Assembly (NCBI RefSeq): GCF_024228315.1
Contig: NZ_CP100454.1
Location: forward strand, 3,410,001 to 3,474,000
Direction of reading: 5' to 3'
Length of the DNA stretch: 64,000 bases
DNA from: Halomarina pelagica
GTDB lineage: Archaea > Halobacteriota > Halobacteria > Halobacteriales > Haloarculaceae
Shown here: one piece after another, positions 1 through 64,000 of the stretch
Position numbering within the stretch: the first letter of the stretch is position 1
How the letters are laid out: each line of letters opens with the position of its first letter
Notes under the pieces: model-generated
The model's database searches: none
Seen by the model: the letters and a program-made list of their open reading frames with translations, nothing else
What the model was told of the DNA's origin: nothing
Position numbers and translations under genes: made by a program

Positions 1-288
1 GAGGGGGTGCTCGATGCGATCGCGGCGGCGTTCGAACGCGGCGATCCGGACCGTGAACTCGCCGTTCGGCTGATCGAGGCGCTCGCCGCCGGCGAGGAGG
101 CGGGCGGCGACCGACGGGACGACGACGTTCGGAGCGCCGCCGTCCGCGTCGTCGATCCCGGCGCGCCGCTCGCGAACGAGTGGTACAACGACCTCCGAGT
201 CGACGCGTCGCGGACGCCGATCGCCGATCTCACGGAGCAGTACGGGTTGGCGAAGGACTACCACGCGGAAGCGGCGGCCGAGTGGTGA
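1..288 (+). CDS. DUF1028-family protein, C-terminal part (truncated by window edge)
   Basis: The frame is open from the first base. The GTG at position 7 is probably internal because coding sense continues upstream of it. About 95 residues are visible. They resemble the C-terminal half of DUF1028 proteins: a helical stretch ending in an EEAGGDRR motif, then a conserved strand and the DLRVDASRTPIADL motif near the end. DUF1028 proteins belong to the Ntn-hydrolase superfamily and their function is not well established; the predicted catalytic N-terminus lies outside the window. The family call comes from remembered motif patterns and is moderately secure. Confidence 0.6.
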   Translation, partial: EGVLDAIAAAFERGDPDRELAVRLIEALAAGEEAGGDRRDDDVRSAAVRVVDPGAPLANEWYNDLRVDASRTPIADLTEQYGLAKDYHAEAAAEW

Positions 289-381
289 AGCGGTGAAGAC
301 GTGCCCGAATCGCTGTCGTCACCCCGCTCACATCCACGTCTCTCCACCTCACGTCTCTCCACCTCACGTTCACGTCTCCGC

Positions 382-822
382 TCACAGCTCCGCCCGCGCG
401 CGGGCGGCGTGATCGCTCACGTCCACGCCCCTGCGGTGGGCGTAGAGGACGGCGGCGGCCTCGATCGTGAGGCCGAGGTCCGACTGGAGGGCGTTGATGC
501 CCGCGACGGCCTCCTGCTTCGCCTCGCCCGAATCGACGAGCGCGTCGAGGAGCCGCTGAAACGTGCTCCGGCGCTGGATGATGGACTCGTCCGGGCGGAA
601 ATCGTCGGGGATCGATTCGTCGTCCGCGTCGAACGCGACGACGAGGTCGCCGTCCTCGCGGATGAGGAGCCCCTCGCTGACGGCCACGTCGAGGAGCCGC
701 TTGGCCTGATCGGGCGAGAACCAGTCGCGGTCGAGCGAGAGGGCGACGACGAACTCGCTCTCGGCGATGCGCTCGCGCCCTCTCGCGCGAAACGGTGCGG
801 CGACGGCCTGCCGGAGACTCAT
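382..822 (-). CDS. DUF2240 family protein
   Basis: 146 residues. The start MSLRQAV was chosen because upstream in-frame codons run into the promoter of the divergent S8e gene. The sequence matches the haloarchaeal DUF2240 pattern: an N-terminal stretch with ESEFVVALSLDRDWFSP, then a winged-helix-like segment and a C-terminal helical region. The function is unknown; a nucleic-acid-binding role is only suggested by the HTH-like profile. It sits back-to-back with rps8e, 81 bp apart, an arrangement I recall as common in haloarchaea. Confidence 0.72.
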   Translation of the reverse strand: MSLRQAVAAPFRARGRERIAESEFVVALSLDRDWFSPDQAKRLLDVAVSEGLLIREDGDLVVAFDADDESIPDDFRPDESIIQRRSTFQRLLDALVDSGEAKQEAVAGINALQSDLGLTIEAAAVLYAHRRGVDVSDHAARARAEL

Positions 823-903
823 TGATGGGGGAGGCGTCGCCGGCGTCCTAACACTGTCGGTCCGCATCGAGCGTTTTAAGCACCTCTCGGGACACTCCAC
901 CGT

Positions 904-1281
904 ATGAAGTTCCAGGGACGCTCCCGGACCAAGCGTACCGGCGGTCGACGCCGCCCGATCCGCAAGAAGCGCAAGCACGAACTCGGCGCGACCCCGACGG
1001 AGACCCGCGTCGGCGACGCGAAACTCAAGACCGTCGACACGCGCGGCGGCAACGTGAAGGTCCGCGCGATCTCCACGGACGTGGCGAGCGTGGCGACGGA
1101 CGACGGCGTCGTCTCGGCCACCATCAACGGCGTCACGCGGAACGACGCCAACCCGAACTACGTCCGCCGAAACATCATCACCAAGGGTGCCGTCATCGAC
1201 ACGTCCGCCGGAACGGCCCGCGTCACCTCCCGCCCCGGACAGGACGGGCAGGTCAACGCCGTCCTCGTGGACGACCAGTAG
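904..1281 (+). CDS. rps8e: 30S ribosomal protein S8e
   Basis: 125 residues, the normal length for archaeal S8e, a small-subunit ribosomal protein found only in archaea and eukaryotes. The basic N-terminus (MKFQGRSRTKRTGGRRRP) and the IRKKRKHELG segment are characteristic. The protein is basic at its start, unlike its acidic neighbours, as expected for an rRNA-binding protein. A TTTTAAG box at 873-879 lies about 27 nt before the ATG, which fits a leaderless transcript. Confidence 0.95.
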   Translation: MKFQGRSRTKRTGGRRRPIRKKRKHELGATPTETRVGDAKLKTVDTRGGNVKVRAISTDVASVATDDGVVSATINGVTRNDANPNYVRRNIITKGAVIDTSAGTARVTSRPGQDGQVNAVLVDDQ

Positions 1282-1452
1282 GTCCGTTCGGTTCTCCTTC
1301 GTCTCCTTCCGCCACCCGTTCTAGCTCCTGATCCGAGCGTCGTCGGCGCAGAGGACGGGTCGGTGCGACGATCGAGCACGGTCGAGCAGGTGTAACGAGC
1401 GCGCTCGAGAAGCAGCCGGCTTCGGTCGGTGCGTAGACGGCGACGGCTACAG

Positions 1453-2448
1453 CTACGGCTTCGGTGCGGCCTTCTGCAGCGCCGTCTCGGCGATGTTGCC
1501 ACCGTAGTCCGCGCTCCTGCCGAGCGAGTCCACGACGAGACCGAGCAGCTGGGCCTGTTGGGGGTCGAGTTCGCGGATGAGCTTGTCGACCTCGCGGGCC
1601 CGCTTGTCGATCTCGTCTACGCGTTCGCGGGCCTCGTTGGCGAGGCGGGTCGCGCGCTCGGAATCGTCCTCGAGGAGCGCGTCCATCGCCGTCTCGGTGA
1701 CGTTTCCCGCCTCGGCGAGCAGTTCCTGGAGCCCGTCTGCGGCCTCCTCGGGAGTCGCGTCCAGTTCGAGGGCGTGCTCCGCGACCTTCGTCGCGTGGTC
1801 GGCGATGCGCTCGAGTTGCCGGGCGCTCGAGTGGTAGTCGAAGCAGACCTCGCGACCGAGACCGACCTCGGTGGCGGTGCTCGGATCGCGCAGGACGGAC
1901 CGGAACACCCGAGAGGTCATGTACCACAGGCGATCGACGTCGTCGTCGCGCTCGATGACGTCCTGGGCGAGGTCGTCGTCGTCCTCGATCAGCGCCGTGA
2001 CGGCGTCGTTGAGCATGCTGAGCGCGACCAGGCGCATCCGCGTGATCGCGTTGATGATCGAGAGTTCGGAGGAGTCGAGGAGGTCCTGAAGGATGATGTG
2101 CTCGCTCGTCTCCCCGATGACCTCGAGGCCGACGAGCCGCTGGGCGGCATCGCGGATCGCGCGACGCTGGGAGGCGGTGACGCGCGCCGTCTCGAGGTTG
2201 ATGATGTCGAACCCGCTGACGTACATCGTCATCACCGCCCGCATCAGCTCCCTCCCCTCCAGGTTCGTGATGTCGAGGGTCCCCTCGGTCCGCCGCTCCT
2301 CGGCCTTCGGCGTCAACAGGAGCGAGTCGTCCTCGGGGTAGAACTCGACGACGCTCCCGGCGCTGATGCCGTTGTCGGTCGCCCACGTCTTCGGAAGCGA
2401 GACGGTGTACGTCGAACCCCCCGTCACCTGCACCTTGCGCGTTTCCAT
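1453..2448 (-). CDS. AbrB-PhoU fusion, phosphate uptake regulator
   Basis: 331 residues. An N-terminal SpoVT/AbrB-type DNA-binding segment (METRKVQVTGGSTYTVSLPK) is followed by two PhoU-like three-helix repeats with acidic metal-binding clusters (ERDDDVDRLWY, RQLERIADHATK). PhoU proteins modulate phosphate transport signalling; the fused AbrB domain suggests the protein also binds DNA. The start METRK is preferred over an in-frame ATG nine codons upstream, because a TATA-like box at 2491-2500 on this strand would place the transcript start near 2470, downstream of that ATG. It is divergent from a stand-alone PhoU gene, so the two may be co-regulated. Confidence 0.88.
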   Translation of the reverse strand: METRKVQVTGGSTYTVSLPKTWATDNGISAGSVVEFYPEDDSLLLTPKAEERRTEGTLDITNLEGRELMRAVMTMYVSGFDIINLETARVTASQRRAIRDAAQRLVGLEVIGETSEHIILQDLLDSSELSIINAITRMRLVALSMLNDAVTALIEDDDDLAQDVIERDDDVDRLWYMTSRVFRSVLRDPSTATEVGLGREVCFDYHSSARQLERIADHATKVAEHALELDATPEEAADGLQELLAEAGNVTETAMDALLEDDSERATRLANEARERVDEIDKRAREVDKLIRELDPQQAQLLGLVVDSLGRSADYGGNIAETALQKAAPKP

Positions 2449-2745
2449 GGTCCGGTGTCGAGAGCGGTGGGCCATAAATCAATCCATTTCTATATATCGG
2501 GTGGCAGTCTACTGTCTCGACATGTCACCAGGGTATACCTCGTCCGAAGTACGGACGAATCAGGGCCACCGTTCGATCGATTCCAGAGACTCCTCGAACG
2601 CCGACGATCACGCCGTCTCGTTCGGTATCGTCGGAGTATGCTGTCATATATACTCACACTACTCGGTAGGGACGTCAACGCGAGGGTATTTATTTCGGGA
2701 GCGCGCCCACAGGCATATGAACGATACGTCCGTGGTGGTACGCTG
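2449..2745. promoter_or_regulatory. Divergent promoter region of the two PhoU genes, with a 9-codon leader ORF
   Basis: This 297-bp intergenic region carries a minus-strand TATA-like box (GATATATA, about 2491-2500) and a plus-strand one (TATTTAT, 2687-2693). The plus-strand box predicts transcription start near 2715, right at an ATG (2717) that opens a nine-codon ORF (MNDTSVVVR). Its TGA (2744-2746) overlaps the phoU ATG as TGATG. No other gene is convincing here. The boxes are seen in the sequence; the start sites are inferred from normal archaeal spacing. Confidence 0.5.
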
Positions 2746-3423
2746 ATGGCGCGACAGGGATACCAGGAGAAGCTGTCTTCGCTCCGCGAAGACGTGCTCT
2801 ACATGAGCGAAGTGGTCTCCGAACGACTCCGGATGGGTCTCTCCGCCCTCGAATCGAAGGACCGCGACCTCGCGATGGAGGTCATCCAGGGCGACGACGA
2901 GGTCAACGAACTCTACCTCGACCTGGAAGGCCAGTGTATCGACCTCCTCGCGCTGCAACAACCCGTGGCGGGCGACCTCCGGTTCATCGCCTCGTCGTTC
3001 AAGATCATCACCGACCTCGAACGCATCGCCGACCTCGCGACCAACCTCGGGACCTACACCCTCGACGCGAAGCGTGACGTCTACCCCGACGTCGACGTTC
3101 AGGGGATCGGCCAGATGACCCTCGAGATGATCGAGAACGCCATGGACGCCTACGAGGCCGAGGACGCCGACGCCTGCTTCGCCATCGCGGAGCGGGACGA
3201 CGACCTCGACCGCCTCTGCGAGCGCGCCTCCGAGACCGTCGTCAGGGACCTGATCGAGACGGAGTCGGTCGACAGGGACGACGAGGAGATCGAGACGCTC
3301 ATGCAGGACGTCTCGCGCCTCCTGCTCACGGTTCGCGACCTCGAACGCGTCGGCGACCACGCCGTCAACATCGCCGCCCGCACCCTCTACATGGTGGAGA
3401 ACAGCGACGAACTGATCTATTAA
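2746..3423 (+). CDS. phoU: Phosphate signalling complex protein PhoU
   Basis: 225 residues, the usual PhoU length. It has two three-helix-bundle repeats, each with the acidic metal-cluster signature (DLERIADLATNLG near residue 90; DLERVGDHAVNIA near residue 200). PhoU controls the Pst phosphate ABC transporter and, in bacteria, PhoR signalling. No pst genes are adjacent, so the partner transporter must be elsewhere. The start ATG overlaps the stop of a nine-codon leader ORF (TGATG), which could couple translation. A dispersed stem-loop repeat follows directly after the stop codon. Confidence 0.9.
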   Translation: MARQGYQEKLSSLREDVLYMSEVVSERLRMGLSALESKDRDLAMEVIQGDDEVNELYLDLEGQCIDLLALQQPVAGDLRFIASSFKIITDLERIADLATNLGTYTLDAKRDVYPDVDVQGIGQMTLEMIENAMDAYEAEDADACFAIAERDDDLDRLCERASETVVRDLIETESVDRDDEEIETLMQDVSRLLLTVRDLERVGDHAVNIAARTLYMVENSDELIY

Positions 3424-3560
3424 AACCCACCTTTTACTCCGCCACCTTTTGCTGCGCTCGCGCGCCAGCGACCGCGAAGCGGGTCGCTGGCGGCTCCCTG
3501 GCAAAAGCTGGATCAAAACCCTCCTCACCCCCTCGCTGCGCTCGGGGGTTCGTCGGTCCG
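3424..3560 (+). repeat. Dispersed stem-loop repeat, copy 1 (3' of phoU)
   Basis: This segment begins with AACCCACCTTTT, contains TGGCAAAAGCTGGATCAAAA, then TCACCCCCTC and GGGGGTTC. The same modules in the same order occur on the opposite strand at 5113-5228, so the two copies form an inverted pair around the MFS gene. Internal hairpins are visible, for example CCAGCGACC with GGTCGCTGG. Sequences of this style (...GGCAAAAG..., CTTCGG loops) are common after haloarchaeal genes. The remaining bases to 3817 hold no gene I can support. Confidence 0.65.
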
Positions 3561-3817
3561 CTCGCTCGGCCTTCGGCCTCGCTCACGGGTGCCGCGCTGG
3601 TGCCATCGGTGGTGTTCAGGTCGGTAGGGTGGTCTTGCCGGTCCGTACTTTTATAACCGAGAACGGGACCAGAGACCTCCGTGACGTGAAAATCGTCGCG
3701 GGGCGCTCGCGGGTGCGCGACGCCACGCCCCGCGAACCGGACACCCCGCCGCGGCGTCGCCTGCACTCCAGGGTGTCGTTCAGCGCACGCAGAGTGTGCG
3801 GTATCGAGTCGAGACCG

Positions 3818-4987
3818 TCACTCTACGCGGTTCGCCACCGTCCCCTCCGCACCCGCCAGGAGCGCCCCGAGAGCGACGCAGCCGGCCAGCAGGGAGAGGG
3901 CCGCCGACCAGCCGGCTCGCGTCGCGACGCTCCCGACGACGACCCCGCCGAGCGACCCGACGAGGATGTAGACGGTGCGGACGAGACCGAACCCGACGCC
4001 CCGTTCGTCCGCGTTGAGGGTGTCGACGATGCGGGACTGGACCGGCGGGCTCCACGTCATTCCGACGCCGACGAGGCAGGTCGCGAGCGCCGCGGCGACG
4101 AGATCCGTCCGGACCGCCAGCAGCACGTACCCGAACGCCCCGGCGGCGAGCGCCGAGACCGTCGTCGAGCCGCGTCCGATCTCGTCGGAGAGCCACCCGA
4201 CCGCGGGCTGGCCGATGGTCAGCACCGCGAAGTAGAGGGCGAACAGCGCGCCCGCGGTCGCGGGCGCGAATCCGTGGTGCTCCTCCAGCACCGCGAGTAG
4301 GAACGAGAAGGTCGCCACGTCGGCGAACTGGCCGAGCGACGCGATCCCGGTCGCGAGCGCGAGGTCGCGGCGGGAGAGCAACTCGACGAGCGCGGCGACG
4401 TCGGGGCGCGGTCGAGCCGTCCCTCCGTCGGTGCGAGGGACTGGTCGAACCAGCGCCGCGAACCCCACGAGCACCGGAACCGCGACGACGGCTCCGAGCG
4501 CAAGCGCGACCCGCCACCCGAACTGAACGCCGACGAGCGCGACGACGGGGGCGGTGAGGCCGACCGCCTGCCCCCCGATCCGATGGACGCCGATCGCCCG
4601 CCCCGTCTCCGCGTGGAGATTCGTCAGAAGGGTCGTCGCCGGGGTGTAGTAGACGCCGGTCGCGAGACCGAGGAGGGTCATGGCCAGGACGAACGTGATC
4701 GGGCTCGGAGCCAGCGCCAACCCCAGGCTGCCGATCGCGGTGGCCGCCAGCGATCCGAGGACGACGCGACGCTCGCCGACACGGTCCCCGAGCATCCCGC
4801 TCGGCAACTGTACGAGGGCGTACCCGGCGGTCATCGCGGTGAACCCGACGCCGAGGACGCCGGTCGTCGTCCCCAGACCGTCAGTCACGGACGGTACGAG
4901 CGGACTGACGACGAACTCGCTGAAGCGCGTCCCGAAGTACGCGAGCGCGCAGAGGGCGAGCGCGGTGTCGCGGGAACGCCAGTCCAT
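3818..4987 (-). CDS. MFS transporter
   Basis: 389 residues with about twelve hydrophobic segments, typical of a major facilitator superfamily permease. The loop between helices 2 and 3 carries the MFS signature form GMLGDRVGERRV, and the equivalent loop in the second half reads GWLSDEIGRG. The central loop (about residues 185-205) is arginine- and proline-rich. The substrate cannot be told from sequence; drug, sugar or organic-ion export are all possible. The gene is bracketed by two inverted copies of a dispersed repeat and is the only gene between phoU and cdc48. Confidence 0.85.
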   Translation of the reverse strand: MDWRSRDTALALCALAYFGTRFSEFVVSPLVPSVTDGLGTTTGVLGVGFTAMTAGYALVQLPSGMLGDRVGERRVVLGSLAATAIGSLGLALAPSPITFVLAMTLLGLATGVYYTPATTLLTNLHAETGRAIGVHRIGGQAVGLTAPVVALVGVQFGWRVALALGAVVAVPVLVGFAALVRPVPRTDGGTARPRPDVAALVELLSRRDLALATGIASLGQFADVATFSFLLAVLEEHHGFAPATAGALFALYFAVLTIGQPAVGWLSDEIGRGSTTVSALAAGAFGYVLLAVRTDLVAAALATCLVGVGMTWSPPVQSRIVDTLNADERGVGFGLVRTVYILVGSLGGVVVGSVATRAGWSAALSLLAGCVALGALLAGAEGTVANRVE

Positions 4988-5112
4988 CGAACGTCCGGCG
5001 AGATACCGAGCTTCGCGACAAAAGCGTTGCTAGAACTAACTAACAGACCGGCGCTACCACCGGCTTCTTCGCCGTGGCACGAGCGCGTCGTTCCGCGAGC
5101 GACCGCAGGGAG

Positions 5113-5228
5113 CGAGTGGGCCAAGGAACCCCCGAAGGAGCGAAGCGACTGAGGGGGTGACGCGGGCTTTTGGTCCAGATTTTGCCAGCGGGGGTCCTTC
5201 GGACCCCCGCGCGGCAAAAGGTGGGTTC
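5113..5228 (-). repeat. Dispersed stem-loop repeat, copy 2 (3' of the CDC48 gene)
   Basis: Read on the minus strand this begins GGAACCCACCTTTTGCCG, contains a hairpin around GGGGGTCCGAAGGACCCCC, then GGCAAAATCTGGACCAAAAG, TCACCCCCTC and GGGGGTTCC. It matches the repeat after phoU module by module. It starts within the last codons of the CDC48-type gene and runs away from its 3' end, so it may act as a transcript 3'-end or terminator structure. Confidence 0.65.
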
Positions 5229-7448
5229 CTATTGGAAGCCGATACGGCCGCTCTGGCGCTCCGGGGTGCGCTGACCGCCGCGGAACTGGTCGGCGATGTC
5301 CTCGTAGTACGAGCGGATCTCCTCGGAGATGGTCGGTCGGACCGACTCCATCGCCTGGCGGAAGTGGCGCATCTCGACCTCGTCGGCGTCGTGGTCCTCG
5401 CGGAGCGCCTCGATGGCCGCCTCGCGGCATATGCTCTCCAGGTCCGAGCCGACGTACCCGCCCGTCAGCTCCGCGAGTTCGCGCAGACTCACGTCCGGCG
5501 CGAGCGGCGTGTTCTGCGAGTGGATGCGGAAGATCTCCTCGCGGCCCTCGAGTTCCGGCTCGCCGATGAAGACGAGGCGGTCGAAGCGACCCGAGCGGAT
5601 GAGCGCCGGGTCGATCATGTCCGGGCGGTTGGTCGCGCCGATGACCATAACGTCCTCCATCTCCTCCAGCCCGTCGAGTTCAGTCAGCAACTGGTTGACG
5701 ACGCGCTCGGAGACGTTCGAGCCGACGTCGCCGCCGCGACCGGGCGCGAGGGAGTCGAGTTCGTCGAAGAACACGACCGTCGGGGAGACCTGCCGCGCCT
5801 TGCGGAACGTCTGGCGGATGGCCTTCTCGGACTCCCCGACCCACTTCGAGAGCAACTGCGGGCCGCGCACCGAGATGAAGTTCGCGTTCGTCTCGTTGGC
5901 GACGGCCTTCGCCATCAGCGTCTTGCCCGTCCCCGGCGGGCCGTAGAGCAGCACGCCCGACGGCGGGGTGATGCCCATGCGCTCGAACCGCTCCGGGTTG
6001 TTCATCGGCCACTCGACGGACTCCTGGACCTGCTGTTTCGCGTCGGCGAGGCCGCCGACGTCGTCCCAGGTCATCTTCGGGAGTTCGACGAGCACCTCCC
6101 GCATGGCGCTGGGGTCGACCTCCGCGAGCGCGCCGCGGAAGTCCTCCCGCTTGATGATCATCTTGTCGATGAGGCTGGGCGGGATGTCCTCCTCGTCGAG
6201 GTCGATCTCGGGGAGGTACCGCCTGAGGGCCTTCATCGCCGCCTCCTTCGTCAGGGACTCGATGTCGGCCCCGACGAAGCCGTGGGTCTCGTCCGCGAGG
6301 TGGTCGAGGCTCACGTCGTCGGAGAGGGGCATCCCGCGGGTGTGGATCTGGAGGATCTCCTTGCGCCCGATCTCGTCGGGGACGCCGATCTCGATCTCGC
6401 GGTCGAACCGGCCGGGGCGGCGCAGCGCGGGATCGACGCTGTCGACGCGGTTCGTGGCGGCGATGACGATGACCTGTCCACGCGATTCGAGGCCGTCCAT
6501 CATCGTCAACAGCTGGGCGACGACGCGCCGCTCGACCTCCCCGGTCACGTCCTCGCGCTTGGGGGCGATCGAGTCGAGTTCGTCGATGAAGATGATGGAG
6601 GGCGACTCCTCGCTCGCGTCCTCGAAGATCTCCCGCAGCTGCTGTTCGGACTCGCCGTAGTACTTCGAGATGATCTCCGGCCCGGCGATGGAGAAGAAGC
6701 TCGCCGAGGTCTCGTTGGCGACGGCCTTCGCGAGCAGCGTCTTGCCCGTCCCCGGCGGGCCGTGCAGGAGGACGCCCTGCGGTGGCTCGATGCCGAGCTT
6801 CTTGAAGATCTGGGGGTGCTTCATCGGGAGTTCGACCATCTCGCGGACGCGCTGGATCTCCCCCTGCAGCCCGCCGATGTCCTCGTAGGTGATGCCGCCG
6901 CCGGTCTTCTCGAAGCCGGAGATGGGCTCTTCGCGGAGTTCCACTTCGGTATCCTCGGTGATGAGTACGACGCCCTCGGGCTCGGTCTCGACCGCGATGA
7001 GCGGGATCGCCTGGCCCGGCGAGCGCATGAACGGGTGGTTCGTGCTCGACATCACGGGAACGATGTCTCGCTCGACGACCGGACGCTTGAGGATCTGGCG
7101 CTTCACCATGCCCGCGGCGTCGCTGCCGAACTGCACGCTCGCCTCCTCGGGCGGCGCGAGCACCAGCCTGTCCGCCTTCGTCGCCTCCGCCTTGCGGATG
7201 GTCACCCGCTCGCCGATACCCACGTCGGCGTTCTGTCGGGTGAACCCGTCGATGCGGACGGTGTCGGTGTTCCAGTCCTGCCGGTCTGCGCGCCAGACCT
7301 TCGCGGCGGTCCGATCGCCTCCTTCGATCTCGATGATGTCACCTGGGCTCAACTTCAGGTGCAGCAGCGTGTCCGGGTCGAGGCGGGCGATGCCGCGCCC
7401 CGAGTCGTTGGGGTACGCCTTCGCCACCTCCAGTTGCACTTCGTTCAT
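5229..7448 (-). CDS. CDC48/VAT-type AAA ATPase
   Basis: 739 residues, the normal length for archaeal CDC48 (VAT). The order is an N-terminal double-psi beta-barrel region (residues 1-190) and two AAA modules. Each module has a Walker A GPPGTGKT (near residues 230 and 503) and a Walker B/sensor region ([32 protein letters not shown]), plus second-region-of-homology arginines ([22 protein letters not shown]). The enzyme unfolds and extracts proteins in the cytoplasm, in archaea thought to feed the 20S proteasome. The last residues (RIGFQ) do not form a clear C-terminal HbYX motif. It is divergent from larC. Confidence 0.95.
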
Positions 7449-7578
7449 ATTGCGGGGTTACCCGTAGGTCGGGTTCGACCGGGTATATCCCTTTTGCTCA
7501 TCACTCACACGGTCGTACCTCTCGACGGGTCGTGACGCGATCGGTCGACTTTTTCGCTCCCCCGGACGATCACCGATC

Positions 7579-9015
7579 ATGGACACCATCGCGTTCGACG
7601 GGCGCATGGGCGCGAGCGGCGACATGCTCCTCGCGGCGCTCCTCGCGGCCGGGGCCGACCGCGACGCCCTCGCCCCCGTCGAGGACGCCCTCCCCGTCGA
7701 GTACGACGTGCGCGAGGTCGAGAAGAACGGCATCCTCGCCACCCGGGTCGTCGTGCGATTGACGGACGACGCGGCGGACGGCGCTGACGGTGCCGAGCCG
7801 CACAGCCACGGGGAGCACGAGGAGGACGGACACGATCACGACCACGACCATCCTCACGATCACGGTCACTCTCACGATCACGGTCACTCTCACGATCACG
7901 ACGATCACGACGACCACCGCGCGCACGATCACGATCACCCGCACCCACACGACCATCCCCACGATCACGCTGAGGGGGCCGGTCCCCTCCGCACCTACCG
8001 GGAGGTCGTCGAACTCGTCGAGGGGATGGGTCTCCCGGCGCACGTGACGGCGGACGCGAAGGCGATCTTCCGGATCCTGGGCGAGGCGGAGGCGCGGGTC
8101 CACGGCACCGACCTCAACGACACGCACTTCCACGAGGTCGGCGCGGACGACGCCGTCGCGGACGTGGTGGGCGTCTGCCTCCTCCTCGCGGACCTCGACC
8201 CGGAGCGCGTCGTGACGACGCCGCTCGCGGCCGGCGGGGGCGAGGTGTCGATGAGCCACGGCACGTACCCCGTCCCGACGCCGGCGGTCGCGAACGTCGC
8301 GGCCGCGGCCGACTGGGAACTGCGCGGCGGCCCCGTCGAGGCGGAACTGCTGACTCCCACCGGCGCGGCTATCCTCGCGCACGTCGCGACGGGGGTCGAG
8401 ACCCTACCCACGCTCTCGGTCGAGCGCGTCGGGTACGGCGCGGGCGGCTACGACTTCCCCGAACACCCCAACGTGCTCCGCGCGCTCGTGGGGCGGACGC
8501 GGGGGAGCCTCGTCCGCGACGAGATCCGCGTGCTGGAGACGAACGTCGACGACGCCTCCCCGGAGGTGCTCGGCGGCCTCCACGAGTCGCTCGCTGAGGC
8601 GGGCGCGCGCGACGTCTCGATCCTCCCCGCGACGATGAAGAAGTCCCGACCGGGACACCTCGTGAAGGTGATCGTGAAGCCCGAGGACGCGGGGCGCGTC
8701 GCCCGTCGCCTGGCCGAGGAGACCGGCACGCTCGGCGTCCGCGAGACGGGCGTGCGACACCGCTTCGTCGCCCGTCGAACCCTGGAGACGGTCGAACTCG
8801 ACGTCGACGGGCGGGCCTTCGAGGTGTCGGTGAAGGTCGCCAGCGACGAGGAGGGCCGGATCTTCGACGCGAGCGCGGAGTACGACGACGCGGCGCGCGT
8901 GGCCCGGGAGACCGACCTCCCGGTGCGCGAGGTGATGCGCCGGGCGGAGGCGGCGGTCGGGGACGGCGACGGCTCCGTCGACGGAGCCGTCGGCTCCCGA
9001 GAAAGAGATAAGTGA
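7579..9015 (+). CDS. larC: LarC-like nickel-pincer cofactor protein with histidine-rich insert
   Basis: 478 residues of the LarC (DUF111) family. LarC inserts nickel into the pyridinium pincer cofactor of lactate racemase-type enzymes, in a CTP-dependent reaction. The N-terminus (FDGRMGASGDMLLAALL) and the LSVERVGYGAGG and LETNVDDASPE motifs are typical. Residues about 75-132 form an insert with about 25 histidines alternating with Asp, Gly, Ser and Pro, a likely Ni(II)-storage tract. At DNA level the insert contains an 18-bp tandem repeat. No larA, larB or larE is nearby. Confidence 0.9.
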   Translation: MDTIAFDGRMGASGDMLLAALLAAGADRDALAPVEDALPVEYDVREVEKNGILATRVVVRLTDDAADGADGAEPHSHGEHEEDGHDHDHDHPHDHGHSHDHGHSHDHDDHDDHRAHDHDHPHPHDHPHDHAEGAGPLRTYREVVELVEGMGLPAHVTADAKAIFRILGEAEARVHGTDLNDTHFHEVGADDAVADVVGVCLLLADLDPERVVTTPLAAGGGEVSMSHGTYPVPTPAVANVAAAADWELRGGPVEAELLTPTGAAILAHVATGVETLPTLSVERVGYGAGGYDFPEHPNVLRALVGRTRGSLVRDEIRVLETNVDDASPEVLGGLHESLAEAGARDVSILPATMKKSRPGHLVKVIVKPEDAGRVARRLAEETGTLGVRETGVRHRFVARRTLETVELDVDGRAFEVSVKVASDEEGRIFDASAEYDDAARVARETDLPVREVMRRAEAAVGDGDGSVDGAVGSRERDK

Positions 9016-9037
9016 CCCCCTGCCCGAGTGCCGGCAG

Positions 9038-9310
9038 ATGAACCTGCCGGCGGTGCTCACCGTCCTGCTCGAGAGGCTGACCACGCCGATCCGCCTGTCC
9101 GTCGGTCCCGCGTCGAGGCGCACCCCCGACTCGCTCCACTGCGACCACGACGCGGTCACCCCCGACAGCGAACTGTACGACGAGTACCGCGACGAGTACA
9201 CGCGGCTGTGCACCTGCGATCGCTGCGGCGCGCGCATCGCCCTCCGCTACGAGCGGACGGCGGCCGCGCGCATCGACCGGAGCCGCGATCGAACGTCGGG
9301 CGTGGAGTGA
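9038..9310 (+). CDS. Small conserved-looking protein with cysteine/histidine cluster
   Basis: 90 residues, starting 22 bp after larC and probably co-transcribed. The N-terminus is hydrophobic (MNLPAVLTVLLERL). The middle holds a possible metal-binding set: HCDHD near residue 35, then CTCDRCGARI near residue 60. This could be a zinc site of the C/H type, but the spacing is not that of a standard ribbon. I do not recognise a family. Confidence 0.55.
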   Translation: MNLPAVLTVLLERLTTPIRLSVGPASRRTPDSLHCDHDAVTPDSELYDEYRDEYTRLCTCDRCGARIALRYERTAAARIDRSRDRTSGVE

Positions 9311-9352
9311 TCGAGGGACTGGCGCAGTCGGCTCCGGCAGGGCGGAGATCCC

Positions 9353-10279
9353 TCAGTCCGACGGAAGCCCGTCCAGGAACTCCCGCACGATCGGCACCAG
9401 GTCCTCGCCCGTCTCCTCCTGCACGTAGTGGCCCACGTCGGCCAGTTCGACCGTCTCCGCCTCCCGAAACAGCGCCTCGAAGGTGCGGAGGAACGGCGGG
9501 CGGAACGCGCGGTCCCTCATGCCCCACACGAGCAGCGCGGGCGCGTCGGCGACGGCGTGGCGGCGCTCCCACAGCGATTCGAGCCACCCCGTCGAACCGA
9601 CGATGGCGCGAGGGAACACCCACGTCCCCTCGCGGTCCTCGCGGCGCGCCAGCGGCCGGAGGTACTGCTCGCGGATCTCGGGGGTGAGCTTCGAGCGGTC
9701 CGCGTACGCGAGGGGCATCACGTACCGCGCGAAGGCGTTGTACCGCTCGCAGGCGACGCGGCCGAGCGGGCCGCCGGCGAGCCAGCTGAACGCCCGGTAG
9801 TACGCCCGATCGTCCACCGGCCAGAACCACGTGTTCATGGCGACGATCCCGCGAACCCGCTCGGGGTCGTCGAGCGCGAGAGAGAGCCCGATCGGCCCGC
9901 CCCAGTCCTGCACGACGAGCACGAGGTCCTGCAGGTCCAGTTCCTCGACGAACTCCGCGAGAACCTCGGCGTGGTCCTCGGGACGGTAGGAGAACCCCGG
10001 CGGGCGCTCCGAGAGGCCGAACCCGAGGTAGTCGAGCGCGACGCAGCGGTACTCCTCGCGCAGGCCGCGGATCAGGTGGCGGTAGAGGAACGACCACGTG
10101 GGGTTGCCGTGGAGCATCAGGAGGGTCGCCCGGGGGTCGTCGGGCCCCTCGTCGACGTAGTGGACAGCGCCCGCCGAGAGGGAGAGACAGCGCGACTCGA
10201 AGGGGTACGCCTCGCGGTCGACCCACGACGTGTCCGTTCGGTGGGCGAGTTCGACGTTCGTGTCGGTCGGTTCGGACAT
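9353..10279 (-). CDS. Haloalkane dehalogenase-like alpha/beta hydrolase
   Basis: 308 residues, the length of haloalkane dehalogenases. The oxyanion/halide Asn sits in HGNPTWSF (near residue 57). The nucleophile elbow reads VVQDWGGPIG, with Asp rather than Ser and the adjacent Trp that stabilises halide. The acid is in the GMRDRAF loop and the base in DVGHYVQEE. This set matches DhlA-type enzymes, which hydrolyse carbon-halogen bonds to alcohols. Related haloarchaeal proteins are unproven biochemically, so the substrate is uncertain; an epoxide hydrolase would normally have two lid tyrosines. Confidence 0.8.
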   Translation of the reverse strand: MSEPTDTNVELAHRTDTSWVDREAYPFESRCLSLSAGAVHYVDEGPDDPRATLLMLHGNPTWSFLYRHLIRGLREEYRCVALDYLGFGLSERPPGFSYRPEDHAEVLAEFVEELDLQDLVLVVQDWGGPIGLSLALDDPERVRGIVAMNTWFWPVDDRAYYRAFSWLAGGPLGRVACERYNAFARYVMPLAYADRSKLTPEIREQYLRPLARREDREGTWVFPRAIVGSTGWLESLWERRHAVADAPALLVWGMRDRAFRPPFLRTFEALFREAETVELADVGHYVQEETGEDLVPIVREFLDGLPSD

Positions 10280-10338
10280 GCGGCGGGTACGTCGTCCGCG
10301 AGGATAAGCGTGCGAGTCGGTACCGTGAGTAAATACAA

Positions 10339-11127
10339 TTACTCCCGTCGATGCTCGTCGAGCGCCTCGTCGAGGCTCAACTCGCCGCGGGCGACCCGGC
10401 GGGCCAGCGACTCGGTGATGGTGCGGTTGTCGTCGCTGCGCTCGCGAGAGCGGCTCTTGATGACCTGGATCTCGCCGGCGGTGGGCTCGATCTCGCGCCC
10501 CTCGATGCGTTCGCCCGACAGTCGGGCGATGTTGACGGCGGCGAGCACGTCGCCCATCCCGCGCGCGCCGGTGCCGACGTAGGGGGTCGTCCCCGTCTCG
10601 TCGACGAGTTCGACCGGCGCATCCGCCGCGAGGTCGTCGACGATGCGCGCGCCGACCAGCCGCGCGCCGTCGCCGATCCGGACGACGGGGTCGACCGCCT
10701 CCTCCAGTTCGCGGCGGACGACCTCGGCCGCGTCGGTCGCCGGCACCTGGAACGCCGCGACGACGAGGTCGCCCGAGAGGACGGCGATGCCCGGGCGCTC
10801 GCCGGGGTCGATGCCGACGACGGTGCGCCCCGCGGCGCCGCGCATGACCGCGAGCGCCTCCTCCACCGCCTCGCGCGGGGCCGCCGGGTCGGCGGGGACG
10901 ACCGCCACGTCCGCTCGGTCGGGAGCCTCCCCGTCGAACGCCGCTTCGTCCACGTCCTCGTCAGGTCCGACGATCACCAGACGGGCGTCCGGCGGGAGCG
11001 GGTCGTCGGGTTCCTGCGTGGTGAACTCCGCGCCGCGCTCGCGGAGTTCGTTGACCACGCCGTGGTAGACCTCGAAGTCCTCGGTGGCGACGACGATCAC
11101 GGTCTCACCTCCGGACCGCACGGGCAT
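10339..11127 (-). CDS. Haloarchaeal conserved protein with RNase H-like GIDPG motif
   Basis: 262 residues. The N-terminal 90 residues look like a Rossmann-type sensor (IVVATEDFEVYHGVV). Residues near 105 carry VVGIDPGERPGIAVL, the strand-1 acidic motif of RuvC/YqgF-type RNase H folds, followed by alternating strands and helices. The C-terminus (SRSRERSDDNRTITE...) is charged. A nuclease or RNA-related function is possible but unproven. It lies just downstream of radB on the same strand (81 bp apart), so a DNA-repair context is plausible. Confidence 0.65.
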   Translation of the reverse strand: MPVRSGGETVIVVATEDFEVYHGVVNELRERGAEFTTQEPDDPLPPDARLVIVGPDEDVDEAAFDGEAPDRADVAVVPADPAAPREAVEEALAVMRGAAGRTVVGIDPGERPGIAVLSGDLVVAAFQVPATDAAEVVRRELEEAVDPVVRIGDGARLVGARIVDDLAADAPVELVDETGTTPYVGTGARGMGDVLAAVNIARLSGERIEGREIEPTAGEIQVIKSRSRERSDDNRTITESLARRVARGELSLDEALDEHRRE

Positions 11128-11208
11128 GTCTCTCTCGCCCGGGTCGCGGCTACCTCCCCGAGGGTCACGGGCGAGTCCGGACGAGTCACGGGCACCACCG
11201 CGTCGCGG

Positions 11209-11922
11209 CTACGGCTCATCGCCCGCCACCAGCCCCTCCTCGACGATGCGAAAGCGGACCGACTCGCCCACCGGCTTCGATCGGTGCTTCTCGAGCGTCA
11301 CGCGGCGGTTGCCCCCGCGGAAGCGCTCGAGGCGGAGGACCGCGCCGGACCAGTGAGAGAGGGTGTGGCCGCCGAGCGCGCGCGTCCGATCGCTCTCGGG
11401 GTCCGAGAACACCTGGTTCGTGATGACGACCGCGAGGTCGTAGCGCCGGGCGAGCGACAGGAGGTGGGTCACCTGCCGGACGACCGTCCGGAGCGCCTCG
11501 CCCTCGTCGTCGTTCTCGCGTTCGAGGCGGTAGAACCCCGTCGCGCTGTCGAGGACGATCAGGTCGATCTGCGAGGCGACCTCGGTCGCGTCGCGGACGG
11601 CCTCTGCCTGCTCGTCGAAGTCGAGCGCCTCGGTTATCATCACCCGCGAGGCGAGGTCGTCCACGTCGTCCTCACCGGCGCGGGCGCGCGCCAGTTGCTC
11701 GAACCGGTCGATCGAGAGCCCCTCCGTGTCGATGAAGAGGGCGCGGTCGCCCTCCGCGACCGCCTCGACGGTCGCGCCGAGCGCGAGGTTCGTCTTCCCC
11801 GCCGCGGGCGGGCCGTACACCTGCGTCACGGTACCGCGCTCGAACCCGCCGCCGAGGAGGTCGTCGATGGGCGGACAGCCGGTGGGGATGGGGGGAGTCA
11901 CTACGTCGATCGTTGGACACAT
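11209..11922 (-). CDS. radB: DNA repair and recombination protein RadB
   Basis: 237 residues, the short RecA-family paralogue of archaea that lacks the RadA N-terminal domain. Walker A is GPPAAGKTN (near residue 37) and Walker B is IDLIVLDSATG. RadB assists RadA in homologous recombination. The start MCPTIDVV was chosen over an upstream in-frame ATG because a TTTTTAT-type box lies only a few bases upstream of it and family members begin near the STGC/TGCPPIDDLL motif; the true start could be one of several nearby codons. It is divergent from an HTH regulator. Confidence 0.92.
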   Translation of the reverse strand: MCPTIDVVTPPIPTGCPPIDDLLGGGFERGTVTQVYGPPAAGKTNLALGATVEAVAEGDRALFIDTEGLSIDRFEQLARARAGEDDVDDLASRVMITEALDFDEQAEAVRDATEVASQIDLIVLDSATGFYRLERENDDEGEALRTVVRQVTHLLSLARRYDLAVVITNQVFSDPESDRTRALGGHTLSHWSGAVLRLERFRGGNRRVTLEKHRSKPVGESVRFRIVEEGLVAGDEP

Positions 11923-11982
11923 CCGATAAAAACGTCCTCGATACGCCAGCGCTTTACCGTCCGGGGACCCGGGATGAGACGG

Positions 11983-12687
11983 ATGACCGATCTCCGCCAC
12001 ACGCTGGCACAGCGCATCGCCGGTGAGGTGGTGCTGAGCGACGATCCCGGCGGGACGCTACGCAAGTGGCGCACCGACTTCGACGTCGCGCAGACGGCGC
12101 TCGCCGACCACCTCGACGTCTCGCCGTCCGTCGTCTCCGACTACGAGAGCGGCCGCAGACGGAGTCCGGGCATCGGCGTCGTCCGTCGGGTGATCGAGGC
12201 CCTGCTCGACATCGACGAGGCGCGCGGCGGCACACACGTCCGCCAGTTCGCGCGCGTCATCTCGGCGGGCTTCGAGAGCGACATCGTCTACGACCTCCGG
12301 GAGTACTCAGCCACCGTCCCGATCTCGCGGTTCTACGACGCCATCGACGCCGAGGAGGTCGTCGAGGGGACCCAGCGCACCATCGCGGGTCACACCGTCA
12401 TCAACTCCATCGAGGCCATCACGCGCCTCTCCAGCGAGGAATTCTACCGCCTCTACGGCCAGTCGACCAACCGCGCGCTCGTGTTCACCGACGTGACCCG
12501 CGGGGAGTCGCCGCTCGTCGCCCTCCGCGTCGTCACGCCGACGCCGAGCGCGGTCGTCCTCCACGGGATGGACCGCGACGCGCTGTGGGAGCACGCCCCG
12601 GCGCTCGCGCGCGTCGACGGGTTCTCGCTCGCCGTCACCGACGCCGACCTCGACGCGATGCTCGACGCGCTGCGGACGGTCGCCTGA
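11983..12687 (+). CDS. HTH (XRE-like) transcriptional regulator
   Basis: 234 residues. An N-terminal Cro/XRE-type helix-turn-helix spans about residues 25-75 (QTALADHLDVSPSVVSDYESGRRRSPG). The remaining 150 residues form a conserved sensor-like domain of unknown ligand. An alternative ATG lies three codons upstream. The chosen start fits a CTTTACC box at 11952-11958 placed about 27 nt before it. It is divergent from radB, sharing a 60-bp promoter region, an arrangement I recall from other haloarchaea. Confidence 0.8.
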   Translation: MTDLRHTLAQRIAGEVVLSDDPGGTLRKWRTDFDVAQTALADHLDVSPSVVSDYESGRRRSPGIGVVRRVIEALLDIDEARGGTHVRQFARVISAGFESDIVYDLREYSATVPISRFYDAIDAEEVVEGTQRTIAGHTVINSIEAITRLSSEEFYRLYGQSTNRALVFTDVTRGESPLVALRVVTPTPSAVVLHGMDRDALWEHAPALARVDGFSLAVTDADLDAMLDALRTVA

Positions 12688-12703
12688 CCGCCCGGACGAA
12701 CGC

Positions 12704-13828
12704 TCATCCCGCGATCGCGACGCCGATGAGGCTCCCGACGCCGTAGGTGAGCGCGGCCGCCGCCAGCCCGATGAGTACCTGCCGACCCCCCGAATAGAGT
12801 ACGCTCCGCCCGGTCAGGAGCGTGATCCCGGCCCCGATGAGGAAGAGCGCGAGCGCGCTCAACCCCAGGCTGGTAAGGACGGCCGCGGTGCCCGTCAGGA
12901 GGGCGAAGGGCAGCACCGGCACGACCGCCCCGAGCGCGAACAGGACGAACGACGCGCCGGCGGCCTCCCACGCCGACCCGCCCAGTTCCTCCGGGTCGAT
13001 GCCCAGTTCCTCCCGCGCGAGGGTATCGAGCGCCGCCGACTCGTCGGCGACGAGCCGATCGGCGAGCGAGCGCGCCTGCCCCTCCGACAGCCCCTTCGCC
13101 CGGTAGACGAGCGCGAGTTCCTCGGCCTCCTCCTCGGGGAACTCCGCGAGTTCGGACGCCTCGACGGCCAGCTGTCGCTGGTAGAGTTCGCGCGAACTCT
13201 GCACGGAGAGCCACTCGCCCATCGCCATCGACCCGGCACCCGCCAGCAGCCCCGCGAGGCCGGTGACGAGGATCGCCTGCGCCGCGAGCGCCGCGCCCGC
13301 GACGCCCATGACGAGGCTGAGGTTAGAGACGAGGCCGTCGTTCGCCCCCAGGACGGCGGCCCGGAGGGCGTTCCCGCTGGTCGCCCGGTGACGCCCCTCG
13401 AGCCGTGCGATCGCCCCGCCCTCCATCCCGCCCGCCCCCTCGATCGAACGCAGGAGCCGGGCGTGCGATCGCTCCTGGGCCGGGATCCCCGCCGCCGCCG
13501 CCTCCGGCTGGTCGACGTAGGCGTGGCTGTCGGTCAGTTCGGCCGCGTCGAGCGTCGGGAGCGCCGCCCCCGGCCCGAACCAGCGGACGAGTCGACTCAA
13601 CGTGCGCGCCCGCCACCCCGGTCGATCCGACGGAACGCTCGCGCCGGCCGCTTCCAGTCTCTCCGCCCAGAGCCCGGCGTGCTCGGCCTCCGTTCCGGCG
13701 AGGCGGCGGTAGAGCGTCGCGAGGTCCGGGTTCGACTCGGCGCTCGCCATCGCCCGGTAGACCGCGGCGCTGTCCACCTCCGCGCGGTAGTTCGCCCGGT
13801 AGCGCTCGACGTCGCTCGCGTCAGCCAT
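12704..13828 (-). CDS. Ferritin-like plus VIT1/CCC1-family metal transporter
   Basis: 374 residues. The N-terminal 130 residues form a rubrerythrin/ferritin-like four-helix segment with ExxH motifs (NYRAEVDSAAVYRAMA; GTEAEHAGLWAERL; AQERSHARLL). The rest is a VIT1/CCC1 membrane domain (LGANDGLVSNLSLVMGVAGA near residue 160, GSMAMGEWLSVQS) with about five membrane helices. Such membrane-bound ferritin proteins move iron or manganese out of the cytoplasm. The start MADASD is preferred over an ATG four codons upstream, because a TCAAG box lies about 27 nt before it. Confidence 0.85.
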   Translation of the reverse strand: MADASDVERYRANYRAEVDSAAVYRAMASAESNPDLATLYRRLAGTEAEHAGLWAERLEAAGASVPSDRPGWRARTLSRLVRWFGPGAALPTLDAAELTDSHAYVDQPEAAAAGIPAQERSHARLLRSIEGAGGMEGGAIARLEGRHRATSGNALRAAVLGANDGLVSNLSLVMGVAGAALAAQAILVTGLAGLLAGAGSMAMGEWLSVQSSRELYQRQLAVEASELAEFPEEEAEELALVYRAKGLSEGQARSLADRLVADESAALDTLAREELGIDPEELGGSAWEAAGASFVLFALGAVVPVLPFALLTGTAAVLTSLGLSALALFLIGAGITLLTGRSVLYSGGRQVLIGLAAAALTYGVGSLIGVAIAG

Positions 13829-13981
13829 GTGTCGGTTCATCGTCGTCGACGGGCTTGAGCACTCCTCCGCCCGTTCTGGTTCCGACGGGTCGCGCGTCGA
13901 GACGGTCGCCGCGGGCCGGGACTGGGATCGTACGGTCGTCGGATCGGCGCGACCGCCGGGACCGACCGAACCGCCGGACGC

Positions 13982-14371
13982 TCAGGCGCTTCGCGTCACG
14001 GTCACCGTCACCCGTCGGGAGCGCGGGCCGTCGCACTCCACGAGGAGCACCGACTGCCACGTCCCGAGGTCGAGGCGGCCGTCTACGACCGGGATCGTCG
14101 CGCTCGGACCGAGCAAGAGCGCCCGGAGGTGGGAATCGGCGTTGCCGTCCAGGTCGTCGTGCCGCCAGCCCTCGTCGGCGACCGCCTCGCCGAGGAACGC
14201 CGCCACGTCGTCGAGCAGCCTCGACTCGGCCTCGTTGACGACGACGCCGGCCGTGGTGTGACGGACGAAGACGGTGCAGATCCCGGTCGCGTCGGACGGA
14301 ACCGCGCCCGCTACCCGATCGGTCACGTCCACCACCTGCGTCCGCGCGTCCGTGTCGACGGTGAACTCCAT
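13982..14371 (-). CDS. YjbQ family protein (UPF0047)
   Basis: 129 residues, the usual length of the YjbQ family. The conserved HTTAGVVVNE motif, the HDD-NADSH segment and the GTWQSVLLVECDGPRSR end are all present. YjbQ proteins have been described as having weak thiamine-phosphate synthase activity, but their real role is unclear. The gene stands alone on the minus strand. Confidence 0.9.
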   Translation of the reverse strand: MEFTVDTDARTQVVDVTDRVAGAVPSDATGICTVFVRHTTAGVVVNEAESRLLDDVAAFLGEAVADEGWRHDDLDGNADSHLRALLLGPSATIPVVDGRLDLGTWQSVLLVECDGPRSRRVTVTVTRSA

Positions 14372-14571
14372 GCGTCGGGGAGGCGCGGCGTCGGTATATA
14401 CTGTCGGCGGGACCCGCTCCGGGGGATCCGGCGTCCGACCGCCGACCGTCGGGCGGACCGCCGACAGGGGCGCTCCCTGCGGCGGACGGGGCGGTCGTCA
14501 GCGTTACGTGACTATCACTAGCGTGTAAAAATAAAGCGAAGTTTATTCCGAAATCGCGCGTAGTGTCACCC

Positions 14572-15576
14572 GTGGGCTACGCACAGCAACTCGTCGACAC
14601 GCTCGACGGGGTCGACTCCCTGTTGGTGGTGTGCCACGACAACCCCGACCCCGATTGTATCTCGAGTGCGCTAGCGCTCGAGACCATCGCCCGCGCGGTC
14701 GGCGTCGGAGAGGTCCGGACGGCCTACAGCGAGGAGATCTCCCACCAGGAGAACCTGGCGTTCATCAACCTCCTCGACATCGACCTCGAGGAGGCGGAGG
14801 AGCTACACCCGGACGAGTTCGAGCGGATCGCGCTGGTCGGACACGCCGAACCGGGGGCCTACGACGACCTGCCGGTCGAGACGGTCCCCGACATCGTCAT
14901 CGACCACCGACCGTGCGACGAGCCCGGAGACGTCTCGTTCACCGACTGTCGCACCGGCTACGCGACGACGGCGGCCATCCTCGTCGAGTACCTCCGAACC
15001 CTCGACATCGTCCCCTCCGAGCGCCTCGCCTCCGCGCTCCTGTTCGCCCTCCACCGGGAGCGGCTCGATCACGTCCGGAACCCGACCGCCAACGAGTACG
15101 CCGCGGGGGCCTACGTCCGGCCGCACGCCGACGTGGAACTCGTCGAACGGATGTACGGGGCGGCGTTCAGCCCGACGACGCTCGACGCGATCGGCGAGGC
15201 CATCCGCAACCGCGAGGTCAGGGGGTCGGTGCTCGTCACCTCGGCCGGCATCACGACCGAGACGGACGCCCTCCCGCAGGCGGCGCGCTACCTGCTGAAC
15301 CTCGAGGGCGTCCGCACCGTGCTCGTCTTCGGCATCGTCGAGGACACCATCCGGATGAGCATCCGCTCCACGGACCCCCGCGTCAACGCGGGCGAGGTCG
15401 CCCGCCGGGCGTTCGACGACGTGGGGGACGCAGGCGGCTACCGCGACATGGCCGGCGGCGAGATCCCCCTCGGACTCTTCGCCGACGCCGCGGACGACGC
15501 CGTCGTCCTCCGCTACGCCGCCGAACAGGTGAGCGACCGCTTCTTCGAGGAGATGCACCTCTACGACGAAGACTGA
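14572..15576 (+). CDS. DHH/DHHA1 family phosphoesterase
   Basis: 334 residues. Motif I reads CHDNPDPDCISSALAL, and the name motif reads DHR (VIDHRPCDEP) instead of DHH. The C-terminal DHHA1 domain has RSTDPRVNAG and the glycine-rich GGYRDMAGGEI loop. Such proteins cleave phosphodiester bonds in small nucleotides or short RNAs (NrnA-like), using Mn(II). A GTG three codons upstream is also possible; this GTG fits the TTTATT box at 14542-14547. It may form an operon with the antiporter 51 bp downstream. Confidence 0.87.
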   Translation: MGYAQQLVDTLDGVDSLLVVCHDNPDPDCISSALALETIARAVGVGEVRTAYSEEISHQENLAFINLLDIDLEEAEELHPDEFERIALVGHAEPGAYDDLPVETVPDIVIDHRPCDEPGDVSFTDCRTGYATTAAILVEYLRTLDIVPSERLASALLFALHRERLDHVRNPTANEYAAGAYVRPHADVELVERMYGAAFSPTTLDAIGEAIRNREVRGSVLVTSAGITTETDALPQAARYLLNLEGVRTVLVFGIVEDTIRMSIRSTDPRVNAGEVARRAFDDVGDAGGYRDMAGGEIPLGLFADAADDAVVLRYAAEQVSDRFFEEMHLYDED

Positions 15577-15627
15577 CCGCGACGCGCAGGAACAAAGGCC
15601 GTACGTGTCGATCCACAAAATAACGCT

Positions 15628-16929
15628 ATGCAGGAGTACATCGAGCCGCTCGCGCGCCAGACGGTGTTGCTGTTGCTCGTTCAACTGGCGCTGATCCTGT
15701 TCGTCGCGCGGGCGCTCGGCGCGCTCGCGGAGCGCGTCGGGTACCCGGTCGTCGTCGGCGAGTTGCTCACCGGGATCGTCCTCGGGCCGTCCGTGCTGGG
15801 CCTGCTCGCCCCGGACCTCTTCCGGACGTTGTTCCCGCCGAACGCGACGCAGTTCCACCTCCTCGAGGTAGTCGCGTTCATCGGGTTGCTCCTGTTGCTC
15901 GTACTGACCGGTCTCGAGACGGACCTCGAACTCATCCGACGCGAGTCGAGGACGGCCGCGGCGATCTCGCTCGCGGGGATCGCCGTCCCGTTCGCGATGG
16001 GGTTCGCGCTCGGCGAGTGGATGCCACGGGAGTTCCTCGCGACGCCCGATCAGCCGATCGTGTTCAGCCTCTTTCTCGCGACGGCGCTCTCCATCTCCGC
16101 CATCCCGGTGGTCGCACGCGTGCTCATGGACCTCGACGCGCTCGGCCGCGGCGTCGGACAGCTGACGATCGTCGCCGCGATGGTGGACGACACGATCGGC
16201 TGGTTCCTGCTCTCGCTCGTGGCGGGGCTCGCCCGCAGGGGCGGATTCGACGCCGTCGGGACGGTGACGACCGCGGGGTTCCTCTTCGCGTTCCTGATCG
16301 TCGCCTTCACCGTCGGGCAGTGGCTCGTGACGGCGCTCATGAACTCGGCCGCGACCGGCTCCGACCGAACGACGCTCTCGACGATCGTGATACTCGCGCT
16401 CGGCACCGGCGCGATCACGGTGGGGATCGGCCTCGAAGCGGTCCTGGGCGCGTACGTCGTCGGAATCCTCGTCGAACGCTCGGGAGCGCTCGACGGACGG
16501 ACGTTCCAGGCGTTCGAGAACATCACCATTGGGGTGTTCGCCCCCGTGTTCTTCGCCACCGCCGGCCTGCGGGTCGACCTCTCGGCGCTCGCGGAGCCGT
16601 CCACCGCGGCGATCGCGGCGATCACGCTCGCCGTCGCCATCGCCGGCAAGTTCGTCGGCGCGGCGATCGGCGCGCTCGGGACGGGACGGTCGCGCTGGGT
16701 GGCGTTCACCGTGGGGGCGGGACTGAACGCCCGCGGCGCGATCGAACTCGTCGTCGCGACGGTCGGGCTCCAACTCGGCGTGCTAACGATCGAGCTCTAC
16801 TCGATCATCGTCCTCGTCGCCGTCGTCACGTCGCTGATGGCCCCGCCGTTGCTGCGGTGGTCGCTCGCCCGTCACCCGGAGGAACACGCACCTGAGCGAG
16901 CGGACGAGGTCGCGACCCACCGACACTAG
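15628..16929 (+). CDS. CPA2-family cation:proton antiporter
   Basis: 433 residues with about 12-13 membrane helices. Features include GYPVVVGELLTGIVLGPSVLG near residue 45, the LTGLETDLELI loop, and the ion-binding VDDTIGWFLLS segment near residue 190. The short histidine-ending tail (VATHRH) is cytoplasmic; there is no fused TrkA-N domain. Such proteins exchange Na+ or K+ for protons across the membrane and support osmotic and pH balance. The specific ion cannot be told. Confidence 0.9.
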   Translation: MQEYIEPLARQTVLLLLVQLALILFVARALGALAERVGYPVVVGELLTGIVLGPSVLGLLAPDLFRTLFPPNATQFHLLEVVAFIGLLLLLVLTGLETDLELIRRESRTAAAISLAGIAVPFAMGFALGEWMPREFLATPDQPIVFSLFLATALSISAIPVVARVLMDLDALGRGVGQLTIVAAMVDDTIGWFLLSLVAGLARRGGFDAVGTVTTAGFLFAFLIVAFTVGQWLVTALMNSAATGSDRTTLSTIVILALGTGAITVGIGLEAVLGAYVVGILVERSGALDGRTFQAFENITIGVFAPVFFATAGLRVDLSALAEPSTAAIAAITLAVAIAGKFVGAAIGALGTGRSRWVAFTVGAGLNARGAIELVVATVGLQLGVLTIELYSIIVLVAVVTSLMAPPLLRWSLARHPEEHAPERADEVATHRH

Positions 16930-17134
16930 TCCTCCTCGCGCGACCGATACCGCTACTCGTGCCCCGACCGACGACCGACCCTTGGACCGTTCGATCGGAG
17001 CGATCGAGGGGACGGACCGAGGTCCTGGGGCGAACGCCGACCGAGTTACGTATAGCGATATACAGTGTAATAGATCGCCGCGCGTGGCGACTCGTGCATT
17101 CGCGGCAGACGTAAAAAACCGGCCGACCGCGGGT

Positions 17135-17518
17135 TCAGGCGATCTGCTCTTCGTACTCCTCGGGCGTGAGGAGCGCGTCGAGTTCGTCCTCGTCTACGCC
17201 CTCCAGTTCGAGCATCCAGCCGTCGCCGAAGGGGTCCTCGTTGACGAGTTCGGGCGCGTCGAACAGGTCCTCGTTGACGGCGCTCACGGTGCCCGAGAGC
17301 GGCGCGTAGAGGTCGGAGACGGCCTTGATGGACTCGATGACGCCGAACTGCGCCTCCTGTTCGAGTTCGTCGCCCTCGTCGGGGAGTTCGACGAACACCA
17401 CGTCGCCCAGCTCGTCCTGCGCGAAGTCGGTAATGCCGATTCGAGCGGTGCCGTCCTCGATGCGCGCCCACTCGTGCGTTTCCAGGTAGTACAGGTCGTC
17501 GGGTATCTCGAAGCTCAT
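17135..17518 (-). CDS. gcvH: Glycine cleavage system protein H
   Basis: 127 residues. The lipoyl-lysine motif is [15 protein letters not shown] (near residue 65), followed by the conserved GDGWMLELE near the end. GcvH shuttles the methylamine group between GcvP, GcvT and lipoamide dehydrogenase. Its ATG overlaps the gcvT stop by four bases (ATGA), so the two are translationally coupled. The P subunits are encoded separately at about 28.4-31.2 kb. Confidence 0.97.
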
Positions 17519-18603
17519 AGGAACGGTGTTTCGGTGACGCGTGCGTCTTTCTTTCGTTCGCGGACGACGACCCCGATCTCCGTGCCCGGGTCGGCGTACT
17601 CGCGCGGGACGTACCCGAGGCCGATCGGTTCGCCGAGCGTGGGACTCATCGTACCGCTGGTGACCGTCCCGATGACGGTCCCCTCCCCGTCGGTGATGTC
17701 GTAGCCGCTCCGCGGGACACCCCGATCGAGGAGCGTCAACCCGACGAAGCGCTCGTCGGGGTCGGTCGCGTCGGCGAGCGCGTCGCGACCGACGAAGTCC
17801 GTGTCGAGCGCGACGACGAAGCCGATGCCCGCCTCGTAGGGCGTCCGCGGGTTCGACTCGGGGTCGAAGTCCTGCCCGGAGAGCAGGAACCCCTTCTCGA
17901 TGCGGAGCGTGTCCCGCGCGCCGAGACCGCAGGGCTGGCAGGGGAGCGCGGACCAGACCGTCTCCGCCCCGTCCCACGGACAGAGGATCTCGAAGCCGTC
18001 CTCGCCCGTGTAACCCGTGCGCGCGGCGAGAACGTCGATCCCCTCGACGGTCGCCTCGGCGACGTCGAACCGCGAGACGTCGCGGACCCCCTCGCCCGCG
18101 GCGTTGGCGACGAGGTCCTCGCTGTCGGGGCCCTGGACCGCGAACATGGCGTACTCCTCGGTGCGGTTCTCGACGGTGCAGTCGAGATCCCACCGGTCGC
18201 GGTGGTCGACCCAGCGCGCCGCCATCTCCTCGTCGTGGCCCGCGTTCGGGACGAAGAGGTAGGCGTCGCCCGCGTCGGGCTGATGCGCCTCGGGGAGCGC
18301 GTACACGACCGTATCGTCGAGAACGACGCCCGATTCGTCGGTGACGGCCGAGTACTGCCCATCACCGGGTGAGAGTCGCGATACGTCGTTCGTGGTGAGC
18401 CGCTGCATCAACTCGGCGGCGTCCGGACCCCAAACCTCGATCTCGCCCATGTGCGAGACGTCGAAGATGCCGACGGATCCGCGGACGGCCTCGTGTTCGG
18501 TCCGGATGGAGTCGAACTCCACCGGCATCTCCCACCCGCCGAACTCCGTGAACTTCGCGCGGTCGGCGAGGAGGTCGCGCAACGGCGGTTTCCGAAGGGC
18601 CAT
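17515..18603 (-). CDS. gcvT: Glycine cleavage system aminomethyltransferase
   Basis: 362 residues, typical of GcvT. Visible motifs are [11 protein letters not shown], the folate-site [11 protein letters not shown] near residue 50, [12 protein letters not shown] and [10 protein letters not shown]. It transfers the methylene unit from the H-protein-bound aminomethyl group to tetrahydrofolate and releases ammonia. The start MALRKPPL was chosen; a longer in-frame extension of 21 codons has no family similarity. First gene of a gcvT-gcvH operon. Confidence 0.95.
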
Positions 18604-18753
18604 ATGCCTCCCCTCGGGGCGAACGACGTAATGATTTGGTTTGTCGGACGGGGGGAGTCGGACCACGGATACACCGATAATCGCGATACGAAATCCGAGA
18701 CCCGAACGCCGGGGACCGACGGTATATCACGACGCGGGCGTAGATCCGTAGAC

Positions 18754-18987
18754 GTGACCGACGAAGACACCGATGCCGAGGCCGAGACCGAGGACCGCCC
18801 GGACGTGGACAGCGGCGGCGTCGAAAACGAGGCGATCATCAAGGGGTTCTACGACGACGATGGTGCCGAAGCGACGGACGGGCACGACGGGGCAGGAGAC
18901 GACGGATCGGGGGACGACGGAGGAGAGAGTGACGGGGGAGAGAGTGACGGAGGAGAGAGTGACGGAGGAGAGAGTGACGGAGGGTGA
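18754..18987 (+). CDS. Small acidic repeat-tailed protein, unknown function
   Basis: 77 residues starting with GTG, about 27 nt after a TATAT box at 18723-18727, consistent with a leaderless gene. The first 48 residues are very acidic and include NEAIIKGFYDDDG. The rest is a low-complexity tail encoded by a perfect 15-bp tandem repeat (DGGES units). A GTG overlapping the stop (GTGA) opens another frame that runs antisense through the next genes and looks non-coding. I recognise no family. Confidence 0.5.
   Translation: MTDEDTDAEAETEDRPDVDSGGVENEAIIKGFYDDDGAEATDGHDGAGDDGSGDDGGESDGGESDGGESDGGESDGG
18916..18984. repeat. 15-bp tandem repeat, 4.6 copies
   Basis: Units GACGGAGGAGAGAGT occur at 18916, 18931 (one substitution), 18946 and 18961, followed by a partial unit. 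The repeat is in frame and encodes DGGES; because the unit is a multiple of three, copy-number change would alter tail length without a frameshift. Confidence 0.9.
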
Positions 18988-19161
18988 GTGAAGAAGTAGC
19001 GGGCGACGACGCGGCGGACGAGGCGACAGGCGGCGGGGACGGGCGGCGTCGATCGGTGGACGGCGAGCGTCCGTTCCGGCGTGGATCGCGCCGCGCTCGC
19101 GACCCACTACCGTACGAAGAGGCGGAGGTGTTGACGTTGCGAGGGTCGTACGGGTGGCGGT

Positions 19162-19398
19162 TCAGCTCTCGAACGGCGGTTCGTCGCGGTGGTTGTCGAC
19201 GTTCTCCTGTTCGGCCGCCTCCTCCTCGCGGACCTCGGACTTCCGCTCTACCTCCTCCTCGATCTCCTCGTTGCGGCGCTCGCGGGCGGCCTCCTTCGCC
19301 TTCTCCTCGGCCTCCGCGGCGTCGTCCGCCTCCTCGCTCTCGTCTTCGTCTCTCTCCTTCGCGAGTTCGACGTCGCGGCCGTGTTCGTCGTCGGACAT
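19162..19398 (-). CDS. Small highly charged coiled-coil protein
   Basis: 78 residues, over half of them Glu, Asp, Lys or Arg, with heptad-like spacing (AEEKAKEAARERRNEEIEEEVERKSEVREEEA). It is predicted to form one long helix. It ends with NVDNHRDEPPFES. No catalytic motif is present and no function is known. It lies upstream of the gcvT block and 70 bp from an AbrB-like gene on the same strand. Confidence 0.55.
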   Translation of the reverse strand: MSDDEHGRDVELAKERDEDESEEADDAAEAEEKAKEAARERRNEEIEEEVERKSEVREEEAAEQENVDNHRDEPPFES

Positions 19399-19468
19399 GT
19401 TTCGGTCTTCTCGCGCCACTCTCAAAGGAGTGGTGGCGGCAACGGCAAGGTCCCCGGGGGAGCGTGAG

Positions 19469-19639
19469 CTACGCCGGTTCGACGATGATCCGGCCGTCGC
19501 GCAGTTTGTAGACGAGCCGATCCCCGACCTCCACCTCGATTCCGGCCTCCGCGAACTCCTCACGAACGGCCTTGATGAGGCTGATCCGCCACCGGTCCGT
19601 CACTTTCGTCGTACCGAGAATCCGCTCGTCGTCGGTCAT
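19469..19639 (-). CDS. AbrB/SpoVT-type DNA-binding protein
   Basis: 56 residues. The pattern TTKVTDRWRISLIKAVREEF followed by GDRLVYKLRDGRIIVEPA is the swapped-hairpin AbrB fold used by antitoxins and transition-state regulators, where the protein works as a dimer. No toxin gene is adjacent, so it is probably an orphan regulator. An upstream ATG would add 11 residues without family similarity. Confidence 0.72.
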   Translation of the reverse strand: MTDDERILGTTKVTDRWRISLIKAVREEFAEAGIEVEVGDRLVYKLRDGRIIVEPA

Positions 19640-19701
19640 TATCGGTGGAAAGCAGTCGACACTGTTATGCACTTTTAGCTATTCCGACGAAATAGGTAAT
19701 A

Positions 19702-20133
19702 GTGACTATCGAGGTACGGCGGGGAGACGAACGCGGACTGGTGGTCGTTACCGAGGAGCCCCACGAGGAGCGCATGCGGGAGTACGTCAGCGTCGGGCCG
19801 GGCCTGGGGACGACCTTCGACGGCGACCGCTACGTGACGCCGCTGACCGTGGTCGCGGCCGCCGCCGATCGGCGTCTCAGCTGGTCCGCGTCGGGGCCGG
19901 ACGCGGCGCTCGACCGCGCGCGGCGCGCCATCGAACGGCGAGCGCCGGCGGCGGTCTGGCTGCGCGAGTATCCGATACTGCGTGAGGTGCTACCGCCGGG
20001 GGCGGCCTCGCGGCTGACCTGCGAACTCGCGCTCGCCGCGGGGGCGTCCGGCGCGCCGCTGGTCGTGTCGATGGACGCCCGCGGGCGTCGGGGCGCGTCG
20101 AGGGGAACCTCCGATCTCAACGACCGGAGGTGA
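19702..20133 (+). CDS. Conserved-looking haloarchaeal protein of unknown function
   Basis: 143 residues from a GTG that follows an ACTTTTAG box at about 19671-19678 by some 27 nt. The composition is normal for a haloarchaeal cytoplasmic protein. Repeated Arg/Ala-rich helices (DAALDRARRAIERRAPAAVWL) are visible. No known domain is recognised. The 3' end overlaps the convergent zinc-ribbon gene by 17 bp. Confidence 0.55.
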   Translation: MTIEVRRGDERGLVVVTEEPHEERMREYVSVGPGLGTTFDGDRYVTPLTVVAAAADRRLSWSASGPDAALDRARRAIERRAPAAVWLREYPILREVLPPGAASRLTCELALAAGASGAPLVVSMDARGRRGASRGTSDLNDRR

Positions 20134-20296
20134 GCAACGTCGCCGGTTCGCCCGCGAGATCGGTACTCGCACAGCGAGGGCACTCCGCGCCGATCGACCA
20201 GTCGGGGTCGGCGCGACTGTCGTCCGAACCGACGAGGCAGGTGAGTTCGACGAGCAGGACGAATCGATCCGTGTTACCGCAGTTGCGACAGTGCAT
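20117..20296 (-). CDS. Zinc-ribbon microprotein
   Basis: 59 residues with two CxxC knuckles: CRNC at residues 3-6 and CPRC near residue 39, about 32 residues apart. This is a classic zinc-ribbon arrangement. Haloarchaea encode many such short zinc proteins, mostly of unknown function, possibly nucleic-acid- or protein-binding adaptors. The start MHCRNCGN places the first knuckle at the very N-terminus, as is usual for this class. Confidence 0.7.
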   Translation of the reverse strand: MHCRNCGNTDRFVLLVELTCLVGSDDSRADPDWSIGAECPRCASTDLAGEPATLLTSGR

Positions 20297-20442
20297 AGTC
20301 GAGAGACCGGCTGGTACGTTCACGTCGCCGGTGGGAGTCACTCGTCCCGTTCTCGCACTTGAAGCTTCGTCCGGGGTGGGGCTCCGCGATACGACGCGGC
20401 GGATCGGGAGGGCCCCGCGTCGAGCGCCGGCGTTCGGCGCGG

Positions 20443-22221
20443 TCAGTCGGTACTCGATCCCGCGTCCGCGTCGGGACCGGGGCCGACGTCGAGACCGTGC
20501 TCGGCGGCGCGCGTGCGCCAGAACTCGGTGTAGCCCTCCTCGCCGCGTTCGACGGTGGTCTCGCCGCTCCGCACCTGGTCGAGCTTCAGGTCGACCTCGT
20601 CGAGCAGTCGCTTGCCGACCTCGTCGGTGACGACGCCCGACCGAACCGCGTCCATGATGGCGCTCTTCTCCCGCTGGAGGATCTGCCGCTCGCCCACCAG
20701 CAGACGCTCGCGGCGGAGTTCGGGGTTGTCCCCGAGCAGGGTGGCGATCGCCTCCTGGAGGTCGTCGAGTTCGCGCTCGTACTCGTCGGTGAAGTCCTGG
20801 TAGACCTCCCGCGGGAGGTCGCCCCGTCGCTTCAGGCGCTCGGCCGCCGAGAGCGCCTCGTTTACGGCCCGGCGTCGTCCGACCAGCAGTTCGTACAGCT
20901 CCTCCACGTCCGAGCGCGTGACGATGCCGAGCCGTCGCAGGAGGTTCGACATCGTCATGCCCTGGACGACGAGGCTGAACGCGGCGACCCCGAAGACCAT
21001 CGCGCGCAGTTCCTCACGGAACGGAAACGGCGTCCCGTCGGCGAGCGTGCGCGGCAACCCGAGCACCAGCGCGATGGGGATCGAGGCGTGGAGCCCGCCC
21101 CAGAGCATGACGTGCTGGTAGCTGCGCGAGATGGGCGGCTCGACGAACCGGTTGAGCGCGGCCGCGATGGGGTAGACGGTGACGGCGCGGGCGACCAGCA
21201 CGGCCGGGATCGCGAGCGCGATGAGGCCGACGTGCGAGATCAACTGCCCGACCGGCGTCACGACGCCGATCATCAGGAAGATGAACGTGTTGACGAGGAA
21301 CGCGAGGGTCTCGAGGCTGTTGAAGATGGAGATCTTCGTCTGCGGGCTCATGGCGTACTCCGCGCCGCGGTTGCCGATGAACAGCCCCGCGACGACCGTG
21401 GCGATGACGCCGGAGACGTGGAGGTAGTGCTCGGCGAGCAGGAAGCTGCCGTAGGCGAGAAGCAGCGTGAGGACGATCTCGGTCATGTGCTCGTCCAGGT
21501 TGACCATCACGCTGTAGACGGCGTAGCCGGTGACCAGGCCGACCATCAGGCCGCCGAGGCTCACCACGGCCACGTCGAACGCGACCCGCGCGACGCCGGC
21601 GACGGTGAACAGTTCCGCCGGGTTCGCCCCCCGGACGACGAGCGTCAGCAGCGCCGAGAAGAGGACGACGCCGACGCCGTCGTTGACGAGGCTCTCGCCC
21701 TCGACCAGCACCGAGAGCCGGTCGGGCGCGCCGAGTTCCTTGAACAGCGCGAGGACGCTCACCGGGTCCGTCGGGAGGATCATCGCGGCGAACAGGAGGG
21801 CGACGAGCAGGGGGAAGCCGAACAGCTCCGCGCCCGCCAGGCCGAGGACCACGACCGACGCGACGAGACCGACGACGGCGAGCGCCAGGATGGGGACGAG
21901 GTTCCGACGGAGCCGTTCCAGGTCGGTCGTGGCCGCCCCCTCGAACAGCAGCGGCGGGAGGAGGACGAGCAGGATGAGGTCGTGCGAGAGCGCGATGTCG
22001 ATGTCGACCGCCCTCGTCGTCGCGCCGACGACCGACACGGTGAACCCCGCGAGCAGGAGCGCGATGGTGTAGGGGAACCGTCCGACCTTGGCGACGAAGA
22101 CCCCGACGCCGGCGGCGATGATGGCGATGGGGAGCAGATCGAGGAGGATCCCCTCGATGCTCGCCCCGCTCTCCGCCGCGAGGGCGACGAGAACGACTGG
22201 ATCGATAGCGAGGGCCGACAT
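20443..22221 (-). CDS. CPA1-family Na+/H+ antiporter (NhaP-like)
   Basis: 592 residues. About 12 membrane helices cover residues 20-430, with the ion-binding motifs ILPTDPVSVLALFKELG (near residue 150) and GESLVNDGVGVVLFS. A cytosolic helical C-terminus of about 150 residues (YELLVGRRRAVNEAL...) probably regulates transport. The protein exports sodium in exchange for protons, a central task in haloarchaea. The promoter region holds a G11 homopolymer about 65 bp upstream of the start. Confidence 0.92.
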   Translation of the reverse strand: MSALAIDPVVLVALAAESGASIEGILLDLLPIAIIAAGVGVFVAKVGRFPYTIALLLAGFTVSVVGATTRAVDIDIALSHDLILLVLLPPLLFEGAATTDLERLRRNLVPILALAVVGLVASVVVLGLAGAELFGFPLLVALLFAAMILPTDPVSVLALFKELGAPDRLSVLVEGESLVNDGVGVVLFSALLTLVVRGANPAELFTVAGVARVAFDVAVVSLGGLMVGLVTGYAVYSVMVNLDEHMTEIVLTLLLAYGSFLLAEHYLHVSGVIATVVAGLFIGNRGAEYAMSPQTKISIFNSLETLAFLVNTFIFLMIGVVTPVGQLISHVGLIALAIPAVLVARAVTVYPIAAALNRFVEPPISRSYQHVMLWGGLHASIPIALVLGLPRTLADGTPFPFREELRAMVFGVAAFSLVVQGMTMSNLLRRLGIVTRSDVEELYELLVGRRRAVNEALSAAERLKRRGDLPREVYQDFTDEYERELDDLQEAIATLLGDNPELRRERLLVGERQILQREKSAIMDAVRSGVVTDEVGKRLLDEVDLKLDQVRSGETTVERGEEGYTEFWRTRAAEHGLDVGPGPDADAGSSTD

Positions 22222-22283
22222 GGTTCACCCGAGAAGACGAGGGGGGATAAGAGTGGACGGCGCGAGCGCAACGTGACGAAGGC

Positions 22284-22294
22284 GGGGGGGGGGG
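22284..22294. repeat. G11 homopolymer tract
   Basis: An uninterrupted run of eleven G lies between the 3' end of the subtilase gene and the start of the CPA1 antiporter gene, 63-73 bp upstream of the antiporter ATG. Such tracts can slip during replication or sequencing. Confidence 0.85.
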
Positions 22295-22403
22295 AGGAGA
22301 CGGCGTGAACCGGGCGCTCGGAACGTCCTGTCTGCCGTACCGTCGTGACGCTACTCGCCACCTCGGGGTGGCGAGATTCGTGACGGGCGTCCGTCCGACA
22401 GTA

Positions 22404-23984
22404 TCAGGCGTACTCCGTGATGGTCAGCGTGTAGTCGCCGCTCCCGCTGTAGGAGTCCACGAGGACGTGGAGGTCGGTCGAGGCGTCCGGGGTGTCGATC
22501 GTGATCGTCTCCTGGCTGTCGGTCGTCCACGACCGGTAGTCGTAGCTCGACGTGGTGGGACAGGTCCCCGTCCCGTCGTTGGCGTACAGGTCGAAGTCGG
22601 CGGACGCGGGGCCGCTCAGTTCGATGACGACCTTGCTCGGAGCGGCGTAGTGCCACGCGTAGGTCCAGCAGTCCTCGTCCCAGTACCCCGAGAGCGAGTC
22701 GCTCACGGACGCCGTCTGCGAGTCGCCGCTCCCGCCGTCCCCGCCGGAACCGCTCCCCGGCTGGGTCGTGACGGCGTTCCCGGCGTCCACGCGGCCGCTC
22801 CCCTGCTTGGCGGCGGAGAGATCCACGTCGACGGCCGTGGCCTTGAGGTGCGAGCGCAGTTCCTCGTTGGTGAGGTTCCACGCGGCGAGCGTGAGGCCCG
22901 CGACGCCCGCGACCACCGGCGTCGCCATCGACGTGCCCGAGATCGAGTTATAGCCGTCGTCCGTCCACGTCGATATGACGTTGGTGCCCGGCGCGGCGAG
23001 TTCGATCTCCGATCCGTAGTTCGAGTAGGCGGCGAGCGTCCCGTCGGGATCGAGCGCGGAGACGGCGAGGCACTCGCTGTAGGCCGCCGGGTACGAGACG
23101 GACCCGCCGTAGTCGTTGCCCGCCGCCGCGACGAGGAGCGCGCCGTTGCTGTAGGCGTACGAGACGGCGTTCTTCATCGTGCTGGTGTACCCGCCGCCGC
23201 CCAGCGAGAGGTTGATCACGTCCGCCCCCTGGTCCGCGGCCCACTGGATGGCGTCCGCGATGTCGCTCGTGCTCCCGGTGCCCGCCTCGCTGAGCGCGCG
23301 CCCGGCGATGACCGTGGAGTTGCCGATGCCGGTGACCCCCTCGCCGTTGTTCACCTCGGCGGCGGCGATGCCGGCGACGTGCGTGCCGTGGGTCTCGTCG
23401 GCGAGCGCGTCGGGATAGGGGTCGGTGTCGTCGTCCACGAAGTCGTAGCCGGGATCCGCGGCCACGTTGCCGTCGAGGTCCGGGTGGTCGTACTTCACGC
23501 CCTGGTCCACGACGGCGACGGTGACGCCGGAATCGCCCAGCGTGGTGTCCCACGCCGTCGGGGCGTTCACCATCTGGTCGGCGTACTGGTCGTCGTAGCG
23601 GGGGTCGTTCGGGACGAACAGCGCCTCGAAGGTGGCGTTCTCCTCGACGTACTTCGCCGCCTCGTACTTCTCGATCCGCTTGCGTATCTTGCGCCGCTCC
23701 TTCTCCGAGACGTCGCCGAGTTCGATCGCGAGATACCGGAGCACCTCGTTCTCGTGGGTCAGCGTGACGGTGACGTCGTACTTCTTCTCCAGTTTGCGCT
23801 CGATCTTCCTCCCGTGCTTCTCGACCTTCTTCCCGTCCGCCGAGATGCCGACGAGGAGTTCGCCCTCCTTCGGGCCGGGCGAACGCCCCGGCGTCGCGCC
23901 GGCGACGCCCGCGAAGGCACCGACGCCGGCGAGGCCGGACAGTCTGAGGAAGCGACGACGATCGAGCGTGTGTCTCTCACCCAT
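22404..23984 (-). CDS. Tat-exported subtilisin-like serine protease (halolysin type)
   Basis: 526 residues. A twin-arginine signal (DRRRFLRLSG, residues 8-17) is followed by an Ala/Gly-rich hydrophobic stretch. An I9-like propeptide covers about residues 35-125. The S8 catalytic triad is Asp in VAVVDQGVKYDHPDLDG, His in DETHGTHVAGI and Ser in ISGTSMATPVVAG. A C-terminal pre-peptidase-type beta domain (DFDLYANDG, near residue 465) follows a Gly/Ser linker. It acts outside the cell as a folded, Tat-translocated enzyme. Confidence 0.95.
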   Translation of the reverse strand: MGERHTLDRRRFLRLSGLAGVGAFAGVAGATPGRSPGPKEGELLVGISADGKKVEKHGRKIERKLEKKYDVTVTLTHENEVLRYLAIELGDVSEKERRKIRKRIEKYEAAKYVEENATFEALFVPNDPRYDDQYADQMVNAPTAWDTTLGDSGVTVAVVDQGVKYDHPDLDGNVAADPGYDFVDDDTDPYPDALADETHGTHVAGIAAAEVNNGEGVTGIGNSTVIAGRALSEAGTGSTSDIADAIQWAADQGADVINLSLGGGGYTSTMKNAVSYAYSNGALLVAAAGNDYGGSVSYPAAYSECLAVSALDPDGTLAAYSNYGSEIELAAPGTNVISTWTDDGYNSISGTSMATPVVAGVAGLTLAAWNLTNEELRSHLKATAVDVDLSAAKQGSGRVDAGNAVTTQPGSGSGGDGGSGDSQTASVSDSLSGYWDEDCWTYAWHYAAPSKVVIELSGPASADFDLYANDGTGTCPTTSSYDYRSWTTDSQETITIDTPDASTDLHVLVDSYSGSGDYTLTITEYA

Positions 23985-24106
23985 TGCGACAGTACCGATT
24001 CCCTGATAGTATTTTAGTCTATCTATTCTGCGTTAAATTAATTCGTCGAAGGCGGATCGAGAGTCGAACCAGCACGGCTTTAGGTGGCCGCCGGTTCCCG
24101 ACGGAC

Positions 24107-24589
24107 ATGAGCGGGTTCGTGCGCCGATTCGTCGGGGATGAGGGCCGTCGAGTCGGGTTGTTCGTCGACGGCCCGAACGTCTTTCGCACCGAGTTCGACG
24201 TCGACCTCGACGACGTTCGCGCGGCGGCCGCCGAGCGCGGCCGCCTGACACACGCCCGGCTGTACGTCGACGAGCGCGCCACGGCTGGACTGATCCAGGC
24301 CGCGGAGGCCCACGGCTTCCGGGTGGTGACGACCAGCGGCGACGTGGACGTGAAGCTCGCCGTGGACGCGACGGCGGCCGTCGCTGACGGCGCGATCGAC
24401 GTGCTGGCGATCGCCTCGCGGGACATGGACTTCAAGCCGGTGCTCGAGACGGCCGCAGAGCGCGGCGTCCGCACGCTCGCCATCGCCCCCGGCGACTACG
24501 GGCGCTCCGACGCCCTGCCGAGCACGGCCCACGAGGCGGTGACGCTCGGGCCGTCGGGATCGTTCGAATCGTCCGAATCGTCCGAATAG
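24107..24589 (+). CDS. NYN-domain (PIN-like) putative RNase
   Basis: 160 residues. The NYN fold shows its acidic residues in GLFVDGPNVFRTEF, TSGDVDVKLAVDA and ASRDMDFKPVLE, the expected metal-binding aspartates of this family. NYN proteins are predicted single-strand RNases. The gene appears leaderless behind a CTTTAGG box at 24078-24084. The last codons contain a short repeat encoding SSE twice. The TatD-like gene follows 34 bp downstream. Confidence 0.85.
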   Translation: MSGFVRRFVGDEGRRVGLFVDGPNVFRTEFDVDLDDVRAAAAERGRLTHARLYVDERATAGLIQAAEAHGFRVVTTSGDVDVKLAVDATAAVADGAIDVLAIASRDMDFKPVLETAAERGVRTLAIAPGDYGRSDALPSTAHEAVTLGPSGSFESSESSE

Positions 24590-24623
24590 CCGCCCTTTTA
24601 CCCGACCGCGACGACGTTCGGAC

Positions 24624-25454
24624 ATGGACCCGGTGCTCGACGACCACATGCACCTCGACCCGGTGAACGGCCGCGGCGTCGAGGCGTGCGAGGAGTTCGC
24701 CGACCACGGCGGAACGCACCTGCTCGTGCTCAACAAGCCGTCGTGGCACTACGGCGTCGCGGTCGAGGAGAGGGACGACTTCCGGACGGCCTACGACCAC
24801 ACGGTGGACGTGGTCCGGGAGTCGAACGAGGTGCTCGCCGGGCGCGCGTGGCCCGTCCTCGGCGTCCACCCGGCGCTGATCTCGCAACTGGTCGAGCGGG
24901 GCTACGCGCCCGAGGAGGCCCGCGACCTGATGTGCGCGGGGCTGGACGCCGCCGCCGAGTACGTCGCCGACGGGACGGCGCTCGCGCTCAAGTCCGGGCG
25001 ACCCCACTACGAGGTGGACGAGGCCGTGTGGGCGGCCTCGAACGAGGTGATGCGCCACGCGTTCGCGCTCGGGGCGGACCTGGGGTGCGCCGTCCAGCTC
25101 CACACCGAGGGCGGCGAGGACTTCACGGAGGTGGCCGAGTGGGCCGAGGCGGCGGGGATGCGGCGGGAGCACGTCGTCAAGCACTACTCGACGGGCGGCG
25201 TGGTCGGGCCGACCCCGAGCGTGCTGGCCGACAGGGAGGAACTGGTGCGGGCGGCCGAGCGCGAGGTCCCCTTCATGATGGAGACGGACTTCATCGACGA
25301 CCCCGACCGACCGGGCGCGGTGCTCGGCCCGAAGACGGTGCCGCGGCGGACCCGCTGGCTGCGCGAGGAGGGGTACGACGAGGCGCTCGAACGAGCGCAC
25401 GTCGAGACGCCGCGGATGGTCTACGGTATCGACACCCGCGGAACGTTGGAATAA
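24624..25454 (+). CDS. TatD-family metal-dependent hydrolase
   Basis: 276 residues with a TIM-barrel pattern. Metal ligands appear in DDHMHLDP (residues 6-13, HxH), LHTEGGEDF and VVKHYSTGG, and METDFIDDP provides the late aspartate. TatD-like proteins are nucleases or related phosphoesterases; the exact substrate is unknown. It probably shares a transcript with the NYN gene upstream. Confidence 0.83.
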   Translation: MDPVLDDHMHLDPVNGRGVEACEEFADHGGTHLLVLNKPSWHYGVAVEERDDFRTAYDHTVDVVRESNEVLAGRAWPVLGVHPALISQLVERGYAPEEARDLMCAGLDAAAEYVADGTALALKSGRPHYEVDEAVWAASNEVMRHAFALGADLGCAVQLHTEGGEDFTEVAEWAEAAGMRREHVVKHYSTGGVVGPTPSVLADREELVRAAEREVPFMMETDFIDDPDRPGAVLGPKTVPRRTRWLREEGYDEALERAHVETPRMVYGIDTRGTLE

Positions 25455-25491
25455 CGAAAAGGCATATGGCCGGCCGCCCGAAGTCGTGAGT

Positions 25492-26073
25492 ATGAGTACG
25501 CCGGAGGGTGAGTACTACACCGAGGAGCGCTGGCAGAACTGGCTCGACCGCCTGGACGAGGAGGGCGTGGATCTCGAAGACGAGAGTTCCGCGCGCCTCC
25601 GGCTGAACCTGCAGGACGACACGGTCATCGCCGTCGCGAAGGTCGTCTCGGCCTACGACGAGGGCGAACTCGACGAGGAGGCGGCGATGGAGGAACTGGC
25701 GGGTATCCAGGAGATCGTCCTCTCGGAGGTCGAGTTCGACGACGAGGACACCCTGATGCTCATCGACGCGGTCCAGACCGCGCTCGTCTGCGTCTTCCAC
25801 GCCGCCCAGGAGTACGTCGCCGCGGGCGTGACGAGCGACGGGACGGTCGAGGAGCACGTCGAGGCCGCGCGCGACGCCGAGTCCGAGGAGGACCTCGACG
25901 CCGCGCACGTCCACTGCGTGCAGGCCGGCACGCTCATCATCGACGGCCAGGACATGGACCTCTCGCTCGTCGAGGACCTGGACTACGGCCTCGTCGCCGA
26001 GTGGGTCGACGGCCTCAACAGCCTCTACGAGGCGCTTCGCGACCCCGAGGTCGTCGAAGAGGACGAAGCGTAG
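25492..26073 (+). CDS. DUF2150 family protein
   Basis: 193 residues, very acidic, all-helical in appearance. The start (YYTEERWQNWLDRL) and the middle segment around LVCVFHAAQEYVA fit the haloarchaeal DUF2150 family, whose function is unknown. The ATG at 25492 is preferred to a GTG two codons upstream, because it is about 27 nt after a GCATATGG box at 25462-25469. Confidence 0.78.
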   Translation: MSTPEGEYYTEERWQNWLDRLDEEGVDLEDESSARLRLNLQDDTVIAVAKVVSAYDEGELDEEAAMEELAGIQEIVLSEVEFDDEDTLMLIDAVQTALVCVFHAAQEYVAAGVTSDGTVEEHVEAARDAESEEDLDAAHVHCVQAGTLIIDGQDMDLSLVEDLDYGLVAEWVDGLNSLYEALRDPEVVEEDEA

Positions 26074-26258
26074 GACGCCTCCGAGCGCAGGAAGCGCGGG
26101 CGACCGACCCGGTGCACCCCCGGACCCCATCCGCACCCGCCATCGCGCCGTTCTCGCGGAACCCGTCCGACGACCGGCGGTCCCGCGCGCCGCTGATTTC
26201 GACGAACGACGAATTCATCGTCGTCAAACACTTATATCTCCCGGTCGACTCACCAGCC

Positions 26259-27599
26259 ATGACATCCGTCGGCATCGACGCAATCGAGATCCACACCGGG
26301 AAGCTCAAACTCGACCTCGCGGAGACCTTCGCGCCCGCGAAGGGCGAGGAGCCGGAGAAGTACACGAAGGGACTCGGCCTCGCGGCGAGTTCCTTCCCCG
26401 ACACCTACGAGGACATCGTCACGATGGGCGCGAACGCCGCCCATCGACTGATGAAGCGACGCGGCCTCGAACCGGCCGACATCGGCCGCATCGACGTGGC
26501 GACCGAGTCCGCGTTCGACAACTCGAAGCCCGTCTCGACGTACATCGCGGGCTGCCTCGAACAGGTCTTCGAGGGCGACTTCCACCACGCCAACAAGGGC
26601 GAGCGCAAGTTCGCCTGCATCTCCGGCACGCAGAGTCTGGACGACGCCTACAACTGGATCAAGGCGGGTCGAAACCGCGGGCGCAGCGCGCTCGTCATCG
26701 CCACCGACACGGCGCTCTACGCGCGCGGCGACGCCGGCGAGGCGACCCAGGGGGCGGGCGCGGTCGCCATGCTCATCGCCGAGGACCCCGACCTCGTCGA
26801 ACTCTCCGCCGAGCAGGGCTACGGGAGCGCCGACGAGACGGACTTCCTCAAGCCCAACCAGCAGTTCCCGAGCGTCGACGGCAAGCGCTCGGTGCAGGTC
26901 TACCTCGCGCGCATGCGCGAGGCGCTCGAGGACTTCGAGAGCGTCTCGGGGGACACGCACCCCGACGACTTCGTCCTCGTCCCCTTCCACACGCCCTTCC
27001 CCGGCATGGTCCGCAAGGCCGCCCTGCTGGGCTACCGACACATGATCCGCGACACGAGCATCGAGGAGGAACTCGCCGCCGAGATCGGCCGCCAGCCGCG
27101 CTACGAGGCGTTCGAGGACGAGGCGGCGTTCCTCGACGCCGTCCGCGAGTACACGGACGCGCTCAAGGACACCGAGACGTACCTGGAGTGGTACGACCGC
27201 GTCATCGCCCCCACCCTGGAGATCGCGCGCGAGGTCGGCAACTGGTACACCGGGTCGGTTCACGTCGCCCGCGCGAGCGGCCTGAAGCACGCCCTGGAGA
27301 ACGACTGGGAGATCGAGGGGAAGAAGCTCCTCGTCGGCTCCTACGGCAGCGGCGCGCAGGCGGAGATCCACGCCGAGACCGTCCAGCCGGGCTGGGAGGA
27401 GGAGATCGCTCACCTGAACGTCGACGAGCAGCTGGAGGCCCGCCGCGACATCTCCTTCGAGGAGTACGAGCGCGTCCACGACGCGCACAACCACGACAAG
27501 CGGCTGGACGACGTCGAGGAGTTCACCGTCCCCGACGGCGAGTTCGCCTTCGACGGCTGGGGGCGCATGGGCGAGCGCAAGTACCGGTTCGTCGAGTAG
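26259..27599 (+). CDS. hmgB: Hydroxymethylglutaryl-CoA synthase
   Basis: 446 residues, the archaeal/eukaryotic-like HMG-CoA synthase length. The catalytic Cys is in KFACISGTQSL (near residue 125), the Glu in ATESAFDNSKP (near residue 82) and the His in VPFHTPFPGM (near residue 245). The enzyme condenses acetyl-CoA with acetoacetyl-CoA, the first committed step of the mevalonate pathway that makes archaeal isoprenoid lipids. A CTTATAT box at 26231-26237 lies about 25 nt before the ATG. Confidence 0.95.
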   Translation: MTSVGIDAIEIHTGKLKLDLAETFAPAKGEEPEKYTKGLGLAASSFPDTYEDIVTMGANAAHRLMKRRGLEPADIGRIDVATESAFDNSKPVSTYIAGCLEQVFEGDFHHANKGERKFACISGTQSLDDAYNWIKAGRNRGRSALVIATDTALYARGDAGEATQGAGAVAMLIAEDPDLVELSAEQGYGSADETDFLKPNQQFPSVDGKRSVQVYLARMREALEDFESVSGDTHPDDFVLVPFHTPFPGMVRKAALLGYRHMIRDTSIEEELAAEIGRQPRYEAFEDEAAFLDAVREYTDALKDTETYLEWYDRVIAPTLEIAREVGNWYTGSVHVARASGLKHALENDWEIEGKKLLVGSYGSGAQAEIHAETVQPGWEEEIAHLNVDEQLEARRDISFEEYERVHDAHNHDKRLDDVEEFTVPDGEFAFDGWGRMGERKYRFVE

Positions 27600-27643
27600 T
27601 CGGGGCGAATCCTTTTACCCGGAGTCGCATAGAGTATCGCGTA

Positions 27644-27955
27644 ATGGCACAGCAGAGCGCCCGCATCGTCACGACGCCGGACGTCCTCGGGGGCGAGCCT
27701 CGAATCGCGGGTCGCCGCATCGGCGTTTTGTTCATCTACGAGCAGGTCGAAGGCCGCGACCTCTCGGCGCGGACGGTGGCCGACCGGTACGATCTCGACA
27801 TCGCGGACGTCTACCACGCGCTCGCGTACTATCACGAACACCCCCGCGAGATGTCCGAACTCCGGGAGCGACGCGAACGGGTCGAGCGCGAGGCGGCCGA
27901 CGACCCGAACGTCGTTACCGGGCCTGGCGATGTCCACGAATCGTCTCAACGATAG
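27644..27955 (+). CDS. DUF433 antitoxin-like protein
   Basis: 103 residues. The N-terminal ARIVTTPDVLGGEPRIAGRRI pattern is the DUF433 (VapB45-like) winged-helix start, and VADRYDLDIADVYHALAYYHEHP is its second HTH. DUF433 proteins are antitoxins that bind their toxin and the promoter. The stop codon is directly followed by the ATG of the DUF5615 toxin with no gap, which supports a two-gene operon. Confidence 0.85.
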   Translation: MAQQSARIVTTPDVLGGEPRIAGRRIGVLFIYEQVEGRDLSARTVADRYDLDIADVYHALAYYHEHPREMSELRERRERVEREAADDPNVVTGPGDVHESSQR

Positions 27956-28297
27956 ATGGTACGGTTTCTCCTCGACGAACACACGGAGCGTGACCTCGCG
28001 GACAAACTCGTCCGCGACGGCCACGACGTCGAGCGCGTCGTCGCACTCTCCGATCTCGGACCGGGCGTACCCGACGACCGGGTGCGTTCGTACGCTCGTT
28101 CGACGGACCGGATCGTCGTCACCAACGACGACGATTTCGTGGAAGTCGAAGCCGACGACCGCGGCTGCGTGTTCTACTATCCGAATCAACGGCTCGCGTC
28201 GTTCGATCTCTACCGTATCATAACGAACGTCGTAGAGGCGTTCCCGGACCGCGAATCGTTCCCCTCCGTGGTCTTTCTCACCGAGAAGTGGTTGTAA
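27956..28297 (+). CDS. DUF5615 PIN-like toxin
   Basis: 113 residues. FLLDEHTERDLADKL, GVPDDRVRSYARSTDRIVVTNDDDF and the C-terminal strand pattern match the DUF5615 PIN-like family (Mut7-C type), predicted RNases with aspartates for metal. Partner of the DUF433 gene immediately upstream, forming a type II toxin-antitoxin module. Confidence 0.85.
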   Translation: MVRFLLDEHTERDLADKLVRDGHDVERVVALSDLGPGVPDDRVRSYARSTDRIVVTNDDDFVEVEADDRGCVFYYPNQRLASFDLYRIITNVVEAFPDRESFPSVVFLTEKWL

Positions 28298-28443
28298 CTG
28301 GCGTGTCCGGACCGGTCGTCGCTTCGCCGGCCGTTACGCCACGACCGTGTACCGATGGACCCGAATCCGACGGTATCATATGCAGTGACTTGTAACGCCG
28401 TACCACTAGATGTCCCGCCCACGGACGCCCATCACATCAACGC

Positions 28444-29775
28444 ATGAGCAGCCATAACTCCGGTAGTCCCTTCGCGCCGCACACCCCCGAGGAGACGGCG
28501 GCGATGCTCGCCGCCGTCGGCGCGGCGAGCGAGGAGGACCTCTTCGACATCCCCGACGGACTGCGCTTCGACGGCGCGTTCGGCATCGAGTCGCGAAGCG
28601 AACAGGCGACGCGCGCGCACGTCGACGCGACGCTCGGGCGCAACGCCGACCTCACCGAGTTCCTCGGTCGCGGTCACTACGACCACTACGTGCCCTCGCT
28701 GGTCGATCACCTCTCCCAGCGCTCTGAGTTCCTGACCTCCTACACGCAGTACCAGCCCGAGGTGGCCCAGGGCTTCCTGCAGGCGCTGTTCGAGTACCAG
28801 TCGATGCTCGTCGAGCTGACGGGCCTCGACGTGGCGAACTGCTCGATGTACGACGCCGCGACGGCGCTCGGCGAGGCGGCGACGCTCGCCGCCCGCCTCC
28901 GGCGGATCTCCGGGGAGACGGTGCTCGTCCCCGACCTCCTCCACGAGGGCCGCCGGGGCGTCCTCGAGAACTACGTCGAGGGCGCGGGGCTCGCGGTGGA
29001 GTCCTACCCGACCGACGACGCGAACGCGGACGTCGAGGCGCTCGCCGATCGCGTGGAGGAGGACGTGGCGATGGTCTACGCCGAGAACCCGACCGTCCGG
29101 GGGACGATCGAGGAGCGCCTCCCCGAGATCGGCGACCTCGCGCACGAGAACGACGCGCTGTTCGTGCTCGGGACGGACGTGCTCGCGCTCGCGCTGCTCC
29201 GGGAGCCCGCGAGCGTCGGCGCGGACGTGGTCGTCGGCGAGGCGGCCTCGCTCGGGCTGGGCGCGAGCTACGGGATGGGCCTCGGGCTGTTCGCCTGCCG
29301 CGAGGCGTTCCTGCGGCAGGTGCCCGGTCGCCTCGTCGGGGTCAGCGAGGACGCGACCGGCCGCCGGGCCTACACCCTGACGCTCCAGACCAGAGAGCAG
29401 CACATCCGCCGCGAGCGCGCGACGAGCAACATCTGCACGAACCAGGCGTGGGTCGCGCTCCGGGCCGCCATGCACGCGGCGACGCTCGGCCCGCAGGGGC
29501 TCGTCGACCTCGCGAACGACTGCGTGACGGCGACGGCCGACCTCGCCGAGCGCGTGGACGCGATCGTGGGGATGCGCGCGCCGGTCCACGACCGCCACCA
29601 CTTCCGCGAGTTCGTCGCGCACACCGACCAGCCCGCGGCGGCGGTGGCGTCGGACCTCGAGCGCGAGGGGTTCGCCGTCCACGTCGTCGGCGAGCACGAG
29701 ATCCAGCTCTGCACGACGGAGACAAACGCCGCGAGGCGCGACGCGCTGGTGGAGGCGTTGGAGGTGGTCGCGTGA
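28444..29775 (+). CDS. gcvPA: Glycine dehydrogenase (decarboxylating) subunit 1
   Basis: 443 residues, the normal size of the N-terminal half of the split P-protein. The N-terminus ([17 protein letters not shown]), [24 protein letters not shown] and [17 protein letters not shown] are hallmark GcvPA motifs. With GcvPB it decarboxylates glycine and loads the methylamine on GcvH. The stop overlaps the gcvPB start (GTGA), so the two subunits are translationally coupled. Confidence 0.96.
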
Positions 29776-31241
29776 GTAGAGACGAACGCGATCAGGGAGC
29801 GGCTAGTGAGAGCGACCGGGATCCCCTCGTCTACGACCAGGCGCGCTGGACCGCGGACGACGAGAAGTACGAACCGTTGCTCGCGGAGAAGCACACCCGC
29901 GAGGTCGAGGTGGAGTCGGCCCTCCCCGATCACCTGACGCGCGACACGCTCGACCTGCCGGACCTCTCGGAGCCCGAACTCGCGCGCCACTACACGCGCC
30001 TCTCCGAGATGAACTACGGCGTCGAGAACGGGCCGTTCCCGCTCGGCTCCTGCACGATGAAGTACAACCCGAAGTTCACCGAGGACGTCGCCGCCCACCC
30101 GAAGGCGGGGATCCACCCCGACCGCTCCCCGGAGAGCGCCCAGGGGACGCTCGAACTCCTCTACCGTCTGCAGGACTACCTCGGGCGCATCGGCGGGATG
30201 GACGCCGTGACGCTCCAGCCCCCGGCGGGCGCGGCGGGCGAGTTCGCGGGCATCCTCATCGCCAGGGCCTACCACGAGGCGCGCGGCGAGGACCGGACCG
30301 AGGTCGTCGTCCCCGACTCCGCCCACGGGACGAACTTCGCCAGCGCGGCCATGGCGGGCTACGACGTGGTCGAACTCCCCGGCGCGGCCGACGGGCGGGT
30401 CGACCTCGACGCCCTCGAGGCGGCGGTCGGCGAGGAGACGGCCGCGCTCATGCTCACCAACCCGAACACGCTGGGGCTGTTCGAGCGCGACATCGAGCGC
30501 ATCGCCGAGATCGTCCACGACGCCGGCGGCCTGCTCTACTACGACGGCGCGAACCTGAACGCGCTGCTCGGGCGCGCCCGCCCCGGCGACATGGGCTTCG
30601 ACGTCATGCACTACAACGTCCACAAGACGTTCGCCACGCCCCACGGCGGCGGCGGGCCCGGCGCGGGACCGGTCGGCGTCAGGGAGGACCTCGCCGAGTT
30701 CCTGCCGGAACCCCGGGTGCGGAGGACCGACGGCGGGTACGAGCTGTTCGCCCCCGAGCGTTCGATCGGCAAGGTCCACGGCTACCAGGGCAACTGGCTC
30801 GTGCTCGTGAAGGCCTACGCCTACATCGCCCGCCTCGGCGACGAGGGGCTGGCGGACGCGAGCGCGAAGGCCGTCCTGAACGCCAACTACCTCGCCGAGC
30901 GGATCGACTACGAGATCCCGTTCGGCCCGTTCCACCACGAGTTCGTCGCGAGCGCGGACGCGGACGCCGCCGACGTGGCGAAACGCATGCTCGACTACGG
31001 CGTCCACCCGCCGACGACGAAGTGGCCCGAGGCGGTCCCGGAGGCGCTGATGACGGAACCGACCGAGATCGAGAACCGCGCGTCGCTCGACCAGCTCGCG
31101 GCCGCGTTCGACGCGGTGGCGGCGGAGGACGAGGAAGCGATCGAGTCCGCCCCCGAGCGGACCGCCGCCCGCCGCATCGACCAGGTGAGCGCGGCGCGGA
31201 ACCCGCGGCTGTCCTGGCAGGCGCTCGACCGCGAGGAGTGA
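29772..31241 (+). CDS. gcvPB: Glycine dehydrogenase (decarboxylating) subunit 2
   Basis: 489 residues. The PLP-binding lysine is in [18 protein letters not shown] (near residue 285), and [10 protein letters not shown] and [11 protein letters not shown] are family signatures. The start is a GTG overlapping the gcvPA stop. The pair is separated from gcvT-gcvH by about 10 kb and lies on the other strand, so the complete glycine cleavage set is in this window except for lipoamide dehydrogenase. Confidence 0.96.
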
Positions 31242-31393
31242 GAACCGCGGGTGAGGGCCGATAACGGCTCCTCTGAGACCGACTAGTTCCGGACCGTTCA
31301 CGCCGTTCTCCACCGTTGCGGGTTCGCAACGGTCGCAACGAGCGCCCCCGTTTATCTCCGCGTAGAACTCACCCGAAACTGGAGTGGTAGACC

Positions 31394-31543
31394 GTGAAGC
31401 TACTCAGACGCGTGTTCGGCGGGAGCGGGGACAGCCAGACCAAGTACCAGTGTTCGGCGTGCCCCGAGACGTTCGACGCGCCCGCTGACGCCGAGGCCCT
31501 CCGCTGTCCCGTCTGCGGCGACCGCAACGTCGCGCCGCTCTGA
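31394..31543 (+). CDS. Zinc-ribbon microprotein
   Basis: 49 residues from a GTG. The N-terminus is basic (MKLLRRVFGG), followed by CSACPETF and CPVCGDRN, two CxxC pairs about 24 residues apart. This is a compact zinc ribbon. A TTTAT box at 31350-31354 and a weak GGAG sequence precede it. Function unknown. Confidence 0.68.
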   Translation: MKLLRRVFGGSGDSQTKYQCSACPETFDAPADAEALRCPVCGDRNVAPL

Positions 31544-31626
31544 GCGGCGCGGCTTCGTCGCTCGTCGCTCGTCGCTCATCGCTCGGCGGGAGGTCGACGT
31601 GACGAGCGCACGGGTCGCGCCTGCGT

Positions 31627-32673
31627 CTATTCGTCGCCCGGGCGGGCTTCGAGAATCGAGTGTGCCCCCTCGCGCTCCTTCGCGCCGGGGGCGATCCGGA
31701 CGAACTCCGCCTTCGCGCGCGCCTCGGGGATGGTGTGTCCGCCGCAGTAGCTCAGCCCCGAGCGGACGCCGGCGAGGAACTCCGAGAGCGCGACCTCGAG
31801 CGGGCCGCGGTACGGCGAGAGGCCGTCCACGCCCTCGTCGGCGTCGGGGGTGAGCGCCTTGTCCGTGCGCGCCTCGTTGGCCGCCGTGGAGGCCATGCCG
31901 CGCGAGCGCTTGTAGCGCTCGCCGTCCACCTCGACGAGGTCGCCGGGGGCCTCGTCCGTCCCGGCGAAGAAGCCGCCGAGCATGACGGTGTCCGCGCCCG
32001 CCATCAGCGCCTTCACGGCGTCACCCGAGGTGCGGATGCCGCCGTCGGCGATCACGTGGATGCCGAGGTCGCGGGCGACCGCCGCGCAGTCGTCCACCGC
32101 GGTGAGCTGCGGGACGCCCGCGCCGGCCACCTCCCGGGTGGTGCAGTGGGAGCCCGGACCGACGCCGACCTTGACGCAGTCTGCACCCGCCGCGTGGAGG
32201 TCGCGGACCCCCTGGGGCGTGACGACGTTGCCGGCGACGAGGGGCGCGTCGGGGAACTCGGCGTCGATGCGCTCGACGGCGGCGAGCGCCGCCTCCATGT
32301 GACCGTGCGCGACGTCGACCATCACGCAGTCCGCGCCCGCCGCGAGCGTCGCTTCGGTCCGGTCGAGGAAGTCCTCGGCGATGCCGACGGCGGCCCCGAC
32401 GCGCTCGCCCGCGTCGGCGACGGCCCCGACCTGTTCGGCCTGCTCGTCGACGCCCATGAAGCGGTGGATCGTACCGAGCCCGCCCATCGTCGAGAGGACG
32501 ATCGCGGTGTCGACCTCGGTGACGGTGTCCATCGGCGCGGAGAGCACCGGGATCTCGAGGTCGAGCGACGGCGTGAGGTGAGTCGAGAGGTCGACGTGAC
32601 TGCGGCTGTCGACCGGAGAGCGCTGGGGAACGAGCAGCACGTCCCCGTACGAGAGTCCAGTTCTGACGTTCAT
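31627..32673 (-). CDS. GMP reductase / IMP dehydrogenase-family protein without CBS domains
   Basis: 348 residues of the IMPDH/GMPR TIM-barrel family. The N-terminus ([17 protein letters not shown]) and the catalytic Cys loop [13 protein letters not shown] (near residue 180), then [14 protein letters not shown] and [10 protein letters not shown] are visible. No CBS pair interrupts the barrel, which fits GMP reductase or a CBS-less paralogue. GMP reductase converts GMP to IMP with NADPH. The two activities cannot be separated safely from sequence alone. Confidence 0.82.
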
Positions 32674-32862
32674 TCGTGTGAACCCTCGACTTCTGAGGCC
32701 GTCGTCCCAGTTAGCTCCGTCGAATTCGCCGCGCGTAGCGAGTATCAGGGTGACCAGAACGCGTCCCGCCAGTGGTCGCACTCCGCGACGATCACGTCGT
32801 TCGTGTCGCCGCCGCACACGCCCGACCCCACAGCTATACTCCCGCCCGCAGAAGGGCCTGCC

Positions 32863-33543
32863 ATGACCTTCGACGCGGATCGCGTCTCGACGGTGACGTT
32901 CGACTCGTACAGCACGCTCGTCGACGTGGACGCCGCCGAATCGGCCCTGCGCGAGCGCGTGGACGACCCCCGACCCGTCTCGCGGCTCTGGCGGGCGCGC
33001 TCGCTCGAGTACACGATGGTCGCGAACGAGATCGACGCCTACCAGCCGTTCTACGAGATGAACCGCGACGCGCTACAGCACGCGCTCGACGCGCACGGCG
33101 TCGACCTCTCGGAGGACGAGCGCGACGAGATCCTCGCGGTCTACCACGAACTCGACGTCTTCCCGGACGTGCGCGACGCGATCGAGCGCATCCGGGACGC
33201 GGGCTACGACTGCTACGTCCTCTCGAACGGGAACCCGGAGATGCTCGACTCGATGGTCGCGCACGCGGACATCGACCACCTCCTCGAGGACACCATCAGC
33301 GCCGACGAGGTCCGGGCGTTCAAGCCCGCCCGCGAGCTGTACCGTCACGCCGCCGCGCGGACGGGGACGCCCATCGACGAGATCGCTCACGTGAGCGCGC
33401 TCTGGCTCGACGTGCAGGGCGCGATGCACGCCGGGATGCAGGGCGTCCGGGCGGATCGGAAGGGGTCGCCCTGGGAGCCGTTCGACGGCGAGCCGGACCT
33501 CACCGTCGGGACGCTCCACGACCTCGCGGACGAACTCGCCTAG
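32863..33543 (+). CDS. Haloacid dehalogenase type II (HAD superfamily)
   Basis: 226 residues. HAD motif I is TVTFDSYSTLVDV (nucleophile Asp near residue 13), motif II is VLSNGNP, and motif III contains the lysine of FKPARELY. The late motif SALWLDVQGAMHAGM replaces the typical SSNAWDxxGA of L-2-haloacid dehalogenases. The enzyme would release halide from 2-haloacids, but many family members act on phosphates. The stop overlaps a convergent microprotein gene. Confidence 0.8.
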   Translation: MTFDADRVSTVTFDSYSTLVDVDAAESALRERVDDPRPVSRLWRARSLEYTMVANEIDAYQPFYEMNRDALQHALDAHGVDLSEDERDEILAVYHELDVFPDVRDAIERIRDAGYDCYVLSNGNPEMLDSMVAHADIDHLLEDTISADEVRAFKPARELYRHAAARTGTPIDEIAHVSALWLDVQGAMHAGMQGVRADRKGSPWEPFDGEPDLTVGTLHDLADELA

Positions 33544-33641
33544 TCGACGAGGCCGACCTCGTGGACGTGCCGGCGGAGTTCCTCCTCGGTCGAGAACGAC
33601 CGCTCGCACGCCGAACACTCGAACTCTCCGTTCTCAGACAT
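33540..33641 (-). CDS. C2H2-type zinc-finger microprotein
   Basis: 33 residues. FECSACERSF begins a CxxC finger, and HVH follows 12 residues after the second cysteine. The histidines are only two positions apart, shorter than in a standard C2H2 finger, so metal binding is uncertain. The frame overlaps the haloacid dehalogenase stop by 4 bp. Short proteins of this style occur in haloarchaea. Confidence 0.5.
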   Translation of the reverse strand: MSENGEFECSACERSFSTEEELRRHVHEVGLVD

Positions 33642-33803
33642 ACCGCGTGGGTAGGGCTCTCGGACTGATAACGCTTTCCTGAGCGTTCGAAACGCCCCCT
33701 CGGGAGTGTCAAGTCAGGAGAGCTATCCACGAGTTTTGGAATTGTCCGGTGAGTAAACTATTTGCGCCACCGAGGTCGATGGTACGCAGAGGGGGGAAGT
33801 GAC

Positions 33804-34259
33804 ATGGCACTAACTGACACGAGGGGGCGGACGGTCGAGGTGTACGTCCGGTCGCTCGCGCCGGGGTACGAACACGGGGGGCAGGAGGAGGTACTGGAAC
33901 GGGTGCGCGCATGCGCCAGGCGCGGCGGCATCGACGCCTACGACATGTACGTGTGGGGATCGGGGATCGATCCGGAGTCGAGGGCGGCGCAGACGAAGTT
34001 CGGGCAGTTCATCCTCGACCGACTGGAGAAGTTCGGCGAGTGGGCGAGGGGCGGCGACGCGTCGCTCGACTTCTGTTTTCCGACCTGCGCCCGGCACTCG
34101 ACGGTCACCGACGAGTCGTTCGTCTGCGTCGAGTTCCCGTCGCTGACGCTCGTGGAGTTCGAGAACGGCGAGGTGAAGCACGTCGCTCCGTGTCACCACG
34201 AGGACGAGGTGGTGACCGTCAGGAGTCGGTTGAGGGCGCTCGAATCGGCGATCGTCTAG
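33804..34259 (+). CDS. Haloarchaeal conserved protein of unknown function
   Basis: 151 residues. It begins with beta-rich segments (TVEVYVRSLAPG) and contains the helix QEEVLERVRACARRGGIDAYDMYVWG, then VCVEFPSLTLVEFENGEVKHVAPC. I recall similar haloarchaeal proteins listed as HTH-domain or unknown. A purine-rich GGGGGG sequence sits about 10 nt before the ATG, so this transcript is probably not leaderless. It overlaps the convergent disulfide reductase gene by 4 bp. Confidence 0.65.
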   Translation: MALTDTRGRTVEVYVRSLAPGYEHGGQEEVLERVRACARRGGIDAYDMYVWGSGIDPESRAAQTKFGQFILDRLEKFGEWARGGDASLDFCFPTCARHSTVTDESFVCVEFPSLTLVEFENGEVKHVAPCHHEDEVVTVRSRLRALESAIV

Positions 34260-35650
34260 TCCAACTCGCGCTTCGCCGCGCGGAAGAGGCCGTCGAGGAT
34301 CTCCGGCGTCGTCGGGTGGTACGCCCGGTCGGGCACGTCGCGGACGTCCATCCCGCGCTCGACGACGACCTGCATCGTCTTCGCCATCACGTCGGCGTGG
34401 TAGTGGAGCCCCTGGTACCCGAGGACGGTGCCGTCCGTTCCGACGACGAGTCGAGCGAGCCCCCGGGGGGCGTCCTTCGTCGCGAACACGCCGTCGCTGC
34501 GCGCCTCTCGCGTGACCGCCACGTGGTCAATCCCCGCCGCCTCCGCCGACGCGCGGGAGTGGCCGACGCGCGCGAACGGGTAGACCGCGAGCGCGGAGAA
34601 GACGACGTGGTGGTGCACGTTGTGGTACTCCCGCAGGTCCTCGCCGTCCCGGTGGCGGAGGACGTTCTCGGCGGCGACGACCGCCTGCTCCTTCGCGACG
34701 TGGAGGATCGGCTCCCGGCCGTTGGCGTCGCCGACGACGAAGACGCGCTCCGCGTCGCGCGCGCGCATGGTCGCGTCGACCCAGCCCTCGCCCGGCGCGA
34801 GCGACGCGTTCTCCAGTCCGAGTCCGTCGAGCGCGGGGCGGCGACCGGCGAAGACGAATACCGTCTCAGCCTCGACCGTTCGCTCCTCTCCCTCGCGCTC
34901 GTAGGTCAGTTCGACGCCCGCCTCGGTCGGGGCGAGCGACCGCTCGTCCGCGTGTGTGAGCACCTCGATGCCGAACTCCTCGCGGTAGATCTCGAGCAGG
35001 GCGTCGCCGAACTCGTCGTCGGCCTCGTCGAGCGGTCGGGCGTCGTGTTCGACGACCGTGAGGTCCACGCCGCCGGCCTCCGCGAGGTAGGGGGCCATCT
35101 CCATGCCCACGTAGCCGAAGCCCACGACGATCCCGGATTCCGGGAGCGCCGTCTCATCGAGCACGTCGGCGCTGGTCATGGTGGGCACGTCGTCGATGCC
35201 GGGGACGTCGGGGACGTTCGGGGTCGACCCAGTCGCGATGACGACGTAGTCGGCCTCGATCCGGCGGTCGCCGACGGCGACGGTCCGATCGTCGACGAAG
35301 CGGGCGGTGTCGCGGAGTAACTCGACGTCGTCGCGCTCCGCGAGGCGGTGGACGGCGGCGCGACGGTGTCGCGCGAAGTTGGCGACGTGCTCGTCCTTCT
35401 GCGCCACGACCCGTTCGAGGTCCACCTCGGGCGGGTCGCCCCGGAGTCGGTCGTCGACGCGCGCCCGGTAGCGGTGCTCCGCGGCGGAGAACACGTCCTT
35501 CGACGGCATACACCCGCGGAGGATGCAGAGGCCGCCGCCGGGATCGCCGTCGTCGACGAGCGTGAGTTCGACGCCCTGTTCGTCCGCGAGGCGGTCCGCG
35601 ACGGCGACGCCGGCGCTCCCGTACGCGCCGATGACGACGACGTGTGTCAT
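34256..35650 (-). CDS. FAD-dependent pyridine nucleotide-disulfide oxidoreductase
   Basis: 464 residues, dihydrolipoamide dehydrogenase/mercuric reductase size. FAD-binding GAYGSAGVAVADRLA replaces the usual GxGxxG pattern slightly. The redox pair is GGLCILRGCMPSK (CxxxxC). The NAD site is GFGYVGMEMAPYLAE, and the second FAD motif is VFVVGDANG. The C-terminal dimer motif YHPTTPEIL supplies the active-site His and Glu. It likely passes electrons from NAD(P)H to a disulfide or metal. Whether it is the lipoamide dehydrogenase for the glycine cleavage system cannot be told. Confidence 0.85.
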   Translation of the reverse strand: MTHVVVIGAYGSAGVAVADRLADEQGVELTLVDDGDPGGGLCILRGCMPSKDVFSAAEHRYRARVDDRLRGDPPEVDLERVVAQKDEHVANFARHRRAAVHRLAERDDVELLRDTARFVDDRTVAVGDRRIEADYVVIATGSTPNVPDVPGIDDVPTMTSADVLDETALPESGIVVGFGYVGMEMAPYLAEAGGVDLTVVEHDARPLDEADDEFGDALLEIYREEFGIEVLTHADERSLAPTEAGVELTYEREGEERTVEAETVFVFAGRRPALDGLGLENASLAPGEGWVDATMRARDAERVFVVGDANGREPILHVAKEQAVVAAENVLRHRDGEDLREYHNVHHHVVFSALAVYPFARVGHSRASAEAAGIDHVAVTREARSDGVFATKDAPRGLARLVVGTDGTVLGYQGLHYHADVMAKTMQVVVERGMDVRDVPDRAYHPTTPEILDGLFRAAKRELD

Positions 35651-35826
35651 GTGTCCGCTCGGGCACCCAACGGTATAGTCGTTCCTCGAAACCGTGAGCG
35701 GCGCGCCCGGACGATCGCCGTACTCGGCGGTGCGCCGGGCGAACGGAGCGAAGCGAAGGGTCGAAAGAAGGGGGAGGGAACGATGACGGTCGATATGCGC
35801 GAGCCGACCCGGTCTCCGGACCGGGC

Positions 35827-36018
35827 TCAGTCCTCTCCCGGGGGGTCGCGCTCGAATTCGAACTCGACGGCCGTGTCGGACTGGATCCACGCCTGGTGGT
35901 TCGACGGATCGTAGAGGATGATCTGTCCGTCGTCCAGCGGGAGGGCGACGCAGTCGGGGTCGAGCGTATCGGGCGTGTCGGGCGTCTGGTTCGTCTCGTC
36001 GTGAGTTCGTGTGCTCAT
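35827..36018 (-). CDS. Small acidic haloarchaeal protein (DUF7331-like)
   Basis: 63 residues. The N-terminal third is Thr/Asp-rich; the second part (VALPLDDGQIILYDPSNHQAWIQSDTAVEF) forms a short beta sheet. The pattern of a strand, a D-x-x-NHQAWI turn and a final strand recalls the DUF7331 family, but this is from memory and tentative. Function unknown. Confidence 0.6.
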   Translation of the reverse strand: MSTRTHDETNQTPDTPDTLDPDCVALPLDDGQIILYDPSNHQAWIQSDTAVEFEFERDPPGED

Positions 36019-36182
36019 TTTCCTGCCACGTTCTCGGACTGTTGTTCGTCCTGCGGGAGGAGGTATGGTACGGAGTAGCATAAGCCTTGAGTGATCGTGC
36101 GATCAATTGACAACCTAGCGGGCGTCGATCCGAGTGGTCGCATCTACGGAAGGGAAAGAGGGGGCGGGGTGCGGTGACCGAC

Positions 36183-36359
36183 TCAGGCCGACACGTCGGC
36201 GTCGGAGACGATGTCGTCGCCGATCATCACGAACCCGTAGTCGCACTCCGTACAGCGCCACTTGGTCTTCTCGCCGAGGTGAATGAGCGTGCTCGCGGTG
36301 CGGTAGAACTCGCGCTCACCACCGCACTGCGGACAGTAGTGTCGGGTTTCGAGGCTCAT
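36183..36359 (-). CDS. Zinc-ribbon microprotein
   Basis: 58 residues. CPQC at residues 9-12 and CTEC near residue 36 form a zinc ribbon; HLGEKTKWRC lies between them and GFVMIGDD follows. I recall closely similar short proteins in many haloarchaea. It is divergent from the cobalamin adenosyltransferase gene. Confidence 0.72.
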   Translation of the reverse strand: MSLETRHYCPQCGGEREFYRTASTLIHLGEKTKWRCTECDYGFVMIGDDIVSDADVSA

Positions 36360-36452
36360 GTCTCGCCCTCCGTGCGGGCGTCACTTCACGCTTCGCTTTC
36401 CCGGCCGGACCCCGCGAGTGGGTATAAGTCGCTGGCCCGCGGTAGTTCGGGT

Positions 36453-36986
36453 ATGCGGATCTACACCGGACGCGGGGACGAGGGGATGACCGACCTGCGG
36501 AACATGGACCGCGTCTCGAAGACGAGCGCGCGCATCGAGGCCTACGGGACGGTCGACGAGGCCAACGCGCTCGTCGGCGTCGTCCGGCCGTCGGGTTACG
36601 ACGACGTCGACGACCGACTCAGGGCGATCCAGAACCACCTCCACGTCGTCCAGGCGGACTTCGCCGACCCGGACGAGGACAGCGACGCCCCCCGGATCGA
36701 CGAGGAGGACGTGGAGCGACTGGAGGCGTGGATGGACGAGTACGACGAGGAACTCGACCCGTTGCAGTCGTTCGTCCTCCCGGGCGGGAGCGAGGCGGGG
36801 GCGAAACTCCACCACGCGCGCGCCGTCGTCCGGCGCGCCGAGCGTCGCGCCGTCACGCTCGCGTCCGCCGAGCCGGTCAACGAGCACGCCATCACCTACC
36901 TGAACCGGCTCTCCGACGCGCTGTTCGTCTTCGCGCGCGTCGTGAACAAGCGCGAGGGCGAGACCGAGGAGTCCCCGACGTACTGA
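36453..36986 (+). CDS. Cob(I)alamin adenosyltransferase, PduO type
   Basis: 177 residues, the standard PduO-type ATR length. The N-terminal ATP loop TGRGDEGMTDLRNMDRVSK, the EAYGTVDEANALVG segment, and RRAERRAVTLA and YLNRLSDALFVFARVVN are diagnostic. The enzyme adenosylates corrinoid Co(I) using ATP to make adenosylcobalamin. A GTATAAGT box at 36421-36428 lies about 28 nt before the ATG, consistent with a leaderless transcript. Confidence 0.93.
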   Translation: MRIYTGRGDEGMTDLRNMDRVSKTSARIEAYGTVDEANALVGVVRPSGYDDVDDRLRAIQNHLHVVQADFADPDEDSDAPRIDEEDVERLEAWMDEYDEELDPLQSFVLPGGSEAGAKLHHARAVVRRAERRAVTLASAEPVNEHAITYLNRLSDALFVFARVVNKREGETEESPTY

Positions 36987-37109
36987 GCGTCGGGTCGTCA
37001 CGGCCGGAGAAATGGAACAGACGTTCCGGCGATGCGCCGGGCCCACTGTTGACGATCGCGCCTCGCGGCGACTGTACCCCTCGACGGCACGGGGCGGCGG
37101 CCCCTATGG

Positions 37110-37125
37110 TTTAGGTGAACCTAAA
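37110..37125. promoter_or_regulatory. Perfect dyad operator next to a TATA-like box (DtxR-type)
   Basis: TTTAGGTGAACCTAAA is a perfect inverted repeat with 7-bp arms and a 2-bp centre. It is followed by GCATAAAAA at 37128-37136, a TATA-like box. The form TTAGG-N4-CCTAA resembles operators of DtxR/IdeR/SirR metal-dependent repressors. The same dyad plus GCATAAA recurs at 50177. The nearest downstream gene starts at 37207 and also has its own box (GTTTTATTC, about 37174-37182). Confidence 0.6.
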
Positions 37126-37206
37126 AGCATAAAAACGTTACTGTCCCGATTCCGTCCCGATCAACCGGACACAAATGTTTTATTCTAATATTTGCTACCT
37201 CCCGCC

Positions 37207-37473
37207 ATGAACCGTCACTTCGAAGACGCTCAGTACTACCTGAAACGCGCCGGGGCCACCGCGAAGAAGGGGCTCGCGACGGAGATCGAGGGTGTGCAGG
37301 AGCGGTTGCAGGACCTCCTCGGCGGCGACGAGGAGCCGGAGCAGTCCCGGATCGACCAGATTCGCGCCGACCTGAAGGACCTCCAGGAGAACGCGGAGGG
37401 CGAGGCGAAGGAGGCCATCGCCGAGGCCCGCCTCCGACTCGACAGGGTGCGCGGAAAACCGCCGGCCGAATAG
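37207..37473 (+). CDS. Small helical haloarchaeal protein (DUF7553-like)
   Basis: 88 residues, almost entirely charged helix (HFEDAQYYLKRAGATAKKG ... RLQDLLGGDEEPEQSRIDQIRADLKDLQENAEGEAKEAI). It probably forms a helical hairpin or coiled-coil dimer. It resembles proteins I recall as DUF7553 in haloarchaea; function unknown. It has a proximal TATA-like box and, 82 bp upstream, a metal-repressor-like operator. Confidence 0.65.
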   Translation: MNRHFEDAQYYLKRAGATAKKGLATEIEGVQERLQDLLGGDEEPEQSRIDQIRADLKDLQENAEGEAKEAIAEARLRLDRVRGKPPAE

Positions 37474-37517
37474 TCGAAAGGAAGCGTTAAGTCCCATCGG
37501 TCGTTTTTTCCGGACGC

Positions 37518-37592
37518 GGGTTGGTGATCTAGTCCGGTTATGATACCTCCTTCACACGGAGGAAGTCGGCGGTTCAAATCCGCCCCAACCCA
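37518..37592 (+). tRNA. tRNA-Val (anticodon CAC)
   Basis: 75 nt. The acceptor stem GGGTTGG pairs with CCAACCC, the discriminator is A, and CCA is not encoded. The anticodon arm is CCTCC-TTCACAC-GGAGG, giving CAC (valine). The T arm is GGCGG-TTCAAAT-CCGCC, and the D arm includes TCTAGTCCGGTTATGA. All stems close without mismatch. A stem-loop repeat begins directly after the gene. Confidence 0.95.
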
Positions 37593-37655
37593 CTTACTGC
37601 CGGCGCAACGCGACGAGCGGAGCGAGGAGCCTGCGCCGGCGAAGTGGTGACGAAG
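37587..37655 (+). repeat. tRNA-tail stem-loop repeat, copy A
   Basis: From the last tRNA bases (ACCCA) this runs CTTACTGCCGGCGCAACG and continues to GTGGTGACGAAGG. A perfect 9-bp hairpin stem GCCGGCGCA/TGCGCCGGC lies inside. A nearly identical segment is at 39032-39100. After copy A there is a degenerate second tRNA 3' end (GTCAAATCCGCCCCGACCCA, about 37707-37726). Confidence 0.8.
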
Positions 37656-37858
37656 GATTTGAACCAGGGAGCGAAGCGAGCGCGAGCGAGCGGAGTGACC
37701 GAGGGTCAAATCCGCCCCGACCCACTCCTCTGCGACACGACGGCGAGCGCGAGCGACCGCGCGGGCCACCTGTCGAGAGGCACGGGCGAATCGATGCGGG
37801 GTTCACGACGGCGCGACGAGTCGTAGCGCTCCACCCGCAGTTTTTCCCTCTTCACACC

Positions 37859-38665
37859 GTGTTCGGTGATGTGGCTGAAACTCCTGCCCCTTCTCCCGGC
37901 GAGATATTCGATCGAGCCGTCGAGGAAGGTACGCGACGACTCGATCAGTCGCTGCTCGAGTTGATTTCGACCAGCTTCATCGCCGGGTTCACGATCGTCT
38001 TCGGCATCGTCGCGCTCGGGATCGTCGAAGCTCTCGTCGAACCGCAGTTCGGCGAGGTCGCCAAAATCGCGGGGGCGCTCGCCTTCGGAGTCGGTCTCGT
38101 GTTCGTCGTGGTGGGTCGAACGGAACTGTTCAACGAAAACTTCTTCGACCCGGTCGCGGCGGCCGCCGATCGATCCGGGACCTGGATGCTCTCGCCGCTC
38201 CTTCGCCTGTGGGCCCTCACGCTCGTGTTCAATCTCCTCGGCGGTGGCCTCTTTGCGCTCGTCTTCTCCGTCGACGGTGTCCTCCCCTCGGGGACGGGGG
38301 ACGTGCTGGCCGCGTTCGCGAAAGAGAGCGCGCGCCACGGGCCCGCAGCGTGGTTTTCGAGCGCCGTTGCGGGTGGCGCGCTCGTCAGTTTGCTGTCGTT
38401 CCTCCTCGTCGCCGTGAACAGCGTGAGGACCCGGCTCAGCCTCGCTTACATCGTCGGATTCCTCCTCGCGCTCGGACCCTTGAACCACGTCGTCGTCACC
38501 GCGCTACACGTCTTCTTCGGCATCCTCTTCGGCGCGAACATCGGCCTCGGGACGCTCGCGGTGATGATAGTAGTCGTCACGATCGGTAACCTCCTCGGAG
38601 GACTCGGCCTGGTCACGCTCACGCACGTCACGCAGGCGATGGGAGCGCGCAACGCCGGAGAGTGA
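37859..38665 (+). CDS. Formate/nitrite transporter (FNT) family channel
   Basis: 268 residues with six membrane helices, as in FNT-fold channels. Helix 1 begins at SLLELISTSFIAGFTIVFGIVALG. The conserved re-entrant region around GRTELFNENFFDPVAAAAD (near residue 85) is typical of YfdC-like members rather than classical FocA. The C-terminus has LGPLNHVVVTALHVFFGILFGANIG. Substrates of this subgroup are unknown; small monovalent anions are likely. The gene lies between two copies of a tRNA-associated repeat. GTG start. Confidence 0.85.
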   Translation: MFGDVAETPAPSPGEIFDRAVEEGTRRLDQSLLELISTSFIAGFTIVFGIVALGIVEALVEPQFGEVAKIAGALAFGVGLVFVVVGRTELFNENFFDPVAAAADRSGTWMLSPLLRLWALTLVFNLLGGGLFALVFSVDGVLPSGTGDVLAAFAKESARHGPAAWFSSAVAGGALVSLLSFLLVAVNSVRTRLSLAYIVGFLLALGPLNHVVVTALHVFFGILFGANIGLGTLAVMIVVVTIGNLLGGLGLVTLTHVTQAMGARNAGE

Positions 38666-39276
38666 CCTCGACGTCGCGGCTCGGGACGCCCACGGTCGCG
38701 AGTGGCGAACGCTCGGGAGAGACGGGTGGGGACGCCGGCTCGTGATCGAGCGCCACAACGCGTGTACCGTCTCAGGGTGCGGTCCGGTGCGCGTCCTGGG
38801 AGATCTCGCGACGGTCCACTGCCGGCGTTCGCCCTGTCCGTACGAAGGGGGTCCTAAGACGTGCGCCTGTCTCGATTCTCCGATACGAGCGAGCGCTCCC
38901 CTCACGGCGTCCCAACCGCGCTCGGACGGACTCGATGGCGGAGATGAAACAACGTCACCGACCACGCTTCGACCGACTCGGCTTCGGGAGTGACGGAGGT
39001 GTTGACGACTGACGAGAATCGCGTTCCGCCCACCCACTTACTGCCGGCGTAACGCGACGAGCGAAGCGAGGAGCCTGCGCCGGCGAAGTGGTGACGAAGG
39101 GTTCGAACCAGGGAGGACGTGCAGCGAAGCGCTCACGTCCGATAGGGTTCAAATCCGCTCGACGTCCCTCGGGGAGTACGCGTTACGCGGAGGTGTGGGA
39201 GTCTACACGAGACGAACGATCACCCGAACGTCGAGCCGTCTCCGTCTTCCGACCGATCGCTCGGCGCTAATCGATC
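38666..39276. other. 611-bp region without a supported gene
   Basis: Short open frames here lack haloarchaeal composition (for example one at 38742-38993) and match no family I know. The second tRNA-tail repeat copy lies at 39032-39100, followed by a degenerate tRNA 3' end (GGTTCAAATCCGCTCGACG, near 39146). I see nothing else. Confidence 0.6.
39032..39100 (+). repeat. tRNA-tail stem-loop repeat, copy B
   Basis: ACCCACTTACTGCCGGCGTAACG and the following bases up to GTGGTGACGAAGG repeat copy A with two substitutions in about 69 bp, in the same orientation. It includes the tRNA acceptor end CCCA although no tRNA body is present. The arrangement is a direct repeat enclosing the FNT gene. Confidence 0.8.
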
Positions 39277-39603
39277 TTAGAGGTCCAAGATGTCTTCGAC
39301 AGTCATCCCCTCTAAGCCCGCTTCGACGACCGCCGGGTAGTAGTCGCGATTCTTCTCGAGCGGTTCGCCGCGCTCGCGCTTGTGCCGGGCGTTGAGTTCG
39401 TCGAAGCGGATGTCGAGTTCCTGTCGGAGGTCGTCGGGCAGGTACATGAGCACGCTCGGGCGGTCCTTGATCGACTGTCGGTCGCCGTCCTCGTCGGGTC
39501 GGGTTTCCCCCTCGGTCGTGGGCGACGGGGCGTCCGGGGTCGGGTCGTCGTCGCGCTCGAACCGTCGCTTCAGCCTGTTGGCCCGCTCGTCGCGGTCGGT
39601 CAT
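39277..39603 (-). CDS. ParA-partner protein (DUF8160-like)
   Basis: 108 residues. The N-terminal half is a charged, disordered linker. The C-terminal half (RPSVLMYLPDDLRQELDIRFDELNARHKRERGEPLEKNRDYYPAVVEAGLEG) looks like a ribbon-helix-helix-type DNA-binding domain. It overlaps the parA stop by 4 bp, so it is probably the ParB-like or centromere-binding partner. The DUF name is from memory and less certain than the partner role. Confidence 0.7.
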   Translation of the reverse strand: MTDRDERANRLKRRFERDDDPTPDAPSPTTEGETRPDEDGDRQSIKDRPSVLMYLPDDLRQELDIRFDELNARHKRERGEPLEKNRDYYPAVVEAGLEGMTVEDILDL

Positions 39604-40370
39604 CCGGCCACCTCCTCGAGGTGGGCCGCGACGTCGAGGAAGGCGTCCTCCATGTCGCAGTCCTCGCGGTGGGTGAAGATCGACGCCCCCTCGTTCCACG
39701 CGCGCTTGAGCGCGACGCGCTTTCTGACCTCCCAGACGGGGATGCGCCCCCCGAAGGTGTCCTCGAACCAGGCCATCATCTCGGTCGCCTCGCCGTCGGT
39801 CTCGACGCGGTTGGCGACGAGGCCCACGTCCCGGATGTCGACGCCGTAGCCCTGTTCGAGCGTCTCGATCTGGTCGAAGAGGATCTCGAGCGCGCGGATG
39901 GACGTCCCCTCCGCCAGCGCCGGGATGAGCAGGTTCCGACACGCGAGGAGCGCGTTGTCGGTCAGGTTACCGAGCGACGGCGGGCAGTCGACGATCACGA
40001 AGTCGTAGTCGTGTTCGAGTTCGTCGAGCGCCATGGCGAACCGCTCGCGGCTCCGCATCGCCGTCGTCAGCTTCGGCTCGGCGCTGAACATGTCCACGTT
40101 CGAGGGGACCACGTCGAACTCCTCGTGCTCGCGGACGAGGGCGTTGATGAGCGACCGCGAGTCGAGGTCGAGGAGGACGTCGTAGAGGCTCGGCGGTTCG
40201 GCGTCGTAGGCGTCGTCCAGACCGAGCCCCTCCGTTCCGTGACCCTGCGGATCGAGGTCGACGAACAGCACGTCGTTTTCCCGCGCCGCGAGCGCCCCGG
40301 CGACGTTGATGGCGACGGTCGTCTTCCCCACGCCGCCCTTCTGGTTCGAAAGTGCTAGCCGGTATGCCAT
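39600..40370 (-). CDS. ParA/Soj-type partition ATPase
   Basis: 256 residues. The deviant Walker A is NQKGGVGKTTVAINVAG (residues 9-25). The conserved VDLDPQGHGTEG and VIVDCPPSLGNLTDNAL are typical of Soj/ParA proteins, which move DNA or position protein complexes by ATP-dependent DNA binding. A short partner gene overlaps its 3' end. Repeats containing GTTAAG/CTTAAC lie 19-85 bp upstream of its start. Such ParA pairs are common on haloarchaeal plasmids, so this one may be a relic of an integrated replicon. Confidence 0.9.
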   Translation of the reverse strand: MAYRLALSNQKGGVGKTTVAINVAGALAARENDVLFVDLDPQGHGTEGLGLDDAYDAEPPSLYDVLLDLDSRSLINALVREHEEFDVVPSNVDMFSAEPKLTTAMRSRERFAMALDELEHDYDFVIVDCPPSLGNLTDNALLACRNLLIPALAEGTSIRALEILFDQIETLEQGYGVDIRDVGLVANRVETDGEATEMMAWFEDTFGGRIPVWEVRKRVALKRAWNEGASIFTHREDCDMEDAFLDVAAHLEEVAG

Positions 40371-40388
40371 TCCTACGAGTACGTGACG

Positions 40389-40455
40389 GTTAAGGCGTCT
40401 TAACTCTACGTCAGACAAGATCGCTAAATCGGATAAGACAGTTAAATCGGTTAAG
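40389..40455. promoter_or_regulatory. parA upstream repeat array (operator or partition site)
   Basis: A perfect dyad GTTAAGGCGTCTTAAC lies at 40389-40404. Beyond it, two 18-bp tandem units occur at 40420-40437 (ATCGCTAAATCGGATAAG) and 40438-40455 (ACAGTTAAATCGGTTAAG). All carry GTTAA/TTAAG cores. The position just upstream of parA suggests autoregulation or a parS-like centromere. Confidence 0.6.
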
Positions 40456-40494
40456 AAGTATGGCGGTTGCGGGCCGTCTCTCGGAGACGGGCGG

Positions 40495-42504
40495 CTACTC
40501 GAGGATCGTTCGGAAGACCTTCTGTTCGGCGGCCCGGAGGTGCTTGTGGACCGTCGGCGAGGAGACGCCGAGCAGATCCGCGACCTCCTCTGCGGTGCTG
40601 TCGCGCGGCCAGTTGAAGTATCCCGCGTAGTAGGCGGTCTCGATCGTCGTCCGCTGGCGTTCGGTGAGATCGTCTTCGAGCGAGAGACGGACGCCGTCGG
40701 GAGTGAGGCTCCGACGTGGCACGGTCCGCTGAGAGACGAGTTCGACGTCGGGGACGCGTTCTCGAAGCGTCTCGAGGAGCTGGCGGACGTCCGTCTGCAC
40801 GGGGAGTTCCGCGGTGATCCGGACCTCGCTCCCCTCGACGACGACGTCCGTGATACGACCGCAGTACGTCGTGACGAGCGACGAGGTCGGCGGGTCGCGC
40901 GCGTGCAGTTCGAACACGTACTCCCCGTCCCCCTCCCGGATACACCGCGCATCCTCGTAGGCGGGATGTCCGAGGACGAGGTCGGCGAAGCGATCTGCCT
41001 CGACCCCGGTGACGGTCACGTACTGCAGGTACCGATCCTCGGTCGTGGGGATGAGCCGGTCGAAGGTGACCGTTCCGCCCTCCTCGACTGCGGTGGGTAC
41101 CCCCCGAACGATCGACTCGGAACGGAGGTCGACTTCCAGGACGCAGTCGCTCATCAGCGCCTCCTCGCGTTCGAGGGCGTTCATCGCGTGTCCGACGCTC
41201 TCGCCGAGTTCGGCGAGTACCTCGCGCTCCGCCGCGTCGAACGCGGCGGGCGTATCGGCGTAGAGACAGAGGACGCCGAACAACCGGTCGCCGAAGACGA
41301 CGGGGATCGCGGCCGACGAGCGGTATCCCCGTTCGAGCGCGGGACCGCGCCACGGGGCGAACGCCTCGTCGGTCTCGAGGTCCTGGACCGTCTGCACGTC
41401 GCGAGTTCGGACGGCGCGCGCCGTGGGACCTGCGGCCGCGTCGTCCGAGAGGGGGATCGTGACGGCGTCGAGGTATCCCTCGGCGTCCCCGGCCCACGTC
41501 TCGGGGACGACCCGTTCGCCGGGTCGGTTGACGCTTCCCATCCACGCGAAGACGTACGGCTCCGCGTCGACGAGCCGTTCGCAGACCGCGTTCGCGATCT
41601 CGGACCGCGTCTCGGCGTCGAGGAGCGCGCGGTTCGTCCGGCGGACGACGCGGTTGATCCGGTTCAGGCGGGTGCGTTCCTCTCGGGCGAGTGCGAGTTC
41701 GCGCTCGCGACGGCGACGCTCGCGGACGTCGCGGAACGTCGTACGCACGACGGTCGTCCCGTCGAGTTCCGTGACGCGGGCGCTCACCTCGACGGGGATC
41801 CAGTGGCCGTCGTCGTGGACGACGTACCCGTCGGCTCCTTCCGGGAGCGCGCCGTCCCCCGCGGCGTGCGCCGCGGAGACCCCGCGGTCGCGGTCGGATC
41901 CCTCCGGTGGGTGGAGATCCGTCCGATAGCGACCGACGAGATCCCGCCGTGACGTTCCCAGGAGATCGGTGGCGGCGGTGTTCGCTTCGACGATCTCGTC
42001 CGTCTCGGCGTCGGCGACGATGGCCGCGTTCGGTGCCGTATCGAGCAAGTGCCGGTACGACTCCGCGGACGCCCGAGGTTCGGTCGGAACGCGCCGTCGC
42101 TCGCCGTCGTCGCGGACGAGGCAGGCGACGAGACGTCGATCGTCGCGGTGCACCTCGTGGAACGAGACGGTGATCGGGACCGCGGACCCGTCCTTTCGGC
42201 GTCCGAGCGCTTCGACGTCGTTTCGCTCGCACTGGGGATCGACCGGGCAGTCGGGGACGAGCGCGGAGAGCGACTCACCGACGAGTTCCGCCGGCGCGTA
42301 ACCGAAAACGTCCGCGCCGGCGACGTTGGCGAACGCGACCGCGCCGGACTCGTCGACGGTCAGGATCCCCTCGGACACTCGACCGAGGAGTTCCCGGAAG
42401 AGCCCCGCCTCGCCCACTGTGCGGACCGTTCCCTCGTCGTACGCGCATCGCCCGGTCCCTTCCCATACGTCCCTCGTGGCGGACGCGCCCGGATCGCCAC
42501 TCAC
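40495..42504 (-). CDS. PAS-PAS-GAF-HTH10 transcriptional regulator (bacterio-opsin activator type)
   Basis: 669 residues. A PAS domain covers about residues 35-140 (GILTVDESGAVAFANVAGADVFGYAPAELVG) and a second about 150-270 (HLLDTAPNAAIVADAETDEIVEAN). A GAF domain follows (about 295-440). The bacterioopsin-activator GAF/HTH-associated region (about 440-600) and an HTH-10 domain (LTERQRTTIETAYYAGYFNWPRDSTAEEVADLLGVSSPTVHKHLR) close the protein. The GTG start was chosen because a GGTATTTAC box at 42527-42535 predicts a leaderless transcript there. The signal may be oxygen, light or redox. Confidence 0.88.
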   Translation of the reverse strand: MSGDPGASATRDVWEGTGRCAYDEGTVRTVGEAGLFRELLGRVSEGILTVDESGAVAFANVAGADVFGYAPAELVGESLSALVPDCPVDPQCERNDVEALGRRKDGSAVPITVSFHEVHRDDRRLVACLVRDDGERRRVPTEPRASAESYRHLLDTAPNAAIVADAETDEIVEANTAATDLLGTSRRDLVGRYRTDLHPPEGSDRDRGVSAAHAAGDGALPEGADGYVVHDDGHWIPVEVSARVTELDGTTVVRTTFRDVRERRRRERELALAREERTRLNRINRVVRRTNRALLDAETRSEIANAVCERLVDAEPYVFAWMGSVNRPGERVVPETWAGDAEGYLDAVTIPLSDDAAAGPTARAVRTRDVQTVQDLETDEAFAPWRGPALERGYRSSAAIPVVFGDRLFGVLCLYADTPAAFDAAEREVLAELGESVGHAMNALEREEALMSDCVLEVDLRSESIVRGVPTAVEEGGTVTFDRLIPTTEDRYLQYVTVTGVEADRFADLVLGHPAYEDARCIREGDGEYVFELHARDPPTSSLVTTYCGRITDVVVEGSEVRITAELPVQTDVRQLLETLRERVPDVELVSQRTVPRRSLTPDGVRLSLEDDLTERQRTTIETAYYAGYFNWPRDSTAEEVADLLGVSSPTVHKHLRAAEQKVFRTILE

Positions 42505-42664
42505 GACCGGACATTCGGTACTGGATGTAAATACCCGTCGGCCAAAGGATCGTTCCACGTACACGTCTCACCCGAGGATAAAGTGGAAGCCGGTTTCAGC
42601 CGCCATTATTTATATAGACGAGATTGGACAGATTTAAATAGTGGCGATTGATTTCTATTCTTGA

Positions 42665-42796
42665 ATGTCAGATAGTAATGCACTGTCCGAGGTCCTGTAC
42701 AGTCATCCGAAACTGATGGGCGCGGTGTACGTCCTGCTGCTGGCCAGCGGCAACCTGGTTCAGTCGGCGATCGGGAGCGCTAACGTAGGGCCGTAG
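42665..42796 (+). CDS. 43-residue hydrophobic peptide (DUF7503-like)
   Basis: MSDSNALSEVLYSHPKLMG begins the peptide, followed by one hydrophobic helix (AVYVLLLASGNLVQSAIG) and a short tail. An ATTTAAAT box at 42633-42640 sits about 27 nt before the ATG, which supports expression as a leaderless mRNA. It resembles short proteins I recall as DUF7503. It ends 5 bp from the convergent CHAT gene, and similar pairs may exist elsewhere. Confidence 0.7.
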   Translation: MSDSNALSEVLYSHPKLMGAVYVLLLASGNLVQSAIGSANVGP

Positions 42797-42801
42797 CTCA
42801 G

Positions 42802-44886
42802 CTACGCGGATCTATCGAGGGTGATCGCGTCGCTCCACTCGAGTCGTCCGTCGATGCAAACCGGGACGCGCTCGAGTTCGAGGGCGTCTGACAGCTCTTC
42901 ACCCGAAACTTCTGTTCGAACGAGCGGACCGCCGTTGATGTAGCGCGTTCGATTCTCGCCGATGTGCGGCGTGTAAAGCGCTCCGAGAGGGCACTCGCGC
43001 GTCGGGTACCCGAAGAACGTCACCGAGAAGCGGTCGTCGCCGATCCGCTCCACGTCGAGTCGGACGGGCGCACCACCCTTGGTCTTCGTCACGGTCGCGT
43101 TCCCGTCGCCGACGATCATGTACTGTCGACCCGATAGCGTTTCGTCCGCGATCACGTCGAGGGCCGCGGCGAGCGAGAAGCCGGCGTTCAGCAGGCGGGC
43201 GGTCTGCCGACCGACGACCGTCGCGGCCCGGTTGGCGACCGGTTCGAGCGTGACGACGCCGCCGGTCGCGCCCGCGTCGACGAGCGCCGTCCCCTGTTCG
43301 TAGGAACGACAGGCGTTGAGGATGAACGCGCGGACCCCGACCGAGTCGAGCGCTCTCGCGTCGAGGTGGCCGTCGAGACACTGCATCCCACGCTCGTCGA
43401 CGTGACCGACGTAGTGGAGGAATTCTTCGTCGCGCGCGAGCAGTTCCCGCAACTCGTCGACCGTCGTCCGTTCGTGGACGACGACGTCCATCGCGATGTG
43501 CTCCCGGAGACCGTAGAGGTCGGTGACGCTCCGCTCCTCGACCATCTCCGGATCGTTGGCGACGACCACGACGCGAACGGGGGAGTCGGTCGCGCCGCCG
43601 AGTTGACGGCGACAGGTCTCGGCCGTCGGCTTCGACGCCCCGACGGGATACCCGTCCCCGATCCACGCCTGCTCGATGGAGTCGGCCGGTGGAGGTTCGA
43701 ACACCCGCTCGAGCGAGTCGCCCGGAACCGACCTCCGGGACGGGGACGCGTCCGACGACTCGCGGTAGAAGTCCGCGACGACCCCGCTCAGTTCGCTCGG
43801 CGGGGCGGGTTCCGACGCGCGGCAGCGCACGTGCGCGAGGTCGAGCGCCGCGAAGGGGAGGTAGGCCACGTGTTCGGGAGCGGGAGCGACGTCGGCCGTC
43901 AGTTTCCACGTCGGCCGTGCGCCGGAGAGGGCGTCGAACGGGATCGAGAGGTACTGCTCCAGCTGCGTCGCGAGGGGTGCGTCGTAGAGGGCCGACACGT
44001 CGAGATCGGTGCACGACTCGACGGCGCGTCGCTCCGCGAGGTCCACCGGGTAGTACCCTTCGGTCCGGACGACGCAGTCGAGGAGGAACACGTGTTCGAG
44101 CGTCCGTCGAACCGCCGCTTCGAACCCGTCGGAACCGTCGAGCGGGTGGACGAACCCGTCGGCGATCAGTCGCGGTTCGTCGCCCGGACCGACGGTGGCG
44201 TCGGTGTAGTAGGCGAGCGACGCGACGGGGTAGACGTACCGGAGGTCGGGGGGGACCTCGATGCGGACGTCGGAGCGCGAATCGGCGAGCGACGCCGGCG
44301 CGTCGAAGCGGTCGCCGCGCTCGACGAGCGGCGGACACCCCCGTAACGAGGGCCAGGAACGCTCACAGCTCGTCGTCTTGAGCGCCGATCCGAAACACGA
44401 GACGGCGCGCATCACGTCCCGCGGGTCGTCGGTCGTCGTCACCGTCGCCTTCGGGTAGACGTGACGCGACCGGAGGCCCAGCCGTAGCGCGTCGGCGGAC
44501 GTTCGGATCACCCGCTCTCCGCCGTCCGGTTCGACCGTGACCGCCCCCTCGACGGAGAGGTAACAGACGACGCCGAGCGAACTGATCTCGAGCACGTACC
44601 GACCGTCGGGGACGGTCGCAGTCGCTCGGTTCACCGCCTCCGCGACGACGCTCCCGCGCTCGTCTCTGACGAGCACGTTGACGAGATGCGGAATCCGGAG
44701 TACGGACGTGTCGAGCGACACGGCGGTCGTGACCGGAAAGTAGAACCCGTCGGTCGAAACGGCTCTCGGAGAGACCGGCTCCGGCGTCCCCAACTGCACG
44801 CTCACGTTCTCGTGAACGTCCCCGATACGAACGCCGGTCGGATCGGTCGTGGGGACTACGGTCGGCGGCGCGACGGTGGCGGTCAT
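42802..44886 (-). CDS. CHAT-domain (caspase-like) protein
   Basis: 694 residues. The C-terminal CHAT peptidase domain (about residues 450-620) has its catalytic His in FLHYVGHVDERG and Cys in FILNACRSYEQG. ALVDAGATGGVVTLEPV and NAGFSLAAALDVI are typical of the family. The 450-residue N-terminal part is beta-rich and lacks recognisable TPRs; it could be a sensor. CHAT proteases of bacteria act in gasdermin activation and in Craspase-type defence. Substrates of haloarchaeal versions are unknown. The convergent 43-residue peptide gene is a candidate partner. Confidence 0.85.
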   Translation of the reverse strand: MTATVAPPTVVPTTDPTGVRIGDVHENVSVQLGTPEPVSPRAVSTDGFYFPVTTAVSLDTSVLRIPHLVNVLVRDERGSVVAEAVNRATATVPDGRYVLEISSLGVVCYLSVEGAVTVEPDGGERVIRTSADALRLGLRSRHVYPKATVTTTDDPRDVMRAVSCFGSALKTTSCERSWPSLRGCPPLVERGDRFDAPASLADSRSDVRIEVPPDLRYVYPVASLAYYTDATVGPGDEPRLIADGFVHPLDGSDGFEAAVRRTLEHVFLLDCVVRTEGYYPVDLAERRAVESCTDLDVSALYDAPLATQLEQYLSIPFDALSGARPTWKLTADVAPAPEHVAYLPFAALDLAHVRCRASEPAPPSELSGVVADFYRESSDASPSRRSVPGDSLERVFEPPPADSIEQAWIGDGYPVGASKPTAETCRRQLGGATDSPVRVVVVANDPEMVEERSVTDLYGLREHIAMDVVVHERTTVDELRELLARDEEFLHYVGHVDERGMQCLDGHLDARALDSVGVRAFILNACRSYEQGTALVDAGATGGVVTLEPVANRAATVVGRQTARLLNAGFSLAAALDVIADETLSGRQYMIVGDGNATVTKTKGGAPVRLDVERIGDDRFSVTFFGYPTRECPLGALYTPHIGENRTRYINGGPLVRTEVSGEELSDALELERVPVCIDGRLEWSDAITLDRSA

Positions 44887-45361
44887 GCCGGTGCGCTCGC
44901 CCCGTCGATTTCACGCCTCGTCCGGAAGAACGCTGTACAGAGAGCGACCGGATCCCGCTGTCGGCCGATCGGCGTCCGGCCGACAGGGCCCGCGATAGTC
45001 ATCGCCGAGTAATAGGACGGTTTCGAATTAAATCATCCGATGAGAACAACGACGGTGTGAGTGAATCCTCCTGACGATCCGATCGCGGACGGTCAGTATG
45101 AATCGAATGTCGCGATACGAACTTCGTCGATGGTCGTCGACAGACTCGGTGGTTGGGTACTGTCTATTTAGACCAGCTTGAGAAGCGAATGGGTCGTCGA
45201 GTTAGTCGTCAGAATGCTCGCAGACCTGCTCAGCGGATGCTTTGCAGCGGATTTAGGCGAAATCGCATGCAGCGCGATCACCTCGCCCTTCTCGAGATTC
45301 GCCCGGGCGAGTGCCAGCGTCCCCGGCGGCGGTCGAACAACCCCCGTTCCGCGTCGCACCG
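44887..45361. other. 475-bp region without a supported gene
   Basis: The 5' flank of the CHAT gene contains AT-rich stretches (TTCGAATTAAATCATC near 45023) that may hold its promoter. Open frames over 45168-45359 on either strand have unusual composition (Leu/Ser/Arg-rich) and could be a decayed gene, but I cannot name it. Nothing else is seen. Confidence 0.5.
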
Positions 45362-45405
45362 CGTCTCACTTCGTGCGAAATTATTACTGGATGACTATAT
45401 TTCCG
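45362..45405 (+). promoter_or_regulatory. Shared 45-nt promoter element, copy 1
   Basis: CGTCTCACT followed by TGCGAAATTATTACTGGATG and ACTATAT. The same sequence, with a few substitutions, lies at 48251-48296 upstream of the OsmC gene in the same orientation. AAATTAT may be the TATA box. This copy is 67-110 bp upstream of the DUF1059 gene. Confidence 0.65.
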
Positions 45406-45471
45406 TGCCCGGTCGTACCGTCTCTCGCCGGTGGTCCCGGCCGACGACCGAACGACAACAACCACGAAACC

Positions 45472-45633
45472 ATGGTCGAGGAGATAAGCTGTAGAGGAGC
45501 CGGAATCGACTGCGAGTTCCTGATTCGCTCGGAGCTAGAGGAGATGCTCGGGTTCGTGAGAGAGCACGCCAACACGCGGCACGGGTTGGGCGTATTCGAG
45601 GACGACCTGCGTGACGAGATGGTCGATGTTTGA
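45472..45633 (+). CDS. DUF1059 family small protein, paralogue 1
   Basis: 53 residues. SCRGAGIDCEFLIRSE and FVREHANTRHG match the DUF1059 pattern of two cysteines and a C-terminal His-containing helix. Function unknown. A second, similar protein is encoded at 46833-47000. The upstream open frame extends further but without family similarity, so the ATG at MVEEISC is chosen. Confidence 0.78.
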   Translation: MVEEISCRGAGIDCEFLIRSELEEMLGFVREHANTRHGLGVFEDDLRDEMVDV

Positions 45634-45737
45634 ACGACGATTAACGGATGCCGAAGGTGGCGGACGGAATCGGCCGTTCGCGCCCGCGCGACGCATGGAG
45701 GGGGATCGAACCGTCGGACGACACTGAGGAGAACATC

Positions 45738-46796
45738 ATGGCAATCAACGAAGACACACTGCACCGACACCTGGAGACGGCCGTGACCGATTTCGGCGCG
45801 GCGTTCCACGCGCCGCTGCTCGTCATCGGCGACGAACTCGGCCTCTACGCGGCGCTCGCCGACGCGGGACCGCTCACGTCGGCGGGGCTGGCCGAGCGTA
45901 CCGACACCGCCGAGCGCTACGTCCGCGAGTGGCTACGATCGCAGGCCGCCGGCGGATACGTGACCTACGATCCCGAGACGGATCGCTACGGTCTCACCGA
46001 GGAGCAGGCCGCCTTCCTGGCCGACGAGAGTAGTCCGGCGTTCGTGCCGGGGGCCTTTCAGGTCGCTACCGCGGCGGCCCGGATCGCGCCGCGACTCGCC
46101 GAGGCGTTCCGCACCGGGGAGGGTGTGGGTTGGCACGAACACGACGAGGGGCTGTTCCACGGCACCGAGCGCTTCTTCAGGCCCAACTACGCGGCCAACC
46201 TCGTCGACGACTGGATTCCGGCGCTCGACGGCGTCGAAGCGACGCTCGAAGGGGGCGGACGCGTGGCGGACGTGGGCTGTGGCTACGGTGCCTCGACCAT
46301 CCTCATGGCCGAGGCGTACCCCGAATCGACCTTCGTCGGCGTCGACTACCACGAACCGTCGATGGAGGCGGCCCGCGAGCGAGCGGCGGAGGTCGGCGTC
46401 GACGACCGCGTGACCTTCGAGGTGGCGACGGCCGCGTCGTACGACGGAGCCGAGTACGACTTCGTCACGATGTTCGACTGCCTCCACGACATGGGCGACC
46501 CGGTCGGTGCCGCAGCGCACGTCCGGGAGACGCTCGCCAATGATGGCGCGTGGATGATCGTCGAGCCCTACGCGAGCGATCTCGTGGAGGACAACCTGAC
46601 CCCGGTCGGTCGGGCGTTCTACTCGGTCTCGACGCTGGTCTGTACGCCGAACTCGCTCGATCAGGAGGGCGAGTACGCGCTGGGCGCACAGGCCGGCGAG
46701 GCGCGAATCCGCGACGTCGTCACCGGGGGCGGGTTCACGCGCTTCCGGCGGGCGACCGAGACGCCGTTCAACCTCGTGTTCGAAGCGAAGCCGTAA
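45738..46796 (+). CDS. Class I SAM-dependent methyltransferase with N-terminal winged helix
   Basis: 352 residues. Residues 1-100 form a winged-helix dimerisation region (ELGLYAALADAGPLTSAGLAERTDTAERYVREWLRSQAAGGYV). The Rossmann methyltransferase domain has motif I RVADVGCGYGASTILMA (near residue 175) and acidic motif II GVDYHE. The fold suggests O-, N- or C-methylation of a small molecule. A GAGGAG Shine-Dalgarno sequence lies before the ATG. It follows the DUF1059 gene and is likely co-transcribed. Confidence 0.87.
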   Translation: MAINEDTLHRHLETAVTDFGAAFHAPLLVIGDELGLYAALADAGPLTSAGLAERTDTAERYVREWLRSQAAGGYVTYDPETDRYGLTEEQAAFLADESSPAFVPGAFQVATAAARIAPRLAEAFRTGEGVGWHEHDEGLFHGTERFFRPNYAANLVDDWIPALDGVEATLEGGGRVADVGCGYGASTILMAEAYPESTFVGVDYHEPSMEAARERAAEVGVDDRVTFEVATAASYDGAEYDFVTMFDCLHDMGDPVGAAAHVRETLANDGAWMIVEPYASDLVEDNLTPVGRAFYSVSTLVCTPNSLDQEGEYALGAQAGEARIRDVVTGGGFTRFRRATETPFNLVFEAKP

Positions 46797-46832
46797 CCGG
46801 ACGCGCCGCCCGGATAGCGTCCGCGAGCGCGA

Positions 46833-47000
46833 CTACACGTCCCTCATTATCCTCTCGACGTGATCGCGGGTCGTCGACGTGTCGTGGACCCGCTCGGCGT
46901 GTCGCCTGACGACCTCGACGATCTCCTCCTCGTCCTCGGAGCGAATCAGAAACGCGCAGTCCTCGAATCCGGCGTTGATACAGCGTACTTCCTTGACCAT
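46833..47000 (-). CDS. DUF1059 family small protein, paralogue 2
   Basis: 55 residues: EVRCINAGFEDCAFLIRSEDEEEI followed by VRRHAERVHD. The cysteine spacing and the FLIRSE segment match the first paralogue at 45472. It lies on the opposite strand, convergent with the methyltransferase gene and downstream of the FilR1-like regulator gene. Confidence 0.78.
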   Translation of the reverse strand: MVKEVRCINAGFEDCAFLIRSEDEEEIVEVVRRHAERVHDTSTTRDHVERIMRDV

Positions 47001-47097
47001 GTCGTCTCCCCCTCGGGCGGGATCGGACGATTATCCGTACGATCCCTTAGCTGTTGTCTCGCGCCCCGCGACTCCGATGCCGCGTGCGCGAGTGCCG

Positions 47098-48177
47098 TCA
47101 CATCGCCGCCATCGCCTCGCGCAGCCCCCGCTTGGTAAAACTCTCGAGACGGACGGCCTCGTTCCGATAGGATTCGTAGACGGCCTCGGCCCACTCGCGC
47201 GCCGCCGCCGAGTCGGTGTCCACGAACGCCCGGAGCGTCCTCGCGTCCGTATCGCGCACGCCGATCCCGACTCGATCGTCGAAGATGGCGAGTCCGTAGG
47301 GGAGGTCGTCGTGTATCCAGAGCGTAAAGTGCTCGCTGGCGCACACCTGGACGCACTTCTCCGGGTAGCTGTTCATGACGTTCTCGGTGACCGCTGGCGG
47401 GTCGATGATCTCCGTCTCCATGCCGTCCAGGATCCGTTGTTGGAACTCCCCCGCGTACGTCGGAGCGATGGAGAAGGTGTCGAACCCCCGGAGCGTCTCC
47501 GTCTCCTCGAGCAGCGAGACGAATCGGGTCATCGGACCGTAGGCGTCCCCGCGCTCGGCGCTCGTCACGGTCGTGTCGGCGAAGATTCCGACGTCGAAAT
47601 CCGTCGTCGTCTCGCGAATCGCCTCGAGCGCGGGCGCGAGTACGAGCGCGGTTCGACCGTTCGTCTCGAACGTCGATACCGCGTCCGCCACTGCCTCGCC
47701 GAGCGCCGTGAGCGCGAACGTCCCGCCCGTCCGCTCGATCAGGCTCATCTCGCCGAGCGATCTCGTGTGCCGGTGGCCGGTCGCTCTGGAGACGTTCAGC
47801 CGTGCTTCGAGTTCTCTCCGATCCAGTCGCCCTCCCCGTAGCGCGTCGAGCATCGGGGAGCGTCTGACGAGTTCGACGAGCAGTTCCGGCGTCGCCGCGG
47901 TAGGACCCAGCGCCGTCCGAACGTCCGTCTCGAATTCGGCCACGGTATCCGCGATCACCTGGCCGAGCGCCGTGAGTGCGAGCGCACCGTCCGCGTCCGT
48001 TACCACTCCCGCCTCCGCGAGCCAGCCGGCGAGCCGGTAGCTGGTGGCGATCGACACGTCGAGCCGTCGTGCCAATTCCCGGTGATCCAGCGTCTCGCTC
48101 CGCAGTTCGGCGAGCGCGTGAGCACGTTTGACGAGCCCGACGAGCAGGTCGGCGTCAATCGTGCCGTGAGTTCGCAT
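47098..48177 (-). CDS. Transcriptional regulator with two winged helices and FilR1-like domain
   Basis: 359 residues. Two similar winged-helix segments follow each other: residues about 5-85 (HRELARRLDVSIATSYRLAGWLAEAGVV) and about 90-170 (RRELEARLNVSRATGHRHTRSLGEMSLI). The C-terminal half (FSIAPTYAGEFQQRIL, ASEHFTLWIHDDLPYGLAIFDDRVGIGV) matches the FilR1/DUF1724-type sensor domain of archaeal regulators. The ligand is unknown. It is divergent from the OsmC gene and is a candidate regulator of both shared promoter elements. Confidence 0.82.
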   Translation of the reverse strand: MRTHGTIDADLLVGLVKRAHALAELRSETLDHRELARRLDVSIATSYRLAGWLAEAGVVTDADGALALTALGQVIADTVAEFETDVRTALGPTAATPELLVELVRRSPMLDALRGGRLDRRELEARLNVSRATGHRHTRSLGEMSLIERTGGTFALTALGEAVADAVSTFETNGRTALVLAPALEAIRETTTDFDVGIFADTTVTSAERGDAYGPMTRFVSLLEETETLRGFDTFSIAPTYAGEFQQRILDGMETEIIDPPAVTENVMNSYPEKCVQVCASEHFTLWIHDDLPYGLAIFDDRVGIGVRDTDARTLRAFVDTDSAAAREWAEAVYESYRNEAVRLESFTKRGLREAMAAM

Positions 48178-48250
48178 ATCTAGAGGGTCGACGGACGCGG
48201 TATTAACTCTGTAGCGTCTCCGGACGGTACCGTCCGATTCGCGGACGATC

Positions 48251-48296
48251 CGTCTCACTAGCTGCGAAATTATCACTAGATGATTACATGTTTTCG
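48251..48296 (+). promoter_or_regulatory. Shared 45-nt promoter element, copy 2
   Basis: CGTCTCACTAGCTGCGAAAT continues as TATCACTAGATGATTACATG. It matches copy 1 at 45362 over its full length with few differences. It lies 34-79 bp upstream of the OsmC ATG and between that gene and the divergent regulator. Confidence 0.65.
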
Positions 48297-48329
48297 CGGC
48301 GCGTACGACCGCACGAGGAGGTATCAGAG

Positions 48330-48947
48330 ATGACAGAGACCACTCAACGAGAGGCGCGCATCGAACAGGGCGTCGACCTGGAGAACCTGGGGGCGTTCCT
48401 CGACTACGCGGAGGCGAACCCGGCGGACGTGCAGTTCGAACTCGGTGCCGTCGGCACCTACGAGGGGCGGGCCATCCACACGAGGGCGAAGACCGGCCCG
48501 TACGCGCTCGGCGGCGGGGAGATCGACCGCGTCGCCCGCGAATACACGTACCACTTCGGCGGCCACCGGGAGGTAGAGGAGGCCGTCGGCTTCGTCGATC
48601 CCACCGACCGTCGGGAGGTCATCGAGACCGCGCTGGCCGCCCTCTCGGGGTGCCTCAACGCGGCCATCTCCATGAGCGCCATCGCGCAGGGGGTCGACCT
48701 CGACGAACTCGAGACGACCGTGCGCATCGAGTGGGACCCGTTCGTCTTCCTCTGGCTGGAGGACGTCGAGGGACCGGACGGCGCGCCGAGGGACATGTTC
48801 GGCGACCTCCGGGTCGAGATCGAGGTGTCCGGCGAGAACGTCGACGAGACCACCCTCGACGAGATCAGGGAGTGGACGGGGCGTTCCGCGGTGTACAACC
48901 TCGTCACGTTACCCCACCGGTGCGAACCGGAGGTCAGACTGAAGTGA
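48330..48947 (+). CDS. OsmC-family protein
   Basis: 205 residues of the OsmC/Ohr fold. The peroxidatic Cys is in ALSGCLNAAISMSA (near residue 110). The second Cys usual in peroxide-reducing members is replaced (SAVYNLVT); a Cys occurs near the C-terminus (PHRCEPEV). It may detoxify organic peroxides or act on thiols, but with one canonical Cys this is open. A strong AGGAGGT Shine-Dalgarno lies before the ATG. It is expressed from the shared 45-nt promoter element. Confidence 0.85.
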   Translation: MTETTQREARIEQGVDLENLGAFLDYAEANPADVQFELGAVGTYEGRAIHTRAKTGPYALGGGEIDRVAREYTYHFGGHREVEEAVGFVDPTDRREVIETALAALSGCLNAAISMSAIAQGVDLDELETTVRIEWDPFVFLWLEDVEGPDGAPRDMFGDLRVEIEVSGENVDETTLDEIREWTGRSAVYNLVTLPHRCEPEVRLK

Positions 48948-49031
48948 CCGACCGCCGGTGGCCGCGGACCGCCGGTCGGTTCACGCCATCAGTCCGGCGT
49001 GCGAGAATGCCGTCTGCGCCCGGATCCGACG

Positions 49032-49970
49032 TCACGTCGGTCGAATGCGGACGCGGCCGGTCGGCCGGGTCGATCCCACGATCACCGTGAGCGCCCAGCC
49101 GTCGGCGGTCCGCCGGGCCTCGGTGACCGTCGCGTCGTTCGGAAGCGTCCGGAGCAGGCCGACCACGACGGGAAGCGTCGGCAGGCGATCGTCGGCCGGC
49201 GCGAGCGCGTACCCGTGGAGCGAGACGGTCCACCTCCGCTCGGCCTCGTCCGCGCGCTCGGAGGTTCGCTCCCGAGGTGAGGGACGAACGCGACGAACGC
49301 GGTAGCCCTCGACGAGGGCGACGCGTCGAAGCGTCTCGAAGACCCCCGTGAGGGGTGACTCGTGCGTCGAATCGCGTGCGAGATCGGCCGAATGCCCGGA
49401 GCCGACGGCCGGCTCTCCCACCCCGCGATCGAGACGCGCCGCGGCCTCGCGTAAGACGTCGGCCTGTGCCGCGTCGTCGAGGTGTTCGTCGAGCGCGCGG
49501 GCGACGCTCTCGAGCAGCGCGAGACAGAGGTCGTCGGGGTCGGTCACCGCCTCGGCGCATCGCAGGTACGTGTCCATCACCGCCCGTTCGACCCGGCGAT
49601 AGGGACCCGTCGAGAGGGTCTCGAAGACCGCGGCGGCCACCTCGTGGCAGTACTCCGCGAGCGCGTTCTGGCGGTCATCGGGGGTCGGTTGCGGATCGAC
49701 GAGCGGTTCCCCGTCACGCTCGGCGAAGTCGGCGTCCTCGGTGGCGACGAGGTCGTACCAGGGGACGCGGGGATCGTACCGACGGAGTTCGGCGCGGTAC
49801 TCCTCGCCGAGACGGGCCGCCTCGGTCGCCGTCGCCCGATCCGGGAAGCGCCGGCGGAACAGCGGAACGGGCCGCTCGCCCGTGCGGGCGCACCGGACGA
49901 CGAAGTCGCCCGTCGGCGTCGAGAGGTCCTCGATTCGACGGCGGATCTCCCGGAGCGTGCTCCCCATCAT
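49032..49970 (-). CDS. Haloarchaeal conserved protein (DUF7551/DUF7552-like)
   Basis: 312 residues. The N-terminus (STLREIRRRIEDLSTPTGDFVVRCARTGERPVPL) and RRYDPRVPWYDLVATED match a haloarchaeal family I recall as DUF7551/7552. The middle (about 95-190) is helical and the end (TVSLHGYALAPADDRLPTLPVVVGLL) forms a compact alpha/beta segment. Function unknown. The first two codons are both Met, so the start is ambiguous by one codon. Confidence 0.7.
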   Translation of the reverse strand: MMGSTLREIRRRIEDLSTPTGDFVVRCARTGERPVPLFRRRFPDRATATEAARLGEEYRAELRRYDPRVPWYDLVATEDADFAERDGEPLVDPQPTPDDRQNALAEYCHEVAAAVFETLSTGPYRRVERAVMDTYLRCAEAVTDPDDLCLALLESVARALDEHLDDAAQADVLREAAARLDRGVGEPAVGSGHSADLARDSTHESPLTGVFETLRRVALVEGYRVRRVRPSPRERTSERADEAERRWTVSLHGYALAPADDRLPTLPVVVGLLRTLPNDATVTEARRTADGWALTVIVGSTRPTGRVRIRPT

Positions 49971-50176
49971 GGCGATCGCCAGTGAGGGTCGCCGGTCCGC
50001 ATCACCCCGTCACCGGACGCTCGAGGCGACGTCCGACTGATCTGACGGCTCGCAGTCGCCGAACGCGTTCCGTTCGGGCGCGGGCTGACTGTCGATGTCG
50101 AGAGACACGCGCGTATCCCGGCGAGCGATGCATCGCTCGCCGACCCCGGCGGAGTGACGTCGATCGGATCACGGTT

Positions 50177-50190
50177 TTAGGTCGGCCTAA
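50177..50190. promoter_or_regulatory. Second DtxR-type dyad next to a TATA-like box
   Basis: TTAGGTCGGCCTAA followed by GCATAAA (50195-50201) repeats the arrangement at 37110: dyad TTAGG-N4-CCTAA, then the same TATA-like heptamer a few bases later. What it controls is unclear. A transcript would start near 50222, where only a doubtful frame begins. Confidence 0.55.
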
Positions 50191-50199
50191 TACAGCATA

Positions 50200-50252
50200 A
50201 ACGGTTCGAAGCGGTCGACGGTGATCGCTGAACGGTTCGAAGCGATCGACGG
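50200..50252 (+). repeat. 22-bp direct repeat pair
   Basis: AACGGTTCGAAGCGGTCGAC with two further G at 50200-50221, and the same with one substitution at 50231-50252, separated by 9 bp. It lies right after the TATA-like box of the dyad at 50177. Confidence 0.75.
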
Positions 50253-50660
50253 TCCCCCGATACGCGCGGCCGGACACCTCGATCGGAGGAGTGCTGTCGA
50301 GGTCCTCCCCGCTCGACGGACAGTTTGTATCCTCGCCCCTCTCACAATTTCCACGTTCAGCTCGCGTATGTTCCGTATAACCGAGTTCGAACTTCCTTCT
50401 GGCCACCTATTTGACGCCTTACCGAACGTTCGTGGAGTATCTGGGTAGCGTTCCGCCTTCGACGCGTGTCGTCGATCGGGACGGTTTCCGTCGACGCAGA
50501 CGGTCGTATCCCCGTCGTCGAGGCGTCTGACCGAGATGTTCGCTCGAACCGGTGCGTTCGCTCCTTGATTCCAGAAATAATCGGTTAATATGAACGTAAG
50601 CTGTGTAATCGTAATTGTAATTAATACACTCATAGCCGGTCGTCTATCCGTGATACGAGA

Positions 50661-52049
50661 ATGACATCCGGCCGATCACCAGAATCGCCGACCGATCAGT
50701 CGTCCTCGCGGGGCGACCGACCGACCTCCGGATCCGGGGGGCGGTCGGGTCGCGGCCTCCTCGCCGTCGTCGTCGCGGTGCTCGTCGTGAGCGCGATCGT
50801 CGGCGCGTTCGCGCTGAGCGGTCTCGGCGGGGGCGGTGGTGCGCTCGGGATCGCGGACGAGAGCCCGCCCGAGGACCGGTCGAACGCGGCGCTGTCCGGG
50901 AACGGTAGCGACGACGCGTCGGCCGACTCGACGCCGTCGACGGAGGAATCGACGCACGCGTCCGACGCTCGCTCCGGCGACGATGCCGGGAGATCCGGCA
51001 ACGGGTCTTCCGTGGGATCTCCCCCGAACGCATCCACGAACGCGTCCGCGAGTACGTCGTCCTCGTCCGTCGACTACAACGGCGGCGAGTCGCCTTTCGA
51101 CGGGGCGAACGCGACCCGCGGGAGCGGGAATTCGTCCAGCGCGGCGGAGAACGCGTCCGACGAGAGCGGAAACGAGTCCGCGAGCGCGAACTCGTCGGAG
51201 ACTTCGTCCGGCGGTGACGGACCGTCCGATTCGGCCAGCGCCGACGGATCCCCCGACTCGACCGGTGACAGTACGCAGGACCAGAACCAGAGCGGCAGCC
51301 AGTCGTCCGACCAGTCGTACGTGGGGACGAACGGAAACCAGACGCAGAACCAGACGGCCGACCAGACGCAGGGACAGGCGCAGGCGGGTAACGACAGCAC
51401 GCAGCGACAGAGTCAGACGTACGATCAGGATCAGGACCAGACCTATCGCGGCGACGACGGGACACAGCGACAGAACCAGACCGTCGACCAGGATCAGGCG
51501 CAGGTACAGCGGCGCGACGACGCGACCCAGGTGCAGGACCAGGCGGTCGAGCAGGACCAGACGCAGACCGGGGGCGGCGACGGGAACGCGCAGTACCAGA
51601 ACCAGTCGTCCTCGCAGGACCAGCGGCAGGTGCAGAACGGGACCGCGATCGTGCAGTCGGGGGTCCAGAACAACTCGCTGGTGCAGGTCGGCGGCGACAA
51701 CCAGCAGCAGGCGCTCGGGACGCAGACCGTGCAGGTGCAGGCGGACGGGAACGTGACCGTCAACCTCCTGCTCGTCGTGCTCCAGCACCAGGACGCGAGC
51801 GTCGACGAGACCCGCCAGCAGCAGGCCCAGGGCGCACAGCAGGTGCAGATCCAGACGCCCGGCGACGCGAACGTGACGCGCAGCCTCTTCGTCCTTCAGG
51901 GCGAGAACGGGGGGACCGTCGCTCCCTTCTCGCCCGAGTTGCTCGGGCGGATCGCGAGCATCCTCGAGCAGTTCGGACCGAGCGCGACGGACTCGCCGAG
52001 CGCGGCCGCTACGCCGAACGGTACGAACGCGACCGCCGCCGGCGCGTAG
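50661..52049 (+). CDS. Membrane-anchored Gln-ladder repeat protein 1
   Basis: 462 residues. A basic N-terminus is followed by one membrane helix (residues 33-55) and a 160-residue Ser/Asn/Gly/Asp linker with many NxS/T sites, likely glycosylated. Residues about 222-326 form five repeats of exactly 21 residues, with Gln at repeat positions 6, 8, 10, 14, 16 and usually 18 or 20 and a GD/GN turn at the start. Less regular repeats follow (QSGVQNNSLVQVGGDNQQQ), then a C-terminal hydrophobic patch and a Pro/Ala/Asn tail. The alternating Gln face predicts stacked beta-strands. I recognise no described family. Confidence 0.8.
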   Translation: MTSGRSPESPTDQSSSRGDRPTSGSGGRSGRGLLAVVVAVLVVSAIVGAFALSGLGGGGGALGIADESPPEDRSNAALSGNGSDDASADSTPSTEESTHASDARSGDDAGRSGNGSSVGSPPNASTNASASTSSSSVDYNGGESPFDGANATRGSGNSSSAAENASDESGNESASANSSETSSGGDGPSDSASADGSPDSTGDSTQDQNQSGSQSSDQSYVGTNGNQTQNQTADQTQGQAQAGNDSTQRQSQTYDQDQDQTYRGDDGTQRQNQTVDQDQAQVQRRDDATQVQDQAVEQDQTQTGGGDGNAQYQNQSSSQDQRQVQNGTAIVQSGVQNNSLVQVGGDNQQQALGTQTVQVQADGNVTVNLLLVVLQHQDASVDETRQQQAQGAQQVQIQTPGDANVTRSLFVLQGENGGTVAPFSPELLGRIASILEQFGPSATDSPSAAATPNGTNATAAGA

Positions 52050-52478
52050 CGAGTACGTCTCCACGCGCCCCGATTTTCTCCGTCGAACCGCGAAGCGCTC
52101 GACGGAAGTACCAGTACGTCGATGACTGTTCACGAACGGTTCATCCCCCGCCTGTACGACGCAACAGCGCTGTGTGGCCGGTTTTTCCATACGCCGATGA
52201 AAGAACGATGTTGAACTGTCACTCGACGGTGTTACCCACCGTCACGAGACCTGGCGATGCCGGGCACTATCTCGACCCTATTGTACGCAGGGAAAGAGCG
52301 TGCCCCCGGCAGAACTATCCAATTCAAGTGAACGTTACGGACCGAATCGCCTCACTGGAACGGGGGGACCGGCAGTCATTAACGGAGAGTGAATCGATTC
52401 GCGTGACGTTTAACGGAGTTGCGTCCTCATTTCATCTATCTATAATAAAGTCCCTCTGCGGTGGTGTATTCTCCGCGG
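52050..52478. other. 429-bp intergenic region before Gln-ladder gene 2
   Basis: No supported gene; translated frames have no family features. The 3' end holds the promoter of the next gene. Confidence 0.55.
52439..52450 (+). promoter_or_regulatory. TATA-like promoter of Gln-ladder gene 2
   Basis: TCTATAATAAAG ends 28 bp before the ATG. The same 12-mer precedes Gln-ladder gene 3 at 54621. Both leaders also end in GCGGATG at the start codon. This shows that the two genes carry a common promoter. Confidence 0.75.
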
Positions 52479-54125
52479 ATGTTAGAAGAAGAAAGATCCG
52501 AACGGAAATCGCGACGCGACTCTCGCGGTGTCGCAACGGTCACGCGCCTGCTAACGATCGCCATGGTGGCGGTCGTGATCGTCGGGAGCGGGGCCGCCGT
52601 CGTCGGTGCGGTCGGCGACGGTTCCGCGACGAGTTCGGGCGCGAACGAACAAGAACAGACACAGGGTCAGAACCAGGACCTCTCCGGCGTACAGTTCGCC
52701 GCCCTGAGCGATCAGGTCGCCGGACAGGACGCCGATCAGCGGCAAGGTCAGGCCCAGGGTGGCGACCACAACACCCAGATCCAGGGCCAGTACAAGGGTC
52801 AGATCGGCATCAACGAGCAGTACGGCGCCCTCAACTTCCAGCTGCTCGAGCAGACCAGCCGTCAGGCCGAAGCGCAGGTGCAGACCGGGTCCTACAACAC
52901 CCAGGTCCAGTACCAGATCGGCCAGCAGTACGGTGCCCAGGGTCAGCTCGCGATCAACAGCGTCCAGACGCTGAACCAGTACGAATCGCAGTACCAGGTT
53001 CAGGAGCAGTCGGGCGTCTTCAACGACCAGTTCCAGGGCCAGTACGACAGCCAGCGCGGCGAGAACTACCAGGTCGCCGTGAACAGCGAGCAGAGCCTGA
53101 ACCAGGGCGTCGCCCAGGAACAGCGCCAGAAGCAGTCCGGCATCGTCAACGATCAGACCCAGCAGCAGGGCGTGAGCCAGAACGCCGCGCAGGGCCAGCT
53201 GTTCGCCGCGAACAGCCAGCAGGACACCACCCAGACGGCCACGCAGGCTCAGGAGCAGGCCCAGAAGGGTGCCCTCAACGACCAGGAACAGTCGCAGTCG
53301 GGCGACCAGACCGCGGTCAACGGGCAGACGGGCGTGAACAACGACCAGGAGACGACGCAGGACAGCGAGCAGGGCCAGGGCCAGAGCCAGGCCGGCGTGC
53401 TCAACGACCAGGGTCAGAACCAGTCGTTCTCCCAGGAGGCTTCCTCGACGCAGGCGAGCGTCGACAGCAGCCAGACCGCCGACCAGTCCAACACGCAGGA
53501 CCAGGGTCAGAACCAGCGGGGCGTCCTGAACGACCAGGCCCAGAGCCAGGACGGTAGTCAGACGCAGACCGAGGTCCAGTCCGCCGAGGACAGCGACCAG
53601 AGTCAGTCCCAGGACGCCGACCAGGGTCAGGGTCAGAGTCAGCGCGGCGTCGTGAACGACCAGGAGCAGACCCAGTCGTACGACCAGGGTCAGACCCAGG
53701 GTCAGTCCGCAGAGGACAGCGACCAGAGCCAGTCCCAGGACACCGAGCAGGACGCCACGCAGACCCAGCGCGGTGCCCTGAACGACCAGACCGAGAGTCA
53801 GGACACCGAACAGGAGCAGGGTCAGTACCAGACCGGCGAGGACAACTCGCAGGAGCAGACCCAGGACGCCGAGCAGGACGCCGGCCAGTCCCAGTCGGGG
53901 ATCCTCAACGACCAGGACGTGGACCAGGACATCGACCAGACGCAGGGTCAGTCCCAGTCCGGTGAGGACAACGACCAGGACCAGAGCCAGAGCGCCGAGC
54001 AGGACGCGTCCCAGAGCCAGAGCGGCGTCGGTAACACCCAGTCGCAGGACCAGTCTTCGAGCCAGAGCCAGTCTCAGGTTCAGCTGGGCAGCGACTCGGA
54101 CGTGAGCGCCGATTCGCTCATCTGA
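52479..54125 (+). CDS. Secreted Gln-ladder repeat protein 2
   Basis: 548 residues. A signal or anchor sequence covers residues 20-46 (VTRLLTIAMVAVVIVGSGAA). The rest is repeat: from residue 54 there are eleven units of 42 residues (one of 41, one of 43) and a final partial unit. Most begin G-x-x-N-[DT]-Q. Each 42-residue unit is two 21-residue halves with Gln at half-positions 6, 8, 10, 14, 16 and 20. Early units carry Tyr, Phe, Ile and Leu between the Gln; later units are enriched in Asp, Glu and Ser. A beta-solenoid or amyloid-like fibre with an acidic exterior is predicted. It ends in a short acidic tail. Confidence 0.85.
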   Translation: MLEEERSERKSRRDSRGVATVTRLLTIAMVAVVIVGSGAAVVGAVGDGSATSSGANEQEQTQGQNQDLSGVQFAALSDQVAGQDADQRQGQAQGGDHNTQIQGQYKGQIGINEQYGALNFQLLEQTSRQAEAQVQTGSYNTQVQYQIGQQYGAQGQLAINSVQTLNQYESQYQVQEQSGVFNDQFQGQYDSQRGENYQVAVNSEQSLNQGVAQEQRQKQSGIVNDQTQQQGVSQNAAQGQLFAANSQQDTTQTATQAQEQAQKGALNDQEQSQSGDQTAVNGQTGVNNDQETTQDSEQGQGQSQAGVLNDQGQNQSFSQEASSTQASVDSSQTADQSNTQDQGQNQRGVLNDQAQSQDGSQTQTEVQSAEDSDQSQSQDADQGQGQSQRGVVNDQEQTQSYDQGQTQGQSAEDSDQSQSQDTEQDATQTQRGALNDQTESQDTEQEQGQYQTGEDNSQEQTQDAEQDAGQSQSGILNDQDVDQDIDQTQGQSQSGEDNDQDQSQSAEQDASQSQSGVGNTQSQDQSSSQSQSQVQLGSDSDVSADSLI

Positions 54126-54388
54126 TTCCGCTCGCTCCCGTCGACGAATCGCTGACGATCACGAACTCCGTCGTTTTTTCGAAGTGCCGCGTCGATCACG
54201 CCTAGACGTCCGTGTCTCGCGATCGGTGCGACGCCCGTTTCCCACGATCTGTGCGACGTCACTCCACGATGCGTCGGTGGTGCCGGAGACGCTGACGAGA
54301 GAGGAACGAACGCCGAAGAGATGATCGATCGGCCGCACGCGGAGGGAGCGAGGGAGCGAGGAAGCGGGAGCACGAGAGCGCGATCTTC

Positions 54389-54444
54389 GGAAGAGGAAGA
54401 GGAAGAGGAAGAGGAAGAGGAAGAGGAAGAGGAAGAGGAAGAGG
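54389..54444. repeat. GGAAGA hexanucleotide microsatellite, about 9 copies
   Basis: A perfect 56-bp run of the hexamer GGAAGA. On the plus strand it could encode polyglutamate; on the minus strand Phe-Leu repeats. Slip-prone at replication. Confidence 0.9.
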
Positions 54445-54620
54445 CCAGTCAAACGCGTCCGTCCGTGACGCTCTCCGGCGGTCGGATCGCTATCCCATAC
54501 TCGAAGCGGCAATATCTCAAATTACGTAGTAGATGATCTAAATAAGGTTCAGTTCCGAGATAATGCCACGTCTAACGGATCGGGGCGAGATTAAACCCGA
54601 ACGTATGTCCCGTCAATCAG

Positions 54621-54632
54621 TCTATAATAAAG
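54621..54632 (+). promoter_or_regulatory. TATA-like promoter of Gln-ladder gene 3
   Basis: TCTATAATAAAG, identical to the 12-mer at 52439, ends 27 bp before the ATG. The leader also ends in CGCGGATG as in gene 2. Confidence 0.75.
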
Positions 54633-54659
54633 CGTGTCTGTGATGTGGCATCGTCGCGG

Positions 54660-55661
54660 ATGATTCCAAACAGTCGGCGCTCCAGTGCGAGCGCAGGAAG
54701 GAGAACGACGGTCACGCGGCTCATCGCGACCCTGATCGTCGTCATGCTCGTCGCGAGCAGTTTCGCTGGCACGGTGAGTGCCAACGGAGAGGCGACCGCG
54801 ACGGACAACGAGCAGACACAGGCACAGTCACAGTACAAGGCGCAGTGGTCCGCCCAGGTCGGGACCGACAGCGACCAATCGCAGTCGCAGTCGACGGATC
54901 AGGCCCAGGCGGAGGCGCAGTCCGGCGAGGACAACGTACAGAGCCAGGAGCAGAACGCCATCGAGGGACAGGCGCAGGTTCAGCTGGCCGACGACGCCAC
55001 CCAGAGCCAGGATCAGGACCAGACGCAGGAGGAGACCCAGGACCAGTCCGGCGAGGACAACGTGCAGGAGCAGGAACAGAACACCGGGCAGGGCCAGGGT
55101 CAGGCGCAGCTGAACGACGGCGGCGAGCAGAGCCAGGACCAGGACCAGAGCCAGGACCAGGACCAGAGCCAGGACGGCACCGACGGCGTCCAGACCGAGT
55201 CGCAGAACCAGGGGCAGGTGCAGACGCAGGCCCAGTTCGGGTTCGGCGGCTTCCAGCTCGGCGTGCAGGCCCAGGACCAGGAGCGTACGACGGACGACTA
55301 CAGCGCGGGCGAGTCCCAGCTTCAGGGCCAGTCCCAGAGCGATAGTCTGACCGGCGGCGCGCAGTTCCAGTCACTGAGCGAGTCCGACGACGACCACACG
55401 GAAGCGTACTTCCAGGGCCAGGGAACCGTCGAGGAGTGCGACTGCGACGGCGAACAGAGCCAGGACCAGAGCCAGGACACCGGCGCGCAGGAGCAGTCCC
55501 AGGGCGACATGACGCAGACCCAGGACGAGGACGCCGGGTCCCAGAGCCAGTCGGGCGGTGACGTCACCGTCGACTCCGCGCTCCAGTTCGGAGCCGACTC
55601 GGGCGACGAACCCGACCAGAGCCAGGAGCAGGACCAGAGCCAGGACCAGCAGCAGAGCTGA
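54660..55661 (+). CDS. Secreted Gln-ladder repeat protein 3
   Basis: 333 residues. A basic N-terminus and a hydrophobic segment (LIATLIVVMLVASSFAGTVSA, residues 21-41) form a Sec-type signal peptide, with likely cleavage after VSA. Residues about 68-193 are six 21-residue repeats in the same Gln register (6, 8, 10, 14, 16, 18, 20) as proteins 1 and 2. A glycine/phenylalanine patch (FGFGGFQLGVQ) follows, then irregular Gln/Asp/Ser segments with one ECDCDG motif, ending in a Gln-rich tail. The N-terminal RRTTVTRLI resembles RGVATVTRLL of protein 2. Predicted to be extracellular; function inferred only. Confidence 0.85.
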   Translation: MIPNSRRSSASAGRRTTVTRLIATLIVVMLVASSFAGTVSANGEATATDNEQTQAQSQYKAQWSAQVGTDSDQSQSQSTDQAQAEAQSGEDNVQSQEQNAIEGQAQVQLADDATQSQDQDQTQEETQDQSGEDNVQEQEQNTGQGQGQAQLNDGGEQSQDQDQSQDQDQSQDGTDGVQTESQNQGQVQTQAQFGFGGFQLGVQAQDQERTTDDYSAGESQLQGQSQSDSLTGGAQFQSLSESDDDHTEAYFQGQGTVEECDCDGEQSQDQSQDTGAQEQSQGDMTQTQDEDAGSQSQSGGDVTVDSALQFGADSGDEPDQSQEQDQSQDQQQS

Positions 55662-56081
55662 CGCGATCGCTCGGAGTACGACCTATCGCGGTTCACTCTT
55701 TTGCGCGCGCGGCGACGTCGACTTCTCGACGAGCAGCGCGACTGTCCGCGAAGTGGAGTGCGTGTCCGTGACGTATAGCGCGTGTCCGCTGTCCGTCCAC
55801 GCCGACCGTTCACTCTCGAGGGACCGACGGTCGTGGAACGCGTACAACAGACGACGCGTACAACAGACGATGCGTACAATAGACGGCGTTACCGCCACTG
55901 ACCCCGCAAGCGCTGATCGGAGCGTGGCGCGCTAGCACTGTTCGTAGTACCGCTCACTGATCCTGTCGCTAGCCTAGCTACTAGTCTAGTCCTAGCTACT
56001 AGTCCAGTGACCGATCTCTGACGCGGAGTTCTCGACGTAGCGTCGCTAGCGGGGGGTAGTTACGCTCGCGTGGCTCGGCCC
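55662..56081. other. Left flank of the replication origin, with CTAG cluster
   Basis: No supported gene. Nine CTAG tetranucleotides occur between 55932 and 56122, including an 18-bp tandem pair at 55973-55990 and 55991-56008 (CCTAGCTACTAGTCTAGT and one-base variant). Short GC-rich and AT-rich blocks alternate towards the first ORB-like element. Confidence 0.6.
55973..56008. repeat. 18-bp tandem repeat rich in CTAG
   Basis: Two adjacent copies of CCTAGCTACTAGT(C)(T/C)AGT differ at one base. CTAG is usually the rarest tetranucleotide in haloarchaeal DNA, so the density here is notable. Confidence 0.85.
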
Positions 56082-56229
56082 CCCACCCCTCGTGTCCGCA
56101 TAAATCGCTCGTGGAGGTCTAGCGGAGCAAAACCCGGCAATTATTGCCATATAATGGTGTGAAACACGCGCACGGCGCTCGCTCTCCCCTCCCCTCTCCC
56201 GCGCGACTTATGCGGACACGAGGGGTGGG
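56082..56229. other. Replication origin: inverted pair of ORB-like elements around an AT-rich core
   Basis: A 22-bp element beginning CCCACCCCTCGTGTCCGC lies at 56082-56103, and its exact reverse complement at 56208-56229. The match continues for four of the next five bases outward. Each element has a G-string (GGGGTGGG) at its outer end, as in haloarchaeal origin recognition boxes. Between them lies GGCAATTATTGCCATATAAT (56131-56150), a probable duplex-unwinding element with a small dyad. The orc1/cdc6 gene starts 86 bp to the right. The core differs from the classic oriC1-type ORB. Confidence 0.85.
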
Positions 56230-56315
56230 CCGGGGTTAAATATATACGACATTTCGGTCGATGCGGACAATGAAGACGCGGGGTTATTTATTCACGTTCC
56301 GCCAGGTGTCCGGGT

Positions 56316-57545
56316 ATGCCCTCGTTTCGGAAGCAGACGGACATCATCGAGAACGACATGGTTCTCGGGGAGGACTGGGTGCCGGAGGAACTTCCCGAGC
56401 GCGAGGCCGAGCTGTCGCAGATGTACGAGGCGCTCTCGCCCGCGACGCGCGGGTTCACCCCGGACAACATGTTCCTCTACGGCAAGGCCGGACAGGGGAA
56501 GACGGCCGCGACCCGCTACGCGCTCAACGACCTCAAGCTCTTCTTCGAGGACGAGATGGACGAGGACCTCACCCCCGTCTACGTCTCCTGTAACGAACTC
56601 ACCTCGTCGTACCAGGTCACGGGACAGCTCCTCGTGGAACTCGACGACGACGTCACGGAGCGACCGAACGGGCACGCACCGGACATCCTCTACTCGCGGC
56701 TGTTCGGTCGCCTCGACGGGATCGGCGGCACCATCGTCATCGTCTTCGACGAGATCGACGCGATCGGCGACGACGATCAGATCCTCTATCAGATCCCGCG
56801 CGCGCACTCGAACGGCAAGCTGGAGGAGGCGAAGGTGTCGTTCGTCGGCATCTCGAACGACTTCTCCTTCCGCGACAACCTCTCCCCGAAGGTCAAGGAC
56901 ACGCTCTACGACTACGTCATCGACTTCCCGTCCTACGACTCCCAGCAGCTCTGTGACATCCTGAAGCGGCGGGCGGAGATCGCCCTCGCGGACGACGTGC
57001 TCGACGACGGCGTGATCCAGCTCTGCTCGGCGTACGCCGCCAAGGACGAGGGGTCCGCGCGCCAGGCGATCAACCACCTCTACAAGGCGAGCAAGATGGC
57101 CCAGACCGAGGGCGACGACGTGGTGACGACCGACCACGTCGAGACGGCCCACGACATCCTCAAGCGCAACCACGTGATGGAGGGCATCCGCGGGCTCACC
57201 CCGCAGAACAAGTACGTCCTCACCGCGGTCACCCTGCTCGAAGTGCGCGACGAGACGCCGGCGCGAACGGGCGAGGTCTACCCCGTCTACCGCGAGATCG
57301 CCGAGAGCGTCGGGAGCGAACCGCTCGTCCAGCGTCGCATGCGCGATCACCTCCAGGAACTCTCCCTCCACGGCCAGATCGCCCTCACCAGCCAGAGCGG
57401 CGGCGTCAAAGGGGGCACCTACTACGTCGCCGAGTTGAACACCGACCTCGAGGCGACCATCACCGTCCTCTCGGAGATCGACGACGCGATGCACGAGGTC
57501 GCGGAGGACATCCGCGCGATCGCCGAGATGAAGGGGATGCTCTAA
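56316..57545 (+). CDS. Orc1/Cdc6 family replication initiator
   Basis: 409 residues, the normal archaeal length. AAA+ Walker A is YGKAGQGKTAATRY (near residue 50), Walker B is VIVFDEIDAIGDDD (near residue 145), sensor 1 is VSFVGISNDFSFRDNL, and the C-terminal winged helix is around residues 290-400 (RTGEVYPVYREIAES...). It binds the ORBs and loads the MCM helicase. It is adjacent to a symmetrical ORB pair, so this gene and origin form one unit. A TTATTTATT box at 56284-56292 precedes the ATG by about 25 nt. Confidence 0.95.
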   Translation: MPSFRKQTDIIENDMVLGEDWVPEELPEREAELSQMYEALSPATRGFTPDNMFLYGKAGQGKTAATRYALNDLKLFFEDEMDEDLTPVYVSCNELTSSYQVTGQLLVELDDDVTERPNGHAPDILYSRLFGRLDGIGGTIVIVFDEIDAIGDDDQILYQIPRAHSNGKLEEAKVSFVGISNDFSFRDNLSPKVKDTLYDYVIDFPSYDSQQLCDILKRRAEIALADDVLDDGVIQLCSAYAAKDEGSARQAINHLYKASKMAQTEGDDVVTTDHVETAHDILKRNHVMEGIRGLTPQNKYVLTAVTLLEVRDETPARTGEVYPVYREIAESVGSEPLVQRRMRDHLQELSLHGQIALTSQSGGVKGGTYYVAELNTDLEATITVLSEIDDAMHEVAEDIRAIAEMKGML

Positions 57546-57628
57546 CCGAGGTACTGAGGTGGTCCGGCCGAGATACGGAAGTGATTCGGCCGAGATACGG
57601 TGGACGTTCGGACCGATCGATCGGTCCC

Positions 57629-57696
57629 ACCGTCGAACCGATACAACCGTCGAACCGATACAACCGTCGAACCGACACGACCGTCGAACCGATCCG
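57629..57696. repeat. 17-bp tandem repeat, four units
   Basis: Units at 57629, 57646, 57663 and 57680 share ACCGTCGAACCGA; the last bases vary (TACA, CACG, TCCG). It lies 84 bp after the orc1/cdc6 stop and could be an iteron-like array. Confidence 0.85.
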
Positions 57697-57750
57697 TCCG
57701 ACGCTACCGGATCGAACAATCCAGCACTAAAATCGAATCTTCTACCCAGT

Positions 57751-57770
57751 TTATCGAGACATGAGGGGTG
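57751..57770 (+). other. Third ORB-like element downstream of orc1/cdc6
   Basis: TTATCGAGACATGAGGGGTG matches the right-hand ORB (56208) at 16 of 20 positions and in the same orientation, including the G-string GAGGGGTG. It could be a distal initiator site or chance; the conservation is best over the G-string half. Confidence 0.55.
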
Positions 57771-57910
57771 TTTCGAACGAAATTGTCAACCCAGGGGCGG
57801 GTAGATCTCCGCCCTCGCGGGGCGACCGCCGACCTCGTCCGGTACTACGCCGACGTAACCAGTACTCGATCATGAACGTTGCGATCGGTTCCGGTCCGAG
57901 GTCATCGATC

Positions 57911-57943
57911 CCGGCCCGAGGCGGTGATAATGCCTCGGGCCGG
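57911..57943 (-). terminator. Hairpin downstream of the OYE gene
   Basis: CCGGCCCGAGGC and GCCTCGGGCCGG form a perfect 12-bp stem with loop GGTGATAAT. There is no following T-run on the minus strand, so this may be an RNA-processing or stability element rather than a classical terminator. Confidence 0.4.
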
Positions 57944-57992
57944 GAGGGACGACCGTCGCTCGCGCTCCGTCGGTCACTCGCGCTCCGTCGAC

Positions 57993-59108
57993 TCAGTCGT
58001 CCGCCGGGATCGTCACGTCGCTCGGTACCTCCGCGTCGGTGAGCGACGCGTCGGGGACGAGAAACGCCGCCGGGTCGAACTCGTCGAGCGGCCGGCCGTC
58101 GGCGACGCGCTTCGGCCAGTCGGAATTGGCCAGCGCGCCCGTCGCCAGGGTGACCACCGACGCGCCGTCCTCGACGGCTTCGCGCGCCTTCTCGGGCGCA
58201 CCGAGCGACCCGTTCGCGACGACCGGCGTGTCTCCGTACGTCGCGGCGAGTTCGGTCAACGTCGAACCGGCGTCGAACGCCGGTTCGGTCGCGTCGGGTT
58301 CGGTGACGTGGAGGTAGTCGACGCCGGCCTCGGACAGCGTCCCGAAGACGACTTCGGCCTCGTCCGCTCCGCCCGGCCACCGGTACTCGTCGTCGGTCAC
58401 CTTCGTCTGCGAGAGCCGGATCCCGACGACGAAGTCCTCGGGCGTCGCCTCCCGCACCGACTCGACGACCGTCGCGGGAAAGCGGACCCGACTCTCGGCG
58501 TCCCCCCCGTACTCGTCGTCCCGTCGGTTGAGATAGTCGGTGAGGAACGCGTCGAGGAGGTACCCGTTCGCCCCGTGGACCTCGACGCCGTCGAACCCCG
58601 CCTCGTGGGCGTTGCGCGCGGCGTCCGCGAAGGACGCGGCGACGTCGTCGAGGTCGTCGGCCGAGAGTCGCCGCGGCGCGGGGAACTCGCCGGACCCGCC
58701 GTAGAGCTCGAGCTGTTCGCCCTTCGCTTCGACCTCCGAGGGGCCGACCGCCTCCTCGACGTACCGGTTACCCTGCATCTGCGGCCCCGCGTGCATCAAC
58801 TGAGCGAGGATCGGGCTCCCCTCGTCGTGGACGGCGTCGGTCACGCGTCGCCACGCCTCGACGTGGTCGTCCGTCACCAGCCCCGGCTGATCGTCGTACC
58901 CCTGGCTGTGCTCCGCGTCCACGTACGTCCCCTCGGTGATGAGCACGCCGAACCCGCCGCGCGCGAACTTCGCGTAGTACCGGGCCATCTCCGTCGTCGC
59001 CCGGCCGTCGGCCGTCGCGCTCGTCCGCGTCATCGGCGCGAGGCCGACGCGGTTGTCGAGGTCCAACCCGCCTATCGATACCGACTCGAACAGCACGTTC
59101 TCTGTCAT
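57993..59108 (-). CDS. Old Yellow Enzyme-family NADH:flavin oxidoreductase
   Basis: 371 residues, (alpha/beta)8 barrel. The FMN-binding start VGLAPMTRTSA, the LAQLMHAGPQM active-site strand, VEVHGANGYLLDAFLTDYLNRRDDEYGG (catalytic region, near residue 185) and PVVANGSL near the end are typical. These enzymes reduce activated alkenes or related compounds with NAD(P)H. The substrate is unknown. It shares no obvious operon with its neighbours. Confidence 0.9.
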   Translation of the reverse strand: MTENVLFESVSIGGLDLDNRVGLAPMTRTSATADGRATTEMARYYAKFARGGFGVLITEGTYVDAEHSQGYDDQPGLVTDDHVEAWRRVTDAVHDEGSPILAQLMHAGPQMQGNRYVEEAVGPSEVEAKGEQLELYGGSGEFPAPRRLSADDLDDVAASFADAARNAHEAGFDGVEVHGANGYLLDAFLTDYLNRRDDEYGGDAESRVRFPATVVESVREATPEDFVVGIRLSQTKVTDDEYRWPGGADEAEVVFGTLSEAGVDYLHVTEPDATEPAFDAGSTLTELAATYGDTPVVANGSLGAPEKAREAVEDGASVVTLATGALANSDWPKRVADGRPLDEFDPAAFLVPDASLTDAEVPSDVTIPADD

Positions 59109-59266
59109 CGATTCCGGAGTAGGCGGGACCGATACAAGTGAGACCTCCGGGCGTGCGACCCCCGCACAGTCCCGGCGAAACGATCGTGAGACTCCGAACC
59201 GCTGGCGGCCCCTCCCGAGTTCCCCCGAACCGACGGGATTTCACCCTCGCGATTCGAACCGCGTCC

Positions 59267-59713
59267 ATGATCGACCGCGTCGTTCGCGTCGAGACCGACC
59301 AACAGCTGGCGGACGCGCTCGCCGTCCGCCACGAGGTATTCGTCGAGGGACAGGACGTGCCCGAGGACCTCGAGTACGACGACCGGGACGAGTCCGCCGA
59401 CACGATCCACTTCGTCGCCTACGACGCCGAGGGCGAGGCGGTCGGGGCGGCGCGGCTCGTCCCCTACGACGACCCCCACACCGGGAAGGTCCAGCGCGTC
59501 GCGGTCCGCGAGTCCGTCCGGGGCGAGGGGTGGGGTCGCCGCCTCATGGACGCGGTCGAAGCCGCCGCGCGCGCGGCGGGCTACGACCGGCTCGTCCTCG
59601 ACGCACAGACCCACGCCGTCGGCTTCTACGAGCGACTCGACTACGCGATCACCAGCGACGAGGTGTTCATGGACGCCGGGATCCCGCACCTCTCGATGCG
59701 GAAGGACCTCTGA
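59267..59713 (+). CDS. GNAT-family N-acetyltransferase
   Basis: 148 residues. RRLVPYDDPHTGKVQRVAV followed by RGEGWGRRLMDAVEAAARAAG carries the acetyl-CoA-binding GNAT motif (Q/RxxGxG/A). The N-terminal DALAVRHEVFVEGQDVPEDLE is typical of ElaA/YjdJ-like members. The acceptor is unknown. It appears alone, on the plus strand between two minus-strand genes. Confidence 0.85.
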   Translation: MIDRVVRVETDQQLADALAVRHEVFVEGQDVPEDLEYDDRDESADTIHFVAYDAEGEAVGAARLVPYDDPHTGKVQRVAVRESVRGEGWGRRLMDAVEAAARAAGYDRLVLDAQTHAVGFYERLDYAITSDEVFMDAGIPHLSMRKDL

Positions 59714-59725
59714 TTCGACCCCGAA

Positions 59726-60520
59726 CTACTGCAGTCCGAGGTCGACGTTCATCGCGTTGCCCGCTCGCGGGACGCCCTTCGCGGTGACCGTCTCGCCGTT
59801 CAGGAACGACGCGGCGGGCGAACAGAGGAAGCAGACGAGGTCGGCGATCTCCTCGGGGTGACCGATGCGTCGGTCGACCTGCTCGCGCGGCGGGACCTCC
59901 GACTCGTCGATGCCGAGCGTCTCGGCGACGCCCGGCGTCTGGATCAGCCCCGGCGCGATGCAGTTGACGCGGATGCCGTACTCCGCCCACTCGACCGCGA
60001 GCGTCTCGGTGAGGCGGATGACGCCGGCCTTCGCCGCCCCGTAGTGGCTCTCGCCGGGCGCGGGGTGCTGGCCGTTCACGCTGGCGAGGTTGACGATCGT
60101 CCCGCCGCCGTCCGCGCGCATGTACTCGCCGGCGACCTGCGCGCAGCGGTAGGTCCCGCCGAGGTTGAGGTCTGTGACGGCCTCCCAGCCGTTCTCCGAG
60201 ATGTCCTCGAAAGCGGCGACGAACTCGCCGCCCGCGTTGCTCACGAGCGCGTCGACGCGACCGAACTCCTCGACCGCCGCCTCGAACAGCGCCTCGACGT
60301 CACCGCGATCGCGGACGTCGCACTCCACGGCGAGCGCGCGACCGCCGTCGGCCCGATCGATCCCCTCCGCGACCGGCCCCACGCGCTCCATCGAGCGCGA
60401 ACAGATCGTCACGTCCGCGCCCGCGGCGGCGAACGTCTCCGCGATCGCGCGACCGATGCCCCGGCTCGCGCCCGTCACGACGACCGACTGCCCCTCGACT
60501 CCGAACTCGGGTGTGTGCAT
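59726..60520 (-). CDS. Short-chain dehydrogenase/reductase
   Basis: 264 residues. The nucleotide-binding motif is VVVTGASRGIGRAIAE (near residue 15), the NAG motif is VSNAGGEF, and the catalytic Tyr-Lys is in HYGAAKAGV with the Ser in NLASVNG. Such enzymes reduce or oxidise carbonyl groups with NAD(P)H. The C-terminal segment (FLNGETVTAKGVPRAGNAMNVDLGLQ) differs a little from the common GGxxxxxDGG tail. The start MHTPEFG is chosen over MYPMHT. Confidence 0.9.
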   Translation of the reverse strand: MHTPEFGVEGQSVVVTGASRGIGRAIAETFAAAGADVTICSRSMERVGPVAEGIDRADGGRALAVECDVRDRGDVEALFEAAVEEFGRVDALVSNAGGEFVAAFEDISENGWEAVTDLNLGGTYRCAQVAGEYMRADGGGTIVNLASVNGQHPAPGESHYGAAKAGVIRLTETLAVEWAEYGIRVNCIAPGLIQTPGVAETLGIDESEVPPREQVDRRIGHPEEIADLVCFLCSPAASFLNGETVTAKGVPRAGNAMNVDLGLQ

Positions 60521-60592
60521 CGGGTACACGCGTGCGGGCCGGGGAGATGACTCTACCGATGAGGGAGGTAGGAAAACGGTAGGAGTGACCGC

Positions 60593-60976
60593 TCAGCGGC
60601 TGGTCCGGATGCGGTACTCGTCGCGGGCCGCCTGCAGCGCCGCCGCGAGGATCCCGAGGTAGTCCACGACGTCGAGTTCCTCGAATCGACCGCCCCCGAT
60701 CTTCGATTTCGATTTCGACGTCGTGACCTCGATCTCGTCCTCCTCGTCCTTCGAGGTGCTGACCGTGTCGACGCCCTCCCGCTCGTCGCTCTCGTCGAGT
60801 TCGACGTAGTCCTCTCCCCCGCTCTCACCCGCGCTCTCCTCCCCGCTCGACGAACCCCCCCGGCGGAGCTTCAGGAGCACGAGCAACACGGCGAACACGG
60901 CGAGCACGCCGACGGCGCGCTTGACCTTCCCGCCGCCGTCGCTCCCGTACTCCTCGGTGAATTCTGTATCGGCCAT
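60593..60976 (-). CDS. Single-pass membrane protein of unknown function
   Basis: 127 residues. One hydrophobic helix (VGVLAVFAVLLVLLKL, near residue 25) follows an acidic start. The cytoplasmic or extracellular remainder is Ser/Glu/Asp-rich with a short helix at the end (DYLGILAAALQAARDEY). The composition is normal for haloarchaea; no family is recognised. The start MADTEF is chosen; two further codons upstream (MPM) are possible. Confidence 0.6.
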   Translation of the reverse strand: MADTEFTEEYGSDGGGKVKRAVGVLAVFAVLLVLLKLRRGGSSSGEESAGESGGEDYVELDESDEREGVDTVSTSKDEEDEIEVTTSKSKSKIGGGRFEELDVVDYLGILAAALQAARDEYRIRTSR

Positions 60977-61101
60977 TGGCACCTCTGCCGGTTCACCTCC
61001 CGCCTACTTAGCCGCTGAAATAGCGGTAACATGAACCGGTAGGGCCGAGCGAGATCCCTCGCCGTACGTGGGGGATCGGTACGGAAGTCCCTGAGCGTCC
61101 C

Positions 61102-62466
61102 TCAGCGCTCGTGGACCCTGACCTCGACGGGGTCGCGCGGGTGCATCGTCAGCGAGGGGCGAAACGACAGGTCGGCGTCGGAGACGAGTTCGAGCGAGAA
61201 CCGACCGGCGATCGTGCTCGCGATGACCTTCGCCTCGACCATGGAGAACTGCTTGCCGATGCAGTGGCGCGGTCCGGCCCCGAAGGGGAAGTAGGCGTAG
61301 CGGTGGCGGTCGCGGGACCGCTCGGGGAGCCAGCGGTCCGGGTCGAACGTCTCGGGGTCGTCCCAGTACGCGGGGTCCCGGTGGACGACCCACTGCGGGA
61401 GCATCACGAGCGCGTCCTTCGGGACGCGGTAGCCGCCGACGCGGACGTCGGCGTTCGCCTGCCGAAAGAGCGTGTACACCGGCGGCAGGAGGCGCATCGT
61501 CTCCTTCAGGACGCGCTCGGTGTACTCGAGATCGCGCAGGTCGGCCATCGTGGGGCGCAGTCGCTCGTCTCCGGCCCGCGCGGACTCGCTCGTCTGCGCG
61601 TCCCCGAGCACGCGATCGACCTCCTCGTGCAGTCGCCGCTCGACCTCGGGGTGACAGCCGAGCTGGTGGAACGCGTAGGTGAGCGTCAGCGCCGTCGTGT
61701 CGTGTCCCGCGAGCAGCATCGTCATCATCTCGTCGCGGAGCTGTCGGTCGGTCTGGTCGCCCCGCGCCTGCGCGCGCAGGAGGATCGAGAGGAAGTCCGT
61801 CCCCTCCGCCTCCGTCCCGCGGCGGCGCTCGATGAGGTCCTCGACGACGCCTTCGAGCGTCGAGAGGGCGTCGTAGTACTCGCGGTTCTCCGCGCTCGGC
61901 ACCCACGAGGGGACGAGAAAGCGGATCGGGTCGGGTTCGAAGCGCGCGCCGAGCGGTTCGAGGTTGTCCTGCACCGTTCGGACCGTCCGCTCGTCGATCT
62001 CCGTGCCGAACATCGCCTCGACGATGATCTCGACCGTGAGGCGGGCCAGTTCGAGGTGGACGTTCATCGTCTCGCCGTCGGTCCACTCATCGAGCGTCGC
62101 GGCCGTCTTCTCCGCCATCGTCTCCACGAGTCCGCTGACGCGACCCATGGTGAACGCGGGCTGGGCGAGGCGACGTTGCTCCTCCCAGAAGGTCCCTTCG
62201 CTCAGGAGCAGGCCCTTCCCGAGCAGGGCGTGGACCGCCTCGTCCCCGAAGTCCGCCTTGCGGAACGTCGGTTCCTCGGTGACGAGCACGCGCTCCACGT
62301 CGTCCGGGTTCGACAGCATGTAGGCGTCGACGGGACCGAGCGTGAACCGCGCCACGTCGCCGTAGGCGCGCCGGACGGCGTCCATGAACGAGAACGGATC
62401 GCGAGCGTAGTGGTAGGTGTTGCCCACGACGGGGTAGCCGGAGGGACCGGGGGGCTGGGCTCGCAT
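61102..62466 (-). CDS. Cytochrome P450
   Basis: 454 residues, the normal P450 length. The I-helix motif is AGHDTT (near residue 255), the K-helix ExxR is ETMRLLP, and the heme-binding loop is FPFGAGPRHCIGKQFS with the Cys ligand (near residue 400). P450s insert oxygen using electrons from ferredoxin or NAD(P)H. The closest P450 classes cannot be named safely; the protein is soluble-looking, with no N-terminal anchor. It is probably not in an operon, since the neighbours are separated by 43 bp or more and the functions differ. Confidence 0.94.
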   Translation of the reverse strand: MRAQPPGPSGYPVVGNTYHYARDPFSFMDAVRRAYGDVARFTLGPVDAYMLSNPDDVERVLVTEEPTFRKADFGDEAVHALLGKGLLLSEGTFWEEQRRLAQPAFTMGRVSGLVETMAEKTAATLDEWTDGETMNVHLELARLTVEIIVEAMFGTEIDERTVRTVQDNLEPLGARFEPDPIRFLVPSWVPSAENREYYDALSTLEGVVEDLIERRRGTEAEGTDFLSILLRAQARGDQTDRQLRDEMMTMLLAGHDTTALTLTYAFHQLGCHPEVERRLHEEVDRVLGDAQTSESARAGDERLRPTMADLRDLEYTERVLKETMRLLPPVYTLFRQANADVRVGGYRVPKDALVMLPQWVVHRDPAYWDDPETFDPDRWLPERSRDRHRYAYFPFGAGPRHCIGKQFSMVEAKVIASTIAGRFSLELVSDADLSFRPSLTMHPRDPVEVRVHER

Positions 62467-62509
62467 ACCGTATCGAGGGTCGCCGCGGACTAAAGGCTTC
62501 GTTCGGGGG

Positions 62510-63280
62510 CTACCGCGACGCCGCGGGCGGGAGGCGAGCGACCACGCGGAGCCGCCGGTAGTCCATCGTCCACGCCTCGCGGTCGGGGTCGTACCGCCCC
62601 GCCAGTCGATCCTCGACCGCTCGCGCGACCGCCTCGCGGTCGTCCACGGCGTCGAGGAAGGACCCGCAGAACATCCGGAGCCACTCCCGCAGTCCCTCCG
62701 GGCCGTCGAGTTCCGTGGGTCGGTCGAACAGGCGGGCGTACGCGACCTCGAACCCCGCGCGCTCGAGGACGGTCGCGTACGTCCCGACGCTCGGGAAGTA
62801 CCACGGGTCGCGGTCGGCCGGATCGACCCCCCTCGCCGCGAGTTCGGCGTGCAGGGCCGTCCGCGCGCTCTCGACGTTGCCCGCCCCGCCCAGTTCGGCG
62901 ACGAACCGGCCGCCCGGACGGAGGACGCGCGCCACCTCGCCCGCGACGCGCCCGGCGTCCGCCTCGGGCACCCAGTGGAGCGCGGCGTTCGAGAAGACGG
63001 CGTCGAGGCCGCCCCGGAGGGGGAGCGCGCGGGCGTCCCCCTCGACGAACGCCGCGTCGGGGTGGGCGACCCGCGCCTCCGCCAGCATCGAACGCTCGCG
63101 GTCGACGCCCACCGCGGTCGCCCCCGCGTCCGCGATGGCGGCGGTGAGGTGTCCCGTGCCGCAGCCGAGGTCGAGCACGCGCTCGCCGCGCTCGGGCGCG
63201 AGCAGGTCCAGCACGTCGCGGCCGTACTCGGAGACGAAGCCGTGGCGGTCGTCGTACCGGTCTGCGTCCCAGTCGCTCAT
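62510..63280 (-). CDS. Class I SAM-dependent methyltransferase
   Basis: 256 residues. Motif I is [17 protein letters not shown] (near residue 35), with the acidic [12 protein letters not shown] and post-motif [35 protein letters not shown]. The pattern matches Tam/UbiE-type small-molecule methyltransferases (for example trans-aconitate). The acceptor is unknown. It is 43 bp upstream of the P450 gene on the same strand. Confidence 0.88.
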
Positions 63281-63333
63281 CGGGTGGCGTGCGGACGCGG
63301 GGACCAAAAAGCGATCGGGTAGGGGGAGGGGGT

Positions 63334-64000
63334 CTACAGGAACTGCTCGACGTTCTCGACGACCTCGTCGGGCGTGTCGCCGACGGGGACGCCCGCGTCG
63401 TTGAGCGCCTGGATCTTGCTCTGGGCGGTGCCGGTCCCCGACCCGGAGACGATGGCACCCGCGTGGCCCATGCGCTTGCCCGGCGGGGCCGTCCGCCCGG
63501 CGATGAAGCCCGCGACGGGCGTGTCCATGTGCTCCTTGATGAAGGCGGCGGCCTCCTCCTCGTCCTCGCCGCCGATCTCGCCGCACATGACGACGGCCTC
63601 GGTCTCGGGGTCGTCCTCGAACAGCGAGAGCGCGTCGACGAAGTCCGTCCCGATGATCGGGTCGCCGCCGATGCCGACGGCGGTGGACTGGCCGATGCCG
63701 CGCTTGGTGAGGTTGTCGACGACCTGGTAGGTCAGGGTACCCGAGCGCGAGACGAGGCCGACGTTCCCCTCGGCGAAGATGTTGCCCGGCAGGATGCCCA
63801 GTTTCGCCTCGCCGGGGGTGATGAGGCCGGGGCAGTTCGGCCCGATCAGCCGGGTGTCGACCTCCGAGAGGCGCTTGTAGACGCGCGCCATGTCCTGCTG
63901 GGGGACGCCCTCGGTGATGGCGACCACGAGGTCGAGGTCGGTGTCGAGCGCCTCGAAGACGGCGTCGGCGGCGAACGCCGGCGGGACGAAGACGACGCTC
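63334..64000 (-). CDS. sucD: Succinate-CoA ligase alpha subunit (3' part; N-terminus outside window)
   Basis: The open frame reaches the window edge ([28 protein letters not shown]). The phosphohistidine motif is in [12 protein letters not shown] and the CoA-binding [15 protein letters not shown] lies upstream. SucD makes succinyl-CoA from succinate with nucleotide triphosphate, or the reverse in the citric acid cycle. The beta-subunit gene should be further upstream on this strand, beyond 64000. Confidence 0.95.

Follow-up and report, generated by a model that had tools for sequence, protein, structure and literature searches.

A three-gene cluster of Halomarina pelagica suggests an undescribed archaeal extracellular fibre system with curlin-like spacing

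Described curli and archaeal amyloid-like proteins

The closest described counterparts of the proteins analyzed here are the bacterial curli, which are amyloids of biofilms (CsgA/CsgB, PF07012; E. coli CsgA, 8enq; Pontibacter R15.5, 8c50). The minimal curli repeat, which occurs in tandem, has been given as X6-Q-X-G-X2-N-X10 (Dueholm et al. 2012, PMC3521004), and the curlin kernel as N-$-Psi-$-Psi-$-Q-X-G-X-X-N-$-Psi-$-Psi-$-Q, with an arc 2 of four to five residues (PMC10192328). In this Q-x10-Q kernel the inward positions are small hydrophobic residues, Ser or Thr (Sleutel 2023, PMC10192328), and the curlin R15.5 ends in a half unit (PMC10192328). The haloarchaeal proteins resemble curli in the Q-x-G-x2-N arc and the Q-x10-Q spacing, in a unit of 21 to 23 residues with alternating inward and outward positions, in their apparent export, in the number of units (several to ∼30), in the half-unit end of many members, and in the presence of CsgA-sized paralogues in the same genome. 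They differ in having a Gln core where curli have A/I/V/S/T, Gln rather than Asn or Ser at position 1, an arc 2 of three rather than four to five residues, no CsgG, similarity below Pfam detection, an extra and putatively membrane-anchored partner, and an archaeal host.

One archaeal curli-like repeat protein was mentioned in passing, as a non-curli match (Dueholm et al. 2012, PMC3521004); compared by its description only, it shares regularly spaced curli-like repeats and an archaeal origin with the present proteins, whereas the cluster, register, core composition and regulation are described here and not there. The SH protein of Methanospirillum hungatei forms the giant hoops of the methanogen sheath and is amyloid-like (PMC10593813). 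In the abstract of that account, SH is an archaeal extracellular amyloid-like beta-arch protein, as the present proteins may be, but no 21-residue Gln repeat is described for it, and by this description the two are set apart. The literature also links haloarchaeal biofilms to amyloid. In the polyglutamine polar zipper, beta-structure is held through stacked Gln side-chain amides. Stacked Gln amides would be common to both systems, but in the haloarchaeal proteins Gln alternates with polar or acidic residues, Gly/Asn arcs interrupt the ladder, and the unit is strict. To our knowledge, the compact and defined gene set reported here provides the first concrete amyloid candidates for haloarchaea. 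Its sequence suggests an undescribed archaeal extracellular fibre system.

Three genes with a shared 21-residue register

The genes lie in a 64,000-nucleotide stretch of H. pelagica DNA, referred to as the window. The three open reading frames reported in the initial annotation, P1, P2 and P3, each begin with ATG at the positions given in Table 1. Inspection agrees with the membrane anchor and glycosylatable linker that had been assigned to P1, which has an N-terminal hydrophobic segment, a sequon-rich linker and a total of 21 N-x-S/T sequons, and with the signal peptides assigned to P2 (one sequon) and P3 (none), both of which have signal-like N-termini. Exported-type N-termini are conserved among relatives, and P1 to P3 are likely exported proteins with a fibre or matrix role. 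Their composition is of low complexity and very acidic, with Gln contents of 13% (P1), 25% (P2) and 24% (P3). As had been supposed, the proteins match no described family: Pfam and NCBIfam scans of P1 to P3 assigned none, and a literature search found no description of the family. Two weak NCBIfam matches to P3 (E = 0.39 and 1.3) were judged to be chance. A perfect (GGAAGA)9.3 tract, possibly phase-variable, occupies part of the intergenic sequence before P3.

Table 1. Locations of the features discussed. Positions are those of the window unless preceded by a handle (L033 and the like).
Feature	Location	Strand	Extent	Remarks
P1	50661..52049	+	462 aa	Hydrophobic N-terminal anchor; sequon-rich linker of Ser/Thr/Asn/Gly; six 21-residue Gln units, all degenerate; C-terminal region conserved
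P1 putative membrane anchor	50757..50825	+	residues 33-55	Hydrophobic segment; sequence inspection
P1 21-residue units	51255..51632	+	residues 199-324	
P1 conserved C-terminal region	51633..51938	+		QQQALxTQTVQVQ ... QQQAQGxQQxQxQTPGD; alignment
TCTATAATAAAG box upstream of P2	52439..52450	+	12 bp	
P2	52479..54125	+	548 aa	Signal-like N-terminus; 22 units of 21 residues, of which 15 carry Q-x-G-x2-N-x-Q-x3-Q; proposed main fibre subunit
P2 repeat array	52692..54080	+	residues 72-534	Conserved half unit comes next
(GGAAGA)9.3 tract	54389-54444			Intergenic
TCTATAATAAAG box upstream of P3	54621..54632	+	12 bp	
P3	54660..55661	+	333 aa	Signal-like N-terminus, seven 21-residue units and one C-terminal unit; register absent from middle region
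P3 contiguous repeat units	54792..55232	+	residues 45-191	
Inverted repeat	56082-56111 and 56200-56229		30 nt	93% complementary
orc1/cdc6 gene	56316-57545			
Small paralogues	L075 8103-8504; L075 9318-9803; L040 4861-5337			L040 copy lies on a separate contig
AsnC-type/TRASH-domain regulator	L075 10388-10978; L033 4708-6216; L054 3398-4000			Three related genomes
Gln/Glu-rich repeat proteins	L078 5994-8633; L079 5569-8385; L080 5414-8584; L081 5932-8943; L083 7023-10316; L084 4512-7514			Other haloarchaea

A shared 21-residue register, proposed on first reading of the sequence, is evident from identity autocorrelation, which in each of the three proteins peaks at lags of 42 and 21 residues when compared with 200 shuffles (z = 9.4 and 8.9 for P1, 21.0 and 15.3 for P2, and 8.3 and 6.3 for P3). 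The lags survive when Gln is ignored, with z = 14.2 at lag 42 in P2 and a weak signal at lag 21 in P3 (z = 1.8). The description of P2 as eleven double units that deviate by at most one residue is borne out: its 22 units are separated by exactly 21 residues in 20 of 21 spacings and by 22 in the other. Anchored at Gln 0, the unit reads Q0-x-G2-x-x-N5-x-Q7-x-Q9-x-Q11-x-x-x-Q15-x-Q17-x-Q19-x; in this frame, the Gln positions 6, 8, 10, 14, 16, 18 and 20 of the initial annotation become 7, 9, 11, 15, 17, 19 and 0. Gln occupies the ladder positions at frequencies of 0.68 to 0.99 (Q0 0.87, Q7 0.99, Q9 0.79, Q11 0.93, Q15 0.90, Q17 0.68, Q19 0.78) over 366 units of 23 proteins. Because the unit matrix was trained from P2 and units were kept at least 21 residues apart, this count serves as a description of the register and not as proof of it; the independent test is the autocorrelation. 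In the same set, the sole strongly conserved non-Gln positions are G2 (0.73; Ala 0.18) and N5 (0.58; Ser 0.30).

The periodicity of Gln is beta-like, with power at 170 to 180 degrees (z = 9 to 20), in keeping with the earlier view of a beta-type repeat bearing Gln on one face. An alpha-helical or coiled-coil reading was rejected, the Gln signal at 100 degrees being absent. Gln fills 74% of the inward positions, with Asn at 8%, Ser and Ala at 5% each and acidic residues at 3%; at the outer strand positions, acidic residues account for 34%. In the comparison of P2 with Halomarina halobia, 94% of the core positions (Gln, Gly, Asn) and 64% of the remainder are identical. Most P2-type and small proteins end in a half unit, with the stop soon after the first strand (strand a, below). 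Loss of the register in homologues had been named beforehand as grounds for refutation; it is retained in other Haloarchaea.

Two alternatives bear on whether this register reflects a fold at all. The proteins could be disordered, acidic, Gln-rich matrix polymers, serving as a hydrated glue or cross-linking substrate, in which the repeat arises from duplication and composition without a folded solenoid. The low complexity and acidity noted above and the low confidence of the AlphaFold2 models described below would fit such polymers, but a strict period with partitioned faces (3% acidic in the core versus 34% outside), conserved Gly and Asn arc positions, and stronger conservation of the core are not expected of them, and we consider this explanation doubtful. 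Alternatively, CAG slippage could have produced meaningless low-complexity reading frames, given that the Gln codon is almost always CAG and that the array is partly tandem at the DNA level. However, the orthologues of a second species, H. halobia, keep the length, register and core residues, with dN/dS values of 0.56 (P1), 0.48 (P2) and 0.30 (P3), the exported N-termini are conserved, and promoter boxes are exclusive to these genes. A slippage artefact was rejected on the orthologue conservation and the dN/dS range of 0.30 to 0.56, and we give it almost no credence.

Curlin spacing and predicted structure

Both published curli signatures are present in the units. The motif Q-x-G-x2-N-x-Q-x3-Q occurs 15 times in P2, where shuffles give an expectation of 0.06, twice in P3, and not at all in P1 because the units of P1 are degenerate. 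Among 279 contiguous units, the minimal Q-x-G-x2-N is found in 54% and Q-x-[GA]-x2-[NS] in 76%. The Q-x10-Q spacing is present as well (Q0 and Q11, at the frequencies given above), with Gln at the inward positions versus A/I/V/S/T in curlins, and G2 and N5 coincide with the two conserved arc positions of curlin. At the level of sequence, the haloarchaeal unit is the curlin kernel with Gln at Psi, Gln in place of the first Asn, and a three-residue arc 2. Given the 15 sites in P2 and the kernel match, the initial annotation was therefore wrong to deny that this is the spacing of the curlin motif.

Sites were also scored with a curlin matrix derived from bacterial sequences only (E. coli CsgA and CsgB, Pseudomonas, Rhizobium and Indioceanicola plasmid curlins, and part of R15.5). 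P2 has 18 sites above 6 bits, compared with maxima of 9 in 200 full shuffles and 14 in 200 shuffles with Gln fixed. The corresponding numbers are 9 sites for P1 (maxima of 6 and 7) and 6 for P3 (maxima of 5 and 8), so the P3 count does not significantly exceed what its Gln lattice gives. A Halogranum protein of 221 aa contains eight exact Q-x-G-x2-N-x-A-x3-Q motifs (shuffle maxima of 3 and 4). When a profile of P2 relatives was searched against the PDB, the single good match was the curlin R15.5 (8c50, E = 1.1e-5), a result to be read with caution given a compositional bias of 49.6 bits; 8c50 was again the top match of a profile of the small relatives (E = 0.28). No match to the Pfam curlin family PF07012 reached the gathering score in P1 to P3 or in six small relatives, and 116 haloarchaeal genomes yielded sub-threshold matches only, whereas E. 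coli exceeds the cut-off. A whole-genome search for CsgG gave no match. A cell that lacks an outer membrane would have no need of the CsgG pore.

The curlin likeness may be convergent. Any secreted beta-arch of 11-residue half repeats would then tend to Q-x-G-x-x-N, and the system could work in a curli-like manner while being unrelated to curli, which is compatible with a fibre system. The absence of a CsgG gene and of a Pfam match is in line with convergence, as are the unit of 21 versus 22 to 23 residues and the Gln core versus one of small hydrophobic residues, Ser or Thr. The canonical Ala-bearing motifs of Halogranum and of the small paralogues in the present genome look intermediate, although convergence is still compatible with them, and we rate it at slightly less than even odds. 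Because the Pfam threshold is not reached, CsgG was not found and the fold rests on sequence inference, membership of the curli is not claimed; on present evidence, what we propose is a curli-like working of the system.

Two AlphaFold2 predictions were obtained, one of P2 with ten full-length homologues (model 1) and one of seven units with a 66-row in-register alignment (model 2). Model 1 (pLDDT 42.2, pTM 0.34) has one long strand of 17 to 18 residues per unit with turns at x-G-x-x. In model 2 (pLDDT 40.9, pTM 0.28), each unit is divided into two strands, with breaks at x-G-x-x and at positions 12 to 14, and this modelled layout, itself of low confidence, is the arch pattern of curlin. Nearly all modelled residues fall below pLDDT 60. 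Foldseek returned no significant match for either model; for model 2, CsgA ranked first (E = 0.58) and FapC fourth, neither significantly. On the solenoid, for which the initial annotation had proposed structure prediction, both models are of low confidence, and the two-strand arch appears in model 2 only. Given the low pLDDT and the non-significant Foldseek results, the fold proposed for P2 is inferred from its sequence. When repeats are perfect, AlphaFold2 may produce spurious solenoids (PMC11795689), so a confident model alone would not have settled the fold.

The strands of model 1 accord with a different architecture, in which long antiparallel strands of ∼17 residues make one turn per unit at x-G-x-x, the 42-residue double unit is a hairpin, and the product is a flat, Gln-faced, silk-like or glue-like sheet rather than a curli-type solenoid. 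The 42-residue period of P2 is stronger than the 21-residue period, Gln parity is held through positions 11 to 15 as fits a continuous strand, and opposite-charge counts lean slightly toward such a sheet. However, model 1 is also of low confidence (pLDDT 42), and model 2, from the deeper in-register alignment, has two strands per unit split at both arcs. The small paralogues, moreover, consist of single 21-residue units without strong 42-residue alternation, and unit-to-unit identity slightly favours parallel stacking (z = 3.7 versus 0.8 for the antiparallel map), a weak test that local duplication confounds. We judge the antiparallel sheet unlikely.

Our main reading, to which we assign a probability of roughly 0.6, is that the cluster encodes a secreted haloarchaeal fibre system of curli-like beta-arch solenoids, in which P1 would be the anchor and P2 the main subunit, and which would operate without Csg machinery. 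Each 21-residue unit would form one beta-arch, composed of strand a (Q15-x-Q17-x-Q19-x-Q0), arc 1 (x-G-x-x), strand b (N5-x-Q7-x-Q9-x-Q11) and the three-residue arc 2. The units would stack into a solenoid with a Gln hydrogen-bond zipper as its core and an acidic surface suited to molar salt. After export, P2 would fold into Gln-zipped rungs, and its terminal half unit could allow end-to-end joining of copies. At the membrane, the fibre would be tethered or nucleated by P1, with its sequon-rich, probably glycosylated linker and its degenerate units, and P3 would be a minor subunit. The general secretion route would suffice for export because there is no outer membrane. Polymerized in this manner, the proteins may function in the matrix, in biofilms or in adhesion. 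A more specific version is tentative and falls somewhat short of even odds: a natural archaeal functional amyloid, namely, a curli-type solenoid with an almost pure Gln core that acts as an encoded polar zipper for molar salt. In this version the fibre would have a nucleator of its own, anchored in the membrane, its genes would be served by the two private promoter boxes, and Csg machinery would be absent. Should the fold prove to be of the curli type, the curli architecture would dispense with an outer-membrane secretion pore and have Gln replacing the hydrophobic core, which would bear on polyglutamine amyloid, the origin of curli and salt-proof protein materials.

Relatives, small paralogues and promoter boxes

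The cluster is syntenic across three related genomes: H. halobia and a further genome from the genus share the order P1-P2-P3, placed between the gene for a DUF7551 protein and orc1/cdc6. P2 is 76% identical to its Halomarina counterpart. P1 relatives were found in Halomarina, Halogranum, Haloferax and Halobellus, and the last three genera have two-gene P2-P1 versions. In total, P2 matches were present in 7/391 haloarchaeal genomes and matches to the small-protein profile in 18/391 at E = 0.01, several of them weak. Three further genomes of the same genus have no match, so the trait is patchy. A Halobacteriota-wide sample of 393 genomes returned only haloarchaea already known to carry the family. 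No relative was detected on virus contigs, the plasmid search for the Halogranum relative found none, and no RNA family was found in the 44 to 60 kb portion of the window.

A 30-nt inverted repeat lies immediately upstream of orc1/cdc6 and is probably the origin-recognition-box pair of a replication origin adjoining the cluster. The adjacency of the cluster and orc1 is retained in the three related genomes. A profile of the family also matched exported proteins of ∼880 to 1100 aa in other haloarchaea that carry a different, Gln/Glu-rich repeat (QEVEDGDDNEQ...); they are possibly a sister family.

The H. pelagica genome contains three secreted-looking, CsgA-sized paralogues of 134 to 162 aa with few units each (up to ∼5). 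In both relatives, the neighbourhood that corresponds to that of the L075 pair also contains related small genes. The box TCTATAATAAAG occurs exactly twice in the 4.6-Mb genome, ahead of P2 and P3 only; it is retained in H. halobia and is also found in the third genome, where it is altered before P2. A different sequence, G-N-ATAACAAAT-R-Y-GG, is common to the three small paralogues and absent from the rest of the genome; two of its copies lie on one contig and the third on a separate one. Duplication of promoter and gene together could explain part of this sharing among the small paralogues. The two private putative promoter boxes argue for dedicated, co-ordinated expression of the curlin-like genes, and they make the gene set readily testable by expression and deletion.

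In three related genomes, the small curlin-like genes adjoin a gene for an AsnC-type/TRASH-domain protein, which is a candidate regulator of these genes or a candidate link to metal. One of the small paralogues (L075 9318-9803) carries a long Lys/His/Asp-rich stretch (KKDHKKD...) ahead of its curlin-like units, an unusual feature for an acidic haloarchaeal proteome.
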